A stretch of 64,000 nt of DNA from Treponema bryantii (GTDB lineage: Bacteria > Spirochaetota > Spirochaetia > Treponematales > Treponemataceae), in contig SUWN01000004.1 of NCBI GenBank assembly GCA_015061465.1, positions 1 to 64,000 of the forward strand. Direction: 5' to 3'. Shown one piece after another: positions 1 to 64,000 of the stretch. The notes beneath the pieces were generated by a model. It saw only the letters and a list, made by a program, of their open reading frames with translations, did not search any database and had not been told where the DNA came from. Made by a program: the position numbers and the translations under genes. The number at the start of each line of letters is the position of its first letter. The first letter of the stretch is position 1.

Positions 1-779
1 CAATTGTTTGTTACGACAAAATGATTGAAGAAGGAATTAGTCCTGAATATGCTACAAAATTTTTGATGCACGGTTGGAACGTTATTTGTGAAGCTCTTAA
101 ATGGGGTGGAATTACAAATATGATGGACCGTCTTTCTAATCCTGCAAAAATTAAGGCTAATGAACTTTCAAAACAAATTAAAAAATTGCTTGCTCCACTT
201 TATCAAAAACACATGGATGACATCATCAGTGGTGAATTCTCTAAAACTATGATGGTAGACTGGGCAAACAAAGATGTTAACCTTCTTACTTGGCGTGAAA
301 ACACTGGTAAACTTGATTTTGAAAAGAACGCAGAAGCAAGCGACGAAATTTCTGAACAAGAATTCTTTGATAAAGGTATTTTGATGGTTGCTATGGTAAA
401 AGCTGGTTGTGAACTTGCTTTTGAAACTATGGTTGACGCTGGAATTAAAGAAGAAAGTGCTTATTATGAATCTTTGCACGAAGTTCCATTAATTGCAAAC
501 CTTATTGACCGCAAACGCTTGTACGAAATGAATCGTGTTATTTCTGACACAGCTGAATATGGTTGTTACTTGTTTGCAAATGTTGCAGCTCCAATGATGG
601 CAAAAGATTTAATGCCTTCTTTGCACACAGACGTAATTGGTAAAGGTTTGGATTGTAAAGATTGCGCTGTTAGCAACGGTGAACTAGTTGACGTAAACGC
701 TGAAATCCGCAACCATCCAATCGAAGTAGTTGGAAGAAAATTGCGCGCTTACATGACAGCAATGAAACCAGTCCTGTAG
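1..779 (+). CDS. ilvC: Ketol-acid reductoisomerase, C-terminal part (5' end outside window)
   Basis: Acetohydroxy-acid isomeroreductase of branched-chain amino acid synthesis (NADPH-dependent conversion of acetolactate to dihydroxyisovalerate). The frame is open from the first bases (codons start at base 3), so this is the window edge and not a truncation; about 258 residues are visible. They match the long, class II (E. coli-like) enzyme, which has a duplicated helical C-terminal domain: recognisable blocks are [73 protein letters not shown] and [16 protein letters not shown]. The acidic metal- and substrate-binding residues of these blocks look intact. The stop codon TAG lies inside the first stem of the downstream hairpin element. 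The identification rests on strong similarity to the remembered E. coli protein. Confidence 0.95.
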
Positions 780-885
780 CGCAAGAAGAATCCATTTTTT
801 ACCGAACGGGCATTTCGCTTGCGCTTCCAGTTTTGCTTTCGCAAAACTGGTACGTTGCTTTATAACTAGAGTCGCAGGTGAAATA
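778..885. repeat. Gene-end hairpin element, copy A
   Basis: Begins inside the ilvC stop codon. An 8-bp stem AGCGCAAG (778-785) / CTTGCGCT (818-825) encloses a loop containing TTTTTTACCGAACGGGC. It is followed directly by a perfect 10-bp hairpin CCAGTTTTGC / GCAAAACTGG (827-850, loop TTTC) and then TACGTTGCTTTATAACT. The same two-hairpin plan recurs near 1005, 1192, 4824, 5017, 5179, 8260 and 8519 with different but still paired stems. Confidence 0.8.
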
Positions 886-892
886 AATTAGC

Positions 893-929
893 AAAAAAAA
901 TCCTCGAATTATCGGGGATTTTTTGTTTT
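893..929 (+). terminator. Rho-independent terminator after ilvC
   Basis: Stem AATCCTCGA (899-907) pairs with TCGGGGATT (912-920), nine pairs including one T-G wobble, around loop ATTA, followed by a T-rich tract; an A-rich run precedes it, so it may work in both directions. It lies about 115 bp after the ilvC stop, beyond hairpin copy A. Confidence 0.75.
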
Positions 930-1184
930 AACAAATATAAAGCGTAAGCAAAATTAACGAACGCCTATCAAAAAGGTAAAAACCAACACACGTACAAGTC
1001 CTGTAGCGCAAGAAGAATTCATTTTTTACCGAACGGGCATATTACTTGCGCTTCTAGTTTTGCTACGCAAAACTAGTTCATCGGTTCTAAACTTGAGGCA
1101 AAGGCAAAACAAAATAAAGTGCAGGCAAAATTAACGAGCGCTTACTAGAAATGTAAAAACCAACCCACGTACAAGTTTTGTAGC
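930..1184. repeat. Gene-end hairpin element, copy B
   Basis: No gene is seen here. Stem AGCGCAAG (1005-1012) / CTTGCGCT (1045-1052) with the TTTTTTACCGAACGGGC loop, then hairpin CTAGTTTTGC-TAC-GCAAAACTAG (1054-1076). The linker that follows, roughly 1077-1184 and ending in CCAACCCACGTAC, recurs almost unchanged at about 4896-4990. Together with copies A and C it fills the whole ilvC / leucine-rich-repeat interval. Confidence 0.75.
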
Positions 1185-1325
1185 GCAAGTGTTTGTGCGT
1201 TTTTTTACCGAGCATGAGTTTTACTTGCGCTTCCAGTTTTGCTTTCGCAAAACTGGTATGTTGCTTTATAACTTGAGGCGTAGGCAATATTAATGAACGG
1301 TAACAAAAGTTCAGAAGCCTACGCC
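1185..1325. repeat. Gene-end hairpin element, copy C, overlapping the stop of the LRR gene
   Basis: Stem AGCGCAAGT (1192-1200) / ACTTGCGCT (1223-1231), hairpin CCAGTTTTGC-TTTC-GCAAAACTGG (1233-1256), then a module with stem GGCGTAGGC (1277-1285) / GCCTACGCC (1317-1325) whose interior carries ACGGTAACAAAAGTTCAG. The minus-strand LRR gene ends inside this module: its last codons and TGA stop are element sequence. Confidence 0.8.
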
Positions 1326-4300
1326 CTTGTACCAATACCACTCGTAATTATTTCTCAAATAAGATGCATTTTGAGATTCGTCTGTAACATCAATTTCTGA
1401 GCCATTAGAATAGTCACTGTTATACGTGTAATACCAATCATTAGTGTCTTCAAAAGTTACAGTTTGTAGATTATAACAATCGTAGAAAGCATGGGTTCCA
1501 ATTTTTGTAACACTTGCTGGGATTGTAATATTTTCGAGTGAGTTACAGTATGAGAAAGCATAAGGTTCGATATTAACGAGTCCATCAGGTAAAATAATAT
1601 TTGTTAAAGCATAACAGTCCCTAAAAGTATTTTCTTTAATGGATGTAAGGTTTCTTGATAAATTTACGGAAGTTAGATTATAACATCCAGCAAATGCCTC
1701 GCTTCCCATTGTTGTAACACTATCTGGAAGTTTTATATTATTTAAATTTGAACACCCCCAAAAAGCAGAATCACCAATATGAGTTATATTTTCAGATATT
1801 TCTAAATCGCCACTAGCAGAAGGATATGCTAACAATGTTGTTTTATCTTTATTTAGTAGCATAGAACCATCATCTGAATTTGAATAATATTCATTATTTG
1901 TTGCAACTGAAAAATTTAAACTAGTACAATAATAAAAAGCAGAGCTAGCAATTGTAGTGACACTTGTAGGAATTGAAATATTCGTTAAAGAAGAACAACC
2001 ATAAAAAGCCAAATGTCCAATATTTTCTAGAGTTTCTGGTAATGTTATGTTCAATAAATTTGAACAATAATAGAATGTAGTATTTTCAACAGAGGATATA
2101 CTACTTGGTAGTTCAATATTTTGTAGGGAATAACAATACCAAAAAGCTGAATCTCCAACAGAAGTAACTCCATTAGGAATATTTATTTCTGTTAAATTAC
2201 TACAATCTGAGAAAGCGCTATTTCCAATGGATGTAATACTATTAGGAAGTTCTACTTTTGTTATTAAAGATTGAGCAAAAGCTCCATCGCCAATAATTTG
2301 AACGGTAGAAGGAATTGAAATCTCACCTTCTGCACTTGGATAAGAAAGTAAATTTGTTTTGTCTTTGTTATAAAGAATTTTTTTATCGTCAGATGATGAA
2401 TAATATTGGTTGTTAGAATCAACATTAAAGGTTGTTAAATTAATACAACCTTGGAATGCGGCACTTTCAATTGAAGTAACACTTGCAGGAATATTGATAG
2501 TAGTTAAGTTTGTACAAGAAACATATGCTCTGTATCCAATTGTGGTAATGCTATCAGGAAGTGTTACTTCTGAAATTTTACAATTATAGAATGCATCTGA
2601 ACCTATGTAATTTACATTATTAGGAATATTTATACTTTCTAAATTGTAACAATTATGGAAAGCATTGCTTTCAATAGTTGTTACACTATCTGGAAGGTTG
2701 ATATTTGTTAATGCGTAGCACTCTTGAAAAGCACCATAGCCAATTAATGTAATCCCGTCTGGAATAGTTACATCAGTTAGATTATGACACCATGCAAATG
2801 TGTAAGATTCAATTGATGTAATACTCTCAGAAAGCTCAATGCTTGTTAGAGAAGTACAATTATAAAAAGTATCGCATCCTATGGAAGTAACGCTATTAGG
2901 AATATCAATGCTTGTTAAACCAGAATAACTAAATGCATTGTATTCTATTGTTTCGACACTTTCAGGGATTGTTATATTTGTCAAACTTGAACATCCTTCA
3001 AAAGCTTGGTATCCAATAGTTTCTACACTTTCAGGAATTGATATTGATGTAAGGTTATTACAGTTTGCAAATGTTCGTGGCCTAATGGAAGTAATACTAT
3101 CTGGAAGAGTTACAGATTCAAGACTTGTACAATAGTTGAAAAGCTCGTTTCCAAGGGATGTTACACTGTTAGGAAGTTCAATATTTGTTAAAGAAGAACA
3201 GTCGCTGAATGCACCGTATCCAATAGAAGTAACGCTATTAGGGATTGTTATATTTGTCAAACCAGAACATCCTAAAAAAGCTTGCTCTCCAATGGAAGTA
3301 ACATTGTCTGGAATCTCAATATTTGTTAAAGAATAACATCGTACAAAAGCACCTTGTTCAATCGAAGTAACGGTATCAGGAATTTCAATGTTTGTTAATT
3401 TTTCACAATCAAAAAATGTTCTCATTTCTATAGTACTAATGGTGTCTGGAAGTTGTACTGTTTCTAAGTTTGTACAACCAAAAAAGGTTTCATATCCTAT
3501 ATCTGTTACTGAGTTTGGAATGATAACACTTGTCAAATTTTCACACTGAGAAAAAGCTCCAATTCCAATAGATGTTATATAATTTGGAATTGTTATATCT
3601 CCACTAGCTGAAGGATAGGAATGTATAGAAGGCTTGTCTTTATATAATAGAATTTTTCTATCGTCAGAGGAAGAATAATATTGATTATCAGGATCAACGA
3701 TAATTTCTGTTAATTGTGTACAGCCAGCGAATATATAAGCATCAAAAGAATAAACATTTTCGGGTATAGTTATGCTTTGTAAATTTTTATTTGATTGAAA
3801 TCTTCCCTCGATAGATGTAATTGTTTCTGGTAAAATTAGAGTACCAATGTTACAAGTTGAAAAGTAATTTGCAGGAAAAACACTTAATCCTGTTGCTATA
3901 CTTAAATCAAGATTTACTTTTGCACTTGAATTATCTCGTAAAGCGTTTGCTATATCTCTGATAGTACTACTGTAGATATTTCCTTCTACCATGATATTGT
4001 GTGGGCCTTCACCTTGAAGTGCTAAAATTGTATCAGCAACGTTATATGCGTCTGTAACAATTACGCCTTCTAAAACCCATTTTGCAACAAAAGTTCTATC
4101 TTCCCCAGAGAAGGTGTCTGGTAATACTGGTTCCCATCGTAAGAAATCAAATCCTTCTTTTTCAAGATTAGTTGGTTGTTCAATTGGCGTCCAATATTTT
4201 CTAATCAAAGTATCAATTAATGAACCATCATCATTTTCAAAAGTGAAAGTAACATATTTTCTATCATAATAAATATTTATTTCTGTTTTATTATCATCTG

Positions 4301-4763
4301 TGATAGTTTTTTGTTCAAAATCCTGTGAAGTAAATCCTTCATAATTAAACGCTGTTGCTTGTGTTGGATAATCAGCTTTTCCATAGAGCGTTTCTGTTTT
4401 ATAAAGCGAATACTCATTATCTTCTAGATTTTCTTGCCAATGGTATACTTTGTATTCAAAAGTCGGAATCTTTTCCCATTTTGCAACAAAACAAACATTT
4501 GTTGTAATTTTATATACACCTGGTTCAGCCTTTACTTCTCCATCATACCAACCTTCAAAAGTGTAGTCTTCGGAAAAAAGTTCGGGTAGTTCTTCTTCTG
4601 TCAAAATAGTGTTTATAGGTATTTTTTTTGTTTTTGGTGGATTTCCATAACTACTTTTATAAGTAATTTTGCAAGGGCGTGGTTCAATTACACAAGAAGA
4701 AAAATCAAATAAAAATAAAAAAATGCTTGCCGCAAAAAAAAATTTTTTAAAAGAATATTTCAC
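1311..4763 (-). CDS. BspA-type leucine-rich-repeat surface lipoprotein with InlB-type repeats
   Basis: 1150 residues; GTG start preceded by CAGGAG. A lipoprotein signal peptide (basic start, Phe/Leu-rich core) ends in FSSC, so Cys24 is the likely lipidation site. Residues of about 33-95 and 175-230 resemble InlB B-repeats / Listeria-Bacteroides repeats (FEGWYDGE..FVAKW and FLRWEP..FVAKW). From about 270 to 1100 run many ~23-residue BspA-type (LRR_5) repeats with consensus LTNITIPxSVTSIGxxAFxxC. Four times the array is broken by a spacer built on NxxYYSxSDDxKxLxxKDK..LxxYPSAxG. The C-terminus is Tyr/Trp-rich and its last residues GVGF are encoded by the flanking repeat element. Proteins of this family are usually exposed and bind host or bacterial partners; that role is an inference here. 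It stands alone, not in an operon. Confidence 0.85.
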   Translation of the reverse strand: MKYSFKKFFFAASIFLFLFDFSSCVIEPRPCKITYKSSYGNPPKTKKIPINTILTEEELPELFSEDYTFEGWYDGEVKAEPGVYKITTNVCFVAKWEKIPTFEYKVYHWQENLEDNEYSLYKTETLYGKADYPTQATAFNYEGFTSQDFEQKTITDDNKTEINIYYDRKYVTFTFENDDGSLIDTLIRKYWTPIEQPTNLEKEGFDFLRWEPVLPDTFSGEDRTFVAKWVLEGVIVTDAYNVADTILALQGEGPHNIMVEGNIYSSTIRDIANALRDNSSAKVNLDLSIATGLSVFPANYFSTCNIGTLILPETITSIEGRFQSNKNLQSITIPENVYSFDAYIFAGCTQLTEIIVDPDNQYYSSSDDRKILLYKDKPSIHSYPSASGDITIPNYITSIGIGAFSQCENLTSVIIPNSVTDIGYETFFGCTNLETVQLPDTISTIEMRTFFDCEKLTNIEIPDTVTSIEQGAFVRCYSLTNIEIPDNVTSIGEQAFLGCSGLTNITIPNSVTSIGYGAFSDCSSLTNIELPNSVTSLGNELFNYCTSLESVTLPDSITSIRPRTFANCNNLTSISIPESVETIGYQAFEGCSSLTNITIPESVETIEYNAFSYSGLTSIDIPNSVTSIGCDTFYNCTSLTSIELSESITSIESYTFAWCHNLTDVTIPDGITLIGYGAFQECYALTNINLPDSVTTIESNAFHNCYNLESINIPNNVNYIGSDAFYNCKISEVTLPDSITTIGYRAYVSCTNLTTINIPASVTSIESAAFQGCINLTTFNVDSNNQYYSSSDDKKILYNKDKTNLLSYPSAEGEISIPSTVQIIGDGAFAQSLITKVELPNSITSIGNSAFSDCSNLTEINIPNGVTSVGDSAFWYCYSLQNIELPSSISSVENTTFYYCSNLLNITLPETLENIGHLAFYGCSSLTNISIPTSVTTIASSAFYYCTSLNFSVATNNEYYSNSDDGSMLLNKDKTTLLAYPSASGDLEISENITHIGDSAFWGCSNLNNIKLPDSVTTMGSEAFAGCYNLTSVNLSRNLTSIKENTFRDCYALTNIILPDGLVNIEPYAFSYCNSLENITIPASVTKIGTHAFYDCYNLQTVTFEDTNDWYYTYNSDYSNGSEIDVTDESQNASYLRNNYEWYWYKGVGF

Positions 4764-4820
4764 TGGTTACTCCTGAATTTGTATAACAAACTAATATCTT
4801 CAATTATATACCAAAAAAGG

Positions 4821-5068
4821 AGTAGCGCAAGAAGAATTCGTTTTTTACCGAACAGGCATATTACTTGCGCTTCTAGTTTTGCTACGCAAAACTAGTTCAT
4901 CGGTTCTAAACTTGAGGCAAAGGCAAAACAAAATAAAGTGCAGGCAAAATTAACGAGCACTTATCAAAAATGTAAAAACCAACCCACGTACTAGTTTTGC
5001 TTATTGCAAAACTAGAGGCGTAGGCAAAATTAACGAACGGTAACAAAAGTTCAGCAGCCTACGCCAGC
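4821..5068. repeat. Gene-end hairpin element, copy D
   Basis: Fills most of the gap between the LRR and S1-domain genes. It contains stem AGCGCAAG (4824-4831) / CTTGCGCT (4864-4871), hairpin CTAGTTTTGC-TAC-GCAAAACTAG (4873-4895), the same linker as copy B, hairpin CTAGTTTTGC-TTATT-GCAAAACTAG (4991-5015), and module GGCGTAGGC (5017-5025) / GCCTACGCC (5057-5065). No gene is seen in this interval. Confidence 0.8.
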
Positions 5069-5227
5069 AAAACTGGTACGTTGCTTTATAAGATTGAAGG
5101 TGTAAGCAAAATTAACGAGCGCTTATCAAAAATGTAAAAACCAACTCACGTACAAGTTTTGCTTATTGCAAAACTTGAGGCGTAGGCAATATTAATGCAC
5201 GGTAACAAAAGTTCAGAAGCCTACGCC
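5069..5227. repeat. Gene-end hairpin element, copy E, overlapping the stop of the S1-domain gene
   Basis: Hairpin CAAGTTTTGC-TTATT-GCAAAACTTG (5153-5177), then module GGCGTAGGC (5179-5187) / GCCTACGCC (5219-5227). The TAG stop of the S1-domain gene (complement of 5221-5223) is part of the second stem arm, read in a different frame from the TGA that the same module gives to the LRR gene. Confidence 0.8.
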
Positions 5228-6315
5228 TTTAGTAAAGCTGCAAATGGATTGTAAGTGTCGCCGTCATCATCTTGGTTAGACAAATATTTTGCGGCAGTTT
5301 TGTCTTGTTCTACGCTTGTTGCAGTTTTGAGCGAAATGCGTTTATTTTCAACATCGATTTTTTCAATAACAACAGAAATTGTTTGGCCGATGTTGTAAAC
5401 TTTCTTTAAGTTTGTATTTGCACTTACATCTTCAAGTTCAGAAATATGAAGCAAACCGTCAATTCCACTTTCCAAATTTACAAACAAACCAAAGTCCGCA
5501 ATTCTCGAAATTTTTCCGTCAAATTTTGTGCCAACTTTATAGCGATTTTCGATAGTGTCCCATGGATTTTCCATCAACGCTTTTAAACTTAAAGTAACGC
5601 GTTCGTTTTTCCAGTCAGTTTTTACAACCATAAGTTTTAATTCCTGACCTTCCTGAACATATTTTGAAACATCGTCCACTCTGTCTAAAGAAATTTCGCT
5701 AGCAGGAAGCAACGCTCTAAATCCCATTACATTTACAAAGGCACCAAAATTCTGAATAGATTCAACAACGCCTTCTACAATCGAACCTTCTTTAATTTGA
5801 CCAGCAAGATTCAACATTTTTGCGTCGTATTCCATTTCGCCAATTGCTTTATTAGAAACAAGCACATCTTTTCCGTCGTTTTTGAACTCGCTAATCATAA
5901 AAGTCAAATGTTTTCCAACATAAAAACTTGCTTCTTCTTTGTTTCTAAATCCCATTTGCGAATAAGGACAAAAAGCTCTTGTTCCACCGATTTTTACTTC
6001 AAAACCGCCCTTGATTTCTTTTTCAACGTGACCTTCCACAGGAATTCTATTTTTCCAAGCGTTTTCAATCATGGATTTATCAGCTTTTTCACCAGCAATT
6101 TTTGTAGTAAAACGCATTTCCCCGTGAATTTCACCAGTAAAATAAACTTTGATTTTATCGCCTTCTTTTACAGAAACATCGCCATTTTCATCCGCAAGTT
6201 CCGCTTTATCCAAAACACCTTCGCTCTTAGCACTCAAATCCAAAAAAATCGTATTGTCAGTAATCGCAACAATTTCAGTTTCAAACGCCTGCCCAATTTC
6301 AAATCTATTTTTCAC
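5221..6315 (-). CDS. S1-domain RNA-binding protein (ribosomal protein S1-like)
   Basis: 364 residues with four S1/OB-fold RNA-binding repeats at about 5-72, 90-158, 176-246 and 261-331. The last two are the most canonical (EGSIVEGVVESIQNFGAFV; KISRIADFGLFVNLESGI). The likely role is binding mRNA in translation initiation, or a regulatory RNA-binding function, in the cytoplasm. Standard S1 has five or six repeats, so this is a short version; it could be the main S1 or a second paralogue. The start is GTG, supported by GAGGTG about 7 bases upstream. It is followed by the repeat element that supplies its stop codon. Confidence 0.85.
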   Translation of the reverse strand: MKNRFEIGQAFETEIVAITDNTIFLDLSAKSEGVLDKAELADENGDVSVKEGDKIKVYFTGEIHGEMRFTTKIAGEKADKSMIENAWKNRIPVEGHVEKEIKGGFEVKIGGTRAFCPYSQMGFRNKEEASFYVGKHLTFMISEFKNDGKDVLVSNKAIGEMEYDAKMLNLAGQIKEGSIVEGVVESIQNFGAFVNVMGFRALLPASEISLDRVDDVSKYVQEGQELKLMVVKTDWKNERVTLSLKALMENPWDTIENRYKVGTKFDGKISRIADFGLFVNLESGIDGLLHISELEDVSANTNLKKVYNIGQTISVVIEKIDVENKRISLKTATSVEQDKTAAKYLSNQDDDGDTYNPFAALLKA

Positions 6316-6360
6316 AAAAACACCTCGATAAAAATATATTAAACCATTTTACAACAGCCA

Positions 6361-6495
6361 TTCTTTTTTTACAATGTATTATGGCGCTTAATCCTGCTTT
6401 TCGGGGTTCCGCTTTCGCTCCAGCCGCTTCCTTCGGTCGTAAACTTCCTCAGTCCAGTGGCAGCAAGCTCCCCTACAATCAGGGCGAAAAGAATA
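6361..6495. other. GC-rich intergenic island before parA
   Basis: Between the divergent S1-domain gene and parA lies about 125 bp of clearly higher GC than its surroundings (CGGGGTTCCGCTTTCGCTCC, CTTCCTTCGGTCGTAAAC). It has no convincing reading frame. The CGCTTTCGCTCC/CTTCGG style resembles the GC-rich interior of the 52.4-kb element, so it may be a remnant of a dispersed repeat. Confidence 0.4.
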
Positions 6496-6517
6496 TATAT
6501 ACTTTTTACAATAAAAA

Positions 6518-6526
6518 TGGTATAAT
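6518..6526 (+). promoter_or_regulatory. Extended -10 promoter of parA, apparently leaderless
   Basis: TGG-TATAAT (extended -10) ends only six bases before the parA ATG at 6533, which puts the expected transcript start at the ATG. There is no ribosome-binding sequence between. The -35 region is weak, as expected for an extended -10. Confidence 0.6.
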
Positions 6527-6532
6527 AAAACC

Positions 6533-7288
6533 ATGTCTAAGTGTATTGTTTTTGTAAATCAAAAGGGTGGAGTTGGAAAAACAACATCTGCTATAAATAT
6601 TGGTGCTTATATTGCTTTAGCTGGTAAAAAAGTTCTTCTTGTAGATTTTGACTCACAAGGAAATATGTCGAGTGGTGTTGGTGTTTCCAAAGATAAACCA
6701 ACTGTCTATGAACTTTTGGCAGGAATGGTAAAACCAGAAGACGCAGTAAAACATACGCCTGTTCAGAATTTAGATGCAATTAGTGCTTCCATAGATTTGT
6801 CTGGTGCTGCAATCGAACTTGTAGACCAAGAAAACCGCGAATATTTCTTAAAAAACGCGCTTGAACCATTAAAATCGCAATATGATTATATTTTAATAGA
6901 TTGTCCACCTTCATTAGGATTATTGACATTAAACGGACTTGCTGCGGCAGATTCTGTTTTAGTTCCAATGCAATGTGAATATTTTGCGCTCGAAGGAATT
7001 ACACTTCTTTTGCAAACTGTTCAAAAAGTTCAAAAAGAAATCAATCCTAAATTGGAAATCGGTGGAATTTTCTTCACAATGTTTGATTCAAGAACTCGTC
7101 TTGCACAAGATGTTGTAATGCAAGTTAAATCATATTTTAAAGACGTTGTATTCAATACAATTATTCCTAGAAACGTTCGTCTTTCAGAAGCTCCTTCACA
7201 CGGACTTCCAATTTGTAAATATGATCCAACTTGTATTGGCGCAAAAAGTTATGAAAAACTTGCAGAAGAGGTAATTCGTCGTGGCTAA
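6533..7288 (+). CDS. parA: Chromosome-partitioning ATPase ParA (Soj)
   Basis: 251 residues, the usual size of chromosomal Soj/ParA. A deviant Walker A motif KGGVGKTT lies at residues 11-18 with the signature lysine; Walker A' is VLLVDFDSQGN and Walker B is YDYILIDCPPSLG. It binds DNA as an ATP dimer and acts with ParB-parS to segregate the replication origin region. Its last 8 bp overlap parB, so the two are co-translated. The start sits directly downstream of a -10 box with no Shine-Dalgarno sequence, suggesting a leaderless mRNA. Confidence 0.95.
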   Translation: MSKCIVFVNQKGGVGKTTSAINIGAYIALAGKKVLLVDFDSQGNMSSGVGVSKDKPTVYELLAGMVKPEDAVKHTPVQNLDAISASIDLSGAAIELVDQENREYFLKNALEPLKSQYDYILIDCPPSLGLLTLNGLAAADSVLVPMQCEYFALEGITLLLQTVQKVQKEINPKLEIGGIFFTMFDSRTRLAQDVVMQVKSYFKDVVFNTIIPRNVRLSEAPSHGLPICKYDPTCIGAKSYEKLAEEVIRRG

Positions 7289-8258
7289 AACAGGATTAGG
7301 AAAAGGGCTTGGAGCATTACTTTCAGAAAATGTAAACATCGAAGCTGCTCCACAAACACAAAGTGTTATTAAAGAAATTAACACAAAAGCAACAAGTTCA
7401 TCAAATACAAATATTCCGTCTTGTATTACCGTAGATAAAAACGGTGCATTATGGATTGACCCAGCTCTTTTAAAACCTAATCCACATCAACCTCGTAAAG
7501 AATTTGACAGTAAAAAATTAGAAGAACTTTGTGAATCAATCAGAGTTCATCAAATCTTAGAACCAATCATCATCGAGCAAATTTCCGAAAAAGAATTTTA
7601 CATAATAGCAGGCGAGCGAAGAACTCGCGCTGCAAAAATGCTCGGTTTGACACAAGTTCCAGTTCAACTTAGAAAATTTGACGAACAACAAAAATTGGAA
7701 CTTGCACTTATAGAAAATATTCAACGTGCAGATTTAAATCCAATCGAAGAAGCAACTGCGTATTACAACTTAATTCAAATGGGCGATTTAAGTCAGGACG
7801 AAGTTGCAAAACGCGTAGGAAAAAATCGTTCCACAGTTGCAAACTCAATTCGTTTGTTAAAATTACCAGATGATATGCAAAAAGCGCTTATGAATGGCCA
7901 AATTACTTCAGGACACGCGCGCGCATTATTAATGGTAAAAACAGATTCAGATATGCGCATCCTTTTTGGAAAAATCATCGGTTCAAATCTTTCAGTGCGC
8001 GAAGCAGAAGAACTCGCTGGTAATTACAACAACGGTGGAAGAGCCGCTGCCAAAAAGAAAGACGCAAAAAAAACTCCACCAAAAGACCCAGATATTCAAA
8101 ACTTTGAACAAGAACTAAGAAATATTTTTGGCGTAAAAGGAATCAACTTCAAAGGTTCTATGGACAAAGGTTCCATTCAAATCGACTTCGCTTCAAGAAA
8201 AGACTTCGACAGAATCTACAACGTACTGCTTAATTCAGAATTAAGAATTAAGAATTAA
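7281..8258 (+). CDS. parB: Chromosome-partitioning protein ParB (Spo0J)
   Basis: 325 residues; GTG start overlapping the end of parA by 8 bp. The N-terminus MAKTGLGKGLGALL is the typical ParB leader, thought to contact ParA. A ParB/Srx CTPase domain follows (LKPNPHQPRKEFD; GERRTRAAKMLG, the CTP-binding GERRxR box), then a helix-turn-helix (LSQDEVAKRVGKNRSTVANSIRLLKLP) and a C-terminal dimerisation domain. It binds parS and loads the ParB clamp. The last codons (NSELRIKN) and the stop are made from four copies of an AATTNAG heptamer, so the natural C-terminus may have been altered. No parS site was recognised in the window. Confidence 0.95.
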   Translation: MAKTGLGKGLGALLSENVNIEAAPQTQSVIKEINTKATSSSNTNIPSCITVDKNGALWIDPALLKPNPHQPRKEFDSKKLEELCESIRVHQILEPIIIEQISEKEFYIIAGERRTRAAKMLGLTQVPVQLRKFDEQQKLELALIENIQRADLNPIEEATAYYNLIQMGDLSQDEVAKRVGKNRSTVANSIRLLKLPDDMQKALMNGQITSGHARALLMVKTDSDMRILFGKIIGSNLSVREAEELAGNYNNGGRAAAKKKDAKKTPPKDPDIQNFEQELRNIFGVKGINFKGSMDKGSIQIDFASRKDFDRIYNVLLNSELRIKN

Positions 8259-8259
8259 G
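8232..8259. repeat. Heptanucleotide tandem repeat at the 3' end of parB
   Basis: Four units: AATTCAG, AATTAAG, AATTAAG, AATTAAG. They encode the last residues of ParB and the TAA stop. A related four-unit AATTCAG array lies at the end of the recQ-like gene (12387-12414). Confidence 0.85.
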
Positions 8260-8567
8260 GGCGCAGGTTTCTGTGGGTTTTATACCGTAAATTTATTTTA
8301 CCTGCGCCTCAAGTTTTGTGTAGACACAAAACTTGTACGTACATTGGGAAAAATTCATATACGATAAAAAACTATTGTACGCTTGCGCTCGCTCTTCCAG
8401 CTTTGTACAAACAAAACTGGTTCATGTTTTCTGAGCCCGTGGTACAAGCAATCCCCATGTTCTGTAAAAAATTAATGTAAAATCGACACGCGTACTTGTT
8501 TTGCCCTGCAAAACAAGAGGCGCAAGTAAAATCTATGTACGGTAATAAATGTTTAATCACTTGCGCC
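8260..8567. repeat. Gene-end hairpin element, copy F, spanning the whole parB-EAL interval
   Basis: The element has inverted ends. The left end has stem GGCGCAGGT (8260-8268) / ACCTGCGCC (8300-8308) with TTTATACCGTAA in the loop, then an 11-bp hairpin CAAGTTTTGTG / CACAAAACTTG (8310-8335). The right end has hairpin CTTGTTTTGC-CCT-GCAAAACAAG (8495-8517), then stem GGCGCAAGT (8519-8527) / ACTTGCGCC (8559-8567) with ACGGTAATAAA inside. The stop codon of the minus-strand EAL gene overlaps the last arm. No gene is seen inside. Confidence 0.8.
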
Positions 8568-10827
8568 CAAGGTACCTAACAAAATCTGGTTCGCTGAGTG
8601 GACGTGAATAGAAGAAACCTTGGGCTTGATCACAGTCAATTGATTTTAAGAAATCGCGTTGTTCTTTTGTTTCTACGCCTTCAAATACTGTTTCTTTATT
8701 TAGAGTTTTACTTAAATTAATTAACAATTCCAAAACACTTTCTGATTCTTTGTTTGAAACGCCCTCGGAATTGGTAAAAGATAAAAGGAATGTTCTGTCA
8801 AATTTTAGAACATCAACAGGAATTCTTGTAATCATATTTAATGAAGATTCGCCGCTTCCAAAATCGTCCATGGCAACTGTAAAACCTTCTTTGTGTAACA
8901 AATCTGTAATTTCTTTTAGGGTATTGTTATCCATAAAAGAACGTTCGATAATTTCAACTTGAATTAGACTTGGAGGAAATGAATATTTATTAAAAATTGT
9001 CATAAAATCATGCATGAATTTTTCTGGTTTAGAATGATTTCTTGACATATTTACCGAAATTGGAACGACATCTTTTCCTGCATCAATTTGGCGTTGAATA
9101 AAATTAAAAACTTTATTGTAAACATAAAAGTCTAATTTTGTAATAAATCCGTTGCGTTCAAAAAGAGGAATAAAATCGCTTGGCGCCATTAAACCAAATT
9201 TTGGACTGTTCCATCTAACTAAAGCTTCTGCACCAACAATTTTGTCTGTTGCTAAATCAACTTTTGGTTGGTACATAACAAAGAACTCTTCATTTTCCAA
9301 AGCTTGTTCCATGTTATTTTCGATGTATTGCTCTTTGTTTGTTTTGTTCAAAAGTCTTGAATTATAAATAGAATATTGTTTGAGCATGTTGTCTTTAATC
9401 GTGCTTTTTGCAAAAGAAGCTTGTCCAATTAAAGCTTGAATTGTAACATTTTTATTTTTTCCGTCTGGTAAAACAAATGAAATACCGAATTTAGGAATAA
9501 AAGGAACATCTAAATTTTTAATTTTTGCGTTTACTTCATCAACATTTTTCTGAAAAACTTTCATTGCTTGTTGTACGGAAGAAATCTTTACAAATGAATA
9601 AAAATGGTCTGCAAATCCTCTTCCCATAATTCCGTTTACATTTTGAATCTGCTTATTCAAAACTCTAGAAAATTGAATAATTATTTTATCAGCAACAAGT
9701 TCACCGTAGTTTTGATTGATAAATTTAAAACCACGTATGTCAGATTCAATCAACATAAATTTGCTGTTTGGATGAAATTTCATTATTCGTTTTGCTTCGC
9801 GTTCAAATTTTTCTCGTGTCCAAAGTTTTGTTAGTGGGTCAATTGGAGTTGTAACTCTCTGATGTTTAAAGAAGAGGTTTGTAATATAAATTTCTGCAGA
9901 AATAAAAAACAAAATACTTACTAGAATGATTAAAAATAAAATTCGGCTGCTTTTATTAATAATATTTGGTAATTCTTGAATTTGAGAAGTTGGAATTGAA
10001 AGTCCTACAATCCAGTTTGTTCCAGGAACAGGTGTAATTGTCAATTCAATATCTTCATTTCTTGTGTTTTGTGTATGGAAATAGCCAATTTTTTCGTGAG
10101 AAAGGAATGTTGATGAAATATATTGGTAACGTTCATCTGTTGGTTCAAAAGATTTTAGTATGTAACTGCTATCAGGATGAGTAATAAATCTTCCTTTGCT
10201 ATCCATCAAGAATGCGTAACCTTTTGTTCCAATTTTAACGTTAGAAACAAAATCAGCCAGTGTAGAAACTGAAATAACTTGTGCAATAATTCCTGTCGGT
10301 TTAGAGTCTTTGTCATAAATCATTTTTGAAATATAAAAAACTGTATCACCGGTTCCTTTCTGATATTCTGGGTCAGAAATATTGTATAAAGAAAAATCTT
10401 TTTTATGCGCATCAACAATTTCTTTTGTTTCAATTTCGCGGATTAATCCATTGCTGATATAAGCTTTGTAATCGAAAGTAACGTATGCAATGCTGTTTAT
10501 TTTGCTTGGAATTCTTGGGTGTAATTCCTGCAATTGTTTATGAATAATATTTACGTCTCCAGTTTCTAAAGAATCTATGTGTGAATAAGAATCTATGATT
10601 GTAAAGTAATCCATTAAACAGAATTTTATTGCTTCTGAATACCCACTTACAATATTTTCGCAATCTAATTTTGTTTGTTTGTGAGCTTGTTCTAATATTT
10701 TGTTAGAAACAATTCTGTTAAAAACTAAAGTAATAATTAGAATAAAAGAAACAGCAACAATTGTGAGTACAGTTTTTTCAGTTTGAGAATCGAGGTAAAA
10801 TTTTCGCTTCTTCTTTTTCTTTGCCAT
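8557..10827 (-). CDS. Cache / degenerate GGDEF / EAL membrane c-di-GMP phosphodiesterase
   Basis: 756 residues. TM helix at about 18-38, an extracytoplasmic double-Cache sensor at about 45-285, a second TM at about 294-317, a GGDEF-type domain at about 330-490 and an EAL domain at about 505-752. The GGDEF signature is replaced by RGFADHF, so cyclase activity is unlikely and the domain is probably regulatory. The EAL domain keeps its catalytic set: EALVRW, the Asn of SVNMS, EIIERS, MDDFGSG, LKFDRTF, FEGVET and QGFFYSRP. It should hydrolyse c-di-GMP to pGpG in response to a small-molecule ligand outside the membrane. Its own promoter (10838-10865) places the transcript start about 3 bases before the ATG. 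The stop lies in the flanking repeat element. Confidence 0.9.
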   Translation of the reverse strand: MAKKKKKRKFYLDSQTEKTVLTIVAVSFILIITLVFNRIVSNKILEQAHKQTKLDCENIVSGYSEAIKFCLMDYFTIIDSYSHIDSLETGDVNIIHKQLQELHPRIPSKINSIAYVTFDYKAYISNGLIREIETKEIVDAHKKDFSLYNISDPEYQKGTGDTVFYISKMIYDKDSKPTGIIAQVISVSTLADFVSNVKIGTKGYAFLMDSKGRFITHPDSSYILKSFEPTDERYQYISSTFLSHEKIGYFHTQNTRNEDIELTITPVPGTNWIVGLSIPTSQIQELPNIINKSSRILFLIILVSILFFISAEIYITNLFFKHQRVTTPIDPLTKLWTREKFEREAKRIMKFHPNSKFMLIESDIRGFKFINQNYGELVADKIIIQFSRVLNKQIQNVNGIMGRGFADHFYSFVKISSVQQAMKVFQKNVDEVNAKIKNLDVPFIPKFGISFVLPDGKNKNVTIQALIGQASFAKSTIKDNMLKQYSIYNSRLLNKTNKEQYIENNMEQALENEEFFVMYQPKVDLATDKIVGAEALVRWNSPKFGLMAPSDFIPLFERNGFITKLDFYVYNKVFNFIQRQIDAGKDVVPISVNMSRNHSKPEKFMHDFMTIFNKYSFPPSLIQVEIIERSFMDNNTLKEITDLLHKEGFTVAMDDFGSGESSLNMITRIPVDVLKFDRTFLLSFTNSEGVSNKESESVLELLINLSKTLNKETVFEGVETKEQRDFLKSIDCDQAQGFFYSRPLSEPDFVRYLGRK

Positions 10828-10837
10828 GCAAAGAGTA

Positions 10838-10865
10838 ATTATAACACAAATATTTTAATTGTAAA
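10838..10865 (-). promoter_or_regulatory. Promoter of the Cache-EAL gene
   Basis: On the minus strand: TTTACA, 16-bp spacer, TGT-TATAAT (extended -10). The -10 ends ten bases before the ATG at 10827, with no Shine-Dalgarno between, so the mRNA should have a leader of only a few bases. Confidence 0.6.
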
Positions 10866-10947
10866 TTTTTATTTAAAAATATGAGGAAATATAGGAAAAA
10901 AACGCAGAATTTTTCATTTTTTGGACATATTAACTATAGGGGGAAAT

Positions 10948-12474
10948 ATGAACGAAGATGAAGATTTTATTGTAGCGATTGCAAAAGAAAAATTTGGAAT
11001 TGATTATTTGTATCCTTGGCAAAGATTGATAATCGCCAATATTTTGGATGCGTACGAATATTTTAAAATGTGCGAGTCGATGTCCAAAGAAGAAAAAGAA
11101 AACTTTTATAAAGAAAATTCTGATTCCTTTTGTAGAGGACGACAAATTGTTCTTTTACCAACGGGCGCGGGAAAATCAATGTGTTTTCAAGTTCCGGCGT
11201 TTGTTTTGGATGGACCAACTCTTGTGATTTATCCACTATTGGCTTTGATGAGCGACCAAAAACGACGAATGGAAGAATCGCAATTAGATTGTGTTGTTTT
11301 TAGAGGCGGACAAACTGTAGAAGAAATTGAAGAAAATTTTTGCAGAATTCAAAACGGTACCAAAATCATCCTTGCAAATCCAGAAGTTTTGCAAAACCAA
11401 CATTTGCTCTCGCGTCTTTCTACAATAAAAATAAAGCATATCGCCATAGACGAAGCGCATTGTGTAAGTGAATGGGGCGATTCTTTTAGGCCATCGTATT
11501 TGCAATTGGGAAAAATCATCAAAGTTTTAAATCCACCGATGATAACTGCATTTACGGCGACAGCTTCTCCGCAAGTTCTAGAAAGAATGTCAGAAATTTT
11601 ATTCGATGGGCAAGCTCACGTTGTTAGGAGCGAAAGTGACAGGCAAAATATTCACTATTATGTAAAAAAAGCGGCTTGCAAGAAAAAAGAAGCGTTAAAA
11701 TTGGCACTTACAGAAGAAAAACCAATGATTATTTTTTGTGGAACAAGATTTAACGCGGCCGATATGGCAAAAGAATTAAACGCATTTTTTAATAAAAAAG
11801 TCGCGCAATTTTATCACGCGGGTTTTGAAAAATCAGAAAAAGAAAGAATAGAACAATGGTTTTATAACAGCACCGATGGGATTCTTTGCGCGACTTGTGC
11901 TTATGGAATGGGCGTGGACAAAAAAAACATAAAAACTGTTGTTCATTTGGAAGCTTCTACTACAGCCGAAGCCTATATTCAAGAAGCGGGTCGCGGTGGT
12001 AGAGACGGAAGTGTAGCAAAAGCGATTTTGATTTGGAGTTTGGAAGATAGTTTGAAATTTGATTCGTTTGGAAAAAACTCACGCCAATATTCTATGAAAA
12101 TTTTTGCAGAAACAACAGAATGTCGGCGTCAAGTTTTATTAAACGCACTTGGAGCAGAACAAGCAGTGTGTAGTGGTTGCGATGTTTGTGATGAAAAAAA
12201 CGGTATAAAAGAAAAAGATGAGCCTTCAGATTGGCAAATTGCACTAAAACTTATAAAAAAATACAAGAATTTTTATAAGCTAGAAACTTTACAAGAAGAA
12301 TTAACTTTTAGAATGAATAAATATTTTGTAAAAACGTTCGGTAAGAAATTCTGGAATCACAACGACAGCAAAGAAGTGGTAAGGCAAATTCAGAATTCGG
12401 AATTCAGAATTCAGAGAAAGTTGTCGCGCGGATTTTCTCGTTCTAGACGAAACTCACGAAAAAAAAGAACATAG
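10948..12474 (+). CDS. recQ: RecQ-family ATP-dependent DNA helicase, C-terminus possibly frame-shifted
   Basis: 508 residues from the ATG at 10948, chosen because AGGGGG precedes it; an upstream TTG at 10921 has no such support. Superfamily 2 motifs: LPTGAGKSMCFQVPA (Walker A), IDEAHCVSEWGDSFRPSY (DEAH box and RecQ signature), TAFTATAS, and the helicase C domain with GRGGRDG. A zinc-binding cysteine set follows (TECRRQ; CSGCDVC). It unwinds DNA in recombination and repair. The C-terminus carries a 4 x 7-bp repeat encoding NSEFRIQ, after which the frame becomes an Arg/Ser-rich tail ending RSRRNSRKKRT. Removing one unit or all four gives another open frame with an ordinary, acidic composition (RADFLVLDETHEKKEH). 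The visible tail may therefore be a frameshift product. Confidence 0.88.
   Translation: MNEDEDFIVAIAKEKFGIDYLYPWQRLIIANILDAYEYFKMCESMSKEEKENFYKENSDSFCRGRQIVLLPTGAGKSMCFQVPAFVLDGPTLVIYPLLALMSDQKRRMEESQLDCVVFRGGQTVEEIEENFCRIQNGTKIILANPEVLQNQHLLSRLSTIKIKHIAIDEAHCVSEWGDSFRPSYLQLGKIIKVLNPPMITAFTATASPQVLERMSEILFDGQAHVVRSESDRQNIHYYVKKAACKKKEALKLALTEEKPMIIFCGTRFNAADMAKELNAFFNKKVAQFYHAGFEKSEKERIEQWFYNSTDGILCATCAYGMGVDKKNIKTVVHLEASTTAEAYIQEAGRGGRDGSVAKAILIWSLEDSLKFDSFGKNSRQYSMKIFAETTECRRQVLLNALGAEQAVCSGCDVCDEKNGIKEKDEPSDWQIALKLIKKYKNFYKLETLQEELTFRMNKYFVKTFGKKFWNHNDSKEVVRQIQNSEFRIQRKLSRGFSRSRRNSRKKRT
12387..12414. repeat. Heptanucleotide tandem repeat in recQ
   Basis: Four units: AATTCAG, AATTCGG, AATTCAG, AATTCAG. 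Because 7 is not a multiple of 3, each gain or loss of a unit changes the frame of the recQ C-terminus. Confidence 0.9.
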
Positions 12475-12506
12475 GAGTTTTGAAAGCGGTAATTTTTCTT
12501 TGATTC

Positions 12507-12737
12507 TTATTCTTCTTCAGAATCTTCTTCTTGAGTTACAACTGGAGTTTTTTCTTTAACAACTTTTTCTTTTTTTGCTTTTGGTTTTTTCTTGTATTTA
12601 GAAACAAATTGAGTAAAAGCGATTACTAAAACCATTGCAACAACAGTTATAATCACTAGAGGATTTTTTATTATTTGTAAAATAATTTCTAAAAATTCGG
12701 ATGTTTGCATAGTTTTATTATCGGAGTTTTTTTTCAA
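12507..12737 (-). CDS. Small single-span membrane protein, function unknown
   Basis: 76 residues: a short N-terminus, one hydrophobic helix at about 28-48 (PLVIITVVAMVLVIAFTQFV), then a highly charged tail rich first in Lys (KYKKKPKAKKEKVVKEK) and then in Glu (EEDSEEE). The topology is probably N-out with the charged tail in the cytoplasm. It converges with recQ (32-bp gap) and is divergent from hisH. No family is recognised. It is accepted as real because of its ordered membrane/charge layout and the absence of a better frame in the gap. Confidence 0.6.
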   Translation of the reverse strand: MKKNSDNKTMQTSEFLEIILQIIKNPLVIITVVAMVLVIAFTQFVSKYKKKPKAKKEKVVKEKTPVVTQEEDSEEE

Positions 12738-12745
12738 AATATGAC

Positions 12746-12774
12746 TTGAAAGAGAAAAGGTATTTCATTACTGT
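12746..12774 (+). promoter_or_regulatory. Possible promoter of hisH
   Basis: TTGAAA (12746-12751), 17-bp spacer, TACTGT (12769-12774). The expected start is close to the hisH ATG at 12782. The -10 match is only moderate. Confidence 0.35.
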
Positions 12775-12781
12775 AAATAAT

Positions 12782-13405
12782 ATGATTGGAATTGTTGATT
12801 ATAATGCGGGTAATATAAAAAGTGTTGAACGTGCGCTAACTGCATTAGGTATTTCTTACGTTATTTCTAAAAATCCAGAAGATTTAAAAGATTGTTCAAA
12901 ATTGATTTTTCCGGGAGTAGGCGAGGCTGCTTATGCTATGGATCAATTAAAAAAATCTGGATTTGATGTTTTTTTGCGTAATTGGGTAAAAGAATCTAAA
13001 CCTTTGTTAGGAATCTGTTTGGGTTCACAAATCATTTTTGAGTATTCTGAAGAAGGCGATACTCAATGTCTTGGTTTTATAAAAGGAAAAATCAAACATT
13101 TTAATTCGTTAGATGATTCAATGGTAAAAAAAGGAATCAAAATTCCTCACATGGGATGGAATAATATTACTGAACAAAACGGTGGTTCAAAAATTTTGGC
13201 AAATGTTCCAAAGGATTCGGATTTTTATTTTGTTCACTCGTATGTAATTTGCCCAGAAGATAAATCTGTTGTAAAAGCAACTGCTGATTATGAAGTTCAA
13301 GTTCCGGCTGTGATTCAGTGTGGAAATATTTATGCGTGTCAGTTTCATCCAGAAAAATCGGGTGAAAAAGGAATGATGATTTTACGCAATTTTTGTGAGG
13401 ATTAA
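12782..13405 (+). CDS. hisH: Imidazole glycerol phosphate synthase, glutaminase subunit HisH
   Basis: 207 residues from the ATG at 12782. The family starts MIGIVDYxAGN, so the in-frame TTG at 12746 is rejected as the start. Class I glutamine amidotransferase: nucleophile Cys in LLGICLGSQ, oxyanion strand FPGVG, catalytic His-x-Glu in CQFHPEKSG. It releases ammonia from glutamine and passes it to HisF for IGP and AICAR formation in histidine synthesis. hisF follows after 5 bp. No other his gene is seen in the window, so the pathway must be split or this pair serves a related cyclase reaction; histidine synthesis remains the simplest reading. Confidence 0.92.
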
Positions 13406-13410
13406 TCAAA

Positions 13411-14175
13411 ATGTTAAAAAAGAGAATAATTGTTTGTCTTGATGTAAAAGACGGAAGAACAACAAAAGGTGTAAAATTTCAAAACAATATTGATATTGGC
13501 GATCCTGTTCAAATGGCACGAGAATATTACAAACAAGGCGTAGATGAACTTGTTTTTTACGATATCATCGCTTCTGCAAGAGGACGCGGGCCAATTTTGG
13601 ATTTAATTTCTAGAGTTGCAAGTGAAGTTTTTATTCCATTTTGTGTTGGTGGCGGAATTGGTTCTGTGGATGATATTCGTTCAACAATTCTTGCTGGTGC
13701 AGAAAAAGTAAGTTTGAATTCACAAGCAGTTTTAAAACCTGAATTAATCAAAGAAGGCGCTGCAATTTTTGGAAATCAATGTATTGTTTTGGGAATGGAT
13801 GCTGCAAAAGATGAAGCAATGCCAAGTGGTTACAGAGTTTATATAAACGGTGGACGCGTAAAAACCGATTTGGATGCACTTGAATGGGCAAAAAAAGCAG
13901 TTGATTTGGGAGCTGGAGAAATCGTTTTAAATTCAATGGACGCAGACGGAACAAAAGACGGTTACGAAATCAACTTGACTAGAATGATTGCAGAAAATGT
14001 TTCTGTTCCTGTAATTGCAAGTGGCGGTGGCGGAACTCCAGAACATTTAGCACAAGCATTAACAGAAGGAAAAGCTGACGCTGCGTTGATTGCAACAATG
14101 GTTCATTCGGGGCAATACACAGTAGGCGCAATTAAAGAAAGTCTAAAAAATCAAGGCGTGCCTGTACGTTTGTAA
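13411..14175 (+). CDS. hisF: Imidazole glycerol phosphate synthase, cyclase subunit HisF
   Basis: 254 residues, standard size. A (beta/alpha)8 barrel with the two catalytic aspartates in [10 protein letters not shown] and LGMDA, and phosphate-binding loops VGGGI and ASGGGG. It takes ammonia from HisH through the barrel and converts PRFAR to imidazole glycerol phosphate and AICAR. It is co-transcribed with hisH (5-bp gap), and a DUF2156 gene follows after 21 bp on the same strand. Confidence 0.93.
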
Positions 14176-14196
14176 TATTTAAAACAAGGTTTTTGA

Positions 14197-15117
14197 ATGA
14201 TAGAGTGGGTTTGTCCAACAATAGATGTTCTTCCTCAGATAAAAAAAGCTGCTCAAATCAATGCGCAACAAGGCAACGATATGTCGGCAGCAAATCTTTT
14301 TTTGTACAGAAACAAATATAACACACAAATTTGTTTGACTTCCGAATTCCTTTTTAGAAAATATAAATCCGATGGTGTTGTTTTTTACGGCGTTCCTTTG
14401 TTCTTAAAAGAATTTAGCGAGCAGGAAAAAAAACAAAAGATGAAAGAAGCAATCGATTTGCTTGATAAATCGACGTTTGAACCAAGTCTTTTGTTTTTTC
14501 ACGTTTGCGAAAAACAACTTGATTTATTAAGAGAAATCTATCCAGAAAAAATCGATATGGTGCTGAACAGAGATTTGTTTGATTACATTTATTTGCGTGA
14601 TGCTTTGGCAAATCTGCCCGGTTCAAAATATCATAAAAAGAAAAATCACATTTCAAAATTCTCAAAAAAATATCCGGACGCAAAAATTGTTCCGCTTGAT
14701 TCTACAAATGTAAAAGATGCGTGGGCGGTAGAAGAAGAATGGTTCAATCAAGCAAAAACTCAAGGTGAACTTCCTGCAAGTATTATTTACGAATATGATG
14801 TTATAAAAGAAGCGTTGGAAAATTTTGAATCTTTGGGATTTCAAGGTCAAATTATTTACATTGACGAAAAACCGATTGCGATGACAGTCGCTTCTGCTAC
14901 AAAAGATGATACAATGGACATTCATTTTGAAAAAGCACTTATGCCTTTTGCGTTAGACGGTGCGTATGCGTTTATAAACAAATCTTTTGCCAACACTTTT
15001 AATCAAACTTACATCAATCGTGAAGAAGATTTGGGAATTGAAGGCTTAAGAAAATCTAAACTTTCGTATTATCCTGCATTTTTATTGGAAAGATGGATTG
15101 TAAAAATCGATTTGTAA
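14197..15117 (+). CDS. DUF2156 (GNAT-fold) domain protein
   Basis: 306 residues, soluble. The DUF2156 signature is clear: VLNRDLFDYIYLRDALANLP followed by GSKYHKKKNHISKF, and a second half with QIIYIDEKPIAM and FEKALMPFALDGAYAFIN resembling a GNAT acyl/aminoacyl-transfer fold, ending in EDLGIEGLRKSKLSYYPAFLLE. In MprF, a related domain transfers lysine to phosphatidylglycerol; this stand-alone version lacks the flippase part, and its substrate is unknown. It may be co-transcribed with hisHF, though no functional link is evident. It ends exactly next to the convergent OmpA-like gene. Confidence 0.75.
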   Translation: MIEWVCPTIDVLPQIKKAAQINAQQGNDMSAANLFLYRNKYNTQICLTSEFLFRKYKSDGVVFYGVPLFLKEFSEQEKKQKMKEAIDLLDKSTFEPSLLFFHVCEKQLDLLREIYPEKIDMVLNRDLFDYIYLRDALANLPGSKYHKKKNHISKFSKKYPDAKIVPLDSTNVKDAWAVEEEWFNQAKTQGELPASIIYEYDVIKEALENFESLGFQGQIIYIDEKPIAMTVASATKDDTMDIHFEKALMPFALDGAYAFINKSFANTFNQTYINREEDLGIEGLRKSKLSYYPAFLLERWIVKIDL

Positions 15118-16326
15118 TTAATCCATGATGATGATTTCTACACGGCGATTTCGGCTTCGGCCTTCTTCTGTTTCGTTTGAAGCAACAGGCTCTGTAGAAC
15201 CTTTTCCTTGTGTAAAAATATGATATTCATCTCTTAAACCAAGTTCTATCAAATAAGAGGCAACGCTTTGAGCTCGTTCTTCAGAAAGAATTTGGCGTGC
15301 GTTTTCAGTTCCGCGTTCTGCACAATGACCTGTGATTAATAAATCGTTGGAATAATTTTGCAAAAGTTGTGCGATTTTTTCTAATTTGTTTTTTTCACTT
15401 GCTCTAAGAACATTTGAATCTGGTTCAAACTGAATATTTTCCAAACTAATTGTAAGACCTTTTTCACCTTTTGTAATAGAAATATCGTTCAAATCCATTT
15501 GTGCAACTTCTTCTTGCAAAGAATGAAGGGTTTTGTCATCATTTACGGATTTAAATTCAGTGATTTCTGCCTTTGCCGAACCTTGGAATGTATAAATGTT
15601 TTGGTAAATATCTGCAATTTGGATTTGGAATTCTTCATCATAATGGTCCAAAAGTCCTTTTTTATTATCCCAATACAAAGTTTGTTTAGAAAATCCGGCA
15701 GATTCTAGCAATGTTTGACCTCTAAGAAGATTTTCTCGTGTATTTTTGTAATAAAAATCGTATTCTACTTGAATAACGTTTAGAGTTTTTCCGTTTTCTA
15801 TTACATTGCCAGTGTATTTGTAATTTGCCGTGAATGGAATAATAAGTGGTTTTTTCATATTAAAAGCGGTTCTTAAATCATGAACTTCTTTTCCGTCTGC
15901 TGTCCAAGTTTGACCAATTTTAATTTTTTCTTTAGGAAAAACAGGCACGTTTCTTACAGTCGGCATAAAAATATTGTTGCTGATTGTTAATTCACCACTT
16001 TTTTTACGCGCAAAAAAACTTATTTCTTCATCGCCCCAAGTTAAATTTCGTCCAGAACGATTGCTAATTGTGTTTTCAGTTGTCATGTAAGAAGCGTCTA
16101 TAAAACCTTCGCCATCGCTAGTTACATTTTGAACAGTTGAGGAAATTCTATTAATTATTTCTGAATGATGAGATAAAACATTGTTTATAAAAACGTCTTC
16201 TTGGACCGTAGAAATATAACTGTAAGAATCTCCAATTTTGTGTTGGAATTCAAATTTTACACCTGTTTGTGCAAATAACGAAAATCCTAAAAAACTAACA
16301 AAAACAAAAGTAAAAAATTTTTTCAT
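15118..16326 (-). CDS. OmpA-like periplasmic/outer-membrane protein
   Basis: 402 residues from the ATG at 16326; the frame extends to a TTG at 16335, but the ATG begins one base after the stop of the upstream gene and starts a clean signal peptide (MKKFFTFVFVSFLGFSLFAQ). The middle (about 25-290) is a beta-rich domain of no recognised family. The C-terminus (about 300-400) is an OmpA/MotB-type peptidoglycan-binding domain: LITGHCAERGTENARQILSE, RAQSVASYLIELG and the closing RSRNRRVEIIIMD. It likely links the envelope to peptidoglycan. It is the third gene of a minus-strand operon after the ankyrin and HD-GYP genes. Confidence 0.85.
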   Translation of the reverse strand: MKKFFTFVFVSFLGFSLFAQTGVKFEFQHKIGDSYSYISTVQEDVFINNVLSHHSEIINRISSTVQNVTSDGEGFIDASYMTTENTISNRSGRNLTWGDEEISFFARKKSGELTISNNIFMPTVRNVPVFPKEKIKIGQTWTADGKEVHDLRTAFNMKKPLIIPFTANYKYTGNVIENGKTLNVIQVEYDFYYKNTRENLLRGQTLLESAGFSKQTLYWDNKKGLLDHYDEEFQIQIADIYQNIYTFQGSAKAEITEFKSVNDDKTLHSLQEEVAQMDLNDISITKGEKGLTISLENIQFEPDSNVLRASEKNKLEKIAQLLQNYSNDLLITGHCAERGTENARQILSEERAQSVASYLIELGLRDEYHIFTQGKGSTEPVASNETEEGRSRNRRVEIIIMD

Positions 16327-16327
16327 A

Positions 16328-17659
16328 CTAATCAAAAAACGCTATATCAACATCTTCGGTTACATCTTCTTGTGCTTTTGTTGATTCAGAAGTTTTTATT
16401 TCTGTTGTTTTAATGCTTTCTGTTTTTGATTGAGTTGCTGCTTTTTCATGTTTGTTTTCTATAGCTTTTAATACGTCTTCTTTTTCTTTAGTTGTAAGAA
16501 TACGTGCAATTCCTAAGTTTCCATTGTCTGTCTGGACAATTTTAAATGAACCGTCAGGTTTTTTATCTGTAAGCAATTGAACTATAGGACACATTGGAGT
16601 TTCTGGATTTGAATCGATTACAAGAGCAAGTTTTCCATTTTTTAAGAAAACGTACGAACCAATTGGATAAAGAGAAACTGTACACAATAATGCTTTGATG
16701 GTTTGTGGGTCGTACCAATGTTTTTGGTTTAATAAAAGTTCAAACATTGCTTCAAATGAAGATTTTTCGTCTTTGTATTCGCGTGGAGAAGTAATTGCTT
16801 CAAAAGCACAACATACAGAAATAATTTTTGCATTTTGAGAAATTTTATCGCTAATACGACGAGGATATCCTTCGCCATTTACAGTTTCGTGATGTTCCAA
16901 CGCAGCTGATTGAACAGCAATAGGAAATGCCAAATCTTTAAGGATTGAATAACCTAAAAGTGGGTGGCGTTTAATTTGGTTCTTTTCACTTGGACTAAGA
17001 GGTTTATTTGTCATGTAGATTTGAGGAGGTAATCTCAACATTCCAATTTCATGCAAAATAGAAGATACTCCCAATTCAACCATTTTTGAAATAGGCATTT
17101 TCAAATGTTGTGCGATTGCAATTGCCAAAACAGTAGAACGCATAGAATGTTTTATTAAGAAATTCTGTTTGCAGTTTTCTGGAGAAGGATTTACGCGCAA
17201 AATAAAACGTCTGTTATCTTTTATGAATACACATAATTCTTGTACTGTTTCAAATAATTCTTTTTGGTTAATTGTTTTATGAGTTGCATACCGAGTGTAA
17301 AGACGCTCAACATAATTCATGTATTCGTTGTAAACGTCTTGAACCATTTTCATTCTGCCTTCGTCACCGTTTAATGCGGCGCCAGCAGCTGATTTTGACA
17401 TTGCTTTTTTAATTGGATTTATAGAAACGTCAATATGTTCTTTTTTTTCTTCTTTTGTTTCTTGAGGAACTCCAATATCTCCACCAAGGCTCAAATTTCC
17501 ATCGCTAAGAACTGTGTCAAATTCCCACAATTTTAAAGCTGCGATAATTGAATCTGAAATTGGCGCTGATTGAGGCAAAAGGAGAAAATTGTTATCTACA
17601 AATAAATCTGCGGTAAAAGTTAAACCATCTGTTAATGTCGATAATGCTATTTGTTCCAT
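16328..17659 (-). CDS. HD-GYP-type domain protein, catalytic motif altered
   Basis: 443 residues, no membrane segment. The N-terminal half is uncharacterised. The C-terminal half is an HD-GYP-like domain: HSMRSTVLAIAIAQHL, HEIGMLRLP (usually HDIGK), HPLLGYSIL, ALEHHETVNGEGYP and ITSPREY. The HD dyad reads HE, the following Lys is Met, and the later metal Asp in the usual xxDxxDA element reads CCAFEA. The GYP motif and downstream His residues remain. It is probably a c-di-GMP-binding or weak phosphodiesterase protein and not a standard enzyme. The C-terminal tail is Thr/Lys/Glu-rich. It lies between the ankyrin gene (25 bp) and the OmpA-like gene (1 bp). Confidence 0.8.
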   Translation of the reverse strand: MEQIALSTLTDGLTFTADLFVDNNFLLLPQSAPISDSIIAALKLWEFDTVLSDGNLSLGGDIGVPQETKEEKKEHIDVSINPIKKAMSKSAAGAALNGDEGRMKMVQDVYNEYMNYVERLYTRYATHKTINQKELFETVQELCVFIKDNRRFILRVNPSPENCKQNFLIKHSMRSTVLAIAIAQHLKMPISKMVELGVSSILHEIGMLRLPPQIYMTNKPLSPSEKNQIKRHPLLGYSILKDLAFPIAVQSAALEHHETVNGEGYPRRISDKISQNAKIISVCCAFEAITSPREYKDEKSSFEAMFELLLNQKHWYDPQTIKALLCTVSLYPIGSYVFLKNGKLALVIDSNPETPMCPIVQLLTDKKPDGSFKIVQTDNGNLGIARILTTKEKEDVLKAIENKHEKAATQSKTESIKTTEIKTSESTKAQEDVTEDVDIAFFD

Positions 17660-17684
17660 AAATTCGTTTCCTCAAATAAATTCT

Positions 17685-20465
17685 TTATTTTGCATCAGAA
17701 TCTTTTGGTGCTAACAAAGGTGCAATGTCATTTCTGCGCCATCTTACAGCAATTGTGTATGGTGTATCGCCAGAAACATTTTTTACATTTGTATCAAGCC
17801 CGTAAGAAAGTAGAGTTTGTACAATTTCTTTTGACGATGTTTTTGCAGCATAGTGTAAAATTGTGTTTCCTTGAATATCTGTCATTCCTCGTGCATATTT
17901 TACAATGTTTGCAATCATTTGTTTTGAATTCTTTTCTAACGCAATTGTTACCCCGTTTGTTCCTTTTTTGTCGATTGTTTGGAAAGGATTTGCGTTGTTT
18001 TCCATCAAAATTAGCGCTGTATGAATATCATCTGCTTCGATTGCATAATTTAATGGTGTGTAACCGTCAGAGTTTCTTGTATCAATTGGATAACCTTCAT
18101 CAATCAACATTTTGAGCAATTCATCATCAGCGTTGTTTTTTACAATAATGTGAATTGGTGAATTTCCGTCGCTATCAGTAATGTTTCGTTTGTCTCCCAA
18201 AACTGCTTTAATGATATTTTTGTTGTTGTTTAACACAATAGAGAATGGAGTTTTACCCTGTTTGTCTCTTGCAAGAGGATTTCCGCCAGCGTTTCTAATT
18301 AAATCGATAATATCTTTTTGTCCCATGAATGCAGCTTCGTGGTAAGAGTTTCTACCGTTGATTTCCTGCAAGTTTGGATTTGCGTTGTTATCAAGCAATA
18401 ATTGTACGATTTCTGTGTTTGCAGTTCTGATTGCGTCCATAAGAATTGTAACGCCATTTGTGTCGCTTGCGTTTGGATCTGCACCACAATCTAACAAATA
18501 CTCACAGATTTCTTGTTTTCCAGAAAGAACAGCTTCTGTTAAAGCCGATTTTCCTGCGCTATTTTGTGAGTTAATTTCGATTCCAAGTTCAAGCAACTTT
18601 TCTACAGAATTAATTGCATCCCATCTAACAGCTGTGTGTAATGGTGTGCTTCCCAAATTGTCTCTTACAAATAATGATGCGCCTCCGTCTACAATTAATT
18701 GGATAACTTCTGCATCATCAGTTTTTGCTGCGCTAAATAAAGGTGTTTCGCCATTTGCATTTTTTGCGTGAATATTTGCACCTTTGTCTAAGAGGAAAGT
18801 AATTGCTTCTTTAAATTTCCATTCAGTTGCGTAATGTAAAACTGAGTTTCCACTTCCGTCTGTTGAATTAATTGTTTTAGAAGTAATCATCCAATCTTGA
18901 ATTGTTCCGCCGTATTTTAATGCAACACGAAGTGGTGAGTTGTTATTTGTGTTTGTAGAGAAAATATCCGCTTCTTTTGCCAAAAGCATATCACCTACTT
19001 GTTTGCGATTTTTCATGATAGCAATGAATAAAGCAGAATTTCCGTCTCTATTTCTAATATTCACATCATCTGTCAAACTGATAATATATTGAATTTTTGT
19101 TAATGGAGCGTCATTTATAAGAGCAACGTGCAAAGGTGTGTTTCCTTCTGAATCTTGTGAAGAAATATTTAGTTTATTTACAGTTGCTTCAAATAATTCT
19201 CCGCCGCTTTTTAATGCAAGTGTTAATGGAGAACGACCAAGTGTATCTTTTGTGTGAATTATTGCGCCATGTTTTGTAAATAATTTTACAGTTTCAATAT
19301 CTTGCTGCATAATTGCAATTGCAAGTGGAGTTACCCCTTCTTTGTTTCGAGCGTTGATGTCGGCACCATTTTTTGTTAATGATTCAATGATATTTGTATT
19401 TACGTGCATCATTGCAGCAGTATGAAGAACTGTGTCTCCGTACATATCTTTGTGATTTAAATCTGCCTTGTGCTGAATTAATAGTTTGTACAATTCATCA
19501 ATTTTATTTTTTGGCATAATCAACATAATTGGAGTTTTTCCCAAATTGTCTTTTGCGTTGATATTTGCGCCAGAATTTAAAATCATTTTTGCAATTTCTA
19601 TGTTTCCGTAACGAACTGCTTCGTGTAATGGAGTTGCTCCTGCGCTGTCTTGAACATCTGTGAGTGCGTTATTTTCCAATAAATATTGTGCGATTGCTGA
19701 ATGACCAAAAATTGAAGCAAGATGAAGAGGTGTTTGTCCGTCTACAAAACGTTCATTCATATTGCGAACAGAAACCGCAGTTTGGAAATAAGCAAAATCA
19801 GTTTTAATTTCTTCTGCGCCACCTTCAATTAATGTTGCAGCAATTTCTACTAATTTAATGTTATCGATTTTTTCAAAAGCAAAATCTAAAGGAGTTTTTC
19901 CGTCTTTATCTTTGGTAGAAATAGGAATTCCTTTTTCTATACAAGTTCTAATTCCGTCGATGTTTTCTGTTTGAACAAAATAGTGAACAATACTTCTGCC
20001 CAAATCATCACGAATTTCTCCAGCTTTTGTTGTGATAAAAATGTCATAATATTTTCTATTTTTTTGAAGTCCCAAATCTAAAGCTGTAATTCCGTCTCCA
20101 TTTCTTGCAAAAAGGTTTTCTCCAACACCCATTATTGCAAGAGATTTTGCAGCCTTAAAAGAATCGTTATTGATAGCAACGTGAAGAGGAGTCTCGCCCT
20201 TTTTATTTTTTAATTCTGTGTTTGCACCTTTTGTAACAAAATAAGCAATGAGAGCGTCATCGTCAATTTCTGCTGCCAAATGTAAAACAGTATTTCCGTC
20301 AGCGTCAGTTGCGTTGATATCGTGTGGCAATAAAAATTTATCTTTTGCAAGCTCTTTTTCTCCACGTTTTAATAACTCAAGTGGAGTTGGTTCAACTTTT
20401 GCTGTTTTACACGAAAAAATTGATGCAATAAAACAAAGTGCAATGAGTAAATATCCTTTTTTCAT
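17685..20465 (-). CDS. Large ankyrin-repeat lipoprotein
   Basis: 926 residues. Lipoprotein signal MKKGYLLIALCFIASIFSC with Cys19 as the likely lipid site. The rest is an almost continuous array of about 25 ankyrin repeats (~33 residues, consensus DxxGNTPLHxAxxxxxxEIxxxLLxxGAdxNxxN). It gives a long solenoid for protein binding on the periplasmic or surface face of a membrane. Eukaryotic-style ankyrin proteins of this size are known in host-associated bacteria, but many are periplasmic housekeeping proteins. It is the first gene of the operon with the HD-GYP and OmpA-like genes, with a good GGGAG ribosome site. The sequence is intact with no frame breaks. Confidence 0.88.
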   Translation of the reverse strand: MKKGYLLIALCFIASIFSCKTAKVEPTPLELLKRGEKELAKDKFLLPHDINATDADGNTVLHLAAEIDDDALIAYFVTKGANTELKNKKGETPLHVAINNDSFKAAKSLAIMGVGENLFARNGDGITALDLGLQKNRKYYDIFITTKAGEIRDDLGRSIVHYFVQTENIDGIRTCIEKGIPISTKDKDGKTPLDFAFEKIDNIKLVEIAATLIEGGAEEIKTDFAYFQTAVSVRNMNERFVDGQTPLHLASIFGHSAIAQYLLENNALTDVQDSAGATPLHEAVRYGNIEIAKMILNSGANINAKDNLGKTPIMLIMPKNKIDELYKLLIQHKADLNHKDMYGDTVLHTAAMMHVNTNIIESLTKNGADINARNKEGVTPLAIAIMQQDIETVKLFTKHGAIIHTKDTLGRSPLTLALKSGGELFEATVNKLNISSQDSEGNTPLHVALINDAPLTKIQYIISLTDDVNIRNRDGNSALFIAIMKNRKQVGDMLLAKEADIFSTNTNNNSPLRVALKYGGTIQDWMITSKTINSTDGSGNSVLHYATEWKFKEAITFLLDKGANIHAKNANGETPLFSAAKTDDAEVIQLIVDGGASLFVRDNLGSTPLHTAVRWDAINSVEKLLELGIEINSQNSAGKSALTEAVLSGKQEICEYLLDCGADPNASDTNGVTILMDAIRTANTEIVQLLLDNNANPNLQEINGRNSYHEAAFMGQKDIIDLIRNAGGNPLARDKQGKTPFSIVLNNNKNIIKAVLGDKRNITDSDGNSPIHIIVKNNADDELLKMLIDEGYPIDTRNSDGYTPLNYAIEADDIHTALILMENNANPFQTIDKKGTNGVTIALEKNSKQMIANIVKYARGMTDIQGNTILHYAAKTSSKEIVQTLLSYGLDTNVKNVSGDTPYTIAVRWRRNDIAPLLAPKDSDAK

Positions 20466-20697
20466 AATTAATCTCCCAATTCAACGTCCCAATATTAATT
20501 ATATATGTATAAAAATTTACATTTTTCTATTTAGTTTATCGGCATAATATATTTTGAATTAAGTAAAAAAAGAAATATTTAATGATTTGAAGAAAAAAAT
20601 GTCGCGAAATTGAAAATTTTGGTGTAAAATATAAGAAATAAATAGTTTTACATCCACATATTTGCGTTTCTTTGTTTTTTTAGTATTGGAGGAAATC

Positions 20698-22521
20698 ATG
20701 AAAAAAATGTCTCAAAAAATCATTTTAGTGTCGGTAGTTTTTTCTAGTTTACTATTTTTATCGTTGTTCTTAACCATTTTTTCTACAAATGCTATGAAAG
20801 ATTTGGCAACAGATATTTTTTCGAGACAAGGTTTTGCTATTGTAGAAAAAGCACAAGGTTATATTGACGGAAATCAGTTTGAACGTTTTACAAAAAACAT
20901 GAAAAGACCGAATGATTTTTTTTATGAAACACAAGAAGTTTTGTTCGAATTAAAAAATCATAACGAATGTGCTTATTTATACACAATGATTCCTGGGAAA
21001 GGTACAGATTTTTATTACGTGCTTGATGCAAGTGACGATCCTTCATTAGATGAAAGTGAGAATGAAGAACCTGGTTCAATTTTTGATGCAACGGACGATT
21101 ATGAAGTTTTGCAGGAAGTTCTTGCAGAAAAAGAAATTCGACAAACAGAAATGTATTTTACAGAAGAATGGGGATGGATTGTAACTTTCTACGGACCAAT
21201 CTTAAATTCATCAGATGAAGTTGTAGGAATTGTTGCGGCCGATTATTTGGTTGCAGATTTCTTGCAAGATATAAAAAATATTCGATTAAAAATGTTCTTA
21301 GTAAGTGCTGTGTTATTAATTTTGGCAGTTGTTGTAACAATTTTTTATTTGTCTTCATTCTTTAAAAAACTATTTGTTGTAAATAAAGCGATGAAAGAAA
21401 TTGCAACTGGCGAAACTGATTTGACTGCAAGAATTCCTGTTAACAAACAAGATGAAATTGGTCAACTTGCAACTTCTTGTAATGATGTTATTTCTAAATT
21501 ACAAACAATTATGGCATCTATAAAAGAATCTATCGGCGGATTGTCTGACAAATCTACACAACTTCATTCTAATAGCGAAGAAACTGTAATTCAAATAAAT
21601 GCAATTAAAGAAAATGTAGAAGGAATTGATAATCAAGCAGATAATCAGCATGAATTAACAAATTCAACTTTAAGAAATATTGAAGGGCTTCATTCAGATA
21701 TACAGTCTCTTGCTTCAACTTTAGATGAACAAAATCAAGCAATAAATCAATCTTCAACAGCCATAGAAGAAATTACAGCAAATATCGAATCAATTTCTCG
21801 CAATGTAAACAATATGGCAGAGGAATATAAATCAATTGTTCAAGAAGCAAAAGAAGGAACTCAATTACAAGATTTAGTAAAACTTAAGGTAGAAGAAATT
21901 GAATCTCAAGCAGAAAATCTAAACGATGCAAACGTTATTATTACAAGCATTGCAGAGCAAACAAATCTTCTTGCTATGAACGCAGCAATTGAAGCGGCTC
22001 ACGCAGGAAGTGCAGGGGCCGGTTTTAGTGTTGTTGCAGAAGAAATTAGAATTTTGGCTGAAACTTCAAATAGACAAACTGCTTCTATAAAAGAATTGCT
22101 TTTCAAAATAAATCGCTCAATCGAAGAAATAAGTTCTTCTTCTACAGATTCAGCAAAAACCTTTACTTCCTTAGGAAATAGAATCATTTCAACAGAAAAA
22201 ATGTTACAACAAATACAAAATGGCATTAATGAACAGAACGATGCTTCGCGACATATTTTACAAATGGTAGAAGTAATCAACGCTTCTGCGCACGAAATTA
22301 TGGAAGATTCTACAAAGATGAAAGAAAATGGCGATATTGTTCATAAAAATGTAACATCGTTGAGCCAAGCTTCTGACGAAATCTTAAATAATACTCATAC
22401 AATGGTTCATCACTTGGATGAAATTAAAGAGTCTGCGGAAGGAGCTTCTGAATCAGCAACAATCAATTTAGGTTTGACAGAGAAATTAAATTCATTAGTT
22501 TTAGGTTATAAAACGGAATAA
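20698..22521 (+). CDS. Methyl-accepting chemotaxis protein
   Basis: 607 residues from the ATG at 20698, preceded by GGAGGAAATC; an earlier in-frame start at 20662 is unsupported. TM1 at about 9-28, periplasmic sensor domain to about 205 (Cache-like), TM2 at about 210-232, HAMP domain ([24 protein letters not shown]), then a long coiled-coil signalling domain with the conserved hairpin tip [32 protein letters not shown]. It signals through CheW/CheA. cheR and cheB, which adjust receptor methylation, lie 1.4 kb downstream on the same strand. The ligand is unknown. Confidence 0.95.
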
Positions 22522-22537
22522 AAAAAATAAACTTCTC

Positions 22538-22564
22538 TTGACATAATTTAAAAATTATTATAAG
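22538..22564 (+). promoter_or_regulatory. Promoter of the tRNA cluster
   Basis: TTGACA (22538-22543), 15-bp spacer, TATAAG (22559-22564). The expected start is about 10 bases before tRNA-Ser(UGA). Confidence 0.5.
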
Positions 22565-22580
22565 GTTGTATTCACCTATT

Positions 22581-22666
22581 GGAGCGATACCAAAGCGGTC
22601 GTACTGGGGCGGTCTTGAAAACCGTTGATCTTCACGGGTCCGGGGGTTCGAATCCCTCTCGCTCCG
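22581..22666 (+). tRNA. tRNA-Ser (anticodon UGA)
   Basis: 86 nt with a long class II variable arm. Acceptor GGAGCGA pairs with TCGCTCC; anticodon loop CTTGAAA gives TGA; T-arm GGGGGTTCGAATCCCTC. The 3' CCA is not encoded. Confidence 0.93.
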
Positions 22667-22674
22667 ATTCTACT

Positions 22675-22759
22675 GGAGGTGTGGTAGAGCGGTAATACAA
22701 CGGATTGCTAATCCGTCGGTTCCGAAAGGGCCGGGCAGGTTCAACTCCTGTCGCCTCCG
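22675..22759 (+). tRNA. tRNA-Ser (anticodon GCU)
   Basis: 85 nt, class II, starting 8 bp after the previous tRNA. Acceptor GGAGGTG pairs with CGCCTCC (one wobble); anticodon loop TTGCTAA gives GCT; long variable arm; T-arm GCAGGTTCAACTCCTGT. Confidence 0.93.
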
Positions 22760-22785
22760 TTATCTAACACCAATCAGTGTTTTAC

Positions 22786-22860
22786 GAGACTGTAGCTCAG
22801 TTGGATTAGAGCATCACCCTGCGGAGGTGGGGGTCGCACGTTCGAATCGTGTCAGTCTCA
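22786..22860 (+). tRNA. tRNA-Arg (anticodon GCG)
   Basis: 75 nt. Acceptor GAGACTG / CAGTCTC is perfect; D-arm GCTC..GAGC; anticodon stem TCACC/GGTGG with loop CTGCGGA gives anticodon GCG (Arg, codons CGC/CGU); T-arm GCACGTTCGAATCGTGT. Bacteria normally read CGN codons with ACG, deaminated to ICG by TadA, so a genomic GCG is unusual. Confidence 0.88.
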
Positions 22861-22862
22861 AA

Positions 22863-22890
22863 GGCTCATCAAATGGATGAGCTTTTTTTG
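22863..22890 (+). terminator. Terminator of the Ser-Ser-Arg tRNA cluster
   Basis: Stem GCTCATC / GATGAGC with a short loop, followed by seven T residues. Confidence 0.85.
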
Positions 22891-22897
22891 TTTGTAC

Positions 22898-22925
22898 TTG
22901 ATAACTTTTATTTTTATATTATAAA
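22898..22925 (+). promoter_or_regulatory. Promoter of tRNA-Ser(GGA) and SRP RNA
   Basis: TTGATA (22898-22903), 16-bp spacer, TATAAA (22920-22925). The expected start is at or next to the first base of the tRNA at 22932. Confidence 0.55.
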
Positions 22926-22931
22926 TCTGTA

Positions 22932-23017
22932 GGAAAGATGTCCGAGAGGTTTAAGGTACACGCTTGGAAGGCGTGCGTGCCCACAAGGTACCGGGGGTTC
23001 GAATCCCCCTCTTTCCG
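22932..23017 (+). tRNA. tRNA-Ser (anticodon GGA)
   Basis: 86 nt class II tRNA. Acceptor GGAAAGA / TCTTTCC; anticodon stem CACGC/GCGTG with loop TTGGAAG gives GGA; long variable arm; T-arm GGGGGTTCGAATCCCCC. Confidence 0.93.
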
Positions 23018-23021
23018 ATAT

Positions 23022-23118
23022 TGCCTAGGAGCCATGCAAGTGTCTTCTTCAAAACCCCGTCAGATCCGGAAGGAAGCAGCGGTATGAAGAACGAGCTGTG
23101 CCGTGGATTTCCTAGGCT
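23022..23118 (+). ncRNA. ffs: Signal recognition particle RNA (4.5S type)
   Basis: The apical SRP domain is recognisable: GTCAGATCCGGAAGGAAGCAGC-type sequence at about 23059-23080, with the GGAA tetraloop and asymmetric Ffh-binding loop. The ends pair (GCCTAGGA with TCCTAGGC) and a T9 tract follows, so the terminal helix doubles as terminator. It starts only 5 bp after tRNA-Ser(GGA) and is probably processed from a joint transcript. The RNA binds Ffh for co-translational targeting. Confidence 0.92.
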
Positions 23119-23249
23119 TTTTTTTTGTTTTTTTGACAAATCCATTTGTATCGTTTATAATGTGTACTATTCTATAAAGTTTCTTAATCTCTCAAAAGTT
23201 TTTCTAATCCACTATTTTTGTGGATTCATTTTTTTAATAAGGAACTGAT

Positions 23250-23858
23250 ATGAAAAAATCAAATTTATTTTTAAGCGTGCTTTGTATTTTCTTTTGTTTT
23301 GTCGCATCAAGTTGTAATTTAGCAGAAGTGTTTGATGTTGATGAAACAAAAAACGAATGGTACTACCAACCTTTTGAATACCAAACAGATAATGGTATTT
23401 TGTATTTAGATTGCTATCTTTTGTACACAGACGGCGATTATAATCCTTCAAAATCGTTTAATGAAGAAATCAAAGAAAAGATGAAAGACCAAAGTGGTTT
23501 GCATATTGTGGTTGTTCCTGCATTTGAGAATGAAAATAAAACAATTCTTGAACAATTTTTTGATACCGAATCATCTTACTTTTTATTAAACATTCCTAAA
23601 AATTCTAGGGCTTCTGATTTTGTGAGTGAAAGTGATAATGGTGAAGAAAGTAATGTTGGCTTAAACAAAGTAACAATTAATGATAATTTGTGGGCATATT
23701 TATATAACTTTTGTTTAACAGGTGAAACAGATACTCCAGATGTATTAAAGAGTTCCTCAGATGCAAAAAATGTTTGGTCTCTTTCTACAAAGAAAATTTC
23801 CATTAAGAAAATTTTAGCTGGGTTATTGTTAAATTACATACAAGATTTAGAAGAATAG
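23250..23858 (+). CDS. Small lipoprotein of unknown function
   Basis: 202 residues; ribosome site AAGGA six bases upstream. Signal peptide with Phe-rich core ending VASSC (Cys22 lipidated). The mature part is acidic with no recognised domain. It has a beta-like central region (GILYLDCYLLYTDGDY; GLHIVVVPAFENENKT) and a short amphipathic C-terminus (KKISIKKILAGLLLNYIQDLEE). It stands alone between the SRP RNA and cheR and has its own terminator. No close family comes to mind. Confidence 0.75.
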   Translation: MKKSNLFLSVLCIFFCFVASSCNLAEVFDVDETKNEWYYQPFEYQTDNGILYLDCYLLYTDGDYNPSKSFNEEIKEKMKDQSGLHIVVVPAFENENKTILEQFFDTESSYFLLNIPKNSRASDFVSESDNGEESNVGLNKVTINDNLWAYLYNFCLTGETDTPDVLKSSSDAKNVWSLSTKKISIKKILAGLLLNYIQDLEE

Positions 23859-23868
23859 ATTTTTTGTT

Positions 23869-23911
23869 TATAAGGGATGTTCAAAATTTTGTTCATCTCT
23901 TATTTTTTTTA
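23869..23911 (+). terminator. Terminator after the small lipoprotein gene
   Basis: Stem ATAAGGGATG pairs with CATCTCTTAT (one wobble), followed by a T8 tract. The T tract overlaps the -35 box of the cheR promoter. Confidence 0.75.
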
Positions 23912-23936
23912 CAGTTTTTAATACATGGTGTATAAT
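23908..23936 (+). promoter_or_regulatory. Promoter of cheR-cheB, apparently leaderless
   Basis: TTTACA (23908-23913), 17-bp spacer, TATAAT (23931-23936). The cheR ATG is at 23946, so the transcript should begin within about three bases of it. No Shine-Dalgarno sequence is present. Confidence 0.7.
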
Positions 23937-23945
23937 TAAAATAAT

Positions 23946-24764
23946 ATGCTTGAAATATTAAATGACAAAGATTTTGAACTTTTTCGTAAAGTAATTTATG
24001 ACGAATGTGGAATTACTTTTTCTCCAACAAATCGTGCTATTTTGGATAGTAGAATAAAAGATTTGCTCAGAAGAAAAAATATTGCAACTCCAGCCGAATA
24101 TTATTCTTTGATTTTAAAAGATAAAGAAGAAATGAAACATATGTTAGATTCGGTAACAACAAATCTAACAAGATTTTTCAGAAACCAACCTCATTTTGAT
24201 GCCTTTATTAATCATGTTATTCCAAAAGTGATTGAAGAAAAAAAAGCAAAAGGTGACAGAACAATAAAAATTTGGAGTGCAGGTTGTTCAACTGGAGAAG
24301 AACCTTATACAATCGCAATGATTTTAAAGGAAATTTTGCCTCCAGGTTTTAATTTTAAAATTATCGCTTCTGATTTATCTTTAAAATCTCTTATGGTTGG
24401 ACAACAGGGATTTTATACAGACGCAAAAGTAGAAGGAATCCCTGCAAATTATTTATCTAAATATTTTACAAAAGTTGATGGCGGGTATCAGATTGTAAAA
24501 GATTTAGTTGATACAGTTAGATTTGATTATCACAACTTAAAAAATGATTCTGGTGAACGAAACTTTGATGTTGTTTTTTGTAGAAACGTTTTAATCTATT
24601 TTGACGAACCAGCCCAACTTGCTGTAATTAATAGATTCTGGGATTCAATGGCAGAACATTCCTTCTTATTTATTGGACATTCAGAATCGCTTTTTGGAAT
24701 GAAAACTCAGTTTGAATTCTTAAAAACTCAATGGGCTTGTTTGTACCAAAAAAATAAAAAATAA
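23946..24764 (+). CDS. cheR: Chemotaxis receptor methyltransferase CheR
   Basis: 272 residues. An N-terminal helical receptor-binding domain (about 1-75) is followed by a SAM-dependent methyltransferase domain: motif I in WSAGCSTGEEPYTIAM, acidic FKIIASDLS, and VVFCRNVLIYF near the active site. It methylates glutamates on chemoreceptors such as the one encoded at 20698. cheB follows after 20 bp, the usual pair that sets receptor adaptation. The start has a promoter immediately upstream and no ribosome site. Confidence 0.95.
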   Translation: MLEILNDKDFELFRKVIYDECGITFSPTNRAILDSRIKDLLRRKNIATPAEYYSLILKDKEEMKHMLDSVTTNLTRFFRNQPHFDAFINHVIPKVIEEKKAKGDRTIKIWSAGCSTGEEPYTIAMILKEILPPGFNFKIIASDLSLKSLMVGQQGFYTDAKVEGIPANYLSKYFTKVDGGYQIVKDLVDTVRFDYHNLKNDSGERNFDVVFCRNVLIYFDEPAQLAVINRFWDSMAEHSFLFIGHSESLFGMKTQFEFLKTQWACLYQKNKK

Positions 24765-24784
24765 ATTTTTAAGGTGGTGCTGTA

Positions 24785-25984
24785 GTGGACGATATTTCGG
24801 TTTTAATTTGTGATGATTCTGCCTTAATGAGAAACTTAATCGGTCGTATTGTAGATGAGACTGAAGGAATGAAAGTTGTTGCTCGTGCAGAAAATGGTTT
24901 GGATTTAATTGAAAAACTAAAAACTGTACAGCCAGACGTAATCTTGCTTGATATTCAAATGCCACAAATGGATGGACTTGGTTTCTTGCGTCATAAAAAA
25001 GAAGCAAAAATCGATATTCCTGTAATCATTCTTTCTAGTGTGGCAACGGAAGGCGCTGCAATTACAATGCAGTGTTTGGATTTGGGTGCCAGTGATTTTA
25101 TTACAAAACCGGGCGGAACTTCCGTTTCGTTAAAAATTGGTGATGTAACAAAAGAAATTATTGAATACATTGCTTCTTATGGTGGTTCGTACGCAACAAA
25201 AAAAGGAAAGTCTGTTCACGAACCAGAGTTTTTCTCTCACCAAATAAAATTAAAACAAGCAGAACGATTTGTTATTCAGAAAAAAGGTGAAGAATCGGCA
25301 AAAAGAGCTGAAATTTCTCATGCTGAAGCAACTTCTATGCCTTTCTTTAATCAAATTGCAAAGAAAAAAGAGCCTGTTGTAATTGTTCCAGAAAAAGAAT
25401 GTGGAAAAGTTCAGGTGATTGCGTTAGGAATTTCTACAGGTGGACCAAATGCTTTGCGCGAACTGTTTAAGAATATCGATCCAAATGTGAAGCAGCCGAT
25501 TCTTGTTGTTCAACATATGCCTGCTGGTTTTACAAAGGAATTTGCAGCAAGCTTAAATAATTTGTGTCCATTGACTGTAACAGAAGCGCGCGATGGCGAA
25601 CCTTTAATGCCAGGTCACGTTTATATTGCGCCAGGTAATTATCATATTTACGTGGAACATCGTCCTCTTGGAAACCTCGTCAGATTATCGCAAGAACCTC
25701 AAAGAAATGGGCATAGACCTTCCGCTGATGTTCTTTTTGAATCTGTTGCAAAGATTTACCAAAATAACGCACTTGGAATTATCATGACAGGAATGGGGCG
25801 TGATGGTGCTGCTGGCTTGGCTGAAATGAGAAAAAAAGGTGCTTGGACTTTAGGACAAGATCAAGCTTCAAGTATTGTTTACGGAATGCCAAAAGTTGCT
25901 TTTGAGTTAGGTGGAGTTCAAAAACAAGTGCCTCTTTCTCAAATGGCAGGTGAATTAAGTAAAATCGCAATTGAAAACCAATAG
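24785..25984 (+). CDS. cheB: Chemotaxis receptor methylesterase/deamidase CheB
   Basis: 399 residues; GTG start with AAGGTGG upstream. An N-terminal receiver domain has the phospho-acceptor Asp in VILLDIQMPQMDG and Lys in FITKPGG. After a long linker comes the CheB catalytic domain with the Ser-His-Asp triad in GISTGGPNALRE, VVQHMPAGFTKEFA and GMGRDGAAG. Phosphorylation by CheA activates removal of methyl groups from receptors. Two DnaA boxes follow within 30 bp of the stop, before the gene's own terminator. Confidence 0.96.
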   Translation: MDDISVLICDDSALMRNLIGRIVDETEGMKVVARAENGLDLIEKLKTVQPDVILLDIQMPQMDGLGFLRHKKEAKIDIPVIILSSVATEGAAITMQCLDLGASDFITKPGGTSVSLKIGDVTKEIIEYIASYGGSYATKKGKSVHEPEFFSHQIKLKQAERFVIQKKGEESAKRAEISHAEATSMPFFNQIAKKKEPVVIVPEKECGKVQVIALGISTGGPNALRELFKNIDPNVKQPILVVQHMPAGFTKEFAASLNNLCPLTVTEARDGEPLMPGHVYIAPGNYHIYVEHRPLGNLVRLSQEPQRNGHRPSADVLFESVAKIYQNNALGIIMTGMGRDGAAGLAEMRKKGAWTLGQDQASSIVYGMPKVAFELGGVQKQVPLSQMAGELSKIAIENQ

Positions 25985-26283
25985 ATTTAAAATTGTGGAT
26001 AACTTGTGGATAACAAGTTGATTAGTTGTGAATTTGTAAATATACAGAATAAAAAATAATGTCATTCCCGCACTTGATGCGGGAATCTTTTTTTTATTCT
26101 AATTTCTTGTATTATAAATAAATAGGTTTTTGACTTTTCTTTATGTATTGAATGCTTTTAATTCTTTATTTTGATATTTTTATAAAATTTAAGAAATATA
26201 TTCATATTGTGCATAAGTCTGAAAATAAATTGTGGATAACTTGTGTTTAACTGTGGATAACTTGTGAATTAATGTGTATAACT
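25985..26283. other. Cluster of phased DnaA boxes: candidate replication origin
   Basis: Six exact matches to TTATNCACA, all in the same orientation (seen as TGTGNATAA on the plus strand): 25994-26002, 26005-26013, 26208-26216, 26231-26239, 26252-26260 and 26273-26281. Near-matches lie at 26242-26250 (one mismatch) and 26263-26271, giving a run from 26231 to 26281 with 10-11 bp spacing, one helical turn each. The two groups flank an AT-rich tract at about 26097-26205 that could serve as the unwinding region. parA-parB is 18 kb away. No dnaA or dnaN gene is adjacent. Most genes to the right point rightwards, consistent with, but not proving, an origin here. Confidence 0.6.
26064..26096 (+). 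terminator. Terminator of cheR-cheB, inside the DnaA-box cluster
   Basis: Perfect 9-bp stem ATTCCCGCA / TGCGGGAAT with loop CTTGA, followed by a run of nine T residues. Confidence 0.9.
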
Positions 26284-26799
26284 TTATTTTTCGAGTTGTT
26301 TTAATTTTGTATCACATTCAATGGCTTTTTCTTCATCACCTAATTCAAAATATGTGTCCCTTAAATTAAAAAGTGCGTCTGCAAAAAAAGCATCAATTGA
26401 TAAAGCGGTTTCAAAACAATTTTGTGCTTTTGAATACAATTCAGATTTAAAATAAATAATTCCTAAAAGATTCCAGGTTTTTGAATTTTTATCATCAGCT
26501 GCAAGAATCTTCTGGCACAAATCAGTCGCTTTTTCTAATTCATTATTGTTTATGAATAATTGAATAAGCGTGTTTGTAATTTCGTGATTTTGTAAATCTA
26601 ATTTGTGTGCTTGTAAAGTTGCTTCTATTGCTAAATCAATTTTGTTAAAGTCGCGATAAGTTATGCCCAAATTCAGCCAGAAAATCGGATTGTCGTTTTT
26701 TAATTCAATTGCTTTTTTAAAACAAGAAATTGCTTTTTTATAATCACCGTTTTGAGCAAATAAAATTCCATCGTTATTCAATTGATTTGGATTTTGCAT
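26284..26799 (-). CDS. Tetratricopeptide-repeat protein
   Basis: 171 residues, soluble, composed of about four TPR units (GDYKKAISCFKKAIELKNDNPIFWLNLGI-type, then DLAIEATLQAHKLDLQ, ELEKATDLCQKILAADD, ELYSKAQNCFETALSIDAFFADALFNL). It is a protein-protein interaction scaffold; its partner is unknown. Its ATG overlaps the stop of the polyprenyl synthase gene by one base (TAATG on the minus strand), so the two are translationally coupled. Its stop borders the DnaA-box cluster. Confidence 0.85.
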   Translation of the reverse strand: MQNPNQLNNDGILFAQNGDYKKAISCFKKAIELKNDNPIFWLNLGITYRDFNKIDLAIEATLQAHKLDLQNHEITNTLIQLFINNNELEKATDLCQKILAADDKNSKTWNLLGIIYFKSELYSKAQNCFETALSIDAFFADALFNLRDTYFELGDEEKAIECDTKLKQLEK

Positions 26800-27869
26800 T
26801 ATTTAAATTGCTCCGGAACCATTTTTTCAAATAAGTTTTTAATCAATTCAAGGATTTTTTCATCGCATTTTAGAAGAGAACCAAATTTTTGGCAACTTGA
26901 TTTGATTAAACTAATTCCTTCTTTTGCAGCAAGTTGAATACAATCGCTTGTTTCTAAAACAGAAATACATTCTTCCACAGCGCTTGAATCAATTCCTTCT
27001 TCCTGCGCAATTTTCATCAAAGAAGCAATTTTTTCTTTATCTTGAGGATTGTTGTGAATGTGAATTAAAATTGGCAAACTTTTTTTGCCTTCAACAATAT
27101 CGTCGCCACGTTTTTTTCCAACGTTTCCTGTTGTTAAATTAATTACATCATCGATAATTTGAAAACCAATTCCGATATTTGCCGCAATGTCTCCAAATTG
27201 TTGTGCGATTTCCAACGTTTGTCCGCTTGCAAGAATTCCTGTTTGTGCCGCAAGTGAAGCTAAAGTTCCTGTTTTATTTTTTACCATCGCTTTATATTCA
27301 TCCATCGTTGGAAAAACATCTTTTTCGCGGTGCCAGAAAATATCCATTGCTTGTCCCAAATGCAATTTGCGTAATTCAAGCGTGTATAATTGATAAAACA
27401 TCAGTTTTTGTTCGGCAGGCAAATCTAAATTATCTATACTAACTGGCGCTACAAAATAAAGCCAAGAACCTGCGTTCAATGCTGTGTCCAAACCAAAAGT
27501 GATATGAGCCGCTGGTTTTCCACGTCGTAAATCTGCCGAATCTTCTATGTCGTCGTGAATTAAACTTGCTGTATGAACAAATTCCACGAGTGGAGTCAAT
27601 TTGTAAACAGAATCGATGGGAAGTGCGTTTTTAGATTCTTTGCAAAGTAATTCGTAACACAAAATCATAAAAAGTGGGCGCCATCTTTTTCCGCCTAAAT
27701 CTATAAGTTCTTTGTTTGGTTGAATTAGATTTTGAATATGTTTTGTTGTTATTGCTTGTGGAATGTTTGCAAAAACAGAATTTTTCCATTCTGCCGAAAA
27801 TTCCATATTAAGTGCTTGTGATAAAGCTTGTTCAATTTTTTGTAAACGTGTATCAAAAGATAAATCCAT
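26799..27869 (-). CDS. Polyprenyl diphosphate synthase (GGPP/FPP-type)
   Basis: 356 residues from the ATG at 27869 (MDLSFDTRLQKIEQAL). The frame continues upstream to 27941, but that part runs through the terminator of the STAS gene and is not protein-like. Trans-isoprenyl diphosphate synthase motifs: GGKRWRP, first aspartate-rich motif DDIEDSADLRRGKP, KTGTLASLAAQ, and second motif GFQIIDDVINLTT followed by GKKRGDDIVEGKKSLP. The last Asp of the second DDxxD is Asn. It condenses IPP units for quinone or undecaprenyl precursors. ispE in the same window fits an MEP isoprenoid pathway. A TATACT box 7 bases before the ATG suggests a near-leaderless transcript. Confidence 0.88.
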   Translation of the reverse strand: MDLSFDTRLQKIEQALSQALNMEFSAEWKNSVFANIPQAITTKHIQNLIQPNKELIDLGGKRWRPLFMILCYELLCKESKNALPIDSVYKLTPLVEFVHTASLIHDDIEDSADLRRGKPAAHITFGLDTALNAGSWLYFVAPVSIDNLDLPAEQKLMFYQLYTLELRKLHLGQAMDIFWHREKDVFPTMDEYKAMVKNKTGTLASLAAQTGILASGQTLEIAQQFGDIAANIGIGFQIIDDVINLTTGNVGKKRGDDIVEGKKSLPILIHIHNNPQDKEKIASLMKIAQEEGIDSSAVEECISVLETSDCIQLAAKEGISLIKSSCQKFGSLLKCDEKILELIKNLFEKMVPEQFK

Positions 27870-27892
27870 ATTCAAAAGTATATAAAAAAATT

Positions 27893-27933
27893 TGCAAAAA
27901 AAAAAGCGCAACATCATTTGATATTGCGCTTTC
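27893..27933 (-). terminator. Terminator after the STAS gene (minus strand)
   Basis: On the minus strand: AAAGCGCAA, loop, TTGCGCTT, then a long T run (A run at 27894-27905 on plus). It separates the STAS gene from the polyprenyl synthase gene. Confidence 0.8.
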
Positions 27934-27951
27934 TTCAACAAATATAATGCG

Positions 27952-28503
27952 TTAGCCTAACGTAACTTCGCCTTTGTCATTAATTGCAATTATGGATTTA
28001 CATCCAGAACATCTAAATCTTCCTGCTCTTGTTGAACGTAAACATTTTCTACAAACTGGACATGTAATAACAAGTGGGAAAACTGATGCCAAAAGTGGAC
28101 TTTCTTGTGAGAAGAAAGCAATTGCTTCTTCTAACGAATTTTTAATATTAAAAAATTGTGAAAAACCAAGAAGTTGGAATACTTCGTAAACTTTTGGTTG
28201 AATTTCAAGAAGAACAATGTCGCCAGCTTTTGGTTTTACCATCTTTAAGAAAACAGTAAATGAACCAATTCCTGTTGAAGAAACATAATTAAGAGAAGAA
28301 CAATTGAAAATTAAGTTTATATACCCTTTTTCTATAATCTGAGTAATTTTTTTCTGAAAAAAGCTAGAATTATATGTATCGATGTAGCCGTTTAAATAAA
28401 CGAATAATCCATTTTTAATTCCTTCTGCAGGACGTAATTTAATGGATAAGCTATCATCTTTTTCATTGTCAAAGCCAACTATAATTGAGTTGTTACCTTC
28501 CAC
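27952..28503 (-). CDS. STAS-domain protein with C-terminal zinc ribbon
   Basis: 183 residues; GTG start after CGGAG. A STAS (anti-sigma-factor-antagonist-like) domain at about 15-130 has the phospho-Ser loop NYVSSTGIGSF. It is followed by a zinc ribbon (CPVCRKCL..FRCSGCKS, two Cys-x2-Cys pairs). STAS antagonists are switched by serine phosphorylation and bind kinase-type anti-sigma factors. No partner kinase or phosphatase is in the window. The added zinc ribbon is not typical of SpoIIAA and may bind nucleic acid or stabilise the fold. It forms a single-gene unit with its own terminator. Confidence 0.85.
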   Translation of the reverse strand: MEGNNSIIVGFDNEKDDSLSIKLRPAEGIKNGLFVYLNGYIDTYNSSFFQKKITQIIEKGYINLIFNCSSLNYVSSTGIGSFTVFLKMVKPKAGDIVLLEIQPKVYEVFQLLGFSQFFNIKNSLEEAIAFFSQESPLLASVFPLVITCPVCRKCLRSTRAGRFRCSGCKSIIAINDKGEVTLG

Positions 28504-28673
28504 CGTATAACTCCGATTAAAATAATTTTTGTCTCCTTTTAGTATAATATATTAATGATTTTTGTCAAATGTTTTATGTGCAAATATAAAAAACTTTGTC
28601 TAAAAATAAATTGATTAATTTAAACAATTTAAGATAAACTTTCATTTGTCCGATAATAAAGCGGGAGCATATA

Positions 28674-29642
28674 ATGAAAAATGCATTAAAACTTTTGTGG
28701 ATGTACCTTACATTATTAATTTGTGGATTAGTTTTGATTACAATGATTTTGATGTTGTATACGAGCGTCTTGAATTTTGTTGCAGGTCAAGAAATTGCTT
28801 TGTTCAATTTTTCAAATTTTATTGAATCGTTTTTTACAGCCGCAATAATTATTTTGGTTCTTGTTGTTCCATTTATTGTTTATTATCGAATTAGACATGT
28901 TGGTGGAGCAATTCAATTTATTTTCTTTGTCGTGCTGACTTTTATAACTTGGTTTGCTTTTTTACCGCTAACTATAAATCTTGAAAATGTAATTTTAGAA
29001 AATAAACAAATTGCCAAATCTGAAAAAGTTCTTTCAAGTGATTATTTTAGAAAAACAGAGGGCGAAATTTATTATTTTTTAGATGATTTCAATCTCGATG
29101 CTCCCCAAGAAGAAGTTGATACGTTAGTTATTGATACCGATGAAGAAGGGGAATTTGAAATTCAAAAAATACAACCTTCTCAAGATTTTGTTCTTGTAAA
29201 AGAAGCTGTTCCTTATAATGATATTTTAATCAAACAAACGTTTAATCCAACGGAAGTTTCTACAAAAGTTGATTTATTTTCTATTGTAGAACAAGCTCGT
29301 GTTGCTTGGAATAAAGGTTTTACTTTTTGGTTAGGATTTTTATCTTTAGGATTAATTTTTGCATGTTTATATGGGTTTTCAAATTTATTTGATTGGCGTT
29401 TGTTGAATACTTGTTTAATCATTTTTGCCGCCGCTGCAATTTATTGTGTAAATACATTTTATTTTTATGAACCAGTTAAAAATGCAATGGATTTATTCAT
29501 GCAAGACAAATCATTTTTTGTTTTCTTAAATAAATATGTAGATAATTCTCTTTTGTGTTTAATTAACGTTGTATTCAGTTTAATTTTTACAATAATTGGA
29601 ATTATAAGACTTTGTTTTAGAAAAAAAGCTAGAGGAATGTAA
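28674..29642 (+). CDS. Multi-span membrane protein, function unknown (first of a pair)
   Basis: 322 residues; GGGAG ribosome site. Three N-terminal TM helices (about 9-31, 52-74 and 82-103), an acidic extracytoplasmic domain of about 120 residues (DTLVIDTDEEGEFEIQ), then further TM helices (about 218-238, 244-262 and 284-310). No known family is recognised. Its stop and the ATG of the next gene overlap by one base (TAATG), so the pair is probably made together and may form a complex. Confidence 0.7.
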   Translation: MKNALKLLWMYLTLLICGLVLITMILMLYTSVLNFVAGQEIALFNFSNFIESFFTAAIIILVLVVPFIVYYRIRHVGGAIQFIFFVVLTFITWFAFLPLTINLENVILENKQIAKSEKVLSSDYFRKTEGEIYYFLDDFNLDAPQEEVDTLVIDTDEEGEFEIQKIQPSQDFVLVKEAVPYNDILIKQTFNPTEVSTKVDLFSIVEQARVAWNKGFTFWLGFLSLGLIFACLYGFSNLFDWRLLNTCLIIFAAAAIYCVNTFYFYEPVKNAMDLFMQDKSFFVFLNKYVDNSLLCLINVVFSLIFTIIGIIRLCFRKKARGM

Positions 29643-31480
29643 TGAAAAAAGCACTAGGCGTTTTATCTGTATTTTTAGGAGTTGGATTCATAATTTGTTT
29701 TTTAATCGGAATTTGTTTGCCTTTAAAAGAAGCTGTGCCAGATTCATCAGAATTTGTTTATAAACTTTGTACAAGCGTTCAATTATTTTTGTTTTTCTTA
29801 CCAATAATGTTGATAACCGGCTTTATTGTAAGTTTTTCAATTCAATTTGGACATAATTCAGAAGGTAGCGAACAACGATTTTCAGTCTCCATGTTTAATC
29901 GCTACAAAAACGTGATGATTGTTTCGTTGGTTTGTGTTCTAATTCTTACTTTTGCAAATGAATTTATTGGGACTGTTGTTTCTAGAAAAAAAAGCAAGAT
30001 AGTTAACCAGCCAAGAATTATTAGTGAATATATAAACGTTGGTAATAATCTTTTGGAAAATGGTTTTTGCAAAAGAGCAATACAATATGCAAATGCGGCT
30101 CTTGTTTTAGACGAAAAATCTGAAGAAGCAAGAAATCTTCGTGACAAAGCAAATTTTGAATTAAACAAAGAAGCTTCTGGAAATATTCAGCAAAGACTTG
30201 CCGCAGCAGAAAATCTTTCTTTAGAAATAAAAGAAGTTAGTGTTGATTCTACACAAATTGCAAAAAGTTTCGAATGTTTGCAAATTGCAAAAGAAGCTTT
30301 TAATTCTCAAAGTTGGTTTAATGCGCATTATTACGCAGAATTAGGGATAAAACTTTGTACTTCTAAAGATCCAAATTATGAAGAATTAAGAATGCTTTCT
30401 TCTCAAGCTTGGAATAATATTACAAAAGAAAAAAATCTAAATAAAACTGAAGCCCAACAAATTTTCCAGAAAAAATACGAAGGTTATTTGGCTTTAGTTC
30501 AAGATGATGATTTACGCGCGTATTACCTTTTTAGAAATTTGTATAAATCATCAGTTGAAATGCAAAAAGACGCAGACGTGATTTTTTACTTGGATGTTGC
30601 GGCAAATCGTCTTTTGGAAAAATATTTCTTTATAGATGAAACTTTTGAATTAAAAAGTTTTGAAACTTCGAACGATGTTTGTTTTTCTTACGACTATATC
30701 GATGGTTCGCAAGATATTGTTTATTTTAAAGGTTTGACAACTGTAAAAGAAACTGGCGATGCAATTCAATATTTAAGAGATTTGTACGTTATTTCATTTA
30801 CAAAAGAAAATAAATTATACAGAACAATGTACGTTCCTTACGCAAAAGTAAAACCTGTTTCTGTAGAATACATTGATTATTCATCAAAAGATATGTTGGG
30901 AATTGATAATTCAATGACTTATGTTCCTTATGTAATGTTAAAGTCGATTGGTAGAGATTTTGCCGAACAACAAAGTTCTCCGCTTTACACATATTCTGAC
31001 GGAACAACTTCGGATATGCCAGAATTTATGATTTTGCCACTTGAATTTGAAAAATTCACATTGTTGGAAATGACAAACGAAGAGCCAAAAAATCTTCCAA
31101 TTACGAAATTGTACAAATTAGTTTCTGTTGTTGATGATTATGGATATTCTCAATCTGTTTATGCACAAACTTTGTTGAACCGACTTTTGTATCCGTTGTT
31201 TATGTTGATTGTATTTGTTGCGCTTGCTTCATTTGCTTGGAATAATAAAATTGGTTCAAAACAATATTTTAAATTTTCGTGGGTTGCAGGGTTCCCTTTC
31301 TTCATCCTGGCTTCTGGCTTTTTGTATAACATTGTGATGTATTTATTCAAAATTATGAATTACGTTATGGTGTCTTTTGCTGGTGGAATTACATCGTTAA
31401 TTATTGCAATTGTTGTTTATGTTGTTGTGTTAATTGTTGTTTCGTTGTATTTCCTTGCAAGAAAAGATAATGAAGATTAA
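29642..31480 (+). CDS. Membrane protein with TPR-like periplasmic region (second of a pair)
   Basis: 612 residues. Three TM helices near the N-terminus (about 7-29, 40-62 and 93-113), a long soluble region whose first part is helical and TPR-like (NNLLENGFCKRAIQYANAALVLDEKSEEARNLRDKANFEL; AKEAFNSQSWFNAHYYAELGIKL) and whose second part is beta-rich, then three C-terminal TM helices (about 515-600). The function is unknown. It is translationally coupled to the preceding membrane protein. apt follows after 39 bp with its own ribosome site. Confidence 0.7.
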   Translation: MKKALGVLSVFLGVGFIICFLIGICLPLKEAVPDSSEFVYKLCTSVQLFLFFLPIMLITGFIVSFSIQFGHNSEGSEQRFSVSMFNRYKNVMIVSLVCVLILTFANEFIGTVVSRKKSKIVNQPRIISEYINVGNNLLENGFCKRAIQYANAALVLDEKSEEARNLRDKANFELNKEASGNIQQRLAAAENLSLEIKEVSVDSTQIAKSFECLQIAKEAFNSQSWFNAHYYAELGIKLCTSKDPNYEELRMLSSQAWNNITKEKNLNKTEAQQIFQKKYEGYLALVQDDDLRAYYLFRNLYKSSVEMQKDADVIFYLDVAANRLLEKYFFIDETFELKSFETSNDVCFSYDYIDGSQDIVYFKGLTTVKETGDAIQYLRDLYVISFTKENKLYRTMYVPYAKVKPVSVEYIDYSSKDMLGIDNSMTYVPYVMLKSIGRDFAEQQSSPLYTYSDGTTSDMPEFMILPLEFEKFTLLEMTNEEPKNLPITKLYKLVSVVDDYGYSQSVYAQTLLNRLLYPLFMLIVFVALASFAWNNKIGSKQYFKFSWVAGFPFFILASGFLYNIVMYLFKIMNYVMVSFAGGITSLIIAIVVYVVVLIVVSLYFLARKDNED

Positions 31481-31519
31481 AATAGATTTATAATCATAAA
31501 TTTTTTTTGAGGTAACAAA

Positions 31520-32050
31520 ATGAGTTTAGAAATTCTTGATAATGCAATTAGAAGAATCCCTGATTTTCCCAAAAAAGGAATTCTTTTTTATGATATAACA
31601 GGCGTGCTTGTAAATCCTCCTGCGTTCAAATTTTGTTTAGATAAAATGGTTGAATTATACAAAGACAAAAAAATCGATGCTGTTGCCGGAATTGAATCAC
31701 GCGGATTTATTTTTGCAGCTCCTTTAGCAGAAAAATTAGGAATTCCTTTAATTTTAATCAGAAAAAAAGGGAAACTTCCGGGCGATACATATACTTGTAA
31801 ATATGATTTGGAATACGGAAGCGCAGAAATTGAAGTTCATAAATCTGATTTAAAACCTGGTCAAAAAATTCTTGTTATTGATGATTTAATCGCAACTGGC
31901 GGAACTTTGGCTGCGAGCAAAAAATTGATTGAACAAGGCGGCGCAGAAGTTTTTGAATTTTTTGGCGTGATTGGTTTACCAGATTTGAATTACGAAAAAA
32001 TCCTTGAGCCAACAAAGGTAACAACACTTATTAATTACGAAGGCGAATAA
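31520..32050 (+). CDS. apt: Adenine phosphoribosyltransferase
   Basis: 176 residues, family size. The PRPP-binding motif ILVIDDLIATGGTLAASK is exact, with the N-terminal RRIPDFPKKGILFYDIT and the IESRGFIFAAPLA block typical of Apt. It converts adenine and PRPP to AMP in purine salvage in the cytoplasm. GAGGT precedes the ATG. It is a single gene, possibly read from the upstream membrane-protein operon. Confidence 0.95.
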   Translation: MSLEILDNAIRRIPDFPKKGILFYDITGVLVNPPAFKFCLDKMVELYKDKKIDAVAGIESRGFIFAAPLAEKLGIPLILIRKKGKLPGDTYTCKYDLEYGSAEIEVHKSDLKPGQKILVIDDLIATGGTLAASKKLIEQGGAEVFEFFGVIGLPDLNYEKILEPTKVTTLINYEGE

Positions 32051-32143
32051 TTAAATTTTTACAAAGAATGTTAATACTCATTGACTTTTTATATTACTGT
32101 GAGATATAACGATAAAATCATTGTTTATTTTTGAGGAAAAATT

Positions 32144-33175
32144 ATGTTAAAAATGCCAGCAAAATATAAAAGCATATTAAGTCCACGCGAAACAGAACAC
32201 GCGATTGTTGCAATCAAAGATTTTTTTCAATTAGCATTATCAACTGAATTAAATTTATATAGAGTTACAGCTCCTCTTTTTGTTGAATCAGGAACTGGAA
32301 TTAATGATGATTTGAACGGTGTAGAACGCCCAGTTTCTTTTCCTGTAAAAGATTTAAACGAAAAACGAATGGAAATTGTTCAGTCGTTAGCAAAATGGAA
32401 ACGTCTTAAAATCACAGAATTAGGATTGGAACCAGGTTTTGGAATTTATACAGATATGAACGCGCTTAGACCAGATGAAGAATTGGATGCGCTTCATTCT
32501 ATTTACGTAGACCAATGGGACTGGGAAGTTGCAATTGATGAAAAAGACAGAACTGTTTTTTATTTGCATGATATTGTAAAAAAAGTTTATCGTTGTATCA
32601 AACGTTGTGAATTCTTCCTTTATGACAGATATCCTGCATTAAAACCAGTTTTACCTCCAGAAATTAAAATCTTGTTCTCGGAAGATTTGCAGGAACAATA
32701 TCCAAACTTAACTCCAAAAGAAAGAGAAATCAAAGTAACAAAGCAATACGGGGCAGTTTTTATCACAGGAATTGGCGGAAGACTCCCTGATGGAACAATT
32801 CACGATGGACGCGCTCCAGATTATGACGATTGGATTACAGAAACTGGTGATGGTCACCGCGGTTTGAATGGTGATATTTTAGTTTGGCATCCAGTTTTAA
32901 ATACAGCGTTGGAACTTTCTTCTATGGGAATTCGTGTTTCTCCAGAAAGTTTGCAAATGCAACTTGAAGAAAGAGGAAGTACAGACAGAGCAAAATTACC
33001 ATTCCATAAACGTTTATTAAATGGTGAATTGACACAAACTTTAGGTGGCGGAATTGGTCAATCTCGCTTGTGTATGTTCCTTTTAAGAAAAGCTCACGTT
33101 GGCGAAACTCAAGTTAGTGTTTGGTCTGACGAAATTATTCAAGATTGTAAAGAAAGAGGAATCTCTTTATTGTGA
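32144..33175 (+). CDS. asnA: Aspartate--ammonia ligase
   Basis: 343 residues. AsnA is the class II aminoacyl-tRNA-synthetase-like, ammonia-dependent asparagine synthetase. Recognised blocks: LYRVTAPLFVESGTGINDDLNG, PVSFPVKD, AQSLAKWKR-type VQSLAKWKRL, SIYVDQWDWE, FITGIGG, DWITETGDGHRGLNGDILVW, ELSSMGIRVSPE and LGGGIGQSRLCMFLL. It makes asparagine from aspartate, ammonia and ATP. GAGGAA precedes the ATG. The next gene starts inside its stop codon. Confidence 0.95.
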   Translation: MLKMPAKYKSILSPRETEHAIVAIKDFFQLALSTELNLYRVTAPLFVESGTGINDDLNGVERPVSFPVKDLNEKRMEIVQSLAKWKRLKITELGLEPGFGIYTDMNALRPDEELDALHSIYVDQWDWEVAIDEKDRTVFYLHDIVKKVYRCIKRCEFFLYDRYPALKPVLPPEIKILFSEDLQEQYPNLTPKEREIKVTKQYGAVFITGIGGRLPDGTIHDGRAPDYDDWITETGDGHRGLNGDILVWHPVLNTALELSSMGIRVSPESLQMQLEERGSTDRAKLPFHKRLLNGELTQTLGGGIGQSRLCMFLLRKAHVGETQVSVWSDEIIQDCKERGISLL

Positions 33176-34176
33176 CAAAAATAAATGGAAAAGAAGAATA
33201 TAATTTTTCTTCTAATGAAATCGAACAAAATATCCATAAATTGTCTCAACTTGGAATAACAGAATTTTCAATTCACGATGAAGAAATTGCAAAAAACAAA
33301 CAAAAATTAATAAAATTAATGAAATTGTTTGCTTCAAAAGCACCAGAAGTTTATGTTTCGTTTTTTGTAGATGCAAATGTTATTGATAAAGAACTTATTC
33401 AAGCGGCAAGTCAGGTTTTTTGTTCGTTAGACATTCCATTAAAAGCGAGTCAAAAAGGCGATAAAGTTTTATTCGATAAAAAATTTTATGCAAAAAAAGC
33501 GGCTTTATTAAATAATTCGGCTCTTGTTTTTGGTTTTGTTTTAGATTACGCAATTCTTCCAAACGACACGCTCAAATTATTTTTAGAGCGACTTGATTTT
33601 GCAATTGAACAATATCCAAATCACATCGATTTTCCACAAACTCAAGATTCGTCACAATCGGCAACTGCAAAAGTAACAGGTTTATTTTCTGCAAAAGATA
33701 TTCGTTATGCAAGAGACGTTTCTTTTGCGTGCAGAACTTTTTATTCGTCAGGAAGAGCGGTAACTTGGATGAATAGTTTGCTTCAACCGTTGAGAATTCA
33801 TCCGTCAAAATTTTTCTCTGATTTTGCAGAATGGCAACGTTGTAATAATTGCGATTTTAAAAGCGGATTTGTTCCAGAAGCTCAAAATCATCAAGAAATA
33901 GAAAAAATGCAGCTTTTATTTCTTGAACAAAAATTTGAAGAAAAAAATCATTTTGAATTAATTCCACTTATAAACGACATAGTAAAATTAAACGGAGCAA
34001 TGTCGCGGCTAATTGCAGAAAACGTTGAATGCAAAATAAATACAATGTATCATCCAGACGATATTTTTGGACCAGAAAGTTTGGATATTCTAAGTTTTCA
34101 CGAGAATGTTTGTCAGCAACCGTGCCAAGTTCAACTCAAAATTGAAAACAACGACATAAAAATAAACGTGCTATAA
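33172..34176 (+). CDS. Protein of unknown function coupled to asnA
   Basis: 334 residues; GTG start overlapping the asnA stop (GTGA). It is soluble with no signal peptide. The first half has an alternating helix/strand pattern that could be a TIM-barrel (LGITEFSIHDEEIAKNKQKLI; VYVSFFVDANVIDKELI; QVFCSLDIPLKA), reminiscent of radical-SAM barrels but without any CxxxCxxC cluster. The second half has FFSDFAEWQRCNNCDFKSGFVPE with a Cys pair. No function is proposed. Gene overlap suggests co-expression with asparagine synthesis, though this may be accidental. Confidence 0.7.
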   Translation: MTKINGKEEYNFSSNEIEQNIHKLSQLGITEFSIHDEEIAKNKQKLIKLMKLFASKAPEVYVSFFVDANVIDKELIQAASQVFCSLDIPLKASQKGDKVLFDKKFYAKKAALLNNSALVFGFVLDYAILPNDTLKLFLERLDFAIEQYPNHIDFPQTQDSSQSATAKVTGLFSAKDIRYARDVSFACRTFYSSGRAVTWMNSLLQPLRIHPSKFFSDFAEWQRCNNCDFKSGFVPEAQNHQEIEKMQLLFLEQKFEEKNHFELIPLINDIVKLNGAMSRLIAENVECKINTMYHPDDIFGPESLDILSFHENVCQQPCQVQLKIENNDIKINVL

Positions 34177-34254
34177 AAAAACTCTAATCTTTTTTTTTAC
34201 AAATCCGATTATGAAGTTAGGGACAATGTAAACAAAAAGAAATTAGGGGTTAAA

Positions 34255-34668
34255 ATGAATTCTTTTACACGTTCAATTGATTTATTACAAAGGGAAATGG
34301 ATGTAACATCGCTACGTTATCAGGTTACTGCAAATAACCTTGCAAACAGCGAAGTTCCAAATTTTAAACGTTCTACTGTAAATTTTGAAAGTGAATTGAA
34401 ACGCGCGCTTGATTCAGAAAAAAATGCAAAAAATTCTTTTCAACTAAACACAACAGATTCTAGACACATTCAAATTAATCAACCATATGATTATCGCGAT
34501 GTAGAACCAAGACGAGTTGTAGATTACACAACAACAGCAAAAGCAAATGGAAATAATGTTGATGCGGAAGCAGAAGCAAACAACATTTTGCAACTTCAAA
34601 TGCAATACAGATTATTAACTCAACTTACAAATTTTGAGTTTAATCAAGTATCAATTGCAATGAAATAA
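34255..34668 (+). CDS. flgB: Flagellar basal-body rod protein FlgB
   Basis: 137 residues. Rod-protein N-terminus SIDLLQREMDVTSLRYQVTANNLANSEVPNFKR, with the family ANNxANxxTPxYK-type signature, and the C-terminal heptad helix ILQLQMQYRLLTQLTNFEFNQV. It forms the proximal rod that crosses the periplasm of the endoflagellar motor. It opens the flgB-flgC-fliE-fliF cluster. AGGGG lies before the ATG. Confidence 0.95.
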   Translation: MNSFTRSIDLLQREMDVTSLRYQVTANNLANSEVPNFKRSTVNFESELKRALDSEKNAKNSFQLNTTDSRHIQINQPYDYRDVEPRRVVDYTTTAKANGNNVDAEAEANNILQLQMQYRLLTQLTNFEFNQVSIAMK

Positions 34669-34710
34669 CAAAAGCTGAAAATCATTAAAAAATAATTTTG
34701 GGGGCAAAAA

Positions 34711-35169
34711 ATGGGACTTTTTACAAGTATAAATATAGCATCAACAGGAATGGCTGCAGAACGTTTAAGAAGCGACGTAATTTCTGATAATATTGCAAAC
34801 GCTTCTACAACAAGAACACAAGAAGGCGGAGCTTATAAACGTTCACGCGTTGTTTTTGAACCAATTGCAGCATCAAATCCACAATGGCGTACACCTTTTA
34901 CACCAGCCGATTTGGATAATGGACCTGGGAAAGGTGTAAAAGTGTTGGAAATTGTAAAAGACACATCTCAAGGACGGTTGGTTTATGATCCAGAACATCC
35001 TGATTCAATAAAATCTGGTCCAAATAAAGGTTACGTTGAATATCCTAACGTAAATATCGTAAACGAAATGGTAGATTTAATTTCTGCAAGCCGCGCATAC
35101 GAAGCAAATGCAACAGTAATTGATGGCGCAAAAGATATGTTCACTGCGGCACTAGATATTGGACGCTAA
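34711..35169 (+). CDS. flgC: Flagellar basal-body rod protein FlgC
   Basis: 152 residues. INIASTGMAAERLRSDVISDNIANASTTRT is the rod signature; the C-terminus NVNIVNEMVDLISASRAYEANATVIDGAKDMF is typical of FlgC. It is a proximal rod subunit next to FlgB. It follows flgB by 42 bp with its own GGGG-type ribosome site, in the standard motor operon. Confidence 0.96.
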   Translation: MGLFTSINIASTGMAAERLRSDVISDNIANASTTRTQEGGAYKRSRVVFEPIAASNPQWRTPFTPADLDNGPGKGVKVLEIVKDTSQGRLVYDPEHPDSIKSGPNKGYVEYPNVNIVNEMVDLISASRAYEANATVIDGAKDMFTAALDIGR

Positions 35170-35199
35170 TCGGTGTATAATTTTGATTAGGGTGGAAAA

Positions 35200-35550
35200 A
35201 TGAAAATACCAGAATTTGGAACATTATTACTAAATAGAACAAACGAACTTCATTTTGGGCAAACACAAGTTCAGCCTGTAAATTCTGTACAATCTAAAAA
35301 GAGTTCGTCGGTAAATCAAGTTGAACCAAAAAAATCTTTTGAAAGTTATTTACTCGAAGCAATGAATTCTGTAAATAGTCAGCAAAATTCAGTATCGCAA
35401 CTTCAAGAAAAAGTGATTACAGATCCAGATTCAGTTGATATTCATGATGTAACAATCGCAATGTCAAAAGCAAGAATGTCGCTTGAATTAACACAAAACG
35501 TAATCAACACTCTAGTTACAAGCTGGAACGAAATTACAACAACAAGATAA
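35200..35550 (+). CDS. fliE: Flagellar hook-basal body protein FliE
   Basis: 116 residues. The C-terminal half SFESYLLEAMNSVNSQQNSVSQLQEKVITDPDSVDIHDVTIAMSKARMSLELTQNVINTLVTSWNEI is recognisable FliE (key pieces: DVTIAMSKARMSLEL, VINTLVTSWNEI). It joins the MS ring to the rod. The Ser/Gln-rich N-terminus is variable. It is the last gene before an internal promoter for fliF. Confidence 0.94.
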   Translation: MKIPEFGTLLLNRTNELHFGQTQVQPVNSVQSKKSSSVNQVEPKKSFESYLLEAMNSVNSQQNSVSQLQEKVITDPDSVDIHDVTIAMSKARMSLELTQNVINTLVTSWNEITTTR

Positions 35551-35557
35551 AATTGAA

Positions 35558-35586
35558 TTGTCAATTTTATATACCTATGTTATAAT
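35558..35586 (+). promoter_or_regulatory. Strong internal promoter before fliF
   Basis: TTGTCA (35558-35563), 17-bp spacer, TATAAT (35581-35586), starting 8 bp after the fliE stop. The expected start near 35593 leaves a ~60-nt leader before the fliF ATG. Confidence 0.7.
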
Positions 35587-35622
35587 AAATCGAATTTACT
35601 GTAAATTTTTTAAATTCGTTCA

Positions 35623-35648
35623 CGGGAGGCGTGCCTCCTGGTGGGAGG
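35623..35648 (+). promoter_or_regulatory. fliF leader with two mutually exclusive hairpins at the ribosome site
   Basis: CCTCC (35634-35638) can pair with GGAGG upstream (35625-35629, extendable to seven pairs at 35623-35640) or with GGAGG downstream (35644-35648), which is the fliF Shine-Dalgarno sequence. The first pairing frees the ribosome site; the second hides it. The two GGAGG copies compete for the same partner. Confidence 0.5.
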
Positions 35649-35652
35649 AAAG

Positions 35653-37362
35653 ATGAACGAATGGCTTAAAAATATGATGGGTAAGCTAAAGGATTTATGG
35701 TCTAAGTGGAAGCCCATTCAAAAAGTCATCATAATTGGAATCGTTTTAGTCGTAATCGTTGTTATTATCGCGTCGGCACGCTTATCATCAGCGCCAACAA
35801 CTGTTAGATTATTTAACGCCCCTGTAACAGATCAAGCAGCATTAACAAATATTTTAGATAGACTTTCTCAAGAAAACGTAGAAGCATATACAACAGAAGA
35901 TGGCTATATTTCTGTGGCAGATGATTTAACTGCTAGAAGAATGCGTGAAATCCTTGTAAGTGAAGATTTGGTTCCTTCGAGCATTGACCCTTGGGCAAGT
36001 TTTTACGATAGAAGTTGGTCTACAACAGATGCTGATCAAAACGTAAAATTAAAAAATACAATTCAAAAACAATTAAAACAACACATCGAAGCCATAAACG
36101 ATATTCAAATGGCTGACGTAAATATTGTTCTTCCAGAAAATCAACTTTTTACTGCTGACCAAAACCCAGTTACTGCAAGTGTAATTATTAAAACAAAGCC
36201 TACAAGTTCATTTTTAACTGATAGAAAAAGAATTTTAGGACTCCAAAAATTAGTTCTTTCTGCTGTAGAAGGTCTTAAAGCAGAAAATCTGATTATTGCT
36301 GACTTTGAAGGAAATCAAATTAACGATTTTGAAGGAATGGCAGAAAGTGACAGAATCGATATTATTGCAAAACAACAAAAATTGATTCGTAAACAAGAAA
36401 CTGAAATTCGTGCCAAAATCTTAAAAGCATTCCAGAATACATACACAGAAGATCGTTGTAGAGACATGATTGTTGCTGTAGAAATGGATATGTCGCAAAA
36501 AACAAGTGATTCTACAATCTATACACCAATCGAACGCAAAAAAGATAATCCAGATACACCTTACGATGATTCAGAATATGTAGATACTTTGCCAATTAGC
36601 CAGCAAACTGTTACAAAAGAATGGCAAGGAACTGGTTTTAATCCAGAAGGTCCTGCAGGTGTTGAAGGTCAAAATCCTCCTGTTTATTCAGATATGTCAA
36701 ATGTAATTGGAAAATCTACCGAAACAGGAATCACACAAAATAATGTAATTAATACAACACAAACATCGCAAATATCATCTCCAAAAATCGATAGAATTTC
36801 GGTTTCTGTGAATTTGGATGGTAAATGGAAAAAAGTTATTAATCCAGAAACAGGAAATCCTGTAATTGACGAAGATGGTTCTATCAAACGTATTTATACA
36901 GCATTGACTCCAAATGAACTTTCAGAAGCAGAAAAGTCGATTAAAGGTGCAATCGGTTATAATCGTGACAGAGGCGACTTAGTTGTTGTAACAAATATTG
37001 CTTACGATAGAGATGAAGAATTTGCAAAAGAAGACGCAGAATATTTTGCACAATTACAACGCAGAAGAACAGTTCTCTTGATTTTGATTGCAGTTGCAGT
37101 TGTTTTGATTGGATTCATCTTGTTTAGAATTATCAGTCGCGAACTTGAACGTCGTCGTCGTCTTAGAGAAGAAGAACTTCTTAGAAAACAACAGGCTGCT
37201 CGCGAAGCTGCTTTGTGGGAAGCAAAAGACGATGGAATGGAAGTTACAATGTCTGTTGAAGAAACAAGACGTATGGAATTGCAAGAAAATGCAATTGCAA
37301 TGGCAAAAGAACATCCAGAAGACGTTGCAATGCTTATCCGCACTTGGTTAATGGAGGAATAG
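35653..37362 (+). CDS. fliF: Flagellar MS-ring protein FliF
   Basis: 569 residues from the ATG at 35653, which follows GGGAGG by 4 bases; the in-frame GTG at 35641 overlaps that site and is rejected. TM1 at about 23-43, periplasmic ring-building motifs (VRLFNAPVTDQAALTNILDRL; NIQMADVNIVLPE-type), TM2 at about 475-495, then a cytoplasmic tail ending EHPEDVAMLIRTWLMEE, the conserved FliG-binding peptide. It forms the MS ring in the inner membrane and recruits FliG. The next gene starts one base after the stop. Confidence 0.95.
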   Translation: MNEWLKNMMGKLKDLWSKWKPIQKVIIIGIVLVVIVVIIASARLSSAPTTVRLFNAPVTDQAALTNILDRLSQENVEAYTTEDGYISVADDLTARRMREILVSEDLVPSSIDPWASFYDRSWSTTDADQNVKLKNTIQKQLKQHIEAINDIQMADVNIVLPENQLFTADQNPVTASVIIKTKPTSSFLTDRKRILGLQKLVLSAVEGLKAENLIIADFEGNQINDFEGMAESDRIDIIAKQQKLIRKQETEIRAKILKAFQNTYTEDRCRDMIVAVEMDMSQKTSDSTIYTPIERKKDNPDTPYDDSEYVDTLPISQQTVTKEWQGTGFNPEGPAGVEGQNPPVYSDMSNVIGKSTETGITQNNVINTTQTSQISSPKIDRISVSVNLDGKWKKVINPETGNPVIDEDGSIKRIYTALTPNELSEAEKSIKGAIGYNRDRGDLVVVTNIAYDRDEEFAKEDAEYFAQLQRRRTVLLILIAVAVVLIGFILFRIISRELERRRRLREEELLRKQQAAREAALWEAKDDGMEVTMSVEETRRMELQENAIAMAKEHPEDVAMLIRTWLMEE

Positions 37363-37363
37363 G

Positions 37364-37774
37364 ATGAGTGGTTTTACAATGGTAACCAATGATGAAAACA
37401 TCCCAATTTCTTCAAGTCAAAAAGCAGCGATTTTGTTTACAGAATTAGGTTCGGATTTTTCTAGTAAATTAATTCCTTTTCTTTCTGATGCTGAATTAAA
37501 AAAATTACGAACTGCTGTAGTCGGACTTGGTTTATATTCACCAAGAATGAAAAATTTTTCTAAAATACAAAAAAGAGAAATTAGAGTTTTAGAAGAAGTT
37601 TGCGCTTATGGAGTAAGAAAAAATTATTTAGATCCGAGTGTTCTAGAAAAAAAAGACTATGGATTTATAAAAACAACTTCAGCAAATGGCTCTGAAAATA
37701 AAATTATAAAAGATTTTGTTGATAACCCAGATGTTGTAACAAATGTTTTAAGAACTTGGCTTAATGAAGAATAA
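37364..37774 (+). CDS. FliG-N-like domain joined to a FliF-type C-terminal tail
   Basis: 136 residues, coupled to fliF (ATG two bases after the TAG; GGAGGAATAGG serves as ribosome site). Residues of about 17-85 (SSSQKAAILFTELGSDFSSK..FLSDAELKKLRTAV..) align in pattern with the start of FliG (LTGRQKAAIFLISLGPDVSSE..HLREDEVETLTFEI..). The last 17 residues, DNPDVVTNVLRTWLNEE, match the FliF tail EHPEDVAMLIRTWLMEE. The protein thus holds counterparts of both sides of the known FliF-FliG contact. It has no middle or C-terminal FliG domain, so it cannot contact stator or FliM as FliG does. It may cap, regulate or bridge MS-ring/C-ring assembly. It is not a fragment of the intact fliG that follows. 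Confidence 0.8.
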   Translation: MSGFTMVTNDENIPISSSQKAAILFTELGSDFSSKLIPFLSDAELKKLRTAVVGLGLYSPRMKNFSKIQKREIRVLEEVCAYGVRKNYLDPSVLEKKDYGFIKTTSANGSENKIIKDFVDNPDVVTNVLRTWLNEE

Positions 37775-37789
37775 AATAGGAGAAAAAAG

Positions 37790-38905
37790 ATGGCAGATGA
37801 TGATTTAATTGCACTTGATAAATCTAAAAGCTCAAATCCAAAGCCTATTCCAAAACCTGGTAGTTTAAAACCTGCTGGAAGTAGCAAAAAAAATAGCAAA
37901 GATTATAAAAGCTTAACTGGAAGACAAAAGGCAGCCATTTTCTTAATTTCGCTTGGACCAGATGTTTCTTCTGAAATTATGAAGCATTTGCGCGAAGATG
38001 AAGTTGAAACATTAACATTTGAAATTGCTCGACAAGAAAAAGTAAATCCTGAATTTAAAGACGCGGTTCTTGAAGAATTTCAAGAATTGATGAATGCACA
38101 GAATTTTATTACAACTGGTGGTATAGATTACGCTCGCGAACTTTTGGAAAAATCTCTTGGTTCACAAAAAGCAATTGATATTATCAACAGACTTACAAGT
38201 TCATTGCAAGTTCGTCCGTTTGATTTTATTAGAAGAACTGACCCAGCGCACTTGTTGAACTTTATTCAGCAGGAATATCCACAGACAATTGCGTTGATTT
38301 TGGCGTATTTGGAACCAGGAAAAGCCGCTGTTATTTTGCAAAACCTTCCAGAAGATATGCAAGCTGAAGTTTCAAAACGTCTTGCAACAATGGACCGAAC
38401 TTCTCCTGATGTTTTGCGTGAAGTTGAACGCGTTTTGGAAAAGAAACTTTCTACACTTTCTAGCGAAGACTACACAGCAGCTGGTGGTGTTGAAGCTATC
38501 GTTGAAATTTTGAACCTTGTAGACCGTTCTTCCGAAAAATCCATCATCGAATCTTTGGAAGAAGAAGATCCAGATTTGGCAGAAGAAATCAAAAAACGTA
38601 TGTTCGTATTCGAAGATATTGTTCAGCTCGACGACCGTGCTATTCAGAAAGTTATGCGTGATGTTGACCAACAGGAACTCGCAAAAGCGCTTAAATCTGT
38701 TGATACAGAAGTTCAAGATAAAATCTTCCGTAATATGTCTAAACGTGCAGCAAGTATGCTCAAAGAAGATATGGAATTTATGGGACCTGTACGCTTAAAA
38801 GATGTAGAAGAAGCACAGCAGAAAATTGTTTCTATTATCAGACGTCTTGAAGATAGTGGTGATATCGTAATTGCACGTTCTGGTGAAGATGAGCTTGTAA
38901 CCTAA
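37790..38905 (+). CDS. fliG: Flagellar motor switch protein FliG
   Basis: 371 residues, full length. After a Pro/Ser/Lys-rich extension of about 45 residues come FliG-N (GRQKAAIFLISLGPDVSSEIMKHL), FliG-M with the EHPQ-like block FIQQEYPQTIALILAYL, and FliG-C with the charged helix DDRAIQKVMRDVDQQELAKALK that meets the stator. It forms the C-ring layer that converts stator force into rotation and switching. Spacing from the preceding small FliG-like gene is 15 bp, with AGGAG before the ATG. Confidence 0.95.
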   Translation: MADDDLIALDKSKSSNPKPIPKPGSLKPAGSSKKNSKDYKSLTGRQKAAIFLISLGPDVSSEIMKHLREDEVETLTFEIARQEKVNPEFKDAVLEEFQELMNAQNFITTGGIDYARELLEKSLGSQKAIDIINRLTSSLQVRPFDFIRRTDPAHLLNFIQQEYPQTIALILAYLEPGKAAVILQNLPEDMQAEVSKRLATMDRTSPDVLREVERVLEKKLSTLSSEDYTAAGGVEAIVEILNLVDRSSEKSIIESLEEEDPDLAEEIKKRMFVFEDIVQLDDRAIQKVMRDVDQQELAKALKSVDTEVQDKIFRNMSKRAASMLKEDMEFMGPVRLKDVEEAQQKIVSIIRRLEDSGDIVIARSGEDELVT

Positions 38906-38921
38906 TATTAAGGAATAATTT

Positions 38922-39851
38922 ATGGCAAAAACTGTTTTTAGACCCGGTGAAACAAAAAATGAAGAATCAAAAGTTCTCTTACCTTTGGTTTATGATTTTG
39001 CTCCTATAGAAGAAGAACCAGAAGAAATTGTAGAAGAATATACTGGTCCTACCGCTGATGATTTACGTAGAGAAGCAGAAGCATTTAAATTAGCATGGGA
39101 ACAAGAAAAACAGTTGATGCTTACACAAGCACAAGCAGAAGCTGATGCAATTGTAAAAAAAGCAGAAGACGCAGCTTTTGCCGAAGTAAAAAAACAAACT
39201 GATGATGCACAAATTATAAAAGCCGATGCCGAAAACGAAGCTTTTCAAATTATTCAAAAAGCAAAACAAGAAGCTGAACAAATTATTGCAGAAGCTCAAA
39301 CTCAGCGAGATAAATTACAGTTAGAAGCAAAATCACAAGGTTTTGAACAGGGGCACTCAGAAGGTTTCGAAAAAGGTGCTGCAGAAGTAAATAGATTAAT
39401 CGAACGTATGCATAAAATTTTAGAAGCAGTAATGCAGCGTCGTGAAGAAATCTTAAAAGATACAGAAAGTCAAATTGTTGAGCTTGTGATTTTGATGGCT
39501 CGAAAAGTTATAAAAATTTTGTCAGAAAATCAAAAAAATGTCGTTATGGCAAACGTTGTTGCAGCACTTAAAAAAGTTCGTACTCGTGGAGCTGTAACTT
39601 TGCGTGTAAATCTTGAAGATGTAAAACTTACAACAGCAAATATCAGTGAATTTATCAAACATATAGAAAATGTAGAAGGAATTACAGTTTTAGAAGATTC
39701 ATCTGTAGAAAAAGGCGGTTGTATTGTAGAAACAGACTTTGGTGCAATTGACGCAAGAATTTCAAGCCAATTGACAGAACTTGAAAATAAAATTTTGGAT
39801 GTTTCTCCTGTAAAAAATATAAAGCGCTCAGATCCATTAGCTCAAGAATAA
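38922..39851 (+). CDS. fliH: Flagellar assembly protein FliH
   Basis: 309 residues. A long N-terminal alpha-helical, Ala/Glu/Gln-rich region (AEADAIVKKAEDAAFAEVKK; QAEQIIAEAQTQRDKL) precedes the FliH/YscL C-terminal domain (GFEQGHSEGFEKGAAEV; VELVILMARKVIKILSENQ; GGCIVETDFGAIDARISSQL). It is the peripheral stator subunit that docks and restrains the FliI ATPase at the export gate. It lies in the order fliG-fliH-fliI-fliJ with short gaps. Confidence 0.92.
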   Translation: MAKTVFRPGETKNEESKVLLPLVYDFAPIEEEPEEIVEEYTGPTADDLRREAEAFKLAWEQEKQLMLTQAQAEADAIVKKAEDAAFAEVKKQTDDAQIIKADAENEAFQIIQKAKQEAEQIIAEAQTQRDKLQLEAKSQGFEQGHSEGFEKGAAEVNRLIERMHKILEAVMQRREEILKDTESQIVELVILMARKVIKILSENQKNVVMANVVAALKKVRTRGAVTLRVNLEDVKLTTANISEFIKHIENVEGITVLEDSSVEKGGCIVETDFGAIDARISSQLTELENKILDVSPVKNIKRSDPLAQE

Positions 39852-39862
39852 TCGAGGTACAA

Positions 39863-41266
39863 ATGAGATCATCGTACACAGCGGAATTTAATTTTTCCAA
39901 ATATTTAGAACAAGTAGTAGACGCAGAAACAATCCTTTATATCGGTCGTGTAGTTGCAGTTAGAGGTTTGGATATTGAATGTGAAGGTCCTCGTTCAGCA
40001 ATTGGAGAAATTTGTACAATCAAATTAAATAACGGAAAATCTATTCTTGCCGAAGTTGTCGGTTTGGAAGGGAAAATTGTTCGTGTAACAGCGTTTGGTG
40101 ACACAAAAGGAATTGAAGTTGGTTGTGAAGTAATTGCAACTGGCGCAATGTTACAGGTTCCTGTAGGAATGTCTCTTTTAGGAAGAGTTGTTGATGCTAC
40201 AGGTCACGCTTATGATGATTTGGGCGAAATTGAACCAGAATGTTATTATCCGGCGATAAATAATCCTCCTTCTCCAATGTCAAGAAAACCAGTTGAACGA
40301 AGAATCACAACAGGCGTTCGTTCTATTGATTCTATGCTGACTGTTGGAAAAGGACAGCGTCTTGGAATTTTTGCGGGTTCAGGTGTTGGAAAATCAACTT
40401 TGCTTAGTATGATTGCAAGAAATACTGACGCCGATGTAAATGTAATTGGATTGATTGGGGAACGTGGGCGAGAAGTTTTAGATTTTATTAAAAGAGATTT
40501 GGGCGAAGAAGGTCTAAAGCGTTCCGTTGTTGTAGTTGCAACAAGTGATCAACCTGCAATTTGTCGTTTGCGTTCTGCGTATGTTTGTACGGCAATTGCA
40601 GAGTATTTTAGAGATAAAGGTAAAGATGTTATGTTGATGTTCGATTCTGTAACACGTTTTGCCGAAGCTCAAAGAGAAATCGGTCTTGCAAACGGTGAGC
40701 CTCCTGCGCAAAAGGGATTTCCTCCAAGTGTTTTTGATTTAATTCCAAAGTTGCTTGAACGCGCCGGAACAAACGATAAAGGTTCTATTACAGCTTTTTA
40801 CACAGTTCTTGTAAGTGGCGACGATATGAACGAACCAATTACAGACCGAGTTCGTGGTACTTTGGATGGACATATCGTTTTAAACAGAAAATTGGCAAAT
40901 GCTTTTCATTATCCGGCAATTGATATTTTGCAATCAATAAGTCGTTTGTCTAAACGCGTAACTGGAAAAAATACACAAAAAGCGTGTGGAAAAATCAGAA
41001 CTTTGATGGCAATGTATCAAGAAAAAGAAACTGTAATTACAACAGGACTTTATTCTAGAGGAACTTCGCCGGAATTAGATTTGGCAATCGAAATGCACGA
41101 CAAAATTGAAGAATTTTTAAAGCAAGAAGAATTTGAACCATCTACAATGAAGCAAACTTTGGATAAACTTTCTGAATTAACAGGCATAGAAATTCCTGAA
41201 TCAGAATATTCTGAAGCACCACAACTAGTTTTGCAAAAAGAACAGGAAGTTTTGGCAGAAAACTAA
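39863..41266 (+). CDS. fliI: Flagellum-specific export ATPase FliI
   Basis: 467 residues. F1-beta-like ATPase: Walker A GIFAGSGVGKSTLL, IGLIGERGREVLDF, Walker B DVMLMFDSVTRFA, and the export-ATPase block AQREIGLANGEPPAQKGFPPSVF. It powers loading and unfolding of flagellar export substrates together with FliH and FliJ. It starts 11 bp after fliH with GAGG before the ATG; fliJ follows after 3 bp. Confidence 0.97.
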   Translation: MRSSYTAEFNFSKYLEQVVDAETILYIGRVVAVRGLDIECEGPRSAIGEICTIKLNNGKSILAEVVGLEGKIVRVTAFGDTKGIEVGCEVIATGAMLQVPVGMSLLGRVVDATGHAYDDLGEIEPECYYPAINNPPSPMSRKPVERRITTGVRSIDSMLTVGKGQRLGIFAGSGVGKSTLLSMIARNTDADVNVIGLIGERGREVLDFIKRDLGEEGLKRSVVVVATSDQPAICRLRSAYVCTAIAEYFRDKGKDVMLMFDSVTRFAEAQREIGLANGEPPAQKGFPPSVFDLIPKLLERAGTNDKGSITAFYTVLVSGDDMNEPITDRVRGTLDGHIVLNRKLANAFHYPAIDILQSISRLSKRVTGKNTQKACGKIRTLMAMYQEKETVITTGLYSRGTSPELDLAIEMHDKIEEFLKQEEFEPSTMKQTLDKLSELTGIEIPESEYSEAPQLVLQKEQEVLAEN

Positions 41267-41269
41267 AAT

Positions 41270-41695
41270 ATGAAAAAATACAGTTTTGAATTAGAAGATA
41301 TTCTGGAATATAAAAAATTCGATCAAGAACAAGCTGAACAGGAATTTGCCAAAGCGTTATCTGTAGAAAATGAAATTCAACAAAAAATCGAATATATTGC
41401 TCAACAATATTTAATTACAAAAGAAAAATTTAAAAATACAAAAAATTTTGATTTGATAATTTCGCAAAATCAATATTTTAATTTGCTTGATTTTCAAAAA
41501 GAAGAATTATTAAAGGAACTTGCACAAGCAAAAATCATCACAGAACAAAAAAAAGAGATTTTGCAAGAAAAAATGAAAGCAACATCAGCCTTAGAAAAAT
41601 TAAAAGAATTAAACAAAGAAGAATATAATCAACTTGTAGATTTTGAAGAGAACGAATTCATAGATGATTTAGCAACAACTCACTACAAAGGGTAA
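41270..41695 (+). CDS. fliJ: Flagellar export chaperone FliJ
   Basis: 141 residues, almost entirely predicted coiled coil with high Glu/Lys/Gln content (LEDILEYKKFDQEQAEQEFAKAL; LEKLKELNKEEYNQLVDFEE). Size, composition and position directly after fliI support FliJ, the central stalk-like protein of the export ATPase. It ends one base before the convergent uridine-kinase gene, so the flagellar operon stops here. Confidence 0.88.
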   Translation: MKKYSFELEDILEYKKFDQEQAEQEFAKALSVENEIQQKIEYIAQQYLITKEKFKNTKNFDLIISQNQYFNLLDFQKEELLKELAQAKIITEQKKEILQEKMKATSALEKLKELNKEEYNQLVDFEENEFIDDLATTHYKG

Positions 41696-41696
41696 A

Positions 41697-43364
41697 TCAA
41701 TATTTGAAGGAACTTCCGCCAATAAATTCTCGTAAAATTGATCGTTCTGGAATTTCAGTTGGAGGAATTGTAGAAAAATTTTGCAAAAATTTAAGCAAAC
41801 GTTGAGCTTCACTGTATTCTTTTTGAGATGGAGGAACGCAACTTAAAATTGGTTCAGCGTAAACTCTCAAAACCGACAATTCATAATCAAGAGCAGTATT
41901 TAAAATTGCATCTGCATTGTTGTGGAATGGATAAATATGAAGTTCTTCACCTCGGAGTACACTTGGCCACATACTTATAGTTCCGCTTGCAGATTTTCCT
42001 CTAAAACCAGCGTCTCTAACAATTCTTCTGATTAATCGATTGTCTTTTGTGGAGATTCGATTACTATCATCTAAATTTAATTGAGTAAGCGCAGAAATAT
42101 AAAGTTTGAATTTTAATTCATTTGGAATTTTGGGAGTTAATTTATCGTTTAACCCATGAATTCCTTCCAAAATTAAAAATTCATTTTCTTCCAAAATCAT
42201 TTTATTTTTTTCGTCAAAAAAAGGCATTCCAACTTTAAAGTCATAAGAGGGAATAATTACTTCTTTTCCAGCAAATAAATCAATTAAGTTTTGATTCAAT
42301 AAATCAATATTCAAAGCTTCTAGGCATTCAAAATCAGGTTCGCCATTTTCATCAATAGGAGTTTTGTCCCTGCCTGCGTAATAACAATCCAAACTGATTA
42401 CTTTTGATTTATACCCGTTTGCCATTAACTCAAGCGCAAGTTTTTTGGAAGTAGTTGTTTTTCCCGAACTCGAAGGTCCAGCAATTAATACGACTCGTAT
42501 TTTTTTTGATTTAATAATTTGTTCTGCAATATCTGCGATACATTTTTGTTGGTGAGTTTCTGAAATATCAATAAAATCGTTGATTTTTCGATTAATAATC
42601 AATCTGTTTAAATCAGAAACTGAAGTTACATTTAATCTTTCTCCCCAATCATTGTAATGTTTGTAAGTTTTAAAAAGTTTTGGCTCATCAATAAAATTTT
42701 GTAAAACAAAAGGAGTCGATGTTTTAGGAAATCTTAATAACATTCCGTTTTCATATTTAATTAAATCAAAAGTGTGGAGTTGACTAGAATTAATTAAAAG
42801 GGGATGAAAAAATAAATCAGAAAAATTTTCAATTGAATTAATTTTTACAAATGGGGAGCAAATATAATTTAATTTAGCAACTGAATCATTCATATTTTGA
42901 TTAGAAAATAAATTTATAGCATCAGAATAAGGAATCGTTTTAGATTCAATTGGTAATTTCTGTTCAATTATGCGCAAAATTTCATTTTTTAATAGAATTA
43001 TTTCTTCTTGTAAAATCTCATTTTGACCAAAAATTGTATAATAATAACTGTGGCAAATGCTGTGACCAACAATTAATCTTTTTGAAGGGAAAAGTTTTTT
43101 TGCTGCAGCTGCCAAAACAAAACATAAAGTTCGTCTATAGATTTCAGAACCTTCTTTTGAATTTAAATAAATTGGTTCTACAGTTGCATTGTAATCTAAA
43201 TATGAATCAAGAGAATTAATTATATTATTAATTTTTACAGCAACAATTTGTTCTGAATTGGGAAAGTTAGAAATGAAATCAACAATTTTAATACATTTAT
43301 CACAACTTATTGAAGAAACCACGGAATTATTATTAATTAGTGAAACACAAAAATCGTTTGCCAT
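41697..43364 (-). CDS. Uridine kinase-like protein with threonyl-tRNA-synthetase-like N-terminus
   Basis: 555 residues. The N-terminal ~270 residues resemble the TGS and second additional domain of ThrRS (SLINNNSVVSSI.. start; VGHSICHSYYYTIFG with the HxxxH-type core). The C-terminal half is a P-loop nucleoside kinase: Walker A VVLIAGPSSSGKTTTSKKLA, ISLDCYYAGRDKTP, IPSYDFKVG and LILEGIHGLND. The family phosphorylates uridine/cytidine in pyrimidine salvage. This fused form is known in spirochetes and some Firmicutes; the role of the synthetase-like half is unclear. It is convergent with fliJ. Confidence 0.88.
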   Translation of the reverse strand: MANDFCVSLINNNSVVSSISCDKCIKIVDFISNFPNSEQIVAVKINNIINSLDSYLDYNATVEPIYLNSKEGSEIYRRTLCFVLAAAAKKLFPSKRLIVGHSICHSYYYTIFGQNEILQEEIILLKNEILRIIEQKLPIESKTIPYSDAINLFSNQNMNDSVAKLNYICSPFVKINSIENFSDLFFHPLLINSSQLHTFDLIKYENGMLLRFPKTSTPFVLQNFIDEPKLFKTYKHYNDWGERLNVTSVSDLNRLIINRKINDFIDISETHQQKCIADIAEQIIKSKKIRVVLIAGPSSSGKTTTSKKLALELMANGYKSKVISLDCYYAGRDKTPIDENGEPDFECLEALNIDLLNQNLIDLFAGKEVIIPSYDFKVGMPFFDEKNKMILEENEFLILEGIHGLNDKLTPKIPNELKFKLYISALTQLNLDDSNRISTKDNRLIRRIVRDAGFRGKSASGTISMWPSVLRGEELHIYPFHNNADAILNTALDYELSVLRVYAEPILSCVPPSQKEYSEAQRLLKFLQNFSTIPPTEIPERSILREFIGGSSFKY

Positions 43365-43440
43365 AAAAATCTCCTATGTTTATAAAATATTATAAATCCA
43401 AATTGTGATATGTCAAATTAATCAAAAAAAACGAATTATC

Positions 43441-43468
43441 TTGACTTTAAATACAGAATTTGTATAAT
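43441..43468 (+). promoter_or_regulatory. Promoter of ispE, nearly leaderless
   Basis: TTGACT (43441-43446), 16-bp spacer, TATAAT (43463-43468). The ATG at 43479 lies 10 bases after the -10 box, so the leader is only about 3-4 bases and no Shine-Dalgarno sequence exists. Confidence 0.7.
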
Positions 43469-43478
43469 AAAAATATCG

Positions 43479-44348
43479 ATGTTAACGAAAACAACTGAAC
43501 GCGCCTATGCAAAGGTTAATTTTGGTCTGAAAGTTTTTCCTAAAAGGGAAGATGGTTTTCATAACATTGAAAGTGTTTTTCAAACAATTGATTTGTATAA
43601 CACCTTAGAAATAAGTGTTACTAATACAAAAGATTGTGAGGTGATTTGCTTAAATGCAGATATACCAAAAGAAAATACACTTACAAAAGCGTATCAAGCT
43701 TTTTGTCAGATTGCTACTGTAAAGGTGCCTGGAGTAAAAGTTCAAATTACAAAAGGAATTCCTGATGGTGGTGGATTAGGTGGCAGTTCTTCTGATGCTG
43801 CTGCGTTGGTAAGAGGGCTTGAAAAACTTTGTGGAATTACATTATCTACTGAACAGTTAGATTTTATAGCTGATAAAACAGGTAGTGATGTGTTTTTCTT
43901 TCTTCATTGTGATTCAAAAGGAACTGGATGTGCTTTAGTTTCTGGTCGTGGTGAAGTTGTGAAAAAAATAAATCCACGGTATGATTTGTTTTTGTTGTTG
44001 ATTTTTCCAGAAGTTAGAATTTCAACAAAATTAGCTTACGAGTTAGTTGATGAATATCTGGCTAAAGGAAACGAAAAAAATAGGTCAACATTGGACGAAT
44101 TGGAGAACTTATACAGAATTCCAGTAGAAAAATGGACCTATATAAACACATTTTCATACGCATTAAGAGATGAGTTTTTAGAACTTGAGAAAGCTGCTAA
44201 AGATTTGCAAAAATTTGGTGCATTATTTGTTCAGATGTCTGGCTCGGGTTCAACAATGTATGGTGTGTTTGGTAATGAACAACAAGCGATCTACGCACGT
44301 AATTTGCTTGCTGAAACTTGGAATTGCAAAACTGTACAGGTTGTATGA
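43479..44348 (+). CDS. ispE: 4-diphosphocytidyl-2-C-methyl-D-erythritol kinase
   Basis: 289 residues. GHMP kinase fold: AYAKVNFGLKVFPKREDGFHNIESVFQ at the N-terminus, ATP-binding GIPDGGGLGGSSSDAAALVRG, and MSGSGSTMYGVF near the end. It phosphorylates CDP-ME in the MEP pathway to IPP/DMAPP, feeding the polyprenyl synthase at 26.8 kb and undecaprenyl metabolism (uppP at 56.8 kb). spoVG follows after 31 bp. Confidence 0.95.
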   Translation: MLTKTTERAYAKVNFGLKVFPKREDGFHNIESVFQTIDLYNTLEISVTNTKDCEVICLNADIPKENTLTKAYQAFCQIATVKVPGVKVQITKGIPDGGGLGGSSSDAAALVRGLEKLCGITLSTEQLDFIADKTGSDVFFFLHCDSKGTGCALVSGRGEVVKKINPRYDLFLLLIFPEVRISTKLAYELVDEYLAKGNEKNRSTLDELENLYRIPVEKWTYINTFSYALRDEFLELEKAAKDLQKFGALFVQMSGSGSTMYGVFGNEQQAIYARNLLAETWNCKTVQVV

Positions 44349-44379
44349 TTTGTACTGTAAATAAAACGGAGGAAAGCTT

Positions 44380-44664
44380 ATGCAAATTACAGAACTTAGA
44401 ATCAGAAAAGTTGAAGACGAAGGCAAACTTCGTGCTTATGTAACAGTAACTTTTGACAACTGCTTCGTTGTTCATAATGTAAAAATTATTGAAGGAAAAA
44501 GCGGATTGTTTATAGCAATGCCAAGCAGAAAAACTGCAAATGGCGAATATAAGGATGTAGCTCATCCAATCAGCCCAGAGTTTAGGGCAGATTTGCAAGA
44601 TAAAATTCTTGCTGAATATGAAGCTGGTCACGTAGAAGTAGGTGGTTCAGCAGACGCAGACTAA
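44380..44664 (+). CDS. spoVG: SpoVG-family RNA/DNA-binding regulator
   Basis: 94 residues, standard size. [51 protein letters not shown] contains the family core ([29 protein letters not shown]). In Borrelia and Gram-positives SpoVG binds nucleic acid and adjusts gene expression. CGGAGG precedes the ATG. It is co-oriented with ispE, tRNA-Gln and L25, a neighbourhood shared by treponemes. Confidence 0.96.
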
Positions 44665-44691
44665 TAATCTGCATTATTAAATTGTATACAT

Positions 44692-44764
44692 TGGGACGTC
44701 GGCAAGCGGTAAGCCCCCGGCTTTTGGTGCCGGTATTCCACAGGTTCGAATCCTGTCGTCCCAG
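44692..44764 (+). tRNA. tRNA-Gln (anticodon UUG)
   Basis: 73 nt. Acceptor TGGGACG pairs with CGTCCCA, with the weak U1-A72 pair typical of tRNA-Gln; anticodon stem CCGGC/GCCGG with loop TTTTGGT gives TTG; T-arm ACAGGTTCGAATCCTGT. It lies 27 bp after spoVG and 41 bp before L25, probably on one transcript. Confidence 0.94.
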
Positions 44765-44805
44765 TATATATATAATTCCTAAAGGATATAAGGAGCTTTA
44801 AGAAA

Positions 44806-45357
44806 ATGAGTAAGCAGGTAATTAATGCTAAAGTTCGTGCTACAACAGGTAAAAGAGCTGCTAAAAAACTTCGCGAAGTAGGTAGTATCCCAGCAGTTGT
44901 TTACAACGAAAAAGGTGAAGCAACAATGCTTGAAGTGAATGATTCTGAATTCAACAAAGTATGGCGTTCTATCACAGCAACAACAGTTATTACATTGAAT
45001 GTTGATGGAAAAGAATACGATGCTTTGATTAAAGATACAGAATACAACATTCGTACAGACAAAGTTCTTCATGCTGACTTCTTTGTACCAGCAGCAGATC
45101 AAAAACTTACTTACGTTTTGAAAATCCAGTATTCAGGTACACCAGCTGGTGTTTTGAAAGGTGGGTTCATGCTCAAACACATTCCAAACATTAAGATTAA
45201 GACAAATATTGCTAATCTTCCAGAACGTGTTGTAGTAGACGTTTCAAAAATCAACATTGGTGAAACTTTAAGCGTAAAAGATTTGAACCTTGGTAAAGAT
45301 GTAGAAATCCTTACAGATGCAAATCTTCCAATCGTAAGTGTTTCTCCAGCACGCTAA
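44806..45357 (+). CDS. rplY: Large ribosomal subunit protein bL25 (CTC/TL5 long form)
   Basis: 183 residues, the long form with an L25 5S-rRNA-binding domain (about 1-90: VRATTGKRAAKKLREVGSIPAVVYNEK) and a C-terminal beta domain (TYVLKIQYSGTPAGVLKGGFMLKHIP; RVVVDVSKINIGETLSVKDL). It binds 5S rRNA in the central protuberance. AAGGAGC lies 11 bases before the ATG. A terminator follows. Confidence 0.95.
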   Translation: MSKQVINAKVRATTGKRAAKKLREVGSIPAVVYNEKGEATMLEVNDSEFNKVWRSITATTVITLNVDGKEYDALIKDTEYNIRTDKVLHADFFVPAADQKLTYVLKIQYSGTPAGVLKGGFMLKHIPNIKIKTNIANLPERVVVDVSKINIGETLSVKDLNLGKDVEILTDANLPIVSVSPAR

Positions 45358-45377
45358 TTTAATTTAGTAAGTTTTAT

Positions 45378-45410
45378 AGGGCTGTCAAAAAGACAGCCTT
45401 TTATTTTTTT
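45378..45410 (+). terminator. Terminator after rplY
   Basis: Perfect stem GGCTGTC / GACAGCC with loop AAAAA, extended by two weaker pairs, followed by a T-rich tract. Confidence 0.85.
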
Positions 45411-45421
45411 AAAGGGACTTT

Positions 45422-46813
45422 ATGACAAAATCTGTAGTAAATGAATTTGATTCGATTGTAAAAGAACAATTTGTTTTAAATCTTCCTGAATTTTCAACAA
45501 AAAAAATTGATGATTTGAAAATTGGCGTTGCGGTTTCGGGAGGAGCAGATTCAGTTTCGTTGTTAATTTCTTTGTGTCATATCTTCAATTCTAAAAAAAA
45601 TCCTTTGAATGTAATTACAGTAAATCATTTTATTCGGCCGGAAGAAGAAACTTGTGGCGATGTTTTTTTTGTAAAAGAGTTGTGTAATTCATTAAAAAAT
45701 GAAGGTTTTAATCTGGAATTAAAAATAATTGATTTGGAAAAAGGTGAAATAGAAAATCTAGCAAAAAAAAGAAAATGTGGAATTGAAGAAGCTGCTAGAT
45801 TTGTGCGATATTCATGGTTTGAAAAATTTATTTGCGAGAAAAATTTGGACTGTTTGTGTTTGGCTCATAATAAAAATGACCAAATGGAAACTTTGTTGAT
45901 GAGATTTTTGCAAGGTTCTTCTGGAGAGGCACTTAGCGGAATAAAGCAACTTAGAGAAAAATATTTTAGACCGCTTTTGGTAATTGAACGGGAAGAAATA
46001 GAAAAGTATTTGAATGAGCAAAAAATTGATTGGCGAACAGATAAAACAAATTTTGATACAAATTATTTACGAAATAAAATTCGGCATAAATTAGTTCCTT
46101 TGTTGGATGAAGAATTTGTTGGATGGAAAACGGCGTTGCAAAATGGAGTGGAAAAATCATCTTTTGATTCAGAAATAATTGAAAAACGAAGAAAAAAAGT
46201 TGAATTCATCATGGAAAAAAATTGCGTGAAAATTCCGTTGGAAGAATTTGATTCACTCTTGTTTGGAGAAAAAGTTCGGGAGTTGATTAATGCGGCGAAT
46301 TTGTTGGGGTGCGACAAAAGAATCCCGTATGGATTTTTAAAAGATGTGATTAATTCAGCAAAAAAAATGGAAGTGAAAAATTCATTTTGTAAAAAATTTT
46401 TGGATGTAGAGATTAAAATTCAAAATAAAAATCTTTTTGTAAAAAAGGCCGATAATTCTTACACGGATGTGCATTTCTTTGCTATAATTGAAAATGAAGG
46501 AAATTATGATTTTCCGTTTGGGGAGATGAAAGTTGTTCGTAAAGATGATTTTGGGACAATTTTTGTAAATGGGAAAAATGTAGATTCTGATTTTAAGTTT
46601 CCTTTTTGTGTTCATAATTTGCGCTTGAATGATGAAATTGAAAATTCAGAAGGAAAACTAAAAAAAATTGCAGATATTTTTTCGGATTGGCATGTAACTG
46701 AAGAAGATAGAGCTTTGATTCCGATATTTCAGGAGTTGCAAACTGAAGAGCAACAAAATATTTGTATAATTGCCGATTTTTTAGGTTATAAAAATTGGAT
46801 TGTCAGAAAATAG
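45422..46813 (+). CDS. tilS: tRNA(Ile)-lysidine synthase TilS
   Basis: 463 residues. N-terminal PP-loop ATPase IGVAVSGGADSVSLLISL, the HxxND-type element CLAHNKNDQMETLLMRFLQGSSGEALSGI, and TNFDTNYLRNKIRHKLVPLL, all typical of TilS; a C-terminal substrate-binding domain follows. It adds lysine to C34 of tRNA-Ile(CAU), changing it to read AUA; this is essential in AT-rich genomes. It starts 12 bp after the rplY terminator tract. Confidence 0.94.
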   Translation: MTKSVVNEFDSIVKEQFVLNLPEFSTKKIDDLKIGVAVSGGADSVSLLISLCHIFNSKKNPLNVITVNHFIRPEEETCGDVFFVKELCNSLKNEGFNLELKIIDLEKGEIENLAKKRKCGIEEAARFVRYSWFEKFICEKNLDCLCLAHNKNDQMETLLMRFLQGSSGEALSGIKQLREKYFRPLLVIEREEIEKYLNEQKIDWRTDKTNFDTNYLRNKIRHKLVPLLDEEFVGWKTALQNGVEKSSFDSEIIEKRRKKVEFIMEKNCVKIPLEEFDSLLFGEKVRELINAANLLGCDKRIPYGFLKDVINSAKKMEVKNSFCKKFLDVEIKIQNKNLFVKKADNSYTDVHFFAIIENEGNYDFPFGEMKVVRKDDFGTIFVNGKNVDSDFKFPFCVHNLRLNDEIENSEGKLKKIADIFSDWHVTEEDRALIPIFQELQTEEQQNICIIADFLGYKNWIVRK

Positions 46814-46825
46814 ATTGAGGTTTTT

Positions 46826-48904
46826 ATGAAAAAATTTGTAAAAGTTGTTTGTTTATTTTTGGTTTGTTCAAATTTTTGTATTTTTTCTGTAGAAAAGAGT
46901 GAAAATGCAAATAAAAAGACTGCTATTCGTTGTATGGATTTGGCTGAGTCTTGTATATATAGTGAAAATTTTGAAGATGCAATTAAAAATGTAAATATGG
47001 GTTTGCAATATGATGATTCAATTTCGGACTTGTATTATTTAAAGGCTTCGGCTTTTGTAAAGTTGGGCAGAACAAAAAATGAAATTTTGCAGGAAATAAA
47101 AATTGCATTTGATAAAAATAATTGGCTTGGTTACAACAAAGACGGTGCAAGAATTTTGTATGCTGATTTGTTGTGCGATACTGCGGAACATGAAAAATCA
47201 TTGGAAATTTTGGATGAAGAAAATTTTTTGTTTTCGGCAGATGCGGAATTTATTAGAATAAAAAATTATTATTCACTTGGAACTGAAAATTCTATAAAAC
47301 AAGCAAGAGAAAAGATTAATAGTTCAAGAAAGATTTTTCCAAAGGATGATAGATTTCCTTTAGTTTTCTTTTTGTTTGAATCTTTGTACAAAAATCATAG
47401 CGAAAATAATGGAATTAATTATGTAATTCCGCCTGTTGTTCAAAAAATTGCAGATGATTATATTGCAAAATTGCCTGATTATGATTCAAAAAACGTAGAT
47501 TTAGAAATTCTTGCGGCAGATTTTGCAAATCAAGAGGAAAAAGTTCGATTATTAAAAGCGATTGATGCAAAAAAACAAAATAGTGTACTTTATCCAATTG
47601 TTGCGTTGAGAGCTGGCGTAATTAATGAAGAAGAAGCGTACAATTTGTTTTTTAATTCTGTAAAGGAATATGTTTCTTTGGAATATTTGCAATTATTTGT
47701 AGGATTGATAAAAGATGAATTTGTTTTGCAGAAAGTTGCAGAACAATTGGAAGCGTTTGATTTGACTTTGTGTGTTGATTATGATTTGGATTTGAAAAAT
47801 GAATTAACAATCAAATATAATCGTGGACGCGCAAATTACATTTATTACGATAAAAATTACGATGGAATTGATGATTTGAATTCTGTGTGTGATTTTGGAG
47901 TTCCTGTTGCAATTTCGTACCCTGAAGAAAAAATTAATTTGAATTATGAGTTTTTTCCAAATGTGAGCAGAATTGTTTATATGCAAGATGACGTTGTTTA
48001 TTCATTTTTGGATGATGATTTGGCTTATTCTCCGTTTGATATGATTTTATTGCCTTGCTTTGAAAAAGTTGGAGTTTCGTTTTATGTTCCTCATGTTGCG
48101 GAAGAAAGATTGGTGCCAGATTCAATTTTTGTTCAAGAAAAAGCTTCGACTGTGGAATATTGTATAACTGAACGACCAAATGCAAAAGTTTCTTTTTCGA
48201 TGTTTGAAGGCGACATTGTTTTTATTTCTTTTACAGATTCAAAAGGTTTGTATGCACGCGTAAATTTGAGTGAAGGTTATCCGTTTGTAAGAAATGTGGA
48301 TTACAATGATGATGGATTTTTTGAAACATCGGAATATTTTGATTTAGATTATGAAAATAAATTTGCTTTGGAATCAGATAAAAAATTTATAGAATCGATT
48401 TTTGGAACACAAGTTTTGCCAAATTCATTGTATTTGAAAAAAGTGGAAATTGATAAAGATAAAGACGCTTTTATTGAATTCCGCGAAGAATACATAGACG
48501 ATTTTACAAAATGTACATCTTGGGATTACGATGATAACGGAATTTGGGATTGTGAGTTTGTTCAAATTGTAAATGGCGACGATTTAGAAACTGAAACTGT
48601 ATATTTTGATAAAATTGGACTTCCTTTGGTAAAAATTAAGGTGATTAATGCAGAACCAATTAGTATTTCGACAAAAAATGGTGAAGATTCAATCACTTTG
48701 AATAAATCTAAAACTTTTTATTGGGTTGGCGAAGTTGAAGATGAAGAATGCGAAAAATATTTTAATGAATTTTTGGCTATAAATAAATTAAAGATAGAAA
48801 ATGTTTTTGTAACAAATTTTGAAGAAGATAGGTTTTTTGTTATAAAGGCCGAAGAAAAATTCTTTGTAAAAAAATTGGAGCCTTCTTTTTTAGAGGATGA
48901 ATAA
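46826..48904 (+). CDS. Secreted TPR-like protein, function unknown (pairs with HtrA-like gene)
   Basis: 692 residues. Signal peptide MKKFVKVVCLFLVCSNFCIFS. Residues of about 25-300 form helical, TPR-like repeats (MDLAESCIYSENFEDAIKNVNMGLQYDD; YYLKASAFVKLGR). The C-terminal half is beta-rich with several Asp-rich calcium-loop-like pieces (YDKNYDGIDDLN, VDYNDDGFFET, DKDKDAFIEF, WDYDDNGIWD), spaced as in repeated EF-hand/VCBS-like loops. The stop overlaps the ATG of the following HtrA-like lipoprotein (TAATG), so the two probably work together in the periplasm. No known family is recognised as a whole. Confidence 0.7.
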   Translation: MKKFVKVVCLFLVCSNFCIFSVEKSENANKKTAIRCMDLAESCIYSENFEDAIKNVNMGLQYDDSISDLYYLKASAFVKLGRTKNEILQEIKIAFDKNNWLGYNKDGARILYADLLCDTAEHEKSLEILDEENFLFSADAEFIRIKNYYSLGTENSIKQAREKINSSRKIFPKDDRFPLVFFLFESLYKNHSENNGINYVIPPVVQKIADDYIAKLPDYDSKNVDLEILAADFANQEEKVRLLKAIDAKKQNSVLYPIVALRAGVINEEEAYNLFFNSVKEYVSLEYLQLFVGLIKDEFVLQKVAEQLEAFDLTLCVDYDLDLKNELTIKYNRGRANYIYYDKNYDGIDDLNSVCDFGVPVAISYPEEKINLNYEFFPNVSRIVYMQDDVVYSFLDDDLAYSPFDMILLPCFEKVGVSFYVPHVAEERLVPDSIFVQEKASTVEYCITERPNAKVSFSMFEGDIVFISFTDSKGLYARVNLSEGYPFVRNVDYNDDGFFETSEYFDLDYENKFALESDKKFIESIFGTQVLPNSLYLKKVEIDKDKDAFIEFREEYIDDFTKCTSWDYDDNGIWDCEFVQIVNGDDLETETVYFDKIGLPLVKIKVINAEPISISTKNGEDSITLNKSKTFYWVGEVEDEECEKYFNEFLAINKLKIENVFVTNFEEDRFFVIKAEEKFFVKKLEPSFLEDE

Positions 48905-50508
48905 TGAAAAAAAGTGTAAAAAATTTATTTGTTTTGTTTTGTATGATTTTTTGTTCATGTAAAACAATTCAAAAACCTCAAAATATAACTGAACCATTAG
49001 ATTATACAAGTCAAAGCGTAATTCAAAATGAAATTGATTCCATAAGAAAAATTCAATCGGTTGATTCTGTAAAAGCGTTGTGGAAATCGATTTATCTTGG
49101 TGAAGAAGAAATTTACAATGAATGTTTAGATATTGTTCTAAAAAATTACGAAAGTGCTTGGGAAAATAAAGATTTTGTTGAATTTGAACGGATTAAAAAA
49201 TCCCTTGAAGCAATTGATTTTGATTTTTCAAAATATGAATCTTTTTCGACGTTAGAAAATGAAGAAAAAATTCCTGGATTTTTTGTAGATGAATCAAAAT
49301 TGCCAAAAACAATTGAAAATTGTATTGATGCAACTGTAACTGTTGTTGTTGATAAAGGAATAAAAGTTCAGTACGGAAATGGAATTTCTGACATTGTAAT
49401 TGGTTCTGGTTTTTTTATTGATAACCGTGGTTATATAGTCACAAATTGTCACGTGATAGAAGATTTGGTAAATCCAAAATATGAAGGTTTTTCTAGATTA
49501 TATATAAAATTGCCTTCTGATATGGAAACAAAAATTCCTGCAAAAGTGATTGGATATGATTCTGTTTTGGATTTGGCACTTTTAAAAACAGAAATTGAAC
49601 CTGAGTTTGTTTTTGAGCTTGGTTCGAGTGAAGATTTAAGTGTGGGAGATAAAATTTCTGCTATTGGAACTCCAATCGGTTTGGAAGGAACTCTTACTTC
49701 TGGAATTATTTCTTCTATTGGTAGAAAAATGACAACTTTGGGGAATGTGTTTCAGATTGATGCCGCTGTAAATTCTGGAAATTCAGGCGGTCCATTAATC
49801 GACGAAAAATATAAAGTTCAAGCGATTGTTTTTGCAGGAATGTTGCAGTTTCAAGGTTTGAATTTTGCAATTCCTGTTGAATATTTAAAACAATTGTTGC
49901 CAATTATGTATGATGGCGGCGAAATTCATCATCCTTGGATTGCGGCTTACGGTCACACAAAAAGAAAGGGAACTGAAAAAGTTGGCGTGGAAGTTCAATA
50001 TGTTATGCCAAGAGGAATAGCCGACATTTCTGGTTTGCAAGATGGTGATGTAATTATTCAGTTAAATGAAACAAAGATTTCTACTTTGGAAGATTTACAT
50101 TTTTTTATGATGGGATATAGATGTTCCACTTTGATAAAATGTAAATTTGTGAGAAACGGTGAAGAAAAAAATACAGTTTTGTATTTGGAAGAAAGACCGG
50201 AATCTCCTTTGAAGGATTTTTATAACAGCGATTTTATGTCGGATTCATTTGTGCCGATTTATGGAATAAAAATGATAGCGTCATCGACAATAAATCGGAA
50301 ATCATATAATATAGAAAAAGTTATAAAAGGGAGCCTTGCTGATGAGTTTGGTTTTTCGGAAAATGATTCTTTGACTGTAAAAGATGTTCGTTTTGATGAA
50401 GAAAACAAATATTTATTAACACAAGTTTTTGTTCAGCGTAGAAAGAAAGGATATTTAGATGTAAATATGATTCTTTATGCTCCTTTTGACAGTACATATT
50501 ATTTTTAA
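48904..50508 (+). CDS. HtrA/DegP-like serine protease lipoprotein
   Basis: 534 residues. Signal peptide ending IFCSC (Cys19, likely lipidated). A helical region (about 30-130) precedes a trypsin-like domain with the full triad: His in VTNCHVIEDL, Asp in DSVLDLALLKTE, Ser in AAVNSGNSGGPLIDE. A PDZ domain follows (VMPRGIADISGLQDGDVIIQLNETKI), and the C-terminal region may be a second, diverged PDZ (VIKGSLADEFGFSENDSLTV). It is a membrane-anchored periplasmic protease or quality-control factor. It is translationally coupled to the secreted TPR-like protein, a candidate substrate-presenting partner. Confidence 0.88.
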   Translation: MKKSVKNLFVLFCMIFCSCKTIQKPQNITEPLDYTSQSVIQNEIDSIRKIQSVDSVKALWKSIYLGEEEIYNECLDIVLKNYESAWENKDFVEFERIKKSLEAIDFDFSKYESFSTLENEEKIPGFFVDESKLPKTIENCIDATVTVVVDKGIKVQYGNGISDIVIGSGFFIDNRGYIVTNCHVIEDLVNPKYEGFSRLYIKLPSDMETKIPAKVIGYDSVLDLALLKTEIEPEFVFELGSSEDLSVGDKISAIGTPIGLEGTLTSGIISSIGRKMTTLGNVFQIDAAVNSGNSGGPLIDEKYKVQAIVFAGMLQFQGLNFAIPVEYLKQLLPIMYDGGEIHHPWIAAYGHTKRKGTEKVGVEVQYVMPRGIADISGLQDGDVIIQLNETKISTLEDLHFFMMGYRCSTLIKCKFVRNGEEKNTVLYLEERPESPLKDFYNSDFMSDSFVPIYGIKMIASSTINRKSYNIEKVIKGSLADEFGFSENDSLTVKDVRFDEENKYLLTQVFVQRRKKGYLDVNMILYAPFDSTYYF

Positions 50509-50523
50509 TAAATTGAGGATTTT

Positions 50524-52326
50524 ATGGCAGATATGAAATTTAAACGCAACTTCTGTATTGTTGCCCACATCGATCACGGAAAATCGACTTTATCAGATAG
50601 ATTGATTCAAAAAGCAAAAATTATTGATGACAGAAAAATGATGAATCAAATTCTTGATAATATGGATATTGAACGTGAAAGAGGAATTACAATCAAAAGT
50701 CAGGCTGTTACAATTCCGTATCACGCAAAAGATGGAAATGATTACGAATTAAACTTTGTTGATACACCAGGACACGTTGACTTTTCTTACGAAGTTTCAC
50801 GCGCAATTGCTTCTTGTGAAGGTGCGTTATTGTTGATTGATGCGACTCAAGGTGTTGAAAGTCAAACTGTTAGTAATATGTACATGGCTTTGGAACAAGA
50901 TTTAACAATGGTTCCTGTAATTAACAAAATTGACCTTGCGAGTGCCGACGTAGAATCTTGTAAAAATCAAATTGATAATGAACTTGGCCTTGATTCAGCA
51001 GATGCGATGTGTGTTTCTGCAAAAACTGGTGAAGGAATTGACGATTTAATGGAAGCAATCGTTACAAAATTCCCAGCGCCAGAAGGCGATCCAGACGGAC
51101 CTTTGGCAGCATTGATTTTTGACTGTCATTATGATGTTTACCGTGGAGTTGTTGTTCACGTTCGTGTAATGAATGGGCGATTAAAAACTGGCGATTTGAT
51201 TAAAATGATGAGCACTGGAACAGAATACAAAGTTGAACAGTGTGGAATTTTTAAAATTAATTATGAAGAAACTGGCGTTTTGGAAGCCGGCGATGTTGGA
51301 TATATTATTTCTGGACTAAAAACTGTAAGCGATGTAAAAGTAGGTGATACAATTACTTCAAAAGACAGCGGAATTACAGAACCATTACCTGGATTTAAAG
51401 AAGTAAAACCTGTTGTTTATTCTTCAATTTACCCAATGGATTCAAATGATTACGAAGATTTGCAAGCAAGTATGGAAAAACTAAAATTAAACGATGCAAG
51501 TTTGATTTACGAAAAAGATAATTCTTTAGCTTTGGGGAACGGTTTTAGATGTGGATTCTTGGGGCTTCTTCATTTGGAAATTGTTCAAGAACGTTTGGAA
51601 AGAGACTTTGACCAATCTGTAATTTTTACAGCGCCTTCTGTTCGTTATAAAATTCAATTGGATAATGGTGAAGAGATTTTTATTGATAATCCTTCTGAAT
51701 ATCCACAAGGAAGAATTAGAGCGGCTGAAGAACCATATATCAAAGCATCAATTATTACACCAGCAGAATTTTTAGGTTCGATAATGGCGCTTTGTACAGA
51801 AAAACGCGGAATTCAAACAAATATGACTTATTTGGATACAAAACGCGTTGAACTTCAATACGAAATGCCACTTAGCGAAGTTTTGTTTGACTTTTACGAC
51901 AGACTAAAAAGTTATAGCCGCGGTTATGCTTCTTTTGATTACGATATTATTGGTTATCGACCAACTGATTTGGTAAAAGTAGATATTTTGATTAACGGAA
52001 AAATGGTGGATGCGCTTTCACTTCTTACTTTTAAACAAAATGCTGTTGAACGTGCAAGAAAAGTTTGTGAACGTCTAAAAGATGAAATTTCACGCCAACA
52101 ATTTAAAATTGCAATTCAAGGAGCAATCGGAAGCCAGATTATTGCGCGCGAAACTGTAAATCCTGTTAGAAAAGACGTTTTGGCAAAATGTTACGGTGGT
52201 GATATTACTCGTAAGCGTAAACTTTTGGAAAAACAGAAAGAAGGTAAAAAACGCATGAAGATGGTTGGAGATGTTGAGCTTCCACAAAGTGCATTCCTTG
52301 CTGTTCTTAAAGAAAAACAAGAATAA
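50524..52326 (+). CDS. lepA: Elongation factor 4 (LepA)
   Basis: 600 residues, family size. GTPase motifs: G1 CIVAHIDHGKSTLSDRLI, G2 ERERGITIKSQAV, G3 DTPGHVDFSYEV, G4 NKIDL, followed by LepA-specific C-terminal parts (YDIIGYRPTDLVKVDILINGKMVDALS; YGGDITRKRKLLEKQKEGKKRMK). It is a ribosome-associated GTPase that acts in initiation/back-translocation or subunit biogenesis. GAGG lies before the ATG, 15 bp after the HtrA-like gene. It is followed by a 0.6-kb repeat-filled gap. Confidence 0.97.
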   Translation: MADMKFKRNFCIVAHIDHGKSTLSDRLIQKAKIIDDRKMMNQILDNMDIERERGITIKSQAVTIPYHAKDGNDYELNFVDTPGHVDFSYEVSRAIASCEGALLLIDATQGVESQTVSNMYMALEQDLTMVPVINKIDLASADVESCKNQIDNELGLDSADAMCVSAKTGEGIDDLMEAIVTKFPAPEGDPDGPLAALIFDCHYDVYRGVVVHVRVMNGRLKTGDLIKMMSTGTEYKVEQCGIFKINYEETGVLEAGDVGYIISGLKTVSDVKVGDTITSKDSGITEPLPGFKEVKPVVYSSIYPMDSNDYEDLQASMEKLKLNDASLIYEKDNSLALGNGFRCGFLGLLHLEIVQERLERDFDQSVIFTAPSVRYKIQLDNGEEIFIDNPSEYPQGRIRAAEEPYIKASIITPAEFLGSIMALCTEKRGIQTNMTYLDTKRVELQYEMPLSEVLFDFYDRLKSYSRGYASFDYDIIGYRPTDLVKVDILINGKMVDALSLLTFKQNAVERARKVCERLKDEISRQQFKIAIQGAIGSQIIARETVNPVRKDVLAKCYGGDITRKRKLLEKQKEGKKRMKMVGDVELPQSAFLAVLKEKQE

Positions 52327-52330
52327 AACG

Positions 52331-52835
52331 TACGATTAAATTAAACATTTTTTATAACGTATTGAGCAAAAAAATTGCTTTCGTGGATAACCGTACTTAT
52401 GCTCCGCCGAGAGCCCTCGCGCTTCGCTTGTGTGAATATAGCGAACAATTTTATCGGGCTCAATGCTACGCAAAGCACGAACATCCACTACGCATTTTTT
52501 TCAATAATTTTTCAAAATGTTTATTTTATCGAATTTACCCGGAATTTTTAAATGAATTTTACATATACCAACGTTCGTATTTTAAATATTTCCACATGTT
52601 TAGATAAATTAAACATTTATAAATAGTTTATTAAAAAATAGATTTTGCGCGAGCGAACGGAGGTTGGGCAAATACACTCTGCTTGTGGCAGCCACTGTGT
52701 GGCTGGTTCTATAGTTTCTATACCACAAGCAGCGTGTAGCGAGTTATCGAGCGGTTTTGAACCAGCCTACGTACGCGGGAGCAATTATAAATTGTTTTTT
52801 TTTACTCTTAGATTTTATTGTTTAATTTAATCGTA
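52331..52835. mobile_element. MITE-like element with perfect 17-bp terminal inverted repeats
   Basis: TACGATTAAATTAAACA (52331-52347) is the exact reverse complement of 52819-52835. The 505-bp element starts 5 bp after the lepA stop, carries no transposase-like frame, and is richer in GC inside. If the outer TA is a target duplication, it would fit a Tc1/mariner (IS630)-type MITE. A second copy of the left end (ATAAATTAAACATTTATAA, about 52604-52622) suggests one element nested in another. Internal pairings include CTGCTTGTGG (52679-52688) with 52723-52732, CAGCCAC (52689-52695) with 52699-52705, and GGCTGGTTC (52701-52709) with 52759-52767. No gene is seen in 52327-52945. Confidence 0.6.
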
Positions 52836-52910
52836 TATTTAAGATTATTTCAAACAGAAGTAATAGCTGATGAATTTAATAAACTGAATTGATAAAATTT
52901 AACGAATTAT

Positions 52911-52939
52911 TTTAAAACTGAAAAATTTTGTGATATAAT
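52911..52939 (+). promoter_or_regulatory. Promoter of the 7TM-EAL gene, leaderless
   Basis: TTTAAA (52911-52916), 17-bp spacer, TGA-TATAAT (extended -10, 52931-52939). The ATG at 52946 is 6 bases after the -10 box, the expected transcript start itself. Confidence 0.65.
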
Positions 52940-52945
52940 CTTTAT

Positions 52946-54892
52946 ATGTACTCATTTTTGTTTAATAACTTACGATTTCAAATTGCCGCAACTGTTTTTT
53001 TGTTAATTATCGAAATTATTTATTTTATTCGTCCAAAGCTCAGATTATTATCAAGTCGATTTTTTTCACTTTTAATGATAAGTGTTATAATTTATTTAAT
53101 TTTTGATTATGCATCGGCAATCTGTTTAATTTATATGAACCAAGTGCCTAGATGGCTTTTAAGGTTTACTCATCAAGGTTTTATTTTCTTTTTACAATCT
53201 ACGTTATCTTTAATTTATTTGTACACTGATTTATATAATAGAAACCAAAAACGATATTCCAAGTTTAAAATTTCGTTTATAGCGTGTTTGTATATTTTTT
53301 CAATTTTCTTTGTGATTTTTGCTCCAATGGAATATGTTCTTGAACCAGATGGAATTTATTCTTACGGACCAATGGCCGATTTTGTATATTTGATAATTGT
53401 TTTATATATGATTCTGATTACAAAAAATGCGATTGTAAGTTATAAAAAAGGAATTAATAAAAAGGAACAACTTTATATTTTTGCAACAATGGGATTGTGG
53501 ACTATATTTGGATTTATTCAAATGCTTGTTCCTAAGATGCTTATTTCTAGTGTGGGACTTACAGCTGTAATTTTGTTGTTATTTCTTTCGTTGGAAAATC
53601 CATCGGAATATATTGATAAAGAAACTTTGGCTTTTAATTCAACGGCGTTAAAGTTGATGTTAGGCGAATATTTGAATCGAAGAAAACCATTTTATATTAT
53701 AAATATCGATTTGGAAGATTTGGATATTCTAGAAAATCAATTAGGACAAGATGTTCGCGTAAATCTTTTGACTGATATAAGAATTTATTTAGTAAAAACT
53801 TTTAGGTTGAAAATCTATAGATTTACAAATCAAAGTGTGACTTTTATTCTAGCTAGAAGATATTTTTTTAGAAAAGAAGAAATATTAGAAAAAATTCAAA
53901 AGAGATTTGAAAATGTTTGGTCAATTGGTGAAACAAATGTTATGTTGAATGCTCATTTGGATGTAATTACTTGTCCGACGGATTTTCCTTATGATGGATT
54001 AATTTCTGAATTGCTTACATTTATTCAAGAAAGCCATTCTTATTCAACTAGTAAAACTTTTGTACGTGCGGTGGATTCTGAAATTAAAGAAAATTACGAG
54101 CGCAAAAAGAATCTTTTGCTTTTCTTAAGACAAGCAATTGAAAATAAAGAATTTGAAATGTATTACCAACCGATTTTCAATGTGAAGGAAAATAAATTTA
54201 CAAATGTTGAAGCTTTGGTTCGTTTAAAAAATAAAACTCAATATGGTTTTGTTTCTCCAGAGGAATTTATTCCAATGGTAGAAAAAAACGGAATGATAAT
54301 GGATTTGAGTAATATTATTTTTAACAAAGTTTTTTCTTTTATGAATGAAAAATCATTGCGTCAAAAAGGCATAAGTCATATGGAATTAAATCTTTCTGGG
54401 CTTCAATCTGTTGATTCTGATTTGCCATTATTGATGAATAAACTTTTGACAGAATATAATATTCCTGCTGATTCTGTAAATCTAGAAATTACGGAATCTG
54501 TTGCCATTACGTCTGGTTATATGCTTAAGAAAAATATGGACGAACTTAAAAAAATGGGATGTTCGTTTTCTATGGATGATTTTGGAACTGGTTATTCAAA
54601 TTTATCGCAAATTGTTAAAACTGAATTTGAAGTAATAAAAATTGACAAAAGTCTTTTGTGGCCTTGTTTTGATGAAAAAAATAAATCGCTACAAAATGCA
54701 AAAATGTTACTTGAAACGTTGATTGAATTAATGTTGAAATTTGGTTATGAAATTGTTGTAGAAGGAATTGAAACTCAAGAACAATTTGAATATTTAAAAA
54801 AGCAAGGAATTACGTTTGCTCAAGGTTATTATTTTAGTAAACCTTTGTGCGAAAATGATTTTATTGAATTTTTGGAAAAAAATAATAAATAA
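52946..54892 (+). CDS. Seven-helix membrane EAL c-di-GMP phosphodiesterase
   Basis: 648 residues. About seven TM helices in the first 220 residues (histidine-kinase-type 7TM sensor region), a diverged GGDEF-like domain with no GGDEF signature (about 230-380), then an EAL domain (about 390-640). The catalytic set is present: VEALVRL, Asn in ELNLSG, LEITES, SMDDFGTGYSNL, IKIDKSL, VVEGIET and AQGYYFSKP. It is a likely active phosphodiesterase lowering c-di-GMP. With the Cache-EAL protein and the HD-GYP-like protein, this window codes for three c-di-GMP-turnover or -binding proteins and no intact diguanylate cyclase. The promoter makes an apparently leaderless transcript. Confidence 0.9.
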   Translation: MYSFLFNNLRFQIAATVFLLIIEIIYFIRPKLRLLSSRFFSLLMISVIIYLIFDYASAICLIYMNQVPRWLLRFTHQGFIFFLQSTLSLIYLYTDLYNRNQKRYSKFKISFIACLYIFSIFFVIFAPMEYVLEPDGIYSYGPMADFVYLIIVLYMILITKNAIVSYKKGINKKEQLYIFATMGLWTIFGFIQMLVPKMLISSVGLTAVILLLFLSLENPSEYIDKETLAFNSTALKLMLGEYLNRRKPFYIINIDLEDLDILENQLGQDVRVNLLTDIRIYLVKTFRLKIYRFTNQSVTFILARRYFFRKEEILEKIQKRFENVWSIGETNVMLNAHLDVITCPTDFPYDGLISELLTFIQESHSYSTSKTFVRAVDSEIKENYERKKNLLLFLRQAIENKEFEMYYQPIFNVKENKFTNVEALVRLKNKTQYGFVSPEEFIPMVEKNGMIMDLSNIIFNKVFSFMNEKSLRQKGISHMELNLSGLQSVDSDLPLLMNKLLTEYNIPADSVNLEITESVAITSGYMLKKNMDELKKMGCSFSMDDFGTGYSNLSQIVKTEFEVIKIDKSLLWPCFDEKNKSLQNAKMLLETLIELMLKFGYEIVVEGIETQEQFEYLKKQGITFAQGYYFSKPLCENDFIEFLEKNNK

Positions 54893-54901
54893 GGAAGAGT
54901 T

Positions 54902-55381
54902 ATGAAAAGAGAAGATTACATTAATTGGAATGAGTATTTTATGGGCGTTGCTATTTTAGCTTCTAAACGTTCTAAAGATCCAAACACACAAGTTGGCGCT
55001 TGTATTGTTGATGAAAACAACATTATTCTTTCTACAGGTTACAACGGATTTCCATATGGATGTTCAGATGATGAATTCCCTTGGGAAAGAAGTGGTGAAG
55101 ATACAAAATACAAATATGTTGTTCACGCGGAATTGAACGCAATTTTAAATGCTCGTGGAAAAAATTTAAATAATGCTCGCATTTATGTAGATTTGTTCCC
55201 TTGTAATGAATGTGCAAAAGCAATTATTCAAAGTGGAATTAAAGAAGTTGTATATTTGTATGATAAATACGCTGATACAAAAGAAACAATTGCTTCTAAA
55301 AAAATGCTTGCATCTGCTGGAGTAAAAACAACTTGTTTTATTCCAACAATTAAGAAGATTGAAATTGATTTTGAACGTTAA
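54902..55381 (+). CDS. dCMP deaminase (ComEB-type)
   Basis: 159 residues. Zinc cytidine/deoxycytidylate deaminase: DPNTQVGACIVDENNIILSTGYNGFPYGC, catalytic VHAELNAI (His-Ala-Glu), and PCNECAKAIIQSGI with the two zinc Cys residues. It deaminates dCMP to dUMP, the substrate for thymidylate synthesis. GGAAGAG lies before the ATG, 9 bp after the EAL gene. Its stop overlaps the stop of the convergent NAD(P)HX repair gene by 4 bp. Confidence 0.92.
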   Translation: MKREDYINWNEYFMGVAILASKRSKDPNTQVGACIVDENNIILSTGYNGFPYGCSDDEFPWERSGEDTKYKYVVHAELNAILNARGKNLNNARIYVDLFPCNECAKAIIQSGIKEVVYLYDKYADTKETIASKKMLASAGVKTTCFIPTIKKIEIDFER

Positions 55382-56844
55382 TCTTTTAAATTGATAGCGT
55401 TTTGAATTATTTTAAATGGTGTAAAGTCAAAATCTGTGCCATTTTGTAAATTTGAAGTTTCTGCATGTGAAAAAACAGCTGTAATTGCAGCATCATGTGC
55501 AGAATAGCCTTGCGCTAAAAGAGCGGCACAAAATCCTACAAGAACATCGCCTGAGCCTGCTTTTGCAAGGCTTGGGTTTCCGTTATCGCAAACATAGATT
55601 TTTTGATTGCTTGCAATAAATGTGTTTGCGCCTTTCATAACTAAAACACACGAAGAAAATTGTTTTGTGAATTCTTTTCCGATTTGGTCTCTTTTGTTTT
55701 TTATTTCTTCAATATTATCGCTATAAAAATGTGGTAAGAATTTTTTTACTAATTCTTGTAATTCTTTTGGATGTGGAGTTAAAATTATTTTTGCGTTTGG
55801 AACTGAATTTAATTTTTGTAAGATAGAAACAAAATTTTCGTTGTAAAAAAAGTCAGCGTCTATTACGCAAGATGGATTTGTTGAATTGCAAAACCAGTTT
55901 AAAAAATCCTCGCAAGAATTATTTATGCCAAAACCAGAGCCGATTGTAACACATGTTGTTTTTTGTGGAATGGAATTGCTTATCATTAATTCTGGTGAAA
56001 TCTGGAATTGATTTAAGTTTGAGTTTTTGCTTTGTAACAATGTTACCAACCCAGAACCAAATTTTAACGCAGAAGTTGCATTTATGATTGCAGCCCCAGA
56101 TTTTTCTCCTGCATAAACACAAACGTGACCAAAGTTTCCTTTGTGGCTGGCTTTTTTTGTTCGCCATGGAAGTTTAATATCATTTTTTTGAATTAAAAAA
56201 GCGTCGCTTTCAAGAAAATTTTCAAATTTTTGTTGCGCGATTCCGAGGTTTGCTACAAGGATTTTGCCACAAACATTTTTTGCGCTATCCGAATATAAAT
56301 ATAATTTGTTGCAACCCATTGTAACAGTATAATCTGCATTAAAATAAAATGCGGATGGAATATCGCACGCGATTTTTACAGCGGGAACGGAATTTATAAA
56401 ATCAAATAATTCTTTGATTTGGGAAGAAAGTTCGCCTTTAAATCCTGTTCCGTAAAAACAATCAACGATAATTGTTTTTTTTAGATTGATGGATGCAAAA
56501 TCTTTTTTTATGTTTTCAAGTGAAATGTCTGAATCAATAGAAAGTTGAAGTTTTTGTGCAATTTGATATTGAACGTTTGCTTCTTGTGCGGAAGGAATAA
56601 TTGGGGCGTAGATTTTTACGTTGAAAATATTTTGTAATTTTCTTGCAAGTGCAAATCCGTCGCCACCGTTGTTTCCTTTGCCGCAAAAAATATAAACGTT
56701 TTGAATTTGCGTAGTTTGATTTATTTGTAAAATCAAATCTTTTATACAATTTGCGGCGTTTTCCATCATTATAAATGGAGGAATGCAATAATTATCTTTT
56801 GCCAGAGTTTCTAACTTGTTTGAATCTTTATAAAGATTTTGCAT
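55378..56844 (-). CDS. nnr: Bifunctional NAD(P)H-hydrate epimerase / ADP-dependent dehydratase
   Basis: 488 residues. N-terminal YjeF_N epimerase domain (about 1-210; FCGKGNNGGDGFALARKL, VDCFYGTGFKGEL) and C-terminal ribokinase-like dehydratase domain (about 225-485; KGNFGHVCVYAGEKSGAAI, TIGSGFGIN, ILTPHPKEL, VMKGANTFIA and the catalytic NGNPSLAKAGSGDVLVG). It repairs hydrated NADH/NADPH. It starts 8 bp after uppP on the same strand. Confidence 0.95.
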   Translation of the reverse strand: MQNLYKDSNKLETLAKDNYCIPPFIMMENAANCIKDLILQINQTTQIQNVYIFCGKGNNGGDGFALARKLQNIFNVKIYAPIIPSAQEANVQYQIAQKLQLSIDSDISLENIKKDFASINLKKTIIVDCFYGTGFKGELSSQIKELFDFINSVPAVKIACDIPSAFYFNADYTVTMGCNKLYLYSDSAKNVCGKILVANLGIAQQKFENFLESDAFLIQKNDIKLPWRTKKASHKGNFGHVCVYAGEKSGAAIINATSALKFGSGLVTLLQSKNSNLNQFQISPELMISNSIPQKTTCVTIGSGFGINNSCEDFLNWFCNSTNPSCVIDADFFYNENFVSILQKLNSVPNAKIILTPHPKELQELVKKFLPHFYSDNIEEIKNKRDQIGKEFTKQFSSCVLVMKGANTFIASNQKIYVCDNGNPSLAKAGSGDVLVGFCAALLAQGYSAHDAAITAVFSHAETSNLQNGTDFDFTPFKIIQNAINLKD

Positions 56845-56852
56845 AATTTATT

Positions 56853-57707
56853 TTAAAAGAAAATTAAACCTAAAATTCCAACTGGAATTAAATATGCTGC
56901 AAACCATTCAAGTTTGCCTTTTCTGATTAATTTCATTAAGAATGCTAAAGAAAGGTATCCAACAACAAAAGATGCAATACAACCAAAAATGATTGGTAAT
57001 GCACCAATGGAATCTGTCATAGAACCTAAATTTTTTAATTCAAGGATGAATGCGCCTAAAATTGCAGGAATAGAAACGATGAATGAAAATTCTCCGGCAG
57101 CTTTTCTGTTTACGCCAGAAATTAATGCTCCTGCAATTGTTGAACCACTTCTTGAAATTCCTGGTAAAGTTCCAAAACCTTGAGCAAATCCAATTACTAT
57201 TGATTGAACAATAGAAATGCCTTTTTCTGGAATTGCATTCTGTTCTTTTAATTTGGATTGGCGTTTTTCTAAAATTGAAGAAAAAATGAGTAAAAATGAA
57301 GTTACAAGGAAACCGCCACAAACAAATTTTGAGCTTAAATCTGGAATAAATTTACTTGTAACAATACCGATTGAACCAGTAATGATTGTTGCAATTATGA
57401 TTGCAATAATTGTTTTTTTACCAAGTTCATCTGTTCCGCAAAGTAAATCTTCTGAATCGTGGATTTCTGTTGATGATTTTTTTGTAATCCAACGACCAAA
57501 AATTTTTAATAAATTCCAGATTTTTTTTCTAAAATAAATTATTACTGCGAGTAATGTTGCCAAGTGAAGACAAACATCGTATAAAAGTGGAACTTCTGAA
57601 AGTCCAAAAAGTTCTTGTCCAAGTTGTAAATGTCCTGATGATGAAATTGGAAGGAATTCAGCAACTCCTTGTAAAATTCCTAATAAAATACTTTGTAAAA
57701 TTGTCAT
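56853..57707 (-). CDS. uppP: Undecaprenyl-diphosphatase UppP (BacA)
   Basis: 284 residues, polytopic with about eight TM helices. The conserved motifs are present: GVAEFLPISSSGHLQLGQ near the N-terminus and LPGISRSGSTIAGAL in the middle. It dephosphorylates undecaprenyl pyrophosphate to recycle the lipid carrier for peptidoglycan; overproduction is known to give bacitracin resistance. GAGG precedes the ATG. It forms a two-gene operon with the NAD(P)HX repair gene. Confidence 0.95.
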   Translation of the reverse strand: MTILQSILLGILQGVAEFLPISSSGHLQLGQELFGLSEVPLLYDVCLHLATLLAVIIYFRKKIWNLLKIFGRWITKKSSTEIHDSEDLLCGTDELGKKTIIAIIIATIITGSIGIVTSKFIPDLSSKFVCGGFLVTSFLLIFSSILEKRQSKLKEQNAIPEKGISIVQSIVIGFAQGFGTLPGISRSGSTIAGALISGVNRKAAGEFSFIVSIPAILGAFILELKNLGSMTDSIGALPIIFGCIASFVVGYLSLAFLMKLIRKGKLEWFAAYLIPVGILGLIFF

Positions 57708-57824
57708 AAAACCTCACTAATTGTTCAAATTATAGGATAGATGGGAGAAAATTACAATGTTTGTGAGATTGCGTGATTTTAGACTTTTATAGACAAATTT
57801 CGAAATAATTAAATAGCAATGTTT

Positions 57825-57854
57825 TTTACAAGACAAAGTGTTTTGTGATATAAT
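57825..57854 (+). promoter_or_regulatory. Probable promoter of the hsdM-hsdS-NTPase operon
   Basis: TTTACA (57825-57830), 18-bp spacer, TATAAT (57849-57854). A second TATAAT at 57898-57903 and a TTGACA at 57885-57890 lie closer to hsdM but are not correctly spaced to each other. Confidence 0.5.
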
Positions 57855-57924
57855 TAATTTAATGGTAAATAATTTAAATATTTTTTGACAGATTTATTAT
57901 AATAAATGTGATGTAGGAAAAACT

Positions 57925-59691
57925 ATGACAACAAACGATACTTTAATTTCAAATGTAGGAATCAATATACAAGAAAAATCTGCAATGATGTGGAATGTTG
58001 CTAATGTTCTTGCAGGACCGTTTAAACCTCATGAATATGGCTTAGTAATTTTGCCTTTTACAGTTATAAAAAGATTTCATGATTGTTTACTCCCAACCCA
58101 CAATGCTGTATTAGAAAAATGGGAACAAGTAAAAACTATGGCTGTAAAAGATGGATTTTTACGACAAGCCTCAGGTTATCAATTTTATAATACATCAAAA
58201 TTTAATTTTACAAGTTTGTTGAATGATCCTGCAAATATTGAAGAAAATTTTAAAGATTACATTCATGGATTTTCAGAAAATGTTCAAGACATTCTTGCTA
58301 AGTTTGAATTTGATAATATCATAAAACGTCTTGTAGAAGCAGAAGCCCTTTATCTTGTAATAAAAGAGTTTAATTCAGAAAAAGGATATCTTGGTCCAGA
58401 AAAAATAAGTGCTGTTGATTGTGGCTATATTTTTGAAGATTTAGTTAGACGATTTTCTGAAAGTTATGATGACCAAGCGGGAGCTCACTTTACAAGTCGA
58501 GATATTATTTACCTAATGACAGATATTCTTCTTTCTGAAAGTGACATTGCAAATACAAAAACTTGTACAGTTTATGATATGGCAATGGGAACAAGTCAGA
58601 TGCTTTCATGTATGCAAGAAAGAATTGCCAAATTAAACAAAGAAACAGAAGTAATTACCTTTGGTCAAGAAATTAATCCTTCTACATTCGGTATTGCAAA
58701 AGCAGATATGATGATTCGTGGTGGCGACCCTAATAATATGCGATTTGGAAATACTTTGAGTAATGACCAATTTAAAGGTTTTAAATTCGATTATATTATT
58801 TCAAATCCGCCTTTTGGCATTGATTGGAAAAAAGAAAAAGATGCTGTAGAAAAGGAACATAAACAAGGTGATGCAGGAAGATTTGCACCGGGACTTCCAA
58901 AAATTAGCGACGGTCAACAACTTTTTGTTTTAAATGGGCTTTCTAAACTTAGTGCTTATGGAAAAATGGCAATTATTCAAAATGGTTCTCCTTTATTTAG
59001 TGGCGATGCAGAAAGTGGACCAAGTGAAATCAGAAGATATATTTTAGAAAACGATTGGCTTGATTGTATTATTCAACTTGGAACTGATATGTTTATGAAC
59101 ACAGGAATTAGTACTTACATTTGGATATTGAATAAAGACAGAAGTGAAAAGAAAACCGGGAAAGTTTTACTAATTGATGCTTCAAAATGTTATGAGCCAA
59201 GAAGAAAATCAATTGGAACAAAACGAAATGATATTACAGATAAATGTAGAGATTTAATTGTAAAAGCATACAGTGAATATAAAAATGAAAAAGTTTATGG
59301 AGATAAAGACGGAATTTATTGTGAAAGCAAACTTTTTGATACTACTGAATTTGGCTATAACAAAATCACTGTAGAACGACCTCAAAAAGATGAAAAGGGA
59401 AATATCGTAAAAGACAAAAAAGGAAATCCTGTTCCAGATAAAGATTTGCAAGATACAGAAAATATACCAATGAATGAAGATATAGATTCATATTTTAGAC
59501 GTGAAGTTTTGCCTTATGCTCCAGATGCTTGGTACGATCCAAAAAAGACAAAAGTTGGTTATGAAATTCCTATGACTAGATATTTTTATGAATATCAAGC
59601 ACCAGAAAAATCAGAAGACATTTTTGCTCGTATTACAAAATTAGAAAGTGAAATAGGGGAATCATTGAAAGCGATTTTGGGAGAGAAGTAA
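57925..59691 (+). CDS. hsdM: Type I restriction-modification methyltransferase subunit HsdM
   Basis: 588 residues; GTAGGAAA before the ATG. An N-terminal HsdM_N helical domain (IQEKSAMMWNVANVLAGPFKPHEYG) is followed by an N6-adenine methyltransferase core: FEDLVRRFSESYDDQAGAHFTSRDII, SAM-binding motif I in VYDMAMGTSQMLSCM, catalytic motif IV NPPFGIDWK, and KISDGQQLFVLNGLSKL. Motif I reads GTSQ where a second glycine is usual (GTGQ/GTGG). With HsdS it methylates adenine at a bipartite site and is the core of the restriction complex. No hsdR is in the window; it may lie beyond the NTPase gene. Confidence 0.93.
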   Translation: MTTNDTLISNVGINIQEKSAMMWNVANVLAGPFKPHEYGLVILPFTVIKRFHDCLLPTHNAVLEKWEQVKTMAVKDGFLRQASGYQFYNTSKFNFTSLLNDPANIEENFKDYIHGFSENVQDILAKFEFDNIIKRLVEAEALYLVIKEFNSEKGYLGPEKISAVDCGYIFEDLVRRFSESYDDQAGAHFTSRDIIYLMTDILLSESDIANTKTCTVYDMAMGTSQMLSCMQERIAKLNKETEVITFGQEINPSTFGIAKADMMIRGGDPNNMRFGNTLSNDQFKGFKFDYIISNPPFGIDWKKEKDAVEKEHKQGDAGRFAPGLPKISDGQQLFVLNGLSKLSAYGKMAIIQNGSPLFSGDAESGPSEIRRYILENDWLDCIIQLGTDMFMNTGISTYIWILNKDRSEKKTGKVLLIDASKCYEPRRKSIGTKRNDITDKCRDLIVKAYSEYKNEKVYGDKDGIYCESKLFDTTEFGYNKITVERPQKDEKGNIVKDKKGNPVPDKDLQDTENIPMNEDIDSYFRREVLPYAPDAWYDPKKTKVGYEIPMTRYFYEYQAPEKSEDIFARITKLESEIGESLKAILGEK

Positions 59692-59710
59692 GAAAGTTGT
59701 CCACGGATTC

Positions 59711-59729
59711 GATTTTACTACGTAAAATC
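59711..59729. repeat. Hairpin between hsdM and hsdS
   Basis: GATTTTAC / GTAAAATC, a perfect 8-bp stem with loop TAC. The design is the same as the CTAGTTTTGC-TAC-GCAAAACTAG hairpins of the gene-end elements but with changed pairs. It is too weak and lacks the T tract for a terminator. Confidence 0.45.
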
Positions 59730-59844
59730 AATGGAAAAGAGATAACAAACGGATTTGTTCGTTCCTAACGGAACTCACGTTACAAAAGCGAAAGTCGTTA
59801 GACTTGAGCAAATCAGTTTGTTAGGAAAAATAGGAAAAAACAAA

Positions 59845-61116
59845 ATGCGAAAAATGAAAGACAGTGGAATAGAATGGATTGGGGAAATACCAGAAGATTG
59901 GGAAGTTCTTCCTTTCAGACATGTTTTACAAGAAAGGAATGAAAGAAATAATCCTGTTGTAAGTGAAGAAAGATTATCTTTATCGATAGAACGAGGGGTT
60001 ACTTTGTACGCGGATAAAACAACAAATCTAGATAGATTTAAGGATGATTTTGCTCAGTATAAATTAGCATACATAGGCGACTTAGTTATGAATAGCATGA
60101 ACATGATTGTTGGTGCTACAGGTGTATCCAAATGGTTTGGTTGCGTCAGTCCTGTGTATTATACATTTTATGATAATGACATAGAACATACTACAGCAAA
60201 ATTCTGCGAATATATTTTTAGAAGTAAAACAATGTTGCGAGTGTTACATAGTTTCGGAAAAGGAATTTATTCAATAGACAGAGGTGATGATAAAATTAAT
60301 ACTTGTCGATTGAAGGTTGCTAAAAGTGACTTAAAAAATATAAAAATTCCAATTCCTCAAATATCTGAACAGAAATTAATTATACAATTCCTCGACAAAA
60401 AATGTTCCGAAATCGATTTTGTTATTTCAAAAACTCGTGAAACAATTGAAGAATACAAAAAACTTAAACAGTCAATTATTACAGAAGTGGTAACTGGAAA
60501 GGTAAAAATTGAAAACGAAAAAGCTTGTGGGAAGTATGATACTTACAAAGACAGTGGCATCGAGTGGATTGGGGAAATACCGAGTGAGTGGAGTGTTTGT
60601 CAAATAAAAAGATTTGCAAAACTCTATAATGGCAAGGAAATTGAAAACGAAGTAATAAAATCAGACTATGCTATAGATGTTTATGGTTCAGGTGGAGTTT
60701 TTAAATATACGACAAATTATCTTTATGATGGCGAAGCTGTTTTGTTTGGAAGAAAAGGCTCTATAGGAAAGCCATTAATTGTAGATGGAAAATTCTGGAC
60801 TGTAGACACAATGTATTTTTCAACTTGTAAACAAGAATTAGCAATGAATAAATTCTTGTTTTATTTATTAAAAATTTTTCCTTGGGATGTTTATACTACG
60901 AAAACTGCATTGCCAAGTATTGTTGGAAGCGAAATTTTTAATTCATTTGTTCCAGTTCCGCCTCTCACTTCTCAACTTTCACTTATCACTTTCCTCGATA
61001 AAAAATGTTCCGAAATCGATAAACTTATTACAAAAAAAGAACAGTTGGTAGTAGAATTAGAAGCATACAAAAAGTCGCTGATTTATGAAGTAGTAACAGG
61101 AAAGAGGAGTGTGTAG
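59845..61116 (+). CDS. hsdS: Type I restriction-modification specificity subunit HsdS
   Basis: 423 residues from the ATG at 59845; the frame extends upstream to a TTG at 59755 but that part is not HsdS-like. Two target-recognition domains, each introduced by KDSGIEWIGEIP (about residues 5-16 and 235-246) and each ended by a coiled-coil spacer with DKKCSEIDxxI and a VVTGK motif. The DNA of the two halves is repeated (59857-59901 with 60547-60591; 60391-60417 with 60994-61020), an arrangement that allows domain exchange by recombination. Each domain recognises half of a bipartite site. The next gene starts 9 bp after the stop. Confidence 0.92.
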   Translation: MRKMKDSGIEWIGEIPEDWEVLPFRHVLQERNERNNPVVSEERLSLSIERGVTLYADKTTNLDRFKDDFAQYKLAYIGDLVMNSMNMIVGATGVSKWFGCVSPVYYTFYDNDIEHTTAKFCEYIFRSKTMLRVLHSFGKGIYSIDRGDDKINTCRLKVAKSDLKNIKIPIPQISEQKLIIQFLDKKCSEIDFVISKTRETIEEYKKLKQSIITEVVTGKVKIENEKACGKYDTYKDSGIEWIGEIPSEWSVCQIKRFAKLYNGKEIENEVIKSDYAIDVYGSGGVFKYTTNYLYDGEAVLFGRKGSIGKPLIVDGKFWTVDTMYFSTCKQELAMNKFLFYLLKIFPWDVYTTKTALPSIVGSEIFNSFVPVPPLTSQLSLITFLDKKCSEIDKLITKKEQLVVELEAYKKSLIYEVVTGKRSV

Positions 61117-61125
61117 GAGGAAAAT

Positions 61126-64000
61126 ATGGAATTAATTAAGAAAATTGTTCGATTTTGCAAAAAAAAGTGTATTAACAAAAAAATAGATGAAAAATTGCGA
61201 ACACTATCTCCTACCGAAAATGCTGAAAATATAGATACCTATCTAACATCTCTCCAATGGGCATTATACAACAGTAAATCAGTTAAAAATATTGCAATAT
61301 CTGGTCCGTATGGTGCAGGAAAGAGTAGTATAATTGATACTTATATTAAGAAAAATAAATTTAATCATAAATATTTAAAAGTTTCACTTGCCACTTTTCA
61401 AGATATAATTAGTGAAAAATTAGATTTGGATAACGAAGAAAAATTTAAAGAAAAAAATAGACTGGAACGGTTAATAGAGCTAAGTCTTTTACAACAGTTT
61501 TTTTATCATGAAAAAGATTCTAAAATACCAGATTCAAAGTTCCAAAAAACAAAGAAAAAAAGTAAAGCTGGAATAATTGTATATCTAATATTCATTGCAC
61601 TTTTTGTATTATCTTTTACATTTACTTTTTCTAATAATGCAGTTTCTGATTTTATAAAAACATATATACCTTTTTATGAATTACTAGAAAAGCTTTTTAG
61701 TTTAAAGTTTTGGATACCAATAGCATTAAAAATTTATATAATCTTGTTTTTAGGATGTTGTATTTATAAATTCATAAAATTATTTTCCAAAATTTCTACA
61801 GTAAAATTAGCAGGCAATCATGCAGAAATAGAAATAGGGAATGAAATTAGTAAATCTGCTTTGAATACATATCTTGATGAAATATTGTACTTTTTTGAAG
61901 TAAGTAAATATGAAGTCGTTTTTATTGAAGATTTAGATAGATTTGAACAATCTGAAATTTTTGTAAAATTAAGAGAGTTGAACCAACTAATAAATAATTC
62001 AAAAAAAATAAAGCAAGATGTAGTTTTTGTATATGCAATAAAAGATGATATGTTTATGAACAAAGAAAGAACAAAATTCTTTGATTTTATTATTCCTGTA
62101 ATTCCTGTTATAAATAATTCAAATTCAAAAGATAAATTAACAACAATTCTTAATAAATCAAAAACTAAGATTTCAGAAGATTTAATAAGCGATATTTCAT
62201 TTTTTATTGATGATATGCGTATTTTAAATAACATATTAAATGAGTTCTACTTATACGAAAAAATATTAGCTAAGACAGATTTGAATGCAGATAATTTGTT
62301 AGCAATTATTACATATAAAAATTTATTTCCTAACGATTTTGTTTTATTGATGCAAAATAAAGGTGATTTGTATGAAGCTATAAATCGGAAAGATAAATAT
62401 TTAGAGAATAGAAGAGATGAAATAAATAGTGAAATTCAACTGTTACAAAAGAAGATAGAAGATTCAGATAGGTTATTACAACAAAATCTAAAAGAATTGC
62501 GATTACTTTATATTAGTGTTGTTGCAGAATATGTTATGCAACATGGAGGAAGGAATTTTACAGATGAGTCTAAGAAAAGTATTACTTTTAATCAATTATC
62601 AGAAAATGATGAATATTTTAAATTTCTAAAGCAAGATAAACTTTCTTATTATTTTCCAAACTATTCGAGATATTATCCTATAGAATTAAAATTTTCAGAA
62701 ATTGAAAATACTATTGATTCTCAAGAAAGTTATGATGAAAAAGAAGAAAAATTACGAATAAAACTAAATCCAACTGAATTGTATAAAAATATAGAAGAAC
62801 TTAAGAATAAAAGAGAAAAACTCCAAAAAAGAAAGCTTAAGGATTTAATATTAGACGGTGAAATAAATGTGTTTGATGAAACTAATGAACACCAATTTGA
62901 TTGTATAGATCGTCTTTTGAGAAATGGATATATTGATGAAAACTATTTAGATTATATTTCAATATTTCACGAAGGTAGTTTGAAAAAAGCTGATTATGAT
63001 TTTTTATTGAAATTTAAACGAAATGAAAGTTGCCCTTTTGAATATAAATTATATAAGACTGATGAACTTATAAAACAAATAAATTTATATGATTTTGAAA
63101 AAGAAAATATTTTAAATTTTTATTTGGTAGAAACTTTAATTTCGTCAACTAAGGAAACTGATAAGAAAAACATTTTTTATAAACAGTTTTCAAATGCGAC
63201 TGTAACAAAAATAGATTTTTTGAATAAATTTATTGATAAAACAAGTTATCTTGAACTCTTCATAAAAGAACTTTGTTCAAATTGTACTTGTATTTGGAAT
63301 ATACTCAAAACAACATCTATTTTATCAGCTGAAGAACGAAGAAAATGGTTTGAGTATATTATTAAATATGCAGATATAAAAGATATCTCAAAAATATTCA
63401 AGAAAAATGATGAATATTTTTCTCATTTCGAAGATTATTTCTTTATTTCAACTGATTCTGAGCGATTGAAAGAAATAATTTCTATTTTAGATATAAAATT
63501 CGCTATAATAAACAAAAATACATCAGAAGAACATTTGTATTATCTTTTAGAACAAAGTTTATTTGAAATAAACAAAAGTATGCTTACTTTATTACTTTCA
63601 AATAAAATATCATTAACAAAAGAGTTCTATAGTTCAAATTATAATTTTATATGCTCTTCTGAAATTGATCCTTTAAAAAAATATATTTATGAAAATATTA
63701 ATACTTATATACAAAATGTTTATTTAAGACTTGAAGATAATAGAGAAGAAACAGAAGGTTCTCTTATTGAATTACTCAATAATCAAAATCTAAAACTTGA
63801 ACTAAAAAATAAAATAATTCAAAAAGAAAATACCATAATAAAGGATGTTTCAAATATTAAAGAAATAAAAGTGCAAAATTTATTATTTGATAATAAAAAA
63901 GTTGCTATTTCGTGGGAAAATATTTATCAGAATTATGTTTTGAATGGTAGTTCTTTCTCAGATAATATAATTGAATATTTATCTACAAGAGATATTGCAG
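61126..64000 (+). CDS. KAP/YobI-type membrane P-loop NTPase (3' end outside window)
   Basis: The frame is open from the ATG at 61126 to the end of the window, at least 958 residues, with no stop. GGAGG lies 6 bases before the ATG and 9 bp separate it from hsdS, so it is in the hsdMS operon. Walker A ISGPYGAGKSS is at residues 58-68 and Walker B VVFIEDLDRF at 264-273. Two TM helices (about 148-168 and 194-216) are inserted between them, the layout that defines KAP NTPases; the text FIEDLDRFEQSEIFVKLREL also resembles YobI-family NTPases. Coiled coils follow at about 428-470 and 535-570, then a long helical region with no recognised domain. Such NTPases are suspected in phage defence; here that is inferred from the operon. 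Composition is very AT-rich. Confidence 0.8.
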   Translation, partial: MELIKKIVRFCKKKCINKKIDEKLRTLSPTENAENIDTYLTSLQWALYNSKSVKNIAISGPYGAGKSSIIDTYIKKNKFNHKYLKVSLATFQDIISEKLDLDNEEKFKEKNRLERLIELSLLQQFFYHEKDSKIPDSKFQKTKKKSKAGIIVYLIFIALFVLSFTFTFSNNAVSDFIKTYIPFYELLEKLFSLKFWIPIALKIYIILFLGCCIYKFIKLFSKISTVKLAGNHAEIEIGNEISKSALNTYLDEILYFFEVSKYEVVFIEDLDRFEQSEIFVKLRELNQLINNSKKIKQDVVFVYAIKDDMFMNKERTKFFDFIIPVIPVINNSNSKDKLTTILNKSKTKISEDLISDISFFIDDMRILNNILNEFYLYEKILAKTDLNADNLLAIITYKNLFPNDFVLLMQNKGDLYEAINRKDKYLENRRDEINSEIQLLQKKIEDSDRLLQQNLKELRLLYISVVAEYVMQHGGRNFTDESKKSITFNQLSENDEYFKFLKQDKLSYYFPNYSRYYPIELKFSEIENTIDSQESYDEKEEKLRIKLNPTELYKNIEELKNKREKLQKRKLKDLILDGEINVFDETNEHQFDCIDRLLRNGYIDENYLDYISIFHEGSLKKADYDFLLKFKRNESCPFEYKLYKTDELIKQINLYDFEKENILNFYLVETLISSTKETDKKNIFYKQFSNATVTKIDFLNKFIDKTSYLELFIKELCSNCTCIWNILKTTSILSAEERRKWFEYIIKYADIKDISKIFKKNDEYFSHFEDYFFISTDSERLKEIISILDIKFAIINKNTSEEHLYYLLEQSLFEINKSMLTLLLSNKISLTKEFYSSNYNFICSSEIDPLKKYIYENINTYIQNVYLRLEDNREETEGSLIELLNNQNLKLELKNKIIQKENTIIKDVSNIKEIKVQNLLFDNKKVAISWENIYQNYVLNGSSFSDNIIEYLSTRDIA

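Follow-up and report, generated by a model that had tools for sequence, protein, structure and literature searches.

A small gene between fliF and fliG

In the window (the whole stretch of 64,000 nucleotides from Treponema bryantii analyzed here) a short gene lies between fliF and fliG, and its product combines counterparts of pieces of both neighbors: a head resembling the N-terminal domain of FliG (FliG_N), a linker, and a tail resembling the C-terminus of FliF (FliF_C). We refer to it as the chimera. The features of the locus are listed in Table 1. Both flanking genes are complete and ordinary; for fliF an alternative start, the ATG at 35653 behind GGGAGG, also fits.

The junction reads ATGGAGGAATAG-G-ATG: the stop codon of fliF (37360-37362) is followed by a single spacer base (37363) and then by the ATG of the chimera. 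Because the spacing is one base and a GGAGG lies inside the end of fliF, translational coupling between the two genes, as claimed in an earlier note on this DNA, is plausible. The placement of GGAGG within the end of fliF recurs in other copies at this junction. The claim covers the copies at the junction, that of the window among them (39 of 102 distinct homologues), and not the family at large, most of which is not adjacent to fliF. The window genome also encodes a second full-length FliG (FliG1, 380 aa; G000:C16:40611-41750, L184).

Table 1. Features at the fliF-fliG junction of the window.
Feature	Position	Strand	Basis
fliF (MS ring)	35641..37362	+	TIGR00206 1.9e-95
FliF C-terminal tail EHPEDVAMLIRTWLMEE, known FliG_N partner	37309..37359	+	sequence; PMC6079021
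GGAGG, likely ribosome-binding site of the chimera, within the fliF coding end	37353..37357	+	sequence
Chimera ORF, 136 aa: FliG_N-like head, variable linker, FliF_C-like tail	37364..37774	+	ORF list, Pfam
FliG_N-like domain, residues 15-85, LSGxEKAAILLxELG...VLEE	37406..37618	+	PDB-wide profile, AlphaFold model
Variable linker, residues 86-112	37619..37699	+	homologue alignments; residues 103-110 pLDDT under 50
FliF_C-like tail, residues 113-136, ...IIKDFVDNPDVVTNVLRTWLNEE, near-invariant W132	37700..37771	+	hhalign, tail-only PDB profile
fliG, FliG2 type, complete N, M and C domains	37790..38905	+	TIGR00207 4.8e-147
FliG_N domain of intact FliG, Pfam residues 42-144	37913..38221	+	Pfam 4.3e-48

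The head resembles FliG_N

That the protein begins with a FliG_N-like domain, as the earlier note had it, was borne out by profile comparison. The window chimera matches Pfam FliG_N (PF14842) at E = 2.6e-5 and 25.2 bits, barely above the gathering cut-off of 25, and 74 of 75 homologues match the same family individually (E up to 1; best 2.4e-13). When a profile of the chimera family was compared with all PDB sequences, the top match was 5tdy_B (E 9.7e-10), the FliG_N chain of a Thermotoga FliF-FliG co-crystal, with other FliG chains next. In nearly all flagellated spirochete genomes a profile built from 17 homologues finds the N-terminal domain of the intact FliG, at approximately 1e-7 to 1e-11.

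Structure prediction for the chimera alone points the same way. The single-chain AlphaFold model is of moderate confidence (pLDDT 73.7, pTM 0.64) and contains the FliG_N helices; its residues 12-91 align best with FliG N-domains (VIA Z 6.2-5.5), and the four best matches, down to Z 4.5, all come from FliG, the next match scoring 3.0. On this model the head has the FliG_N fold. Foldseek gave no match with E under 0.001 for either of the two AlphaFold models, with 5tdy ranked first in both.

The head shares with the FliG N-domain its helices and its KAAI(L/F)L...LG and VLEE motifs. Unlike FliG, however, the chimera is without FliG_M, FliG_C (neither has a Pfam match in the window chimera) and the NM linker helix, and carries instead a linker, whose length and sequence differ between homologues in two alignments, and the FliF-like tail. 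Against the FliG equivalog TIGR00207 it scores 21.5 bits, over profile positions 9-51 only, where the cut-off is 226.7. Among the two FliG types of these spirochetes the head is nearer to FliG2, the FliG encoded next to fliF, with a median of 43 bits as against 11.5 for FliG1, and FliG1 was rejected on these scores as the nearer source of the head.

The N-termini of FliG1 proteins have a conserved GGL(I/L)KV motif upstream of the N-domain; many chimeras begin with a similar-looking M-x-x-F-I-K-x-T.

The tail resembles the FliF C-terminus

Three profile comparisons connect the end of the chimera with the end of FliF. The first used an HMM built from the FliF tails of the fetched loci (EHPEDVAMLIRTWLMEE and variants): a score of 0 bits or more is reached by 96% of the family C-termini and by 2.8% of 931 unrelated open reading frames. 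Since the family C-termini in this comparison are mutually related, we quote no p-value for the rank test. In the second, hhalign of FliF tails against the family returned one significant match only, at the family C-terminus (probability 96%, P = 3.3e-9). In the third, a 24-column profile of the tail alone was run against the whole PDB, and the two best matches were FliF C-termini (12dr, E 0.021, and 6scn, E 0.076), both located at the extreme end of FliF. Taken one by one these E-values are modest; it is the rank and the exact placement that carry the case.

The family consensus of the tail is NPxx[VI]AxxLxxWLxx, with a nearly invariant W. At the extreme C-terminus the last ∼24 residues share P-[DE]-x-[VI]-A-x-x-[LI]-x-x-W-L with FliF, and the tail belongs to the FliF C-terminal type (the EHPxxVAxLIRTW-type helix), although the R and T of RTW and the histidine of EHP are not conserved. 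The chimera differs from FliF in being without membrane segments and ring-building domains. There is no match of the window chimera to the FliF equivalog TIGR00206 (cut-off 129.75 bits), and weak matches occur in eight homologues only (best 0.00068). The earlier note had described the tail by the exact motif RTWLxEE: homology to the FliF C-terminus stands, but the exact motif is not conserved. Homologues in the junction position keep a W-containing tail. Of the two outcomes that the earlier note had named as refuting its reading, a lack of significant profile matches and a loss of the tail from orthologues in this position, neither was seen.

Judged from these comparisons, the resemblances of head and tail both exceed chance, and we regard the homology of the two ends, and with it the identity of the protein as a FliG_N-FliF_C chimera, as close to certain.

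In three homologues (L108, L118 and L224) the W of the tail is replaced by M or L, a possible natural loss of tail binding.

Distribution and selection

Full-length homologues, mostly in single copy, are present in about half of 200 genus-mates (∼100 genomes), and 102 distinct sequences were collected. Beyond the genus, three other genera of its family have homologues in some of their species (four genera in all); none was found in the other families sampled. The carriers include gut and oral Treponema: named ones are Treponema socranskii ATCC 35535 and Treponema sp. JC4, C6A8 and Marseille-Q4130, to which many metagenome-assembled genomes from rumen and horse gut are added, and T. socranskii, JC4 and C6A8 are in culture. 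A scan of viral and genome contigs with the single protein returned no match; for a family so diverged a profile is needed. The profile scan of contigs used a subset alignment (A3), the full profile (A1) being too diverse.

Identity within the family is ∼35%, which makes it far more divergent than FliF or FliG. In close pairs the median dN/dS is nonetheless 0.09, with ∼0.10 in the head and 0.09 in the last 24 residues. By this measure the family is under strong purifying selection, and there can be little doubt that the chimera is a conserved functional protein.

In flagellated relatives without the chimera, one of them with a genome about as large as that of T. pallidum (1.1 Mb), fliF is followed directly by fliG. 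For this reason the chimera is an accessory and not a core part; since half of the genus is without it, it is dispensable for flagella in general.

One genome (G191) has two copies of the chimera at two loci (L089 and L103).

A labile gene location

A survey of the fliF-fliG junction in other treponemes, which the earlier note had called for, recovered tailed copies there: 39 of the 102 distinct homologues lie between fliF and fliG and 63 (∼60%) elsewhere. The latter also retain the head-tail architecture. On the family tree location is clustered, with ∼5 changes, at least two of them on well-supported branches; the copy in the window, like its two nearest relatives, lies at the junction, within a group that is mostly non-junction. 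In the other genera most copies lie outside the junction. Given this distribution, the location of the gene is labile. The junction as ancestral location is not supported, given the number of changes on the tree and the position of the copies in other genera.

In four loci (L155, L157, L158 and L159) fliF, chimera and fliG follow one another in one frame with only single stop codons between them, a layout such as tandem duplication of the junction would leave.

No sigma-28-like promoter was found upstream of any of the 63 non-junction copies (shuffled sequences lead one to expect 1.8), which gives no support to co-regulation with flagellar genes. A search for a regulatory neighbor common to all copies of the chimera found none.

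Some non-junction copies share neighbors, namely a capA-like gene, a helicase and purA (L018, L042, L051, L056; L084, L094, L102), hinting at an old second location.

The chimera and the FliF-FliG contact

The junction of FliF and FliG is usually described as a single fixed contact through which the C ring transmits torque to the rod. FliG_N is known to change conformation and co-fold with the FliF tail, giving a complex that resembles FliG_M (PMC6079021), and within the C ring a separate inner subring is made up of FliG_N-FliF_C (PMC11528121). Both components of this co-folded split domain (PDB 5TDY, 5WUJ) are also present in the chimera, but there they form a single chain and their order is reversed, the socket preceding the plug. 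Engineered full-length FliF-FliG fusions in Salmonella (PMC6079021) likewise join FliF and FliG parts covalently; whereas these run from FliF to FliG, the chimera is natural and small, runs from FliG_N to FliF_C, and exists alongside intact FliF and FliG. By analogy with the known co-folding, its head would be a socket for the FliF tail and its tail a plug for the FliG_N socket. The earlier note suggested that such a protein could self-occlude, polymerize, cap FliF or recruit FliG, and so might serve as an assembly or asymmetry factor where the two rings meet. One small protein with a FliG_N head and a FliF tail is indeed what is encoded; that it acts at this contact we infer from the co-folding and from an AlphaFold model, and consider probable.

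Two models bear on how the ends might be used. In that of the window chimera alone the tail is ordered (residues 113-135, pLDDT 83-87), with which closure of the protein on itself fits equally well. The second is of a read-through chain from L159, comprising the FliF tail, the chimera and FliG_N in frame through two stop codons, and was meant to let the halves compete (pLDDT 69.8; pTM 0.49, which is low; the alignment had only 22 rows). Complete FliG_M domains of known structure align with the chimera tail plus FliG_N: 4fq0_C over 78 of 80 residues at 2.1 A (model 143-257), 4qrm_B over 74 of 74 at 2.8 A (model 156-259) and 3soh_B over 74 of 80 at 2.3 A. Similarly, 9a67_B aligns with the FliF tail plus the chimera head (71 residues, 2.9 A, model 1-96), and chains comprising FliG_M plus C align from the FliF tail through FliG_N as consecutive modules. 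The pairings are read from alignment ranges, as distinct from contacts or coordinates. They correspond, at low confidence, to a chimera whose head takes the FliF tail and whose tail enters FliG_N; the pTM is low, and chain order with short linkers favors the pairing of neighbors.

A possible relay between the MS ring and the C ring

We propose that the chimera acts as a relay adaptor: the head would take the tail of FliF, and the tail would enter the N-domain of FliG. In some or all subunits of the motor this would insert a further link between the rings or take the place of an existing one. That both ends have been kept together in ∼100 genomes and four genera, also at loci away from the flagellar operon, with low dN/dS in each, argues that plug and socket are both used. 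The probable origin of the gene is a tandem duplication of the fliF-3'/fliG-5' junction, which would leave exactly a FliG_N-FliF_C frame between intact fliF and fliG; the gene may afterwards have been relocated in many lineages. We put the relay mode at a probability of approximately 0.4, and the whole explanation, relay included, at the same value.

The presence of the chimera beside intact FliF and FliG implies that their contact has been re-engineered or is regulated in the spirochetes that carry it. Tentatively, and with somewhat less assurance than the relay itself, the chimera could be a natural motor adaptor in which a duplicated split-domain interface supplies a second plug-and-socket link from MS ring to C ring; if so, a large group of spirochetes would, again tentatively, have a conserved rotor contact that is built of modules and can be extended. 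With a soluble protein of 136 residues and two known partners, it becomes possible to test how the MS ring is coupled to the C ring, whether copy numbers are mismatched and how assembly is controlled.

The main rival to the relay, which we think possible but rather unlikely, is a competitive cap or regulator of assembly. The head would occupy free FliF tails, or the tail free FliG_N, and so delay or limit C-ring assembly or flagellar number, each unbound chimera being closed by its own other half. The small size of the protein, its single-copy gene, its fast evolution, its patchy distribution and a locus that is mostly outside the flagellar operon are more in line with a sub-stoichiometric regulator than with a ring subunit, and the ordered tail of the single-protein model agrees with closure. 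Yet for capping one half would suffice, whereas both are conserved together, and the copies have no regulatory neighbor in common.

Less probable is a self-closed filler, in which the tail would sit in the protein's own head as a permuted FliG_M-like module, either forming an extra FliG_N-FliF_C subunit of the inner subring or, where there is more FliG than FliF, serving the FliG_N domains for which no FliF tail is available. The C ring of a spirochete can be large (that of Borrelia burgdorferi is 46-fold; PMC6663468), which makes such a mismatch in copy number conceivable, and the tail helices of the single-chain model are ordered. The read-through model, however, pairs the tail with FliG_N and not with its own head, subject to the bias of chain order, and many spirochetes are without a chimera.

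We consider it improbable that the chimera is the partner of FliG1, or of a split FliG, in asymmetric or specialized motors. FliG1 was present in all genomes tested, its Borrelia counterpart is placed asymmetrically (PMC7225975), and a FliG_C-only reading frame follows the chimera in two genomes; but the head is nearer to FliG2, and FliG1 is present also where the chimera is absent. FliG1 and FliG2 are likewise a C-ring component diversified by duplication, but FliG1 is a full-length FliG and the chimera a different gene, additional to both. Finally, that the gene is a non-functional relic of a duplicated junction, or that the tail resembles FliF by chance, might be suspected from the patchy presence and the shortness of the tail motif, but is very improbable in view of the dN/dS, the nearly invariant W, the hhalign match and the first and second rank of FliF C-termini in the PDB-wide search.

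Relation to described proteins and FliG_C-only frames

No curated family in Pfam or NCBIfam covers the whole chimera, and a description of such a protein was not found in the open-license literature searched, in keeping with the earlier note, which gave no named counterpart at this position in other bacteria. What is new here is an unusual recombination of known domains and not a new kind of domain.

Two genomes (L098 in G093 and L090 in G102) have a FliG_C-only open reading frame immediately behind the chimera and in the same orientation; in L098 it is in the same frame, right after the stop codon of the chimera. The FliG_C-only frame matches FliG residues 231-361 (phmmer, 6.5e-22), and from its sequence the pair looks like a split FliG set. 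In a genus-wide search for FliG_C many genomes gave three to seven matches where two are usual, which suggests further FliG-like genes.
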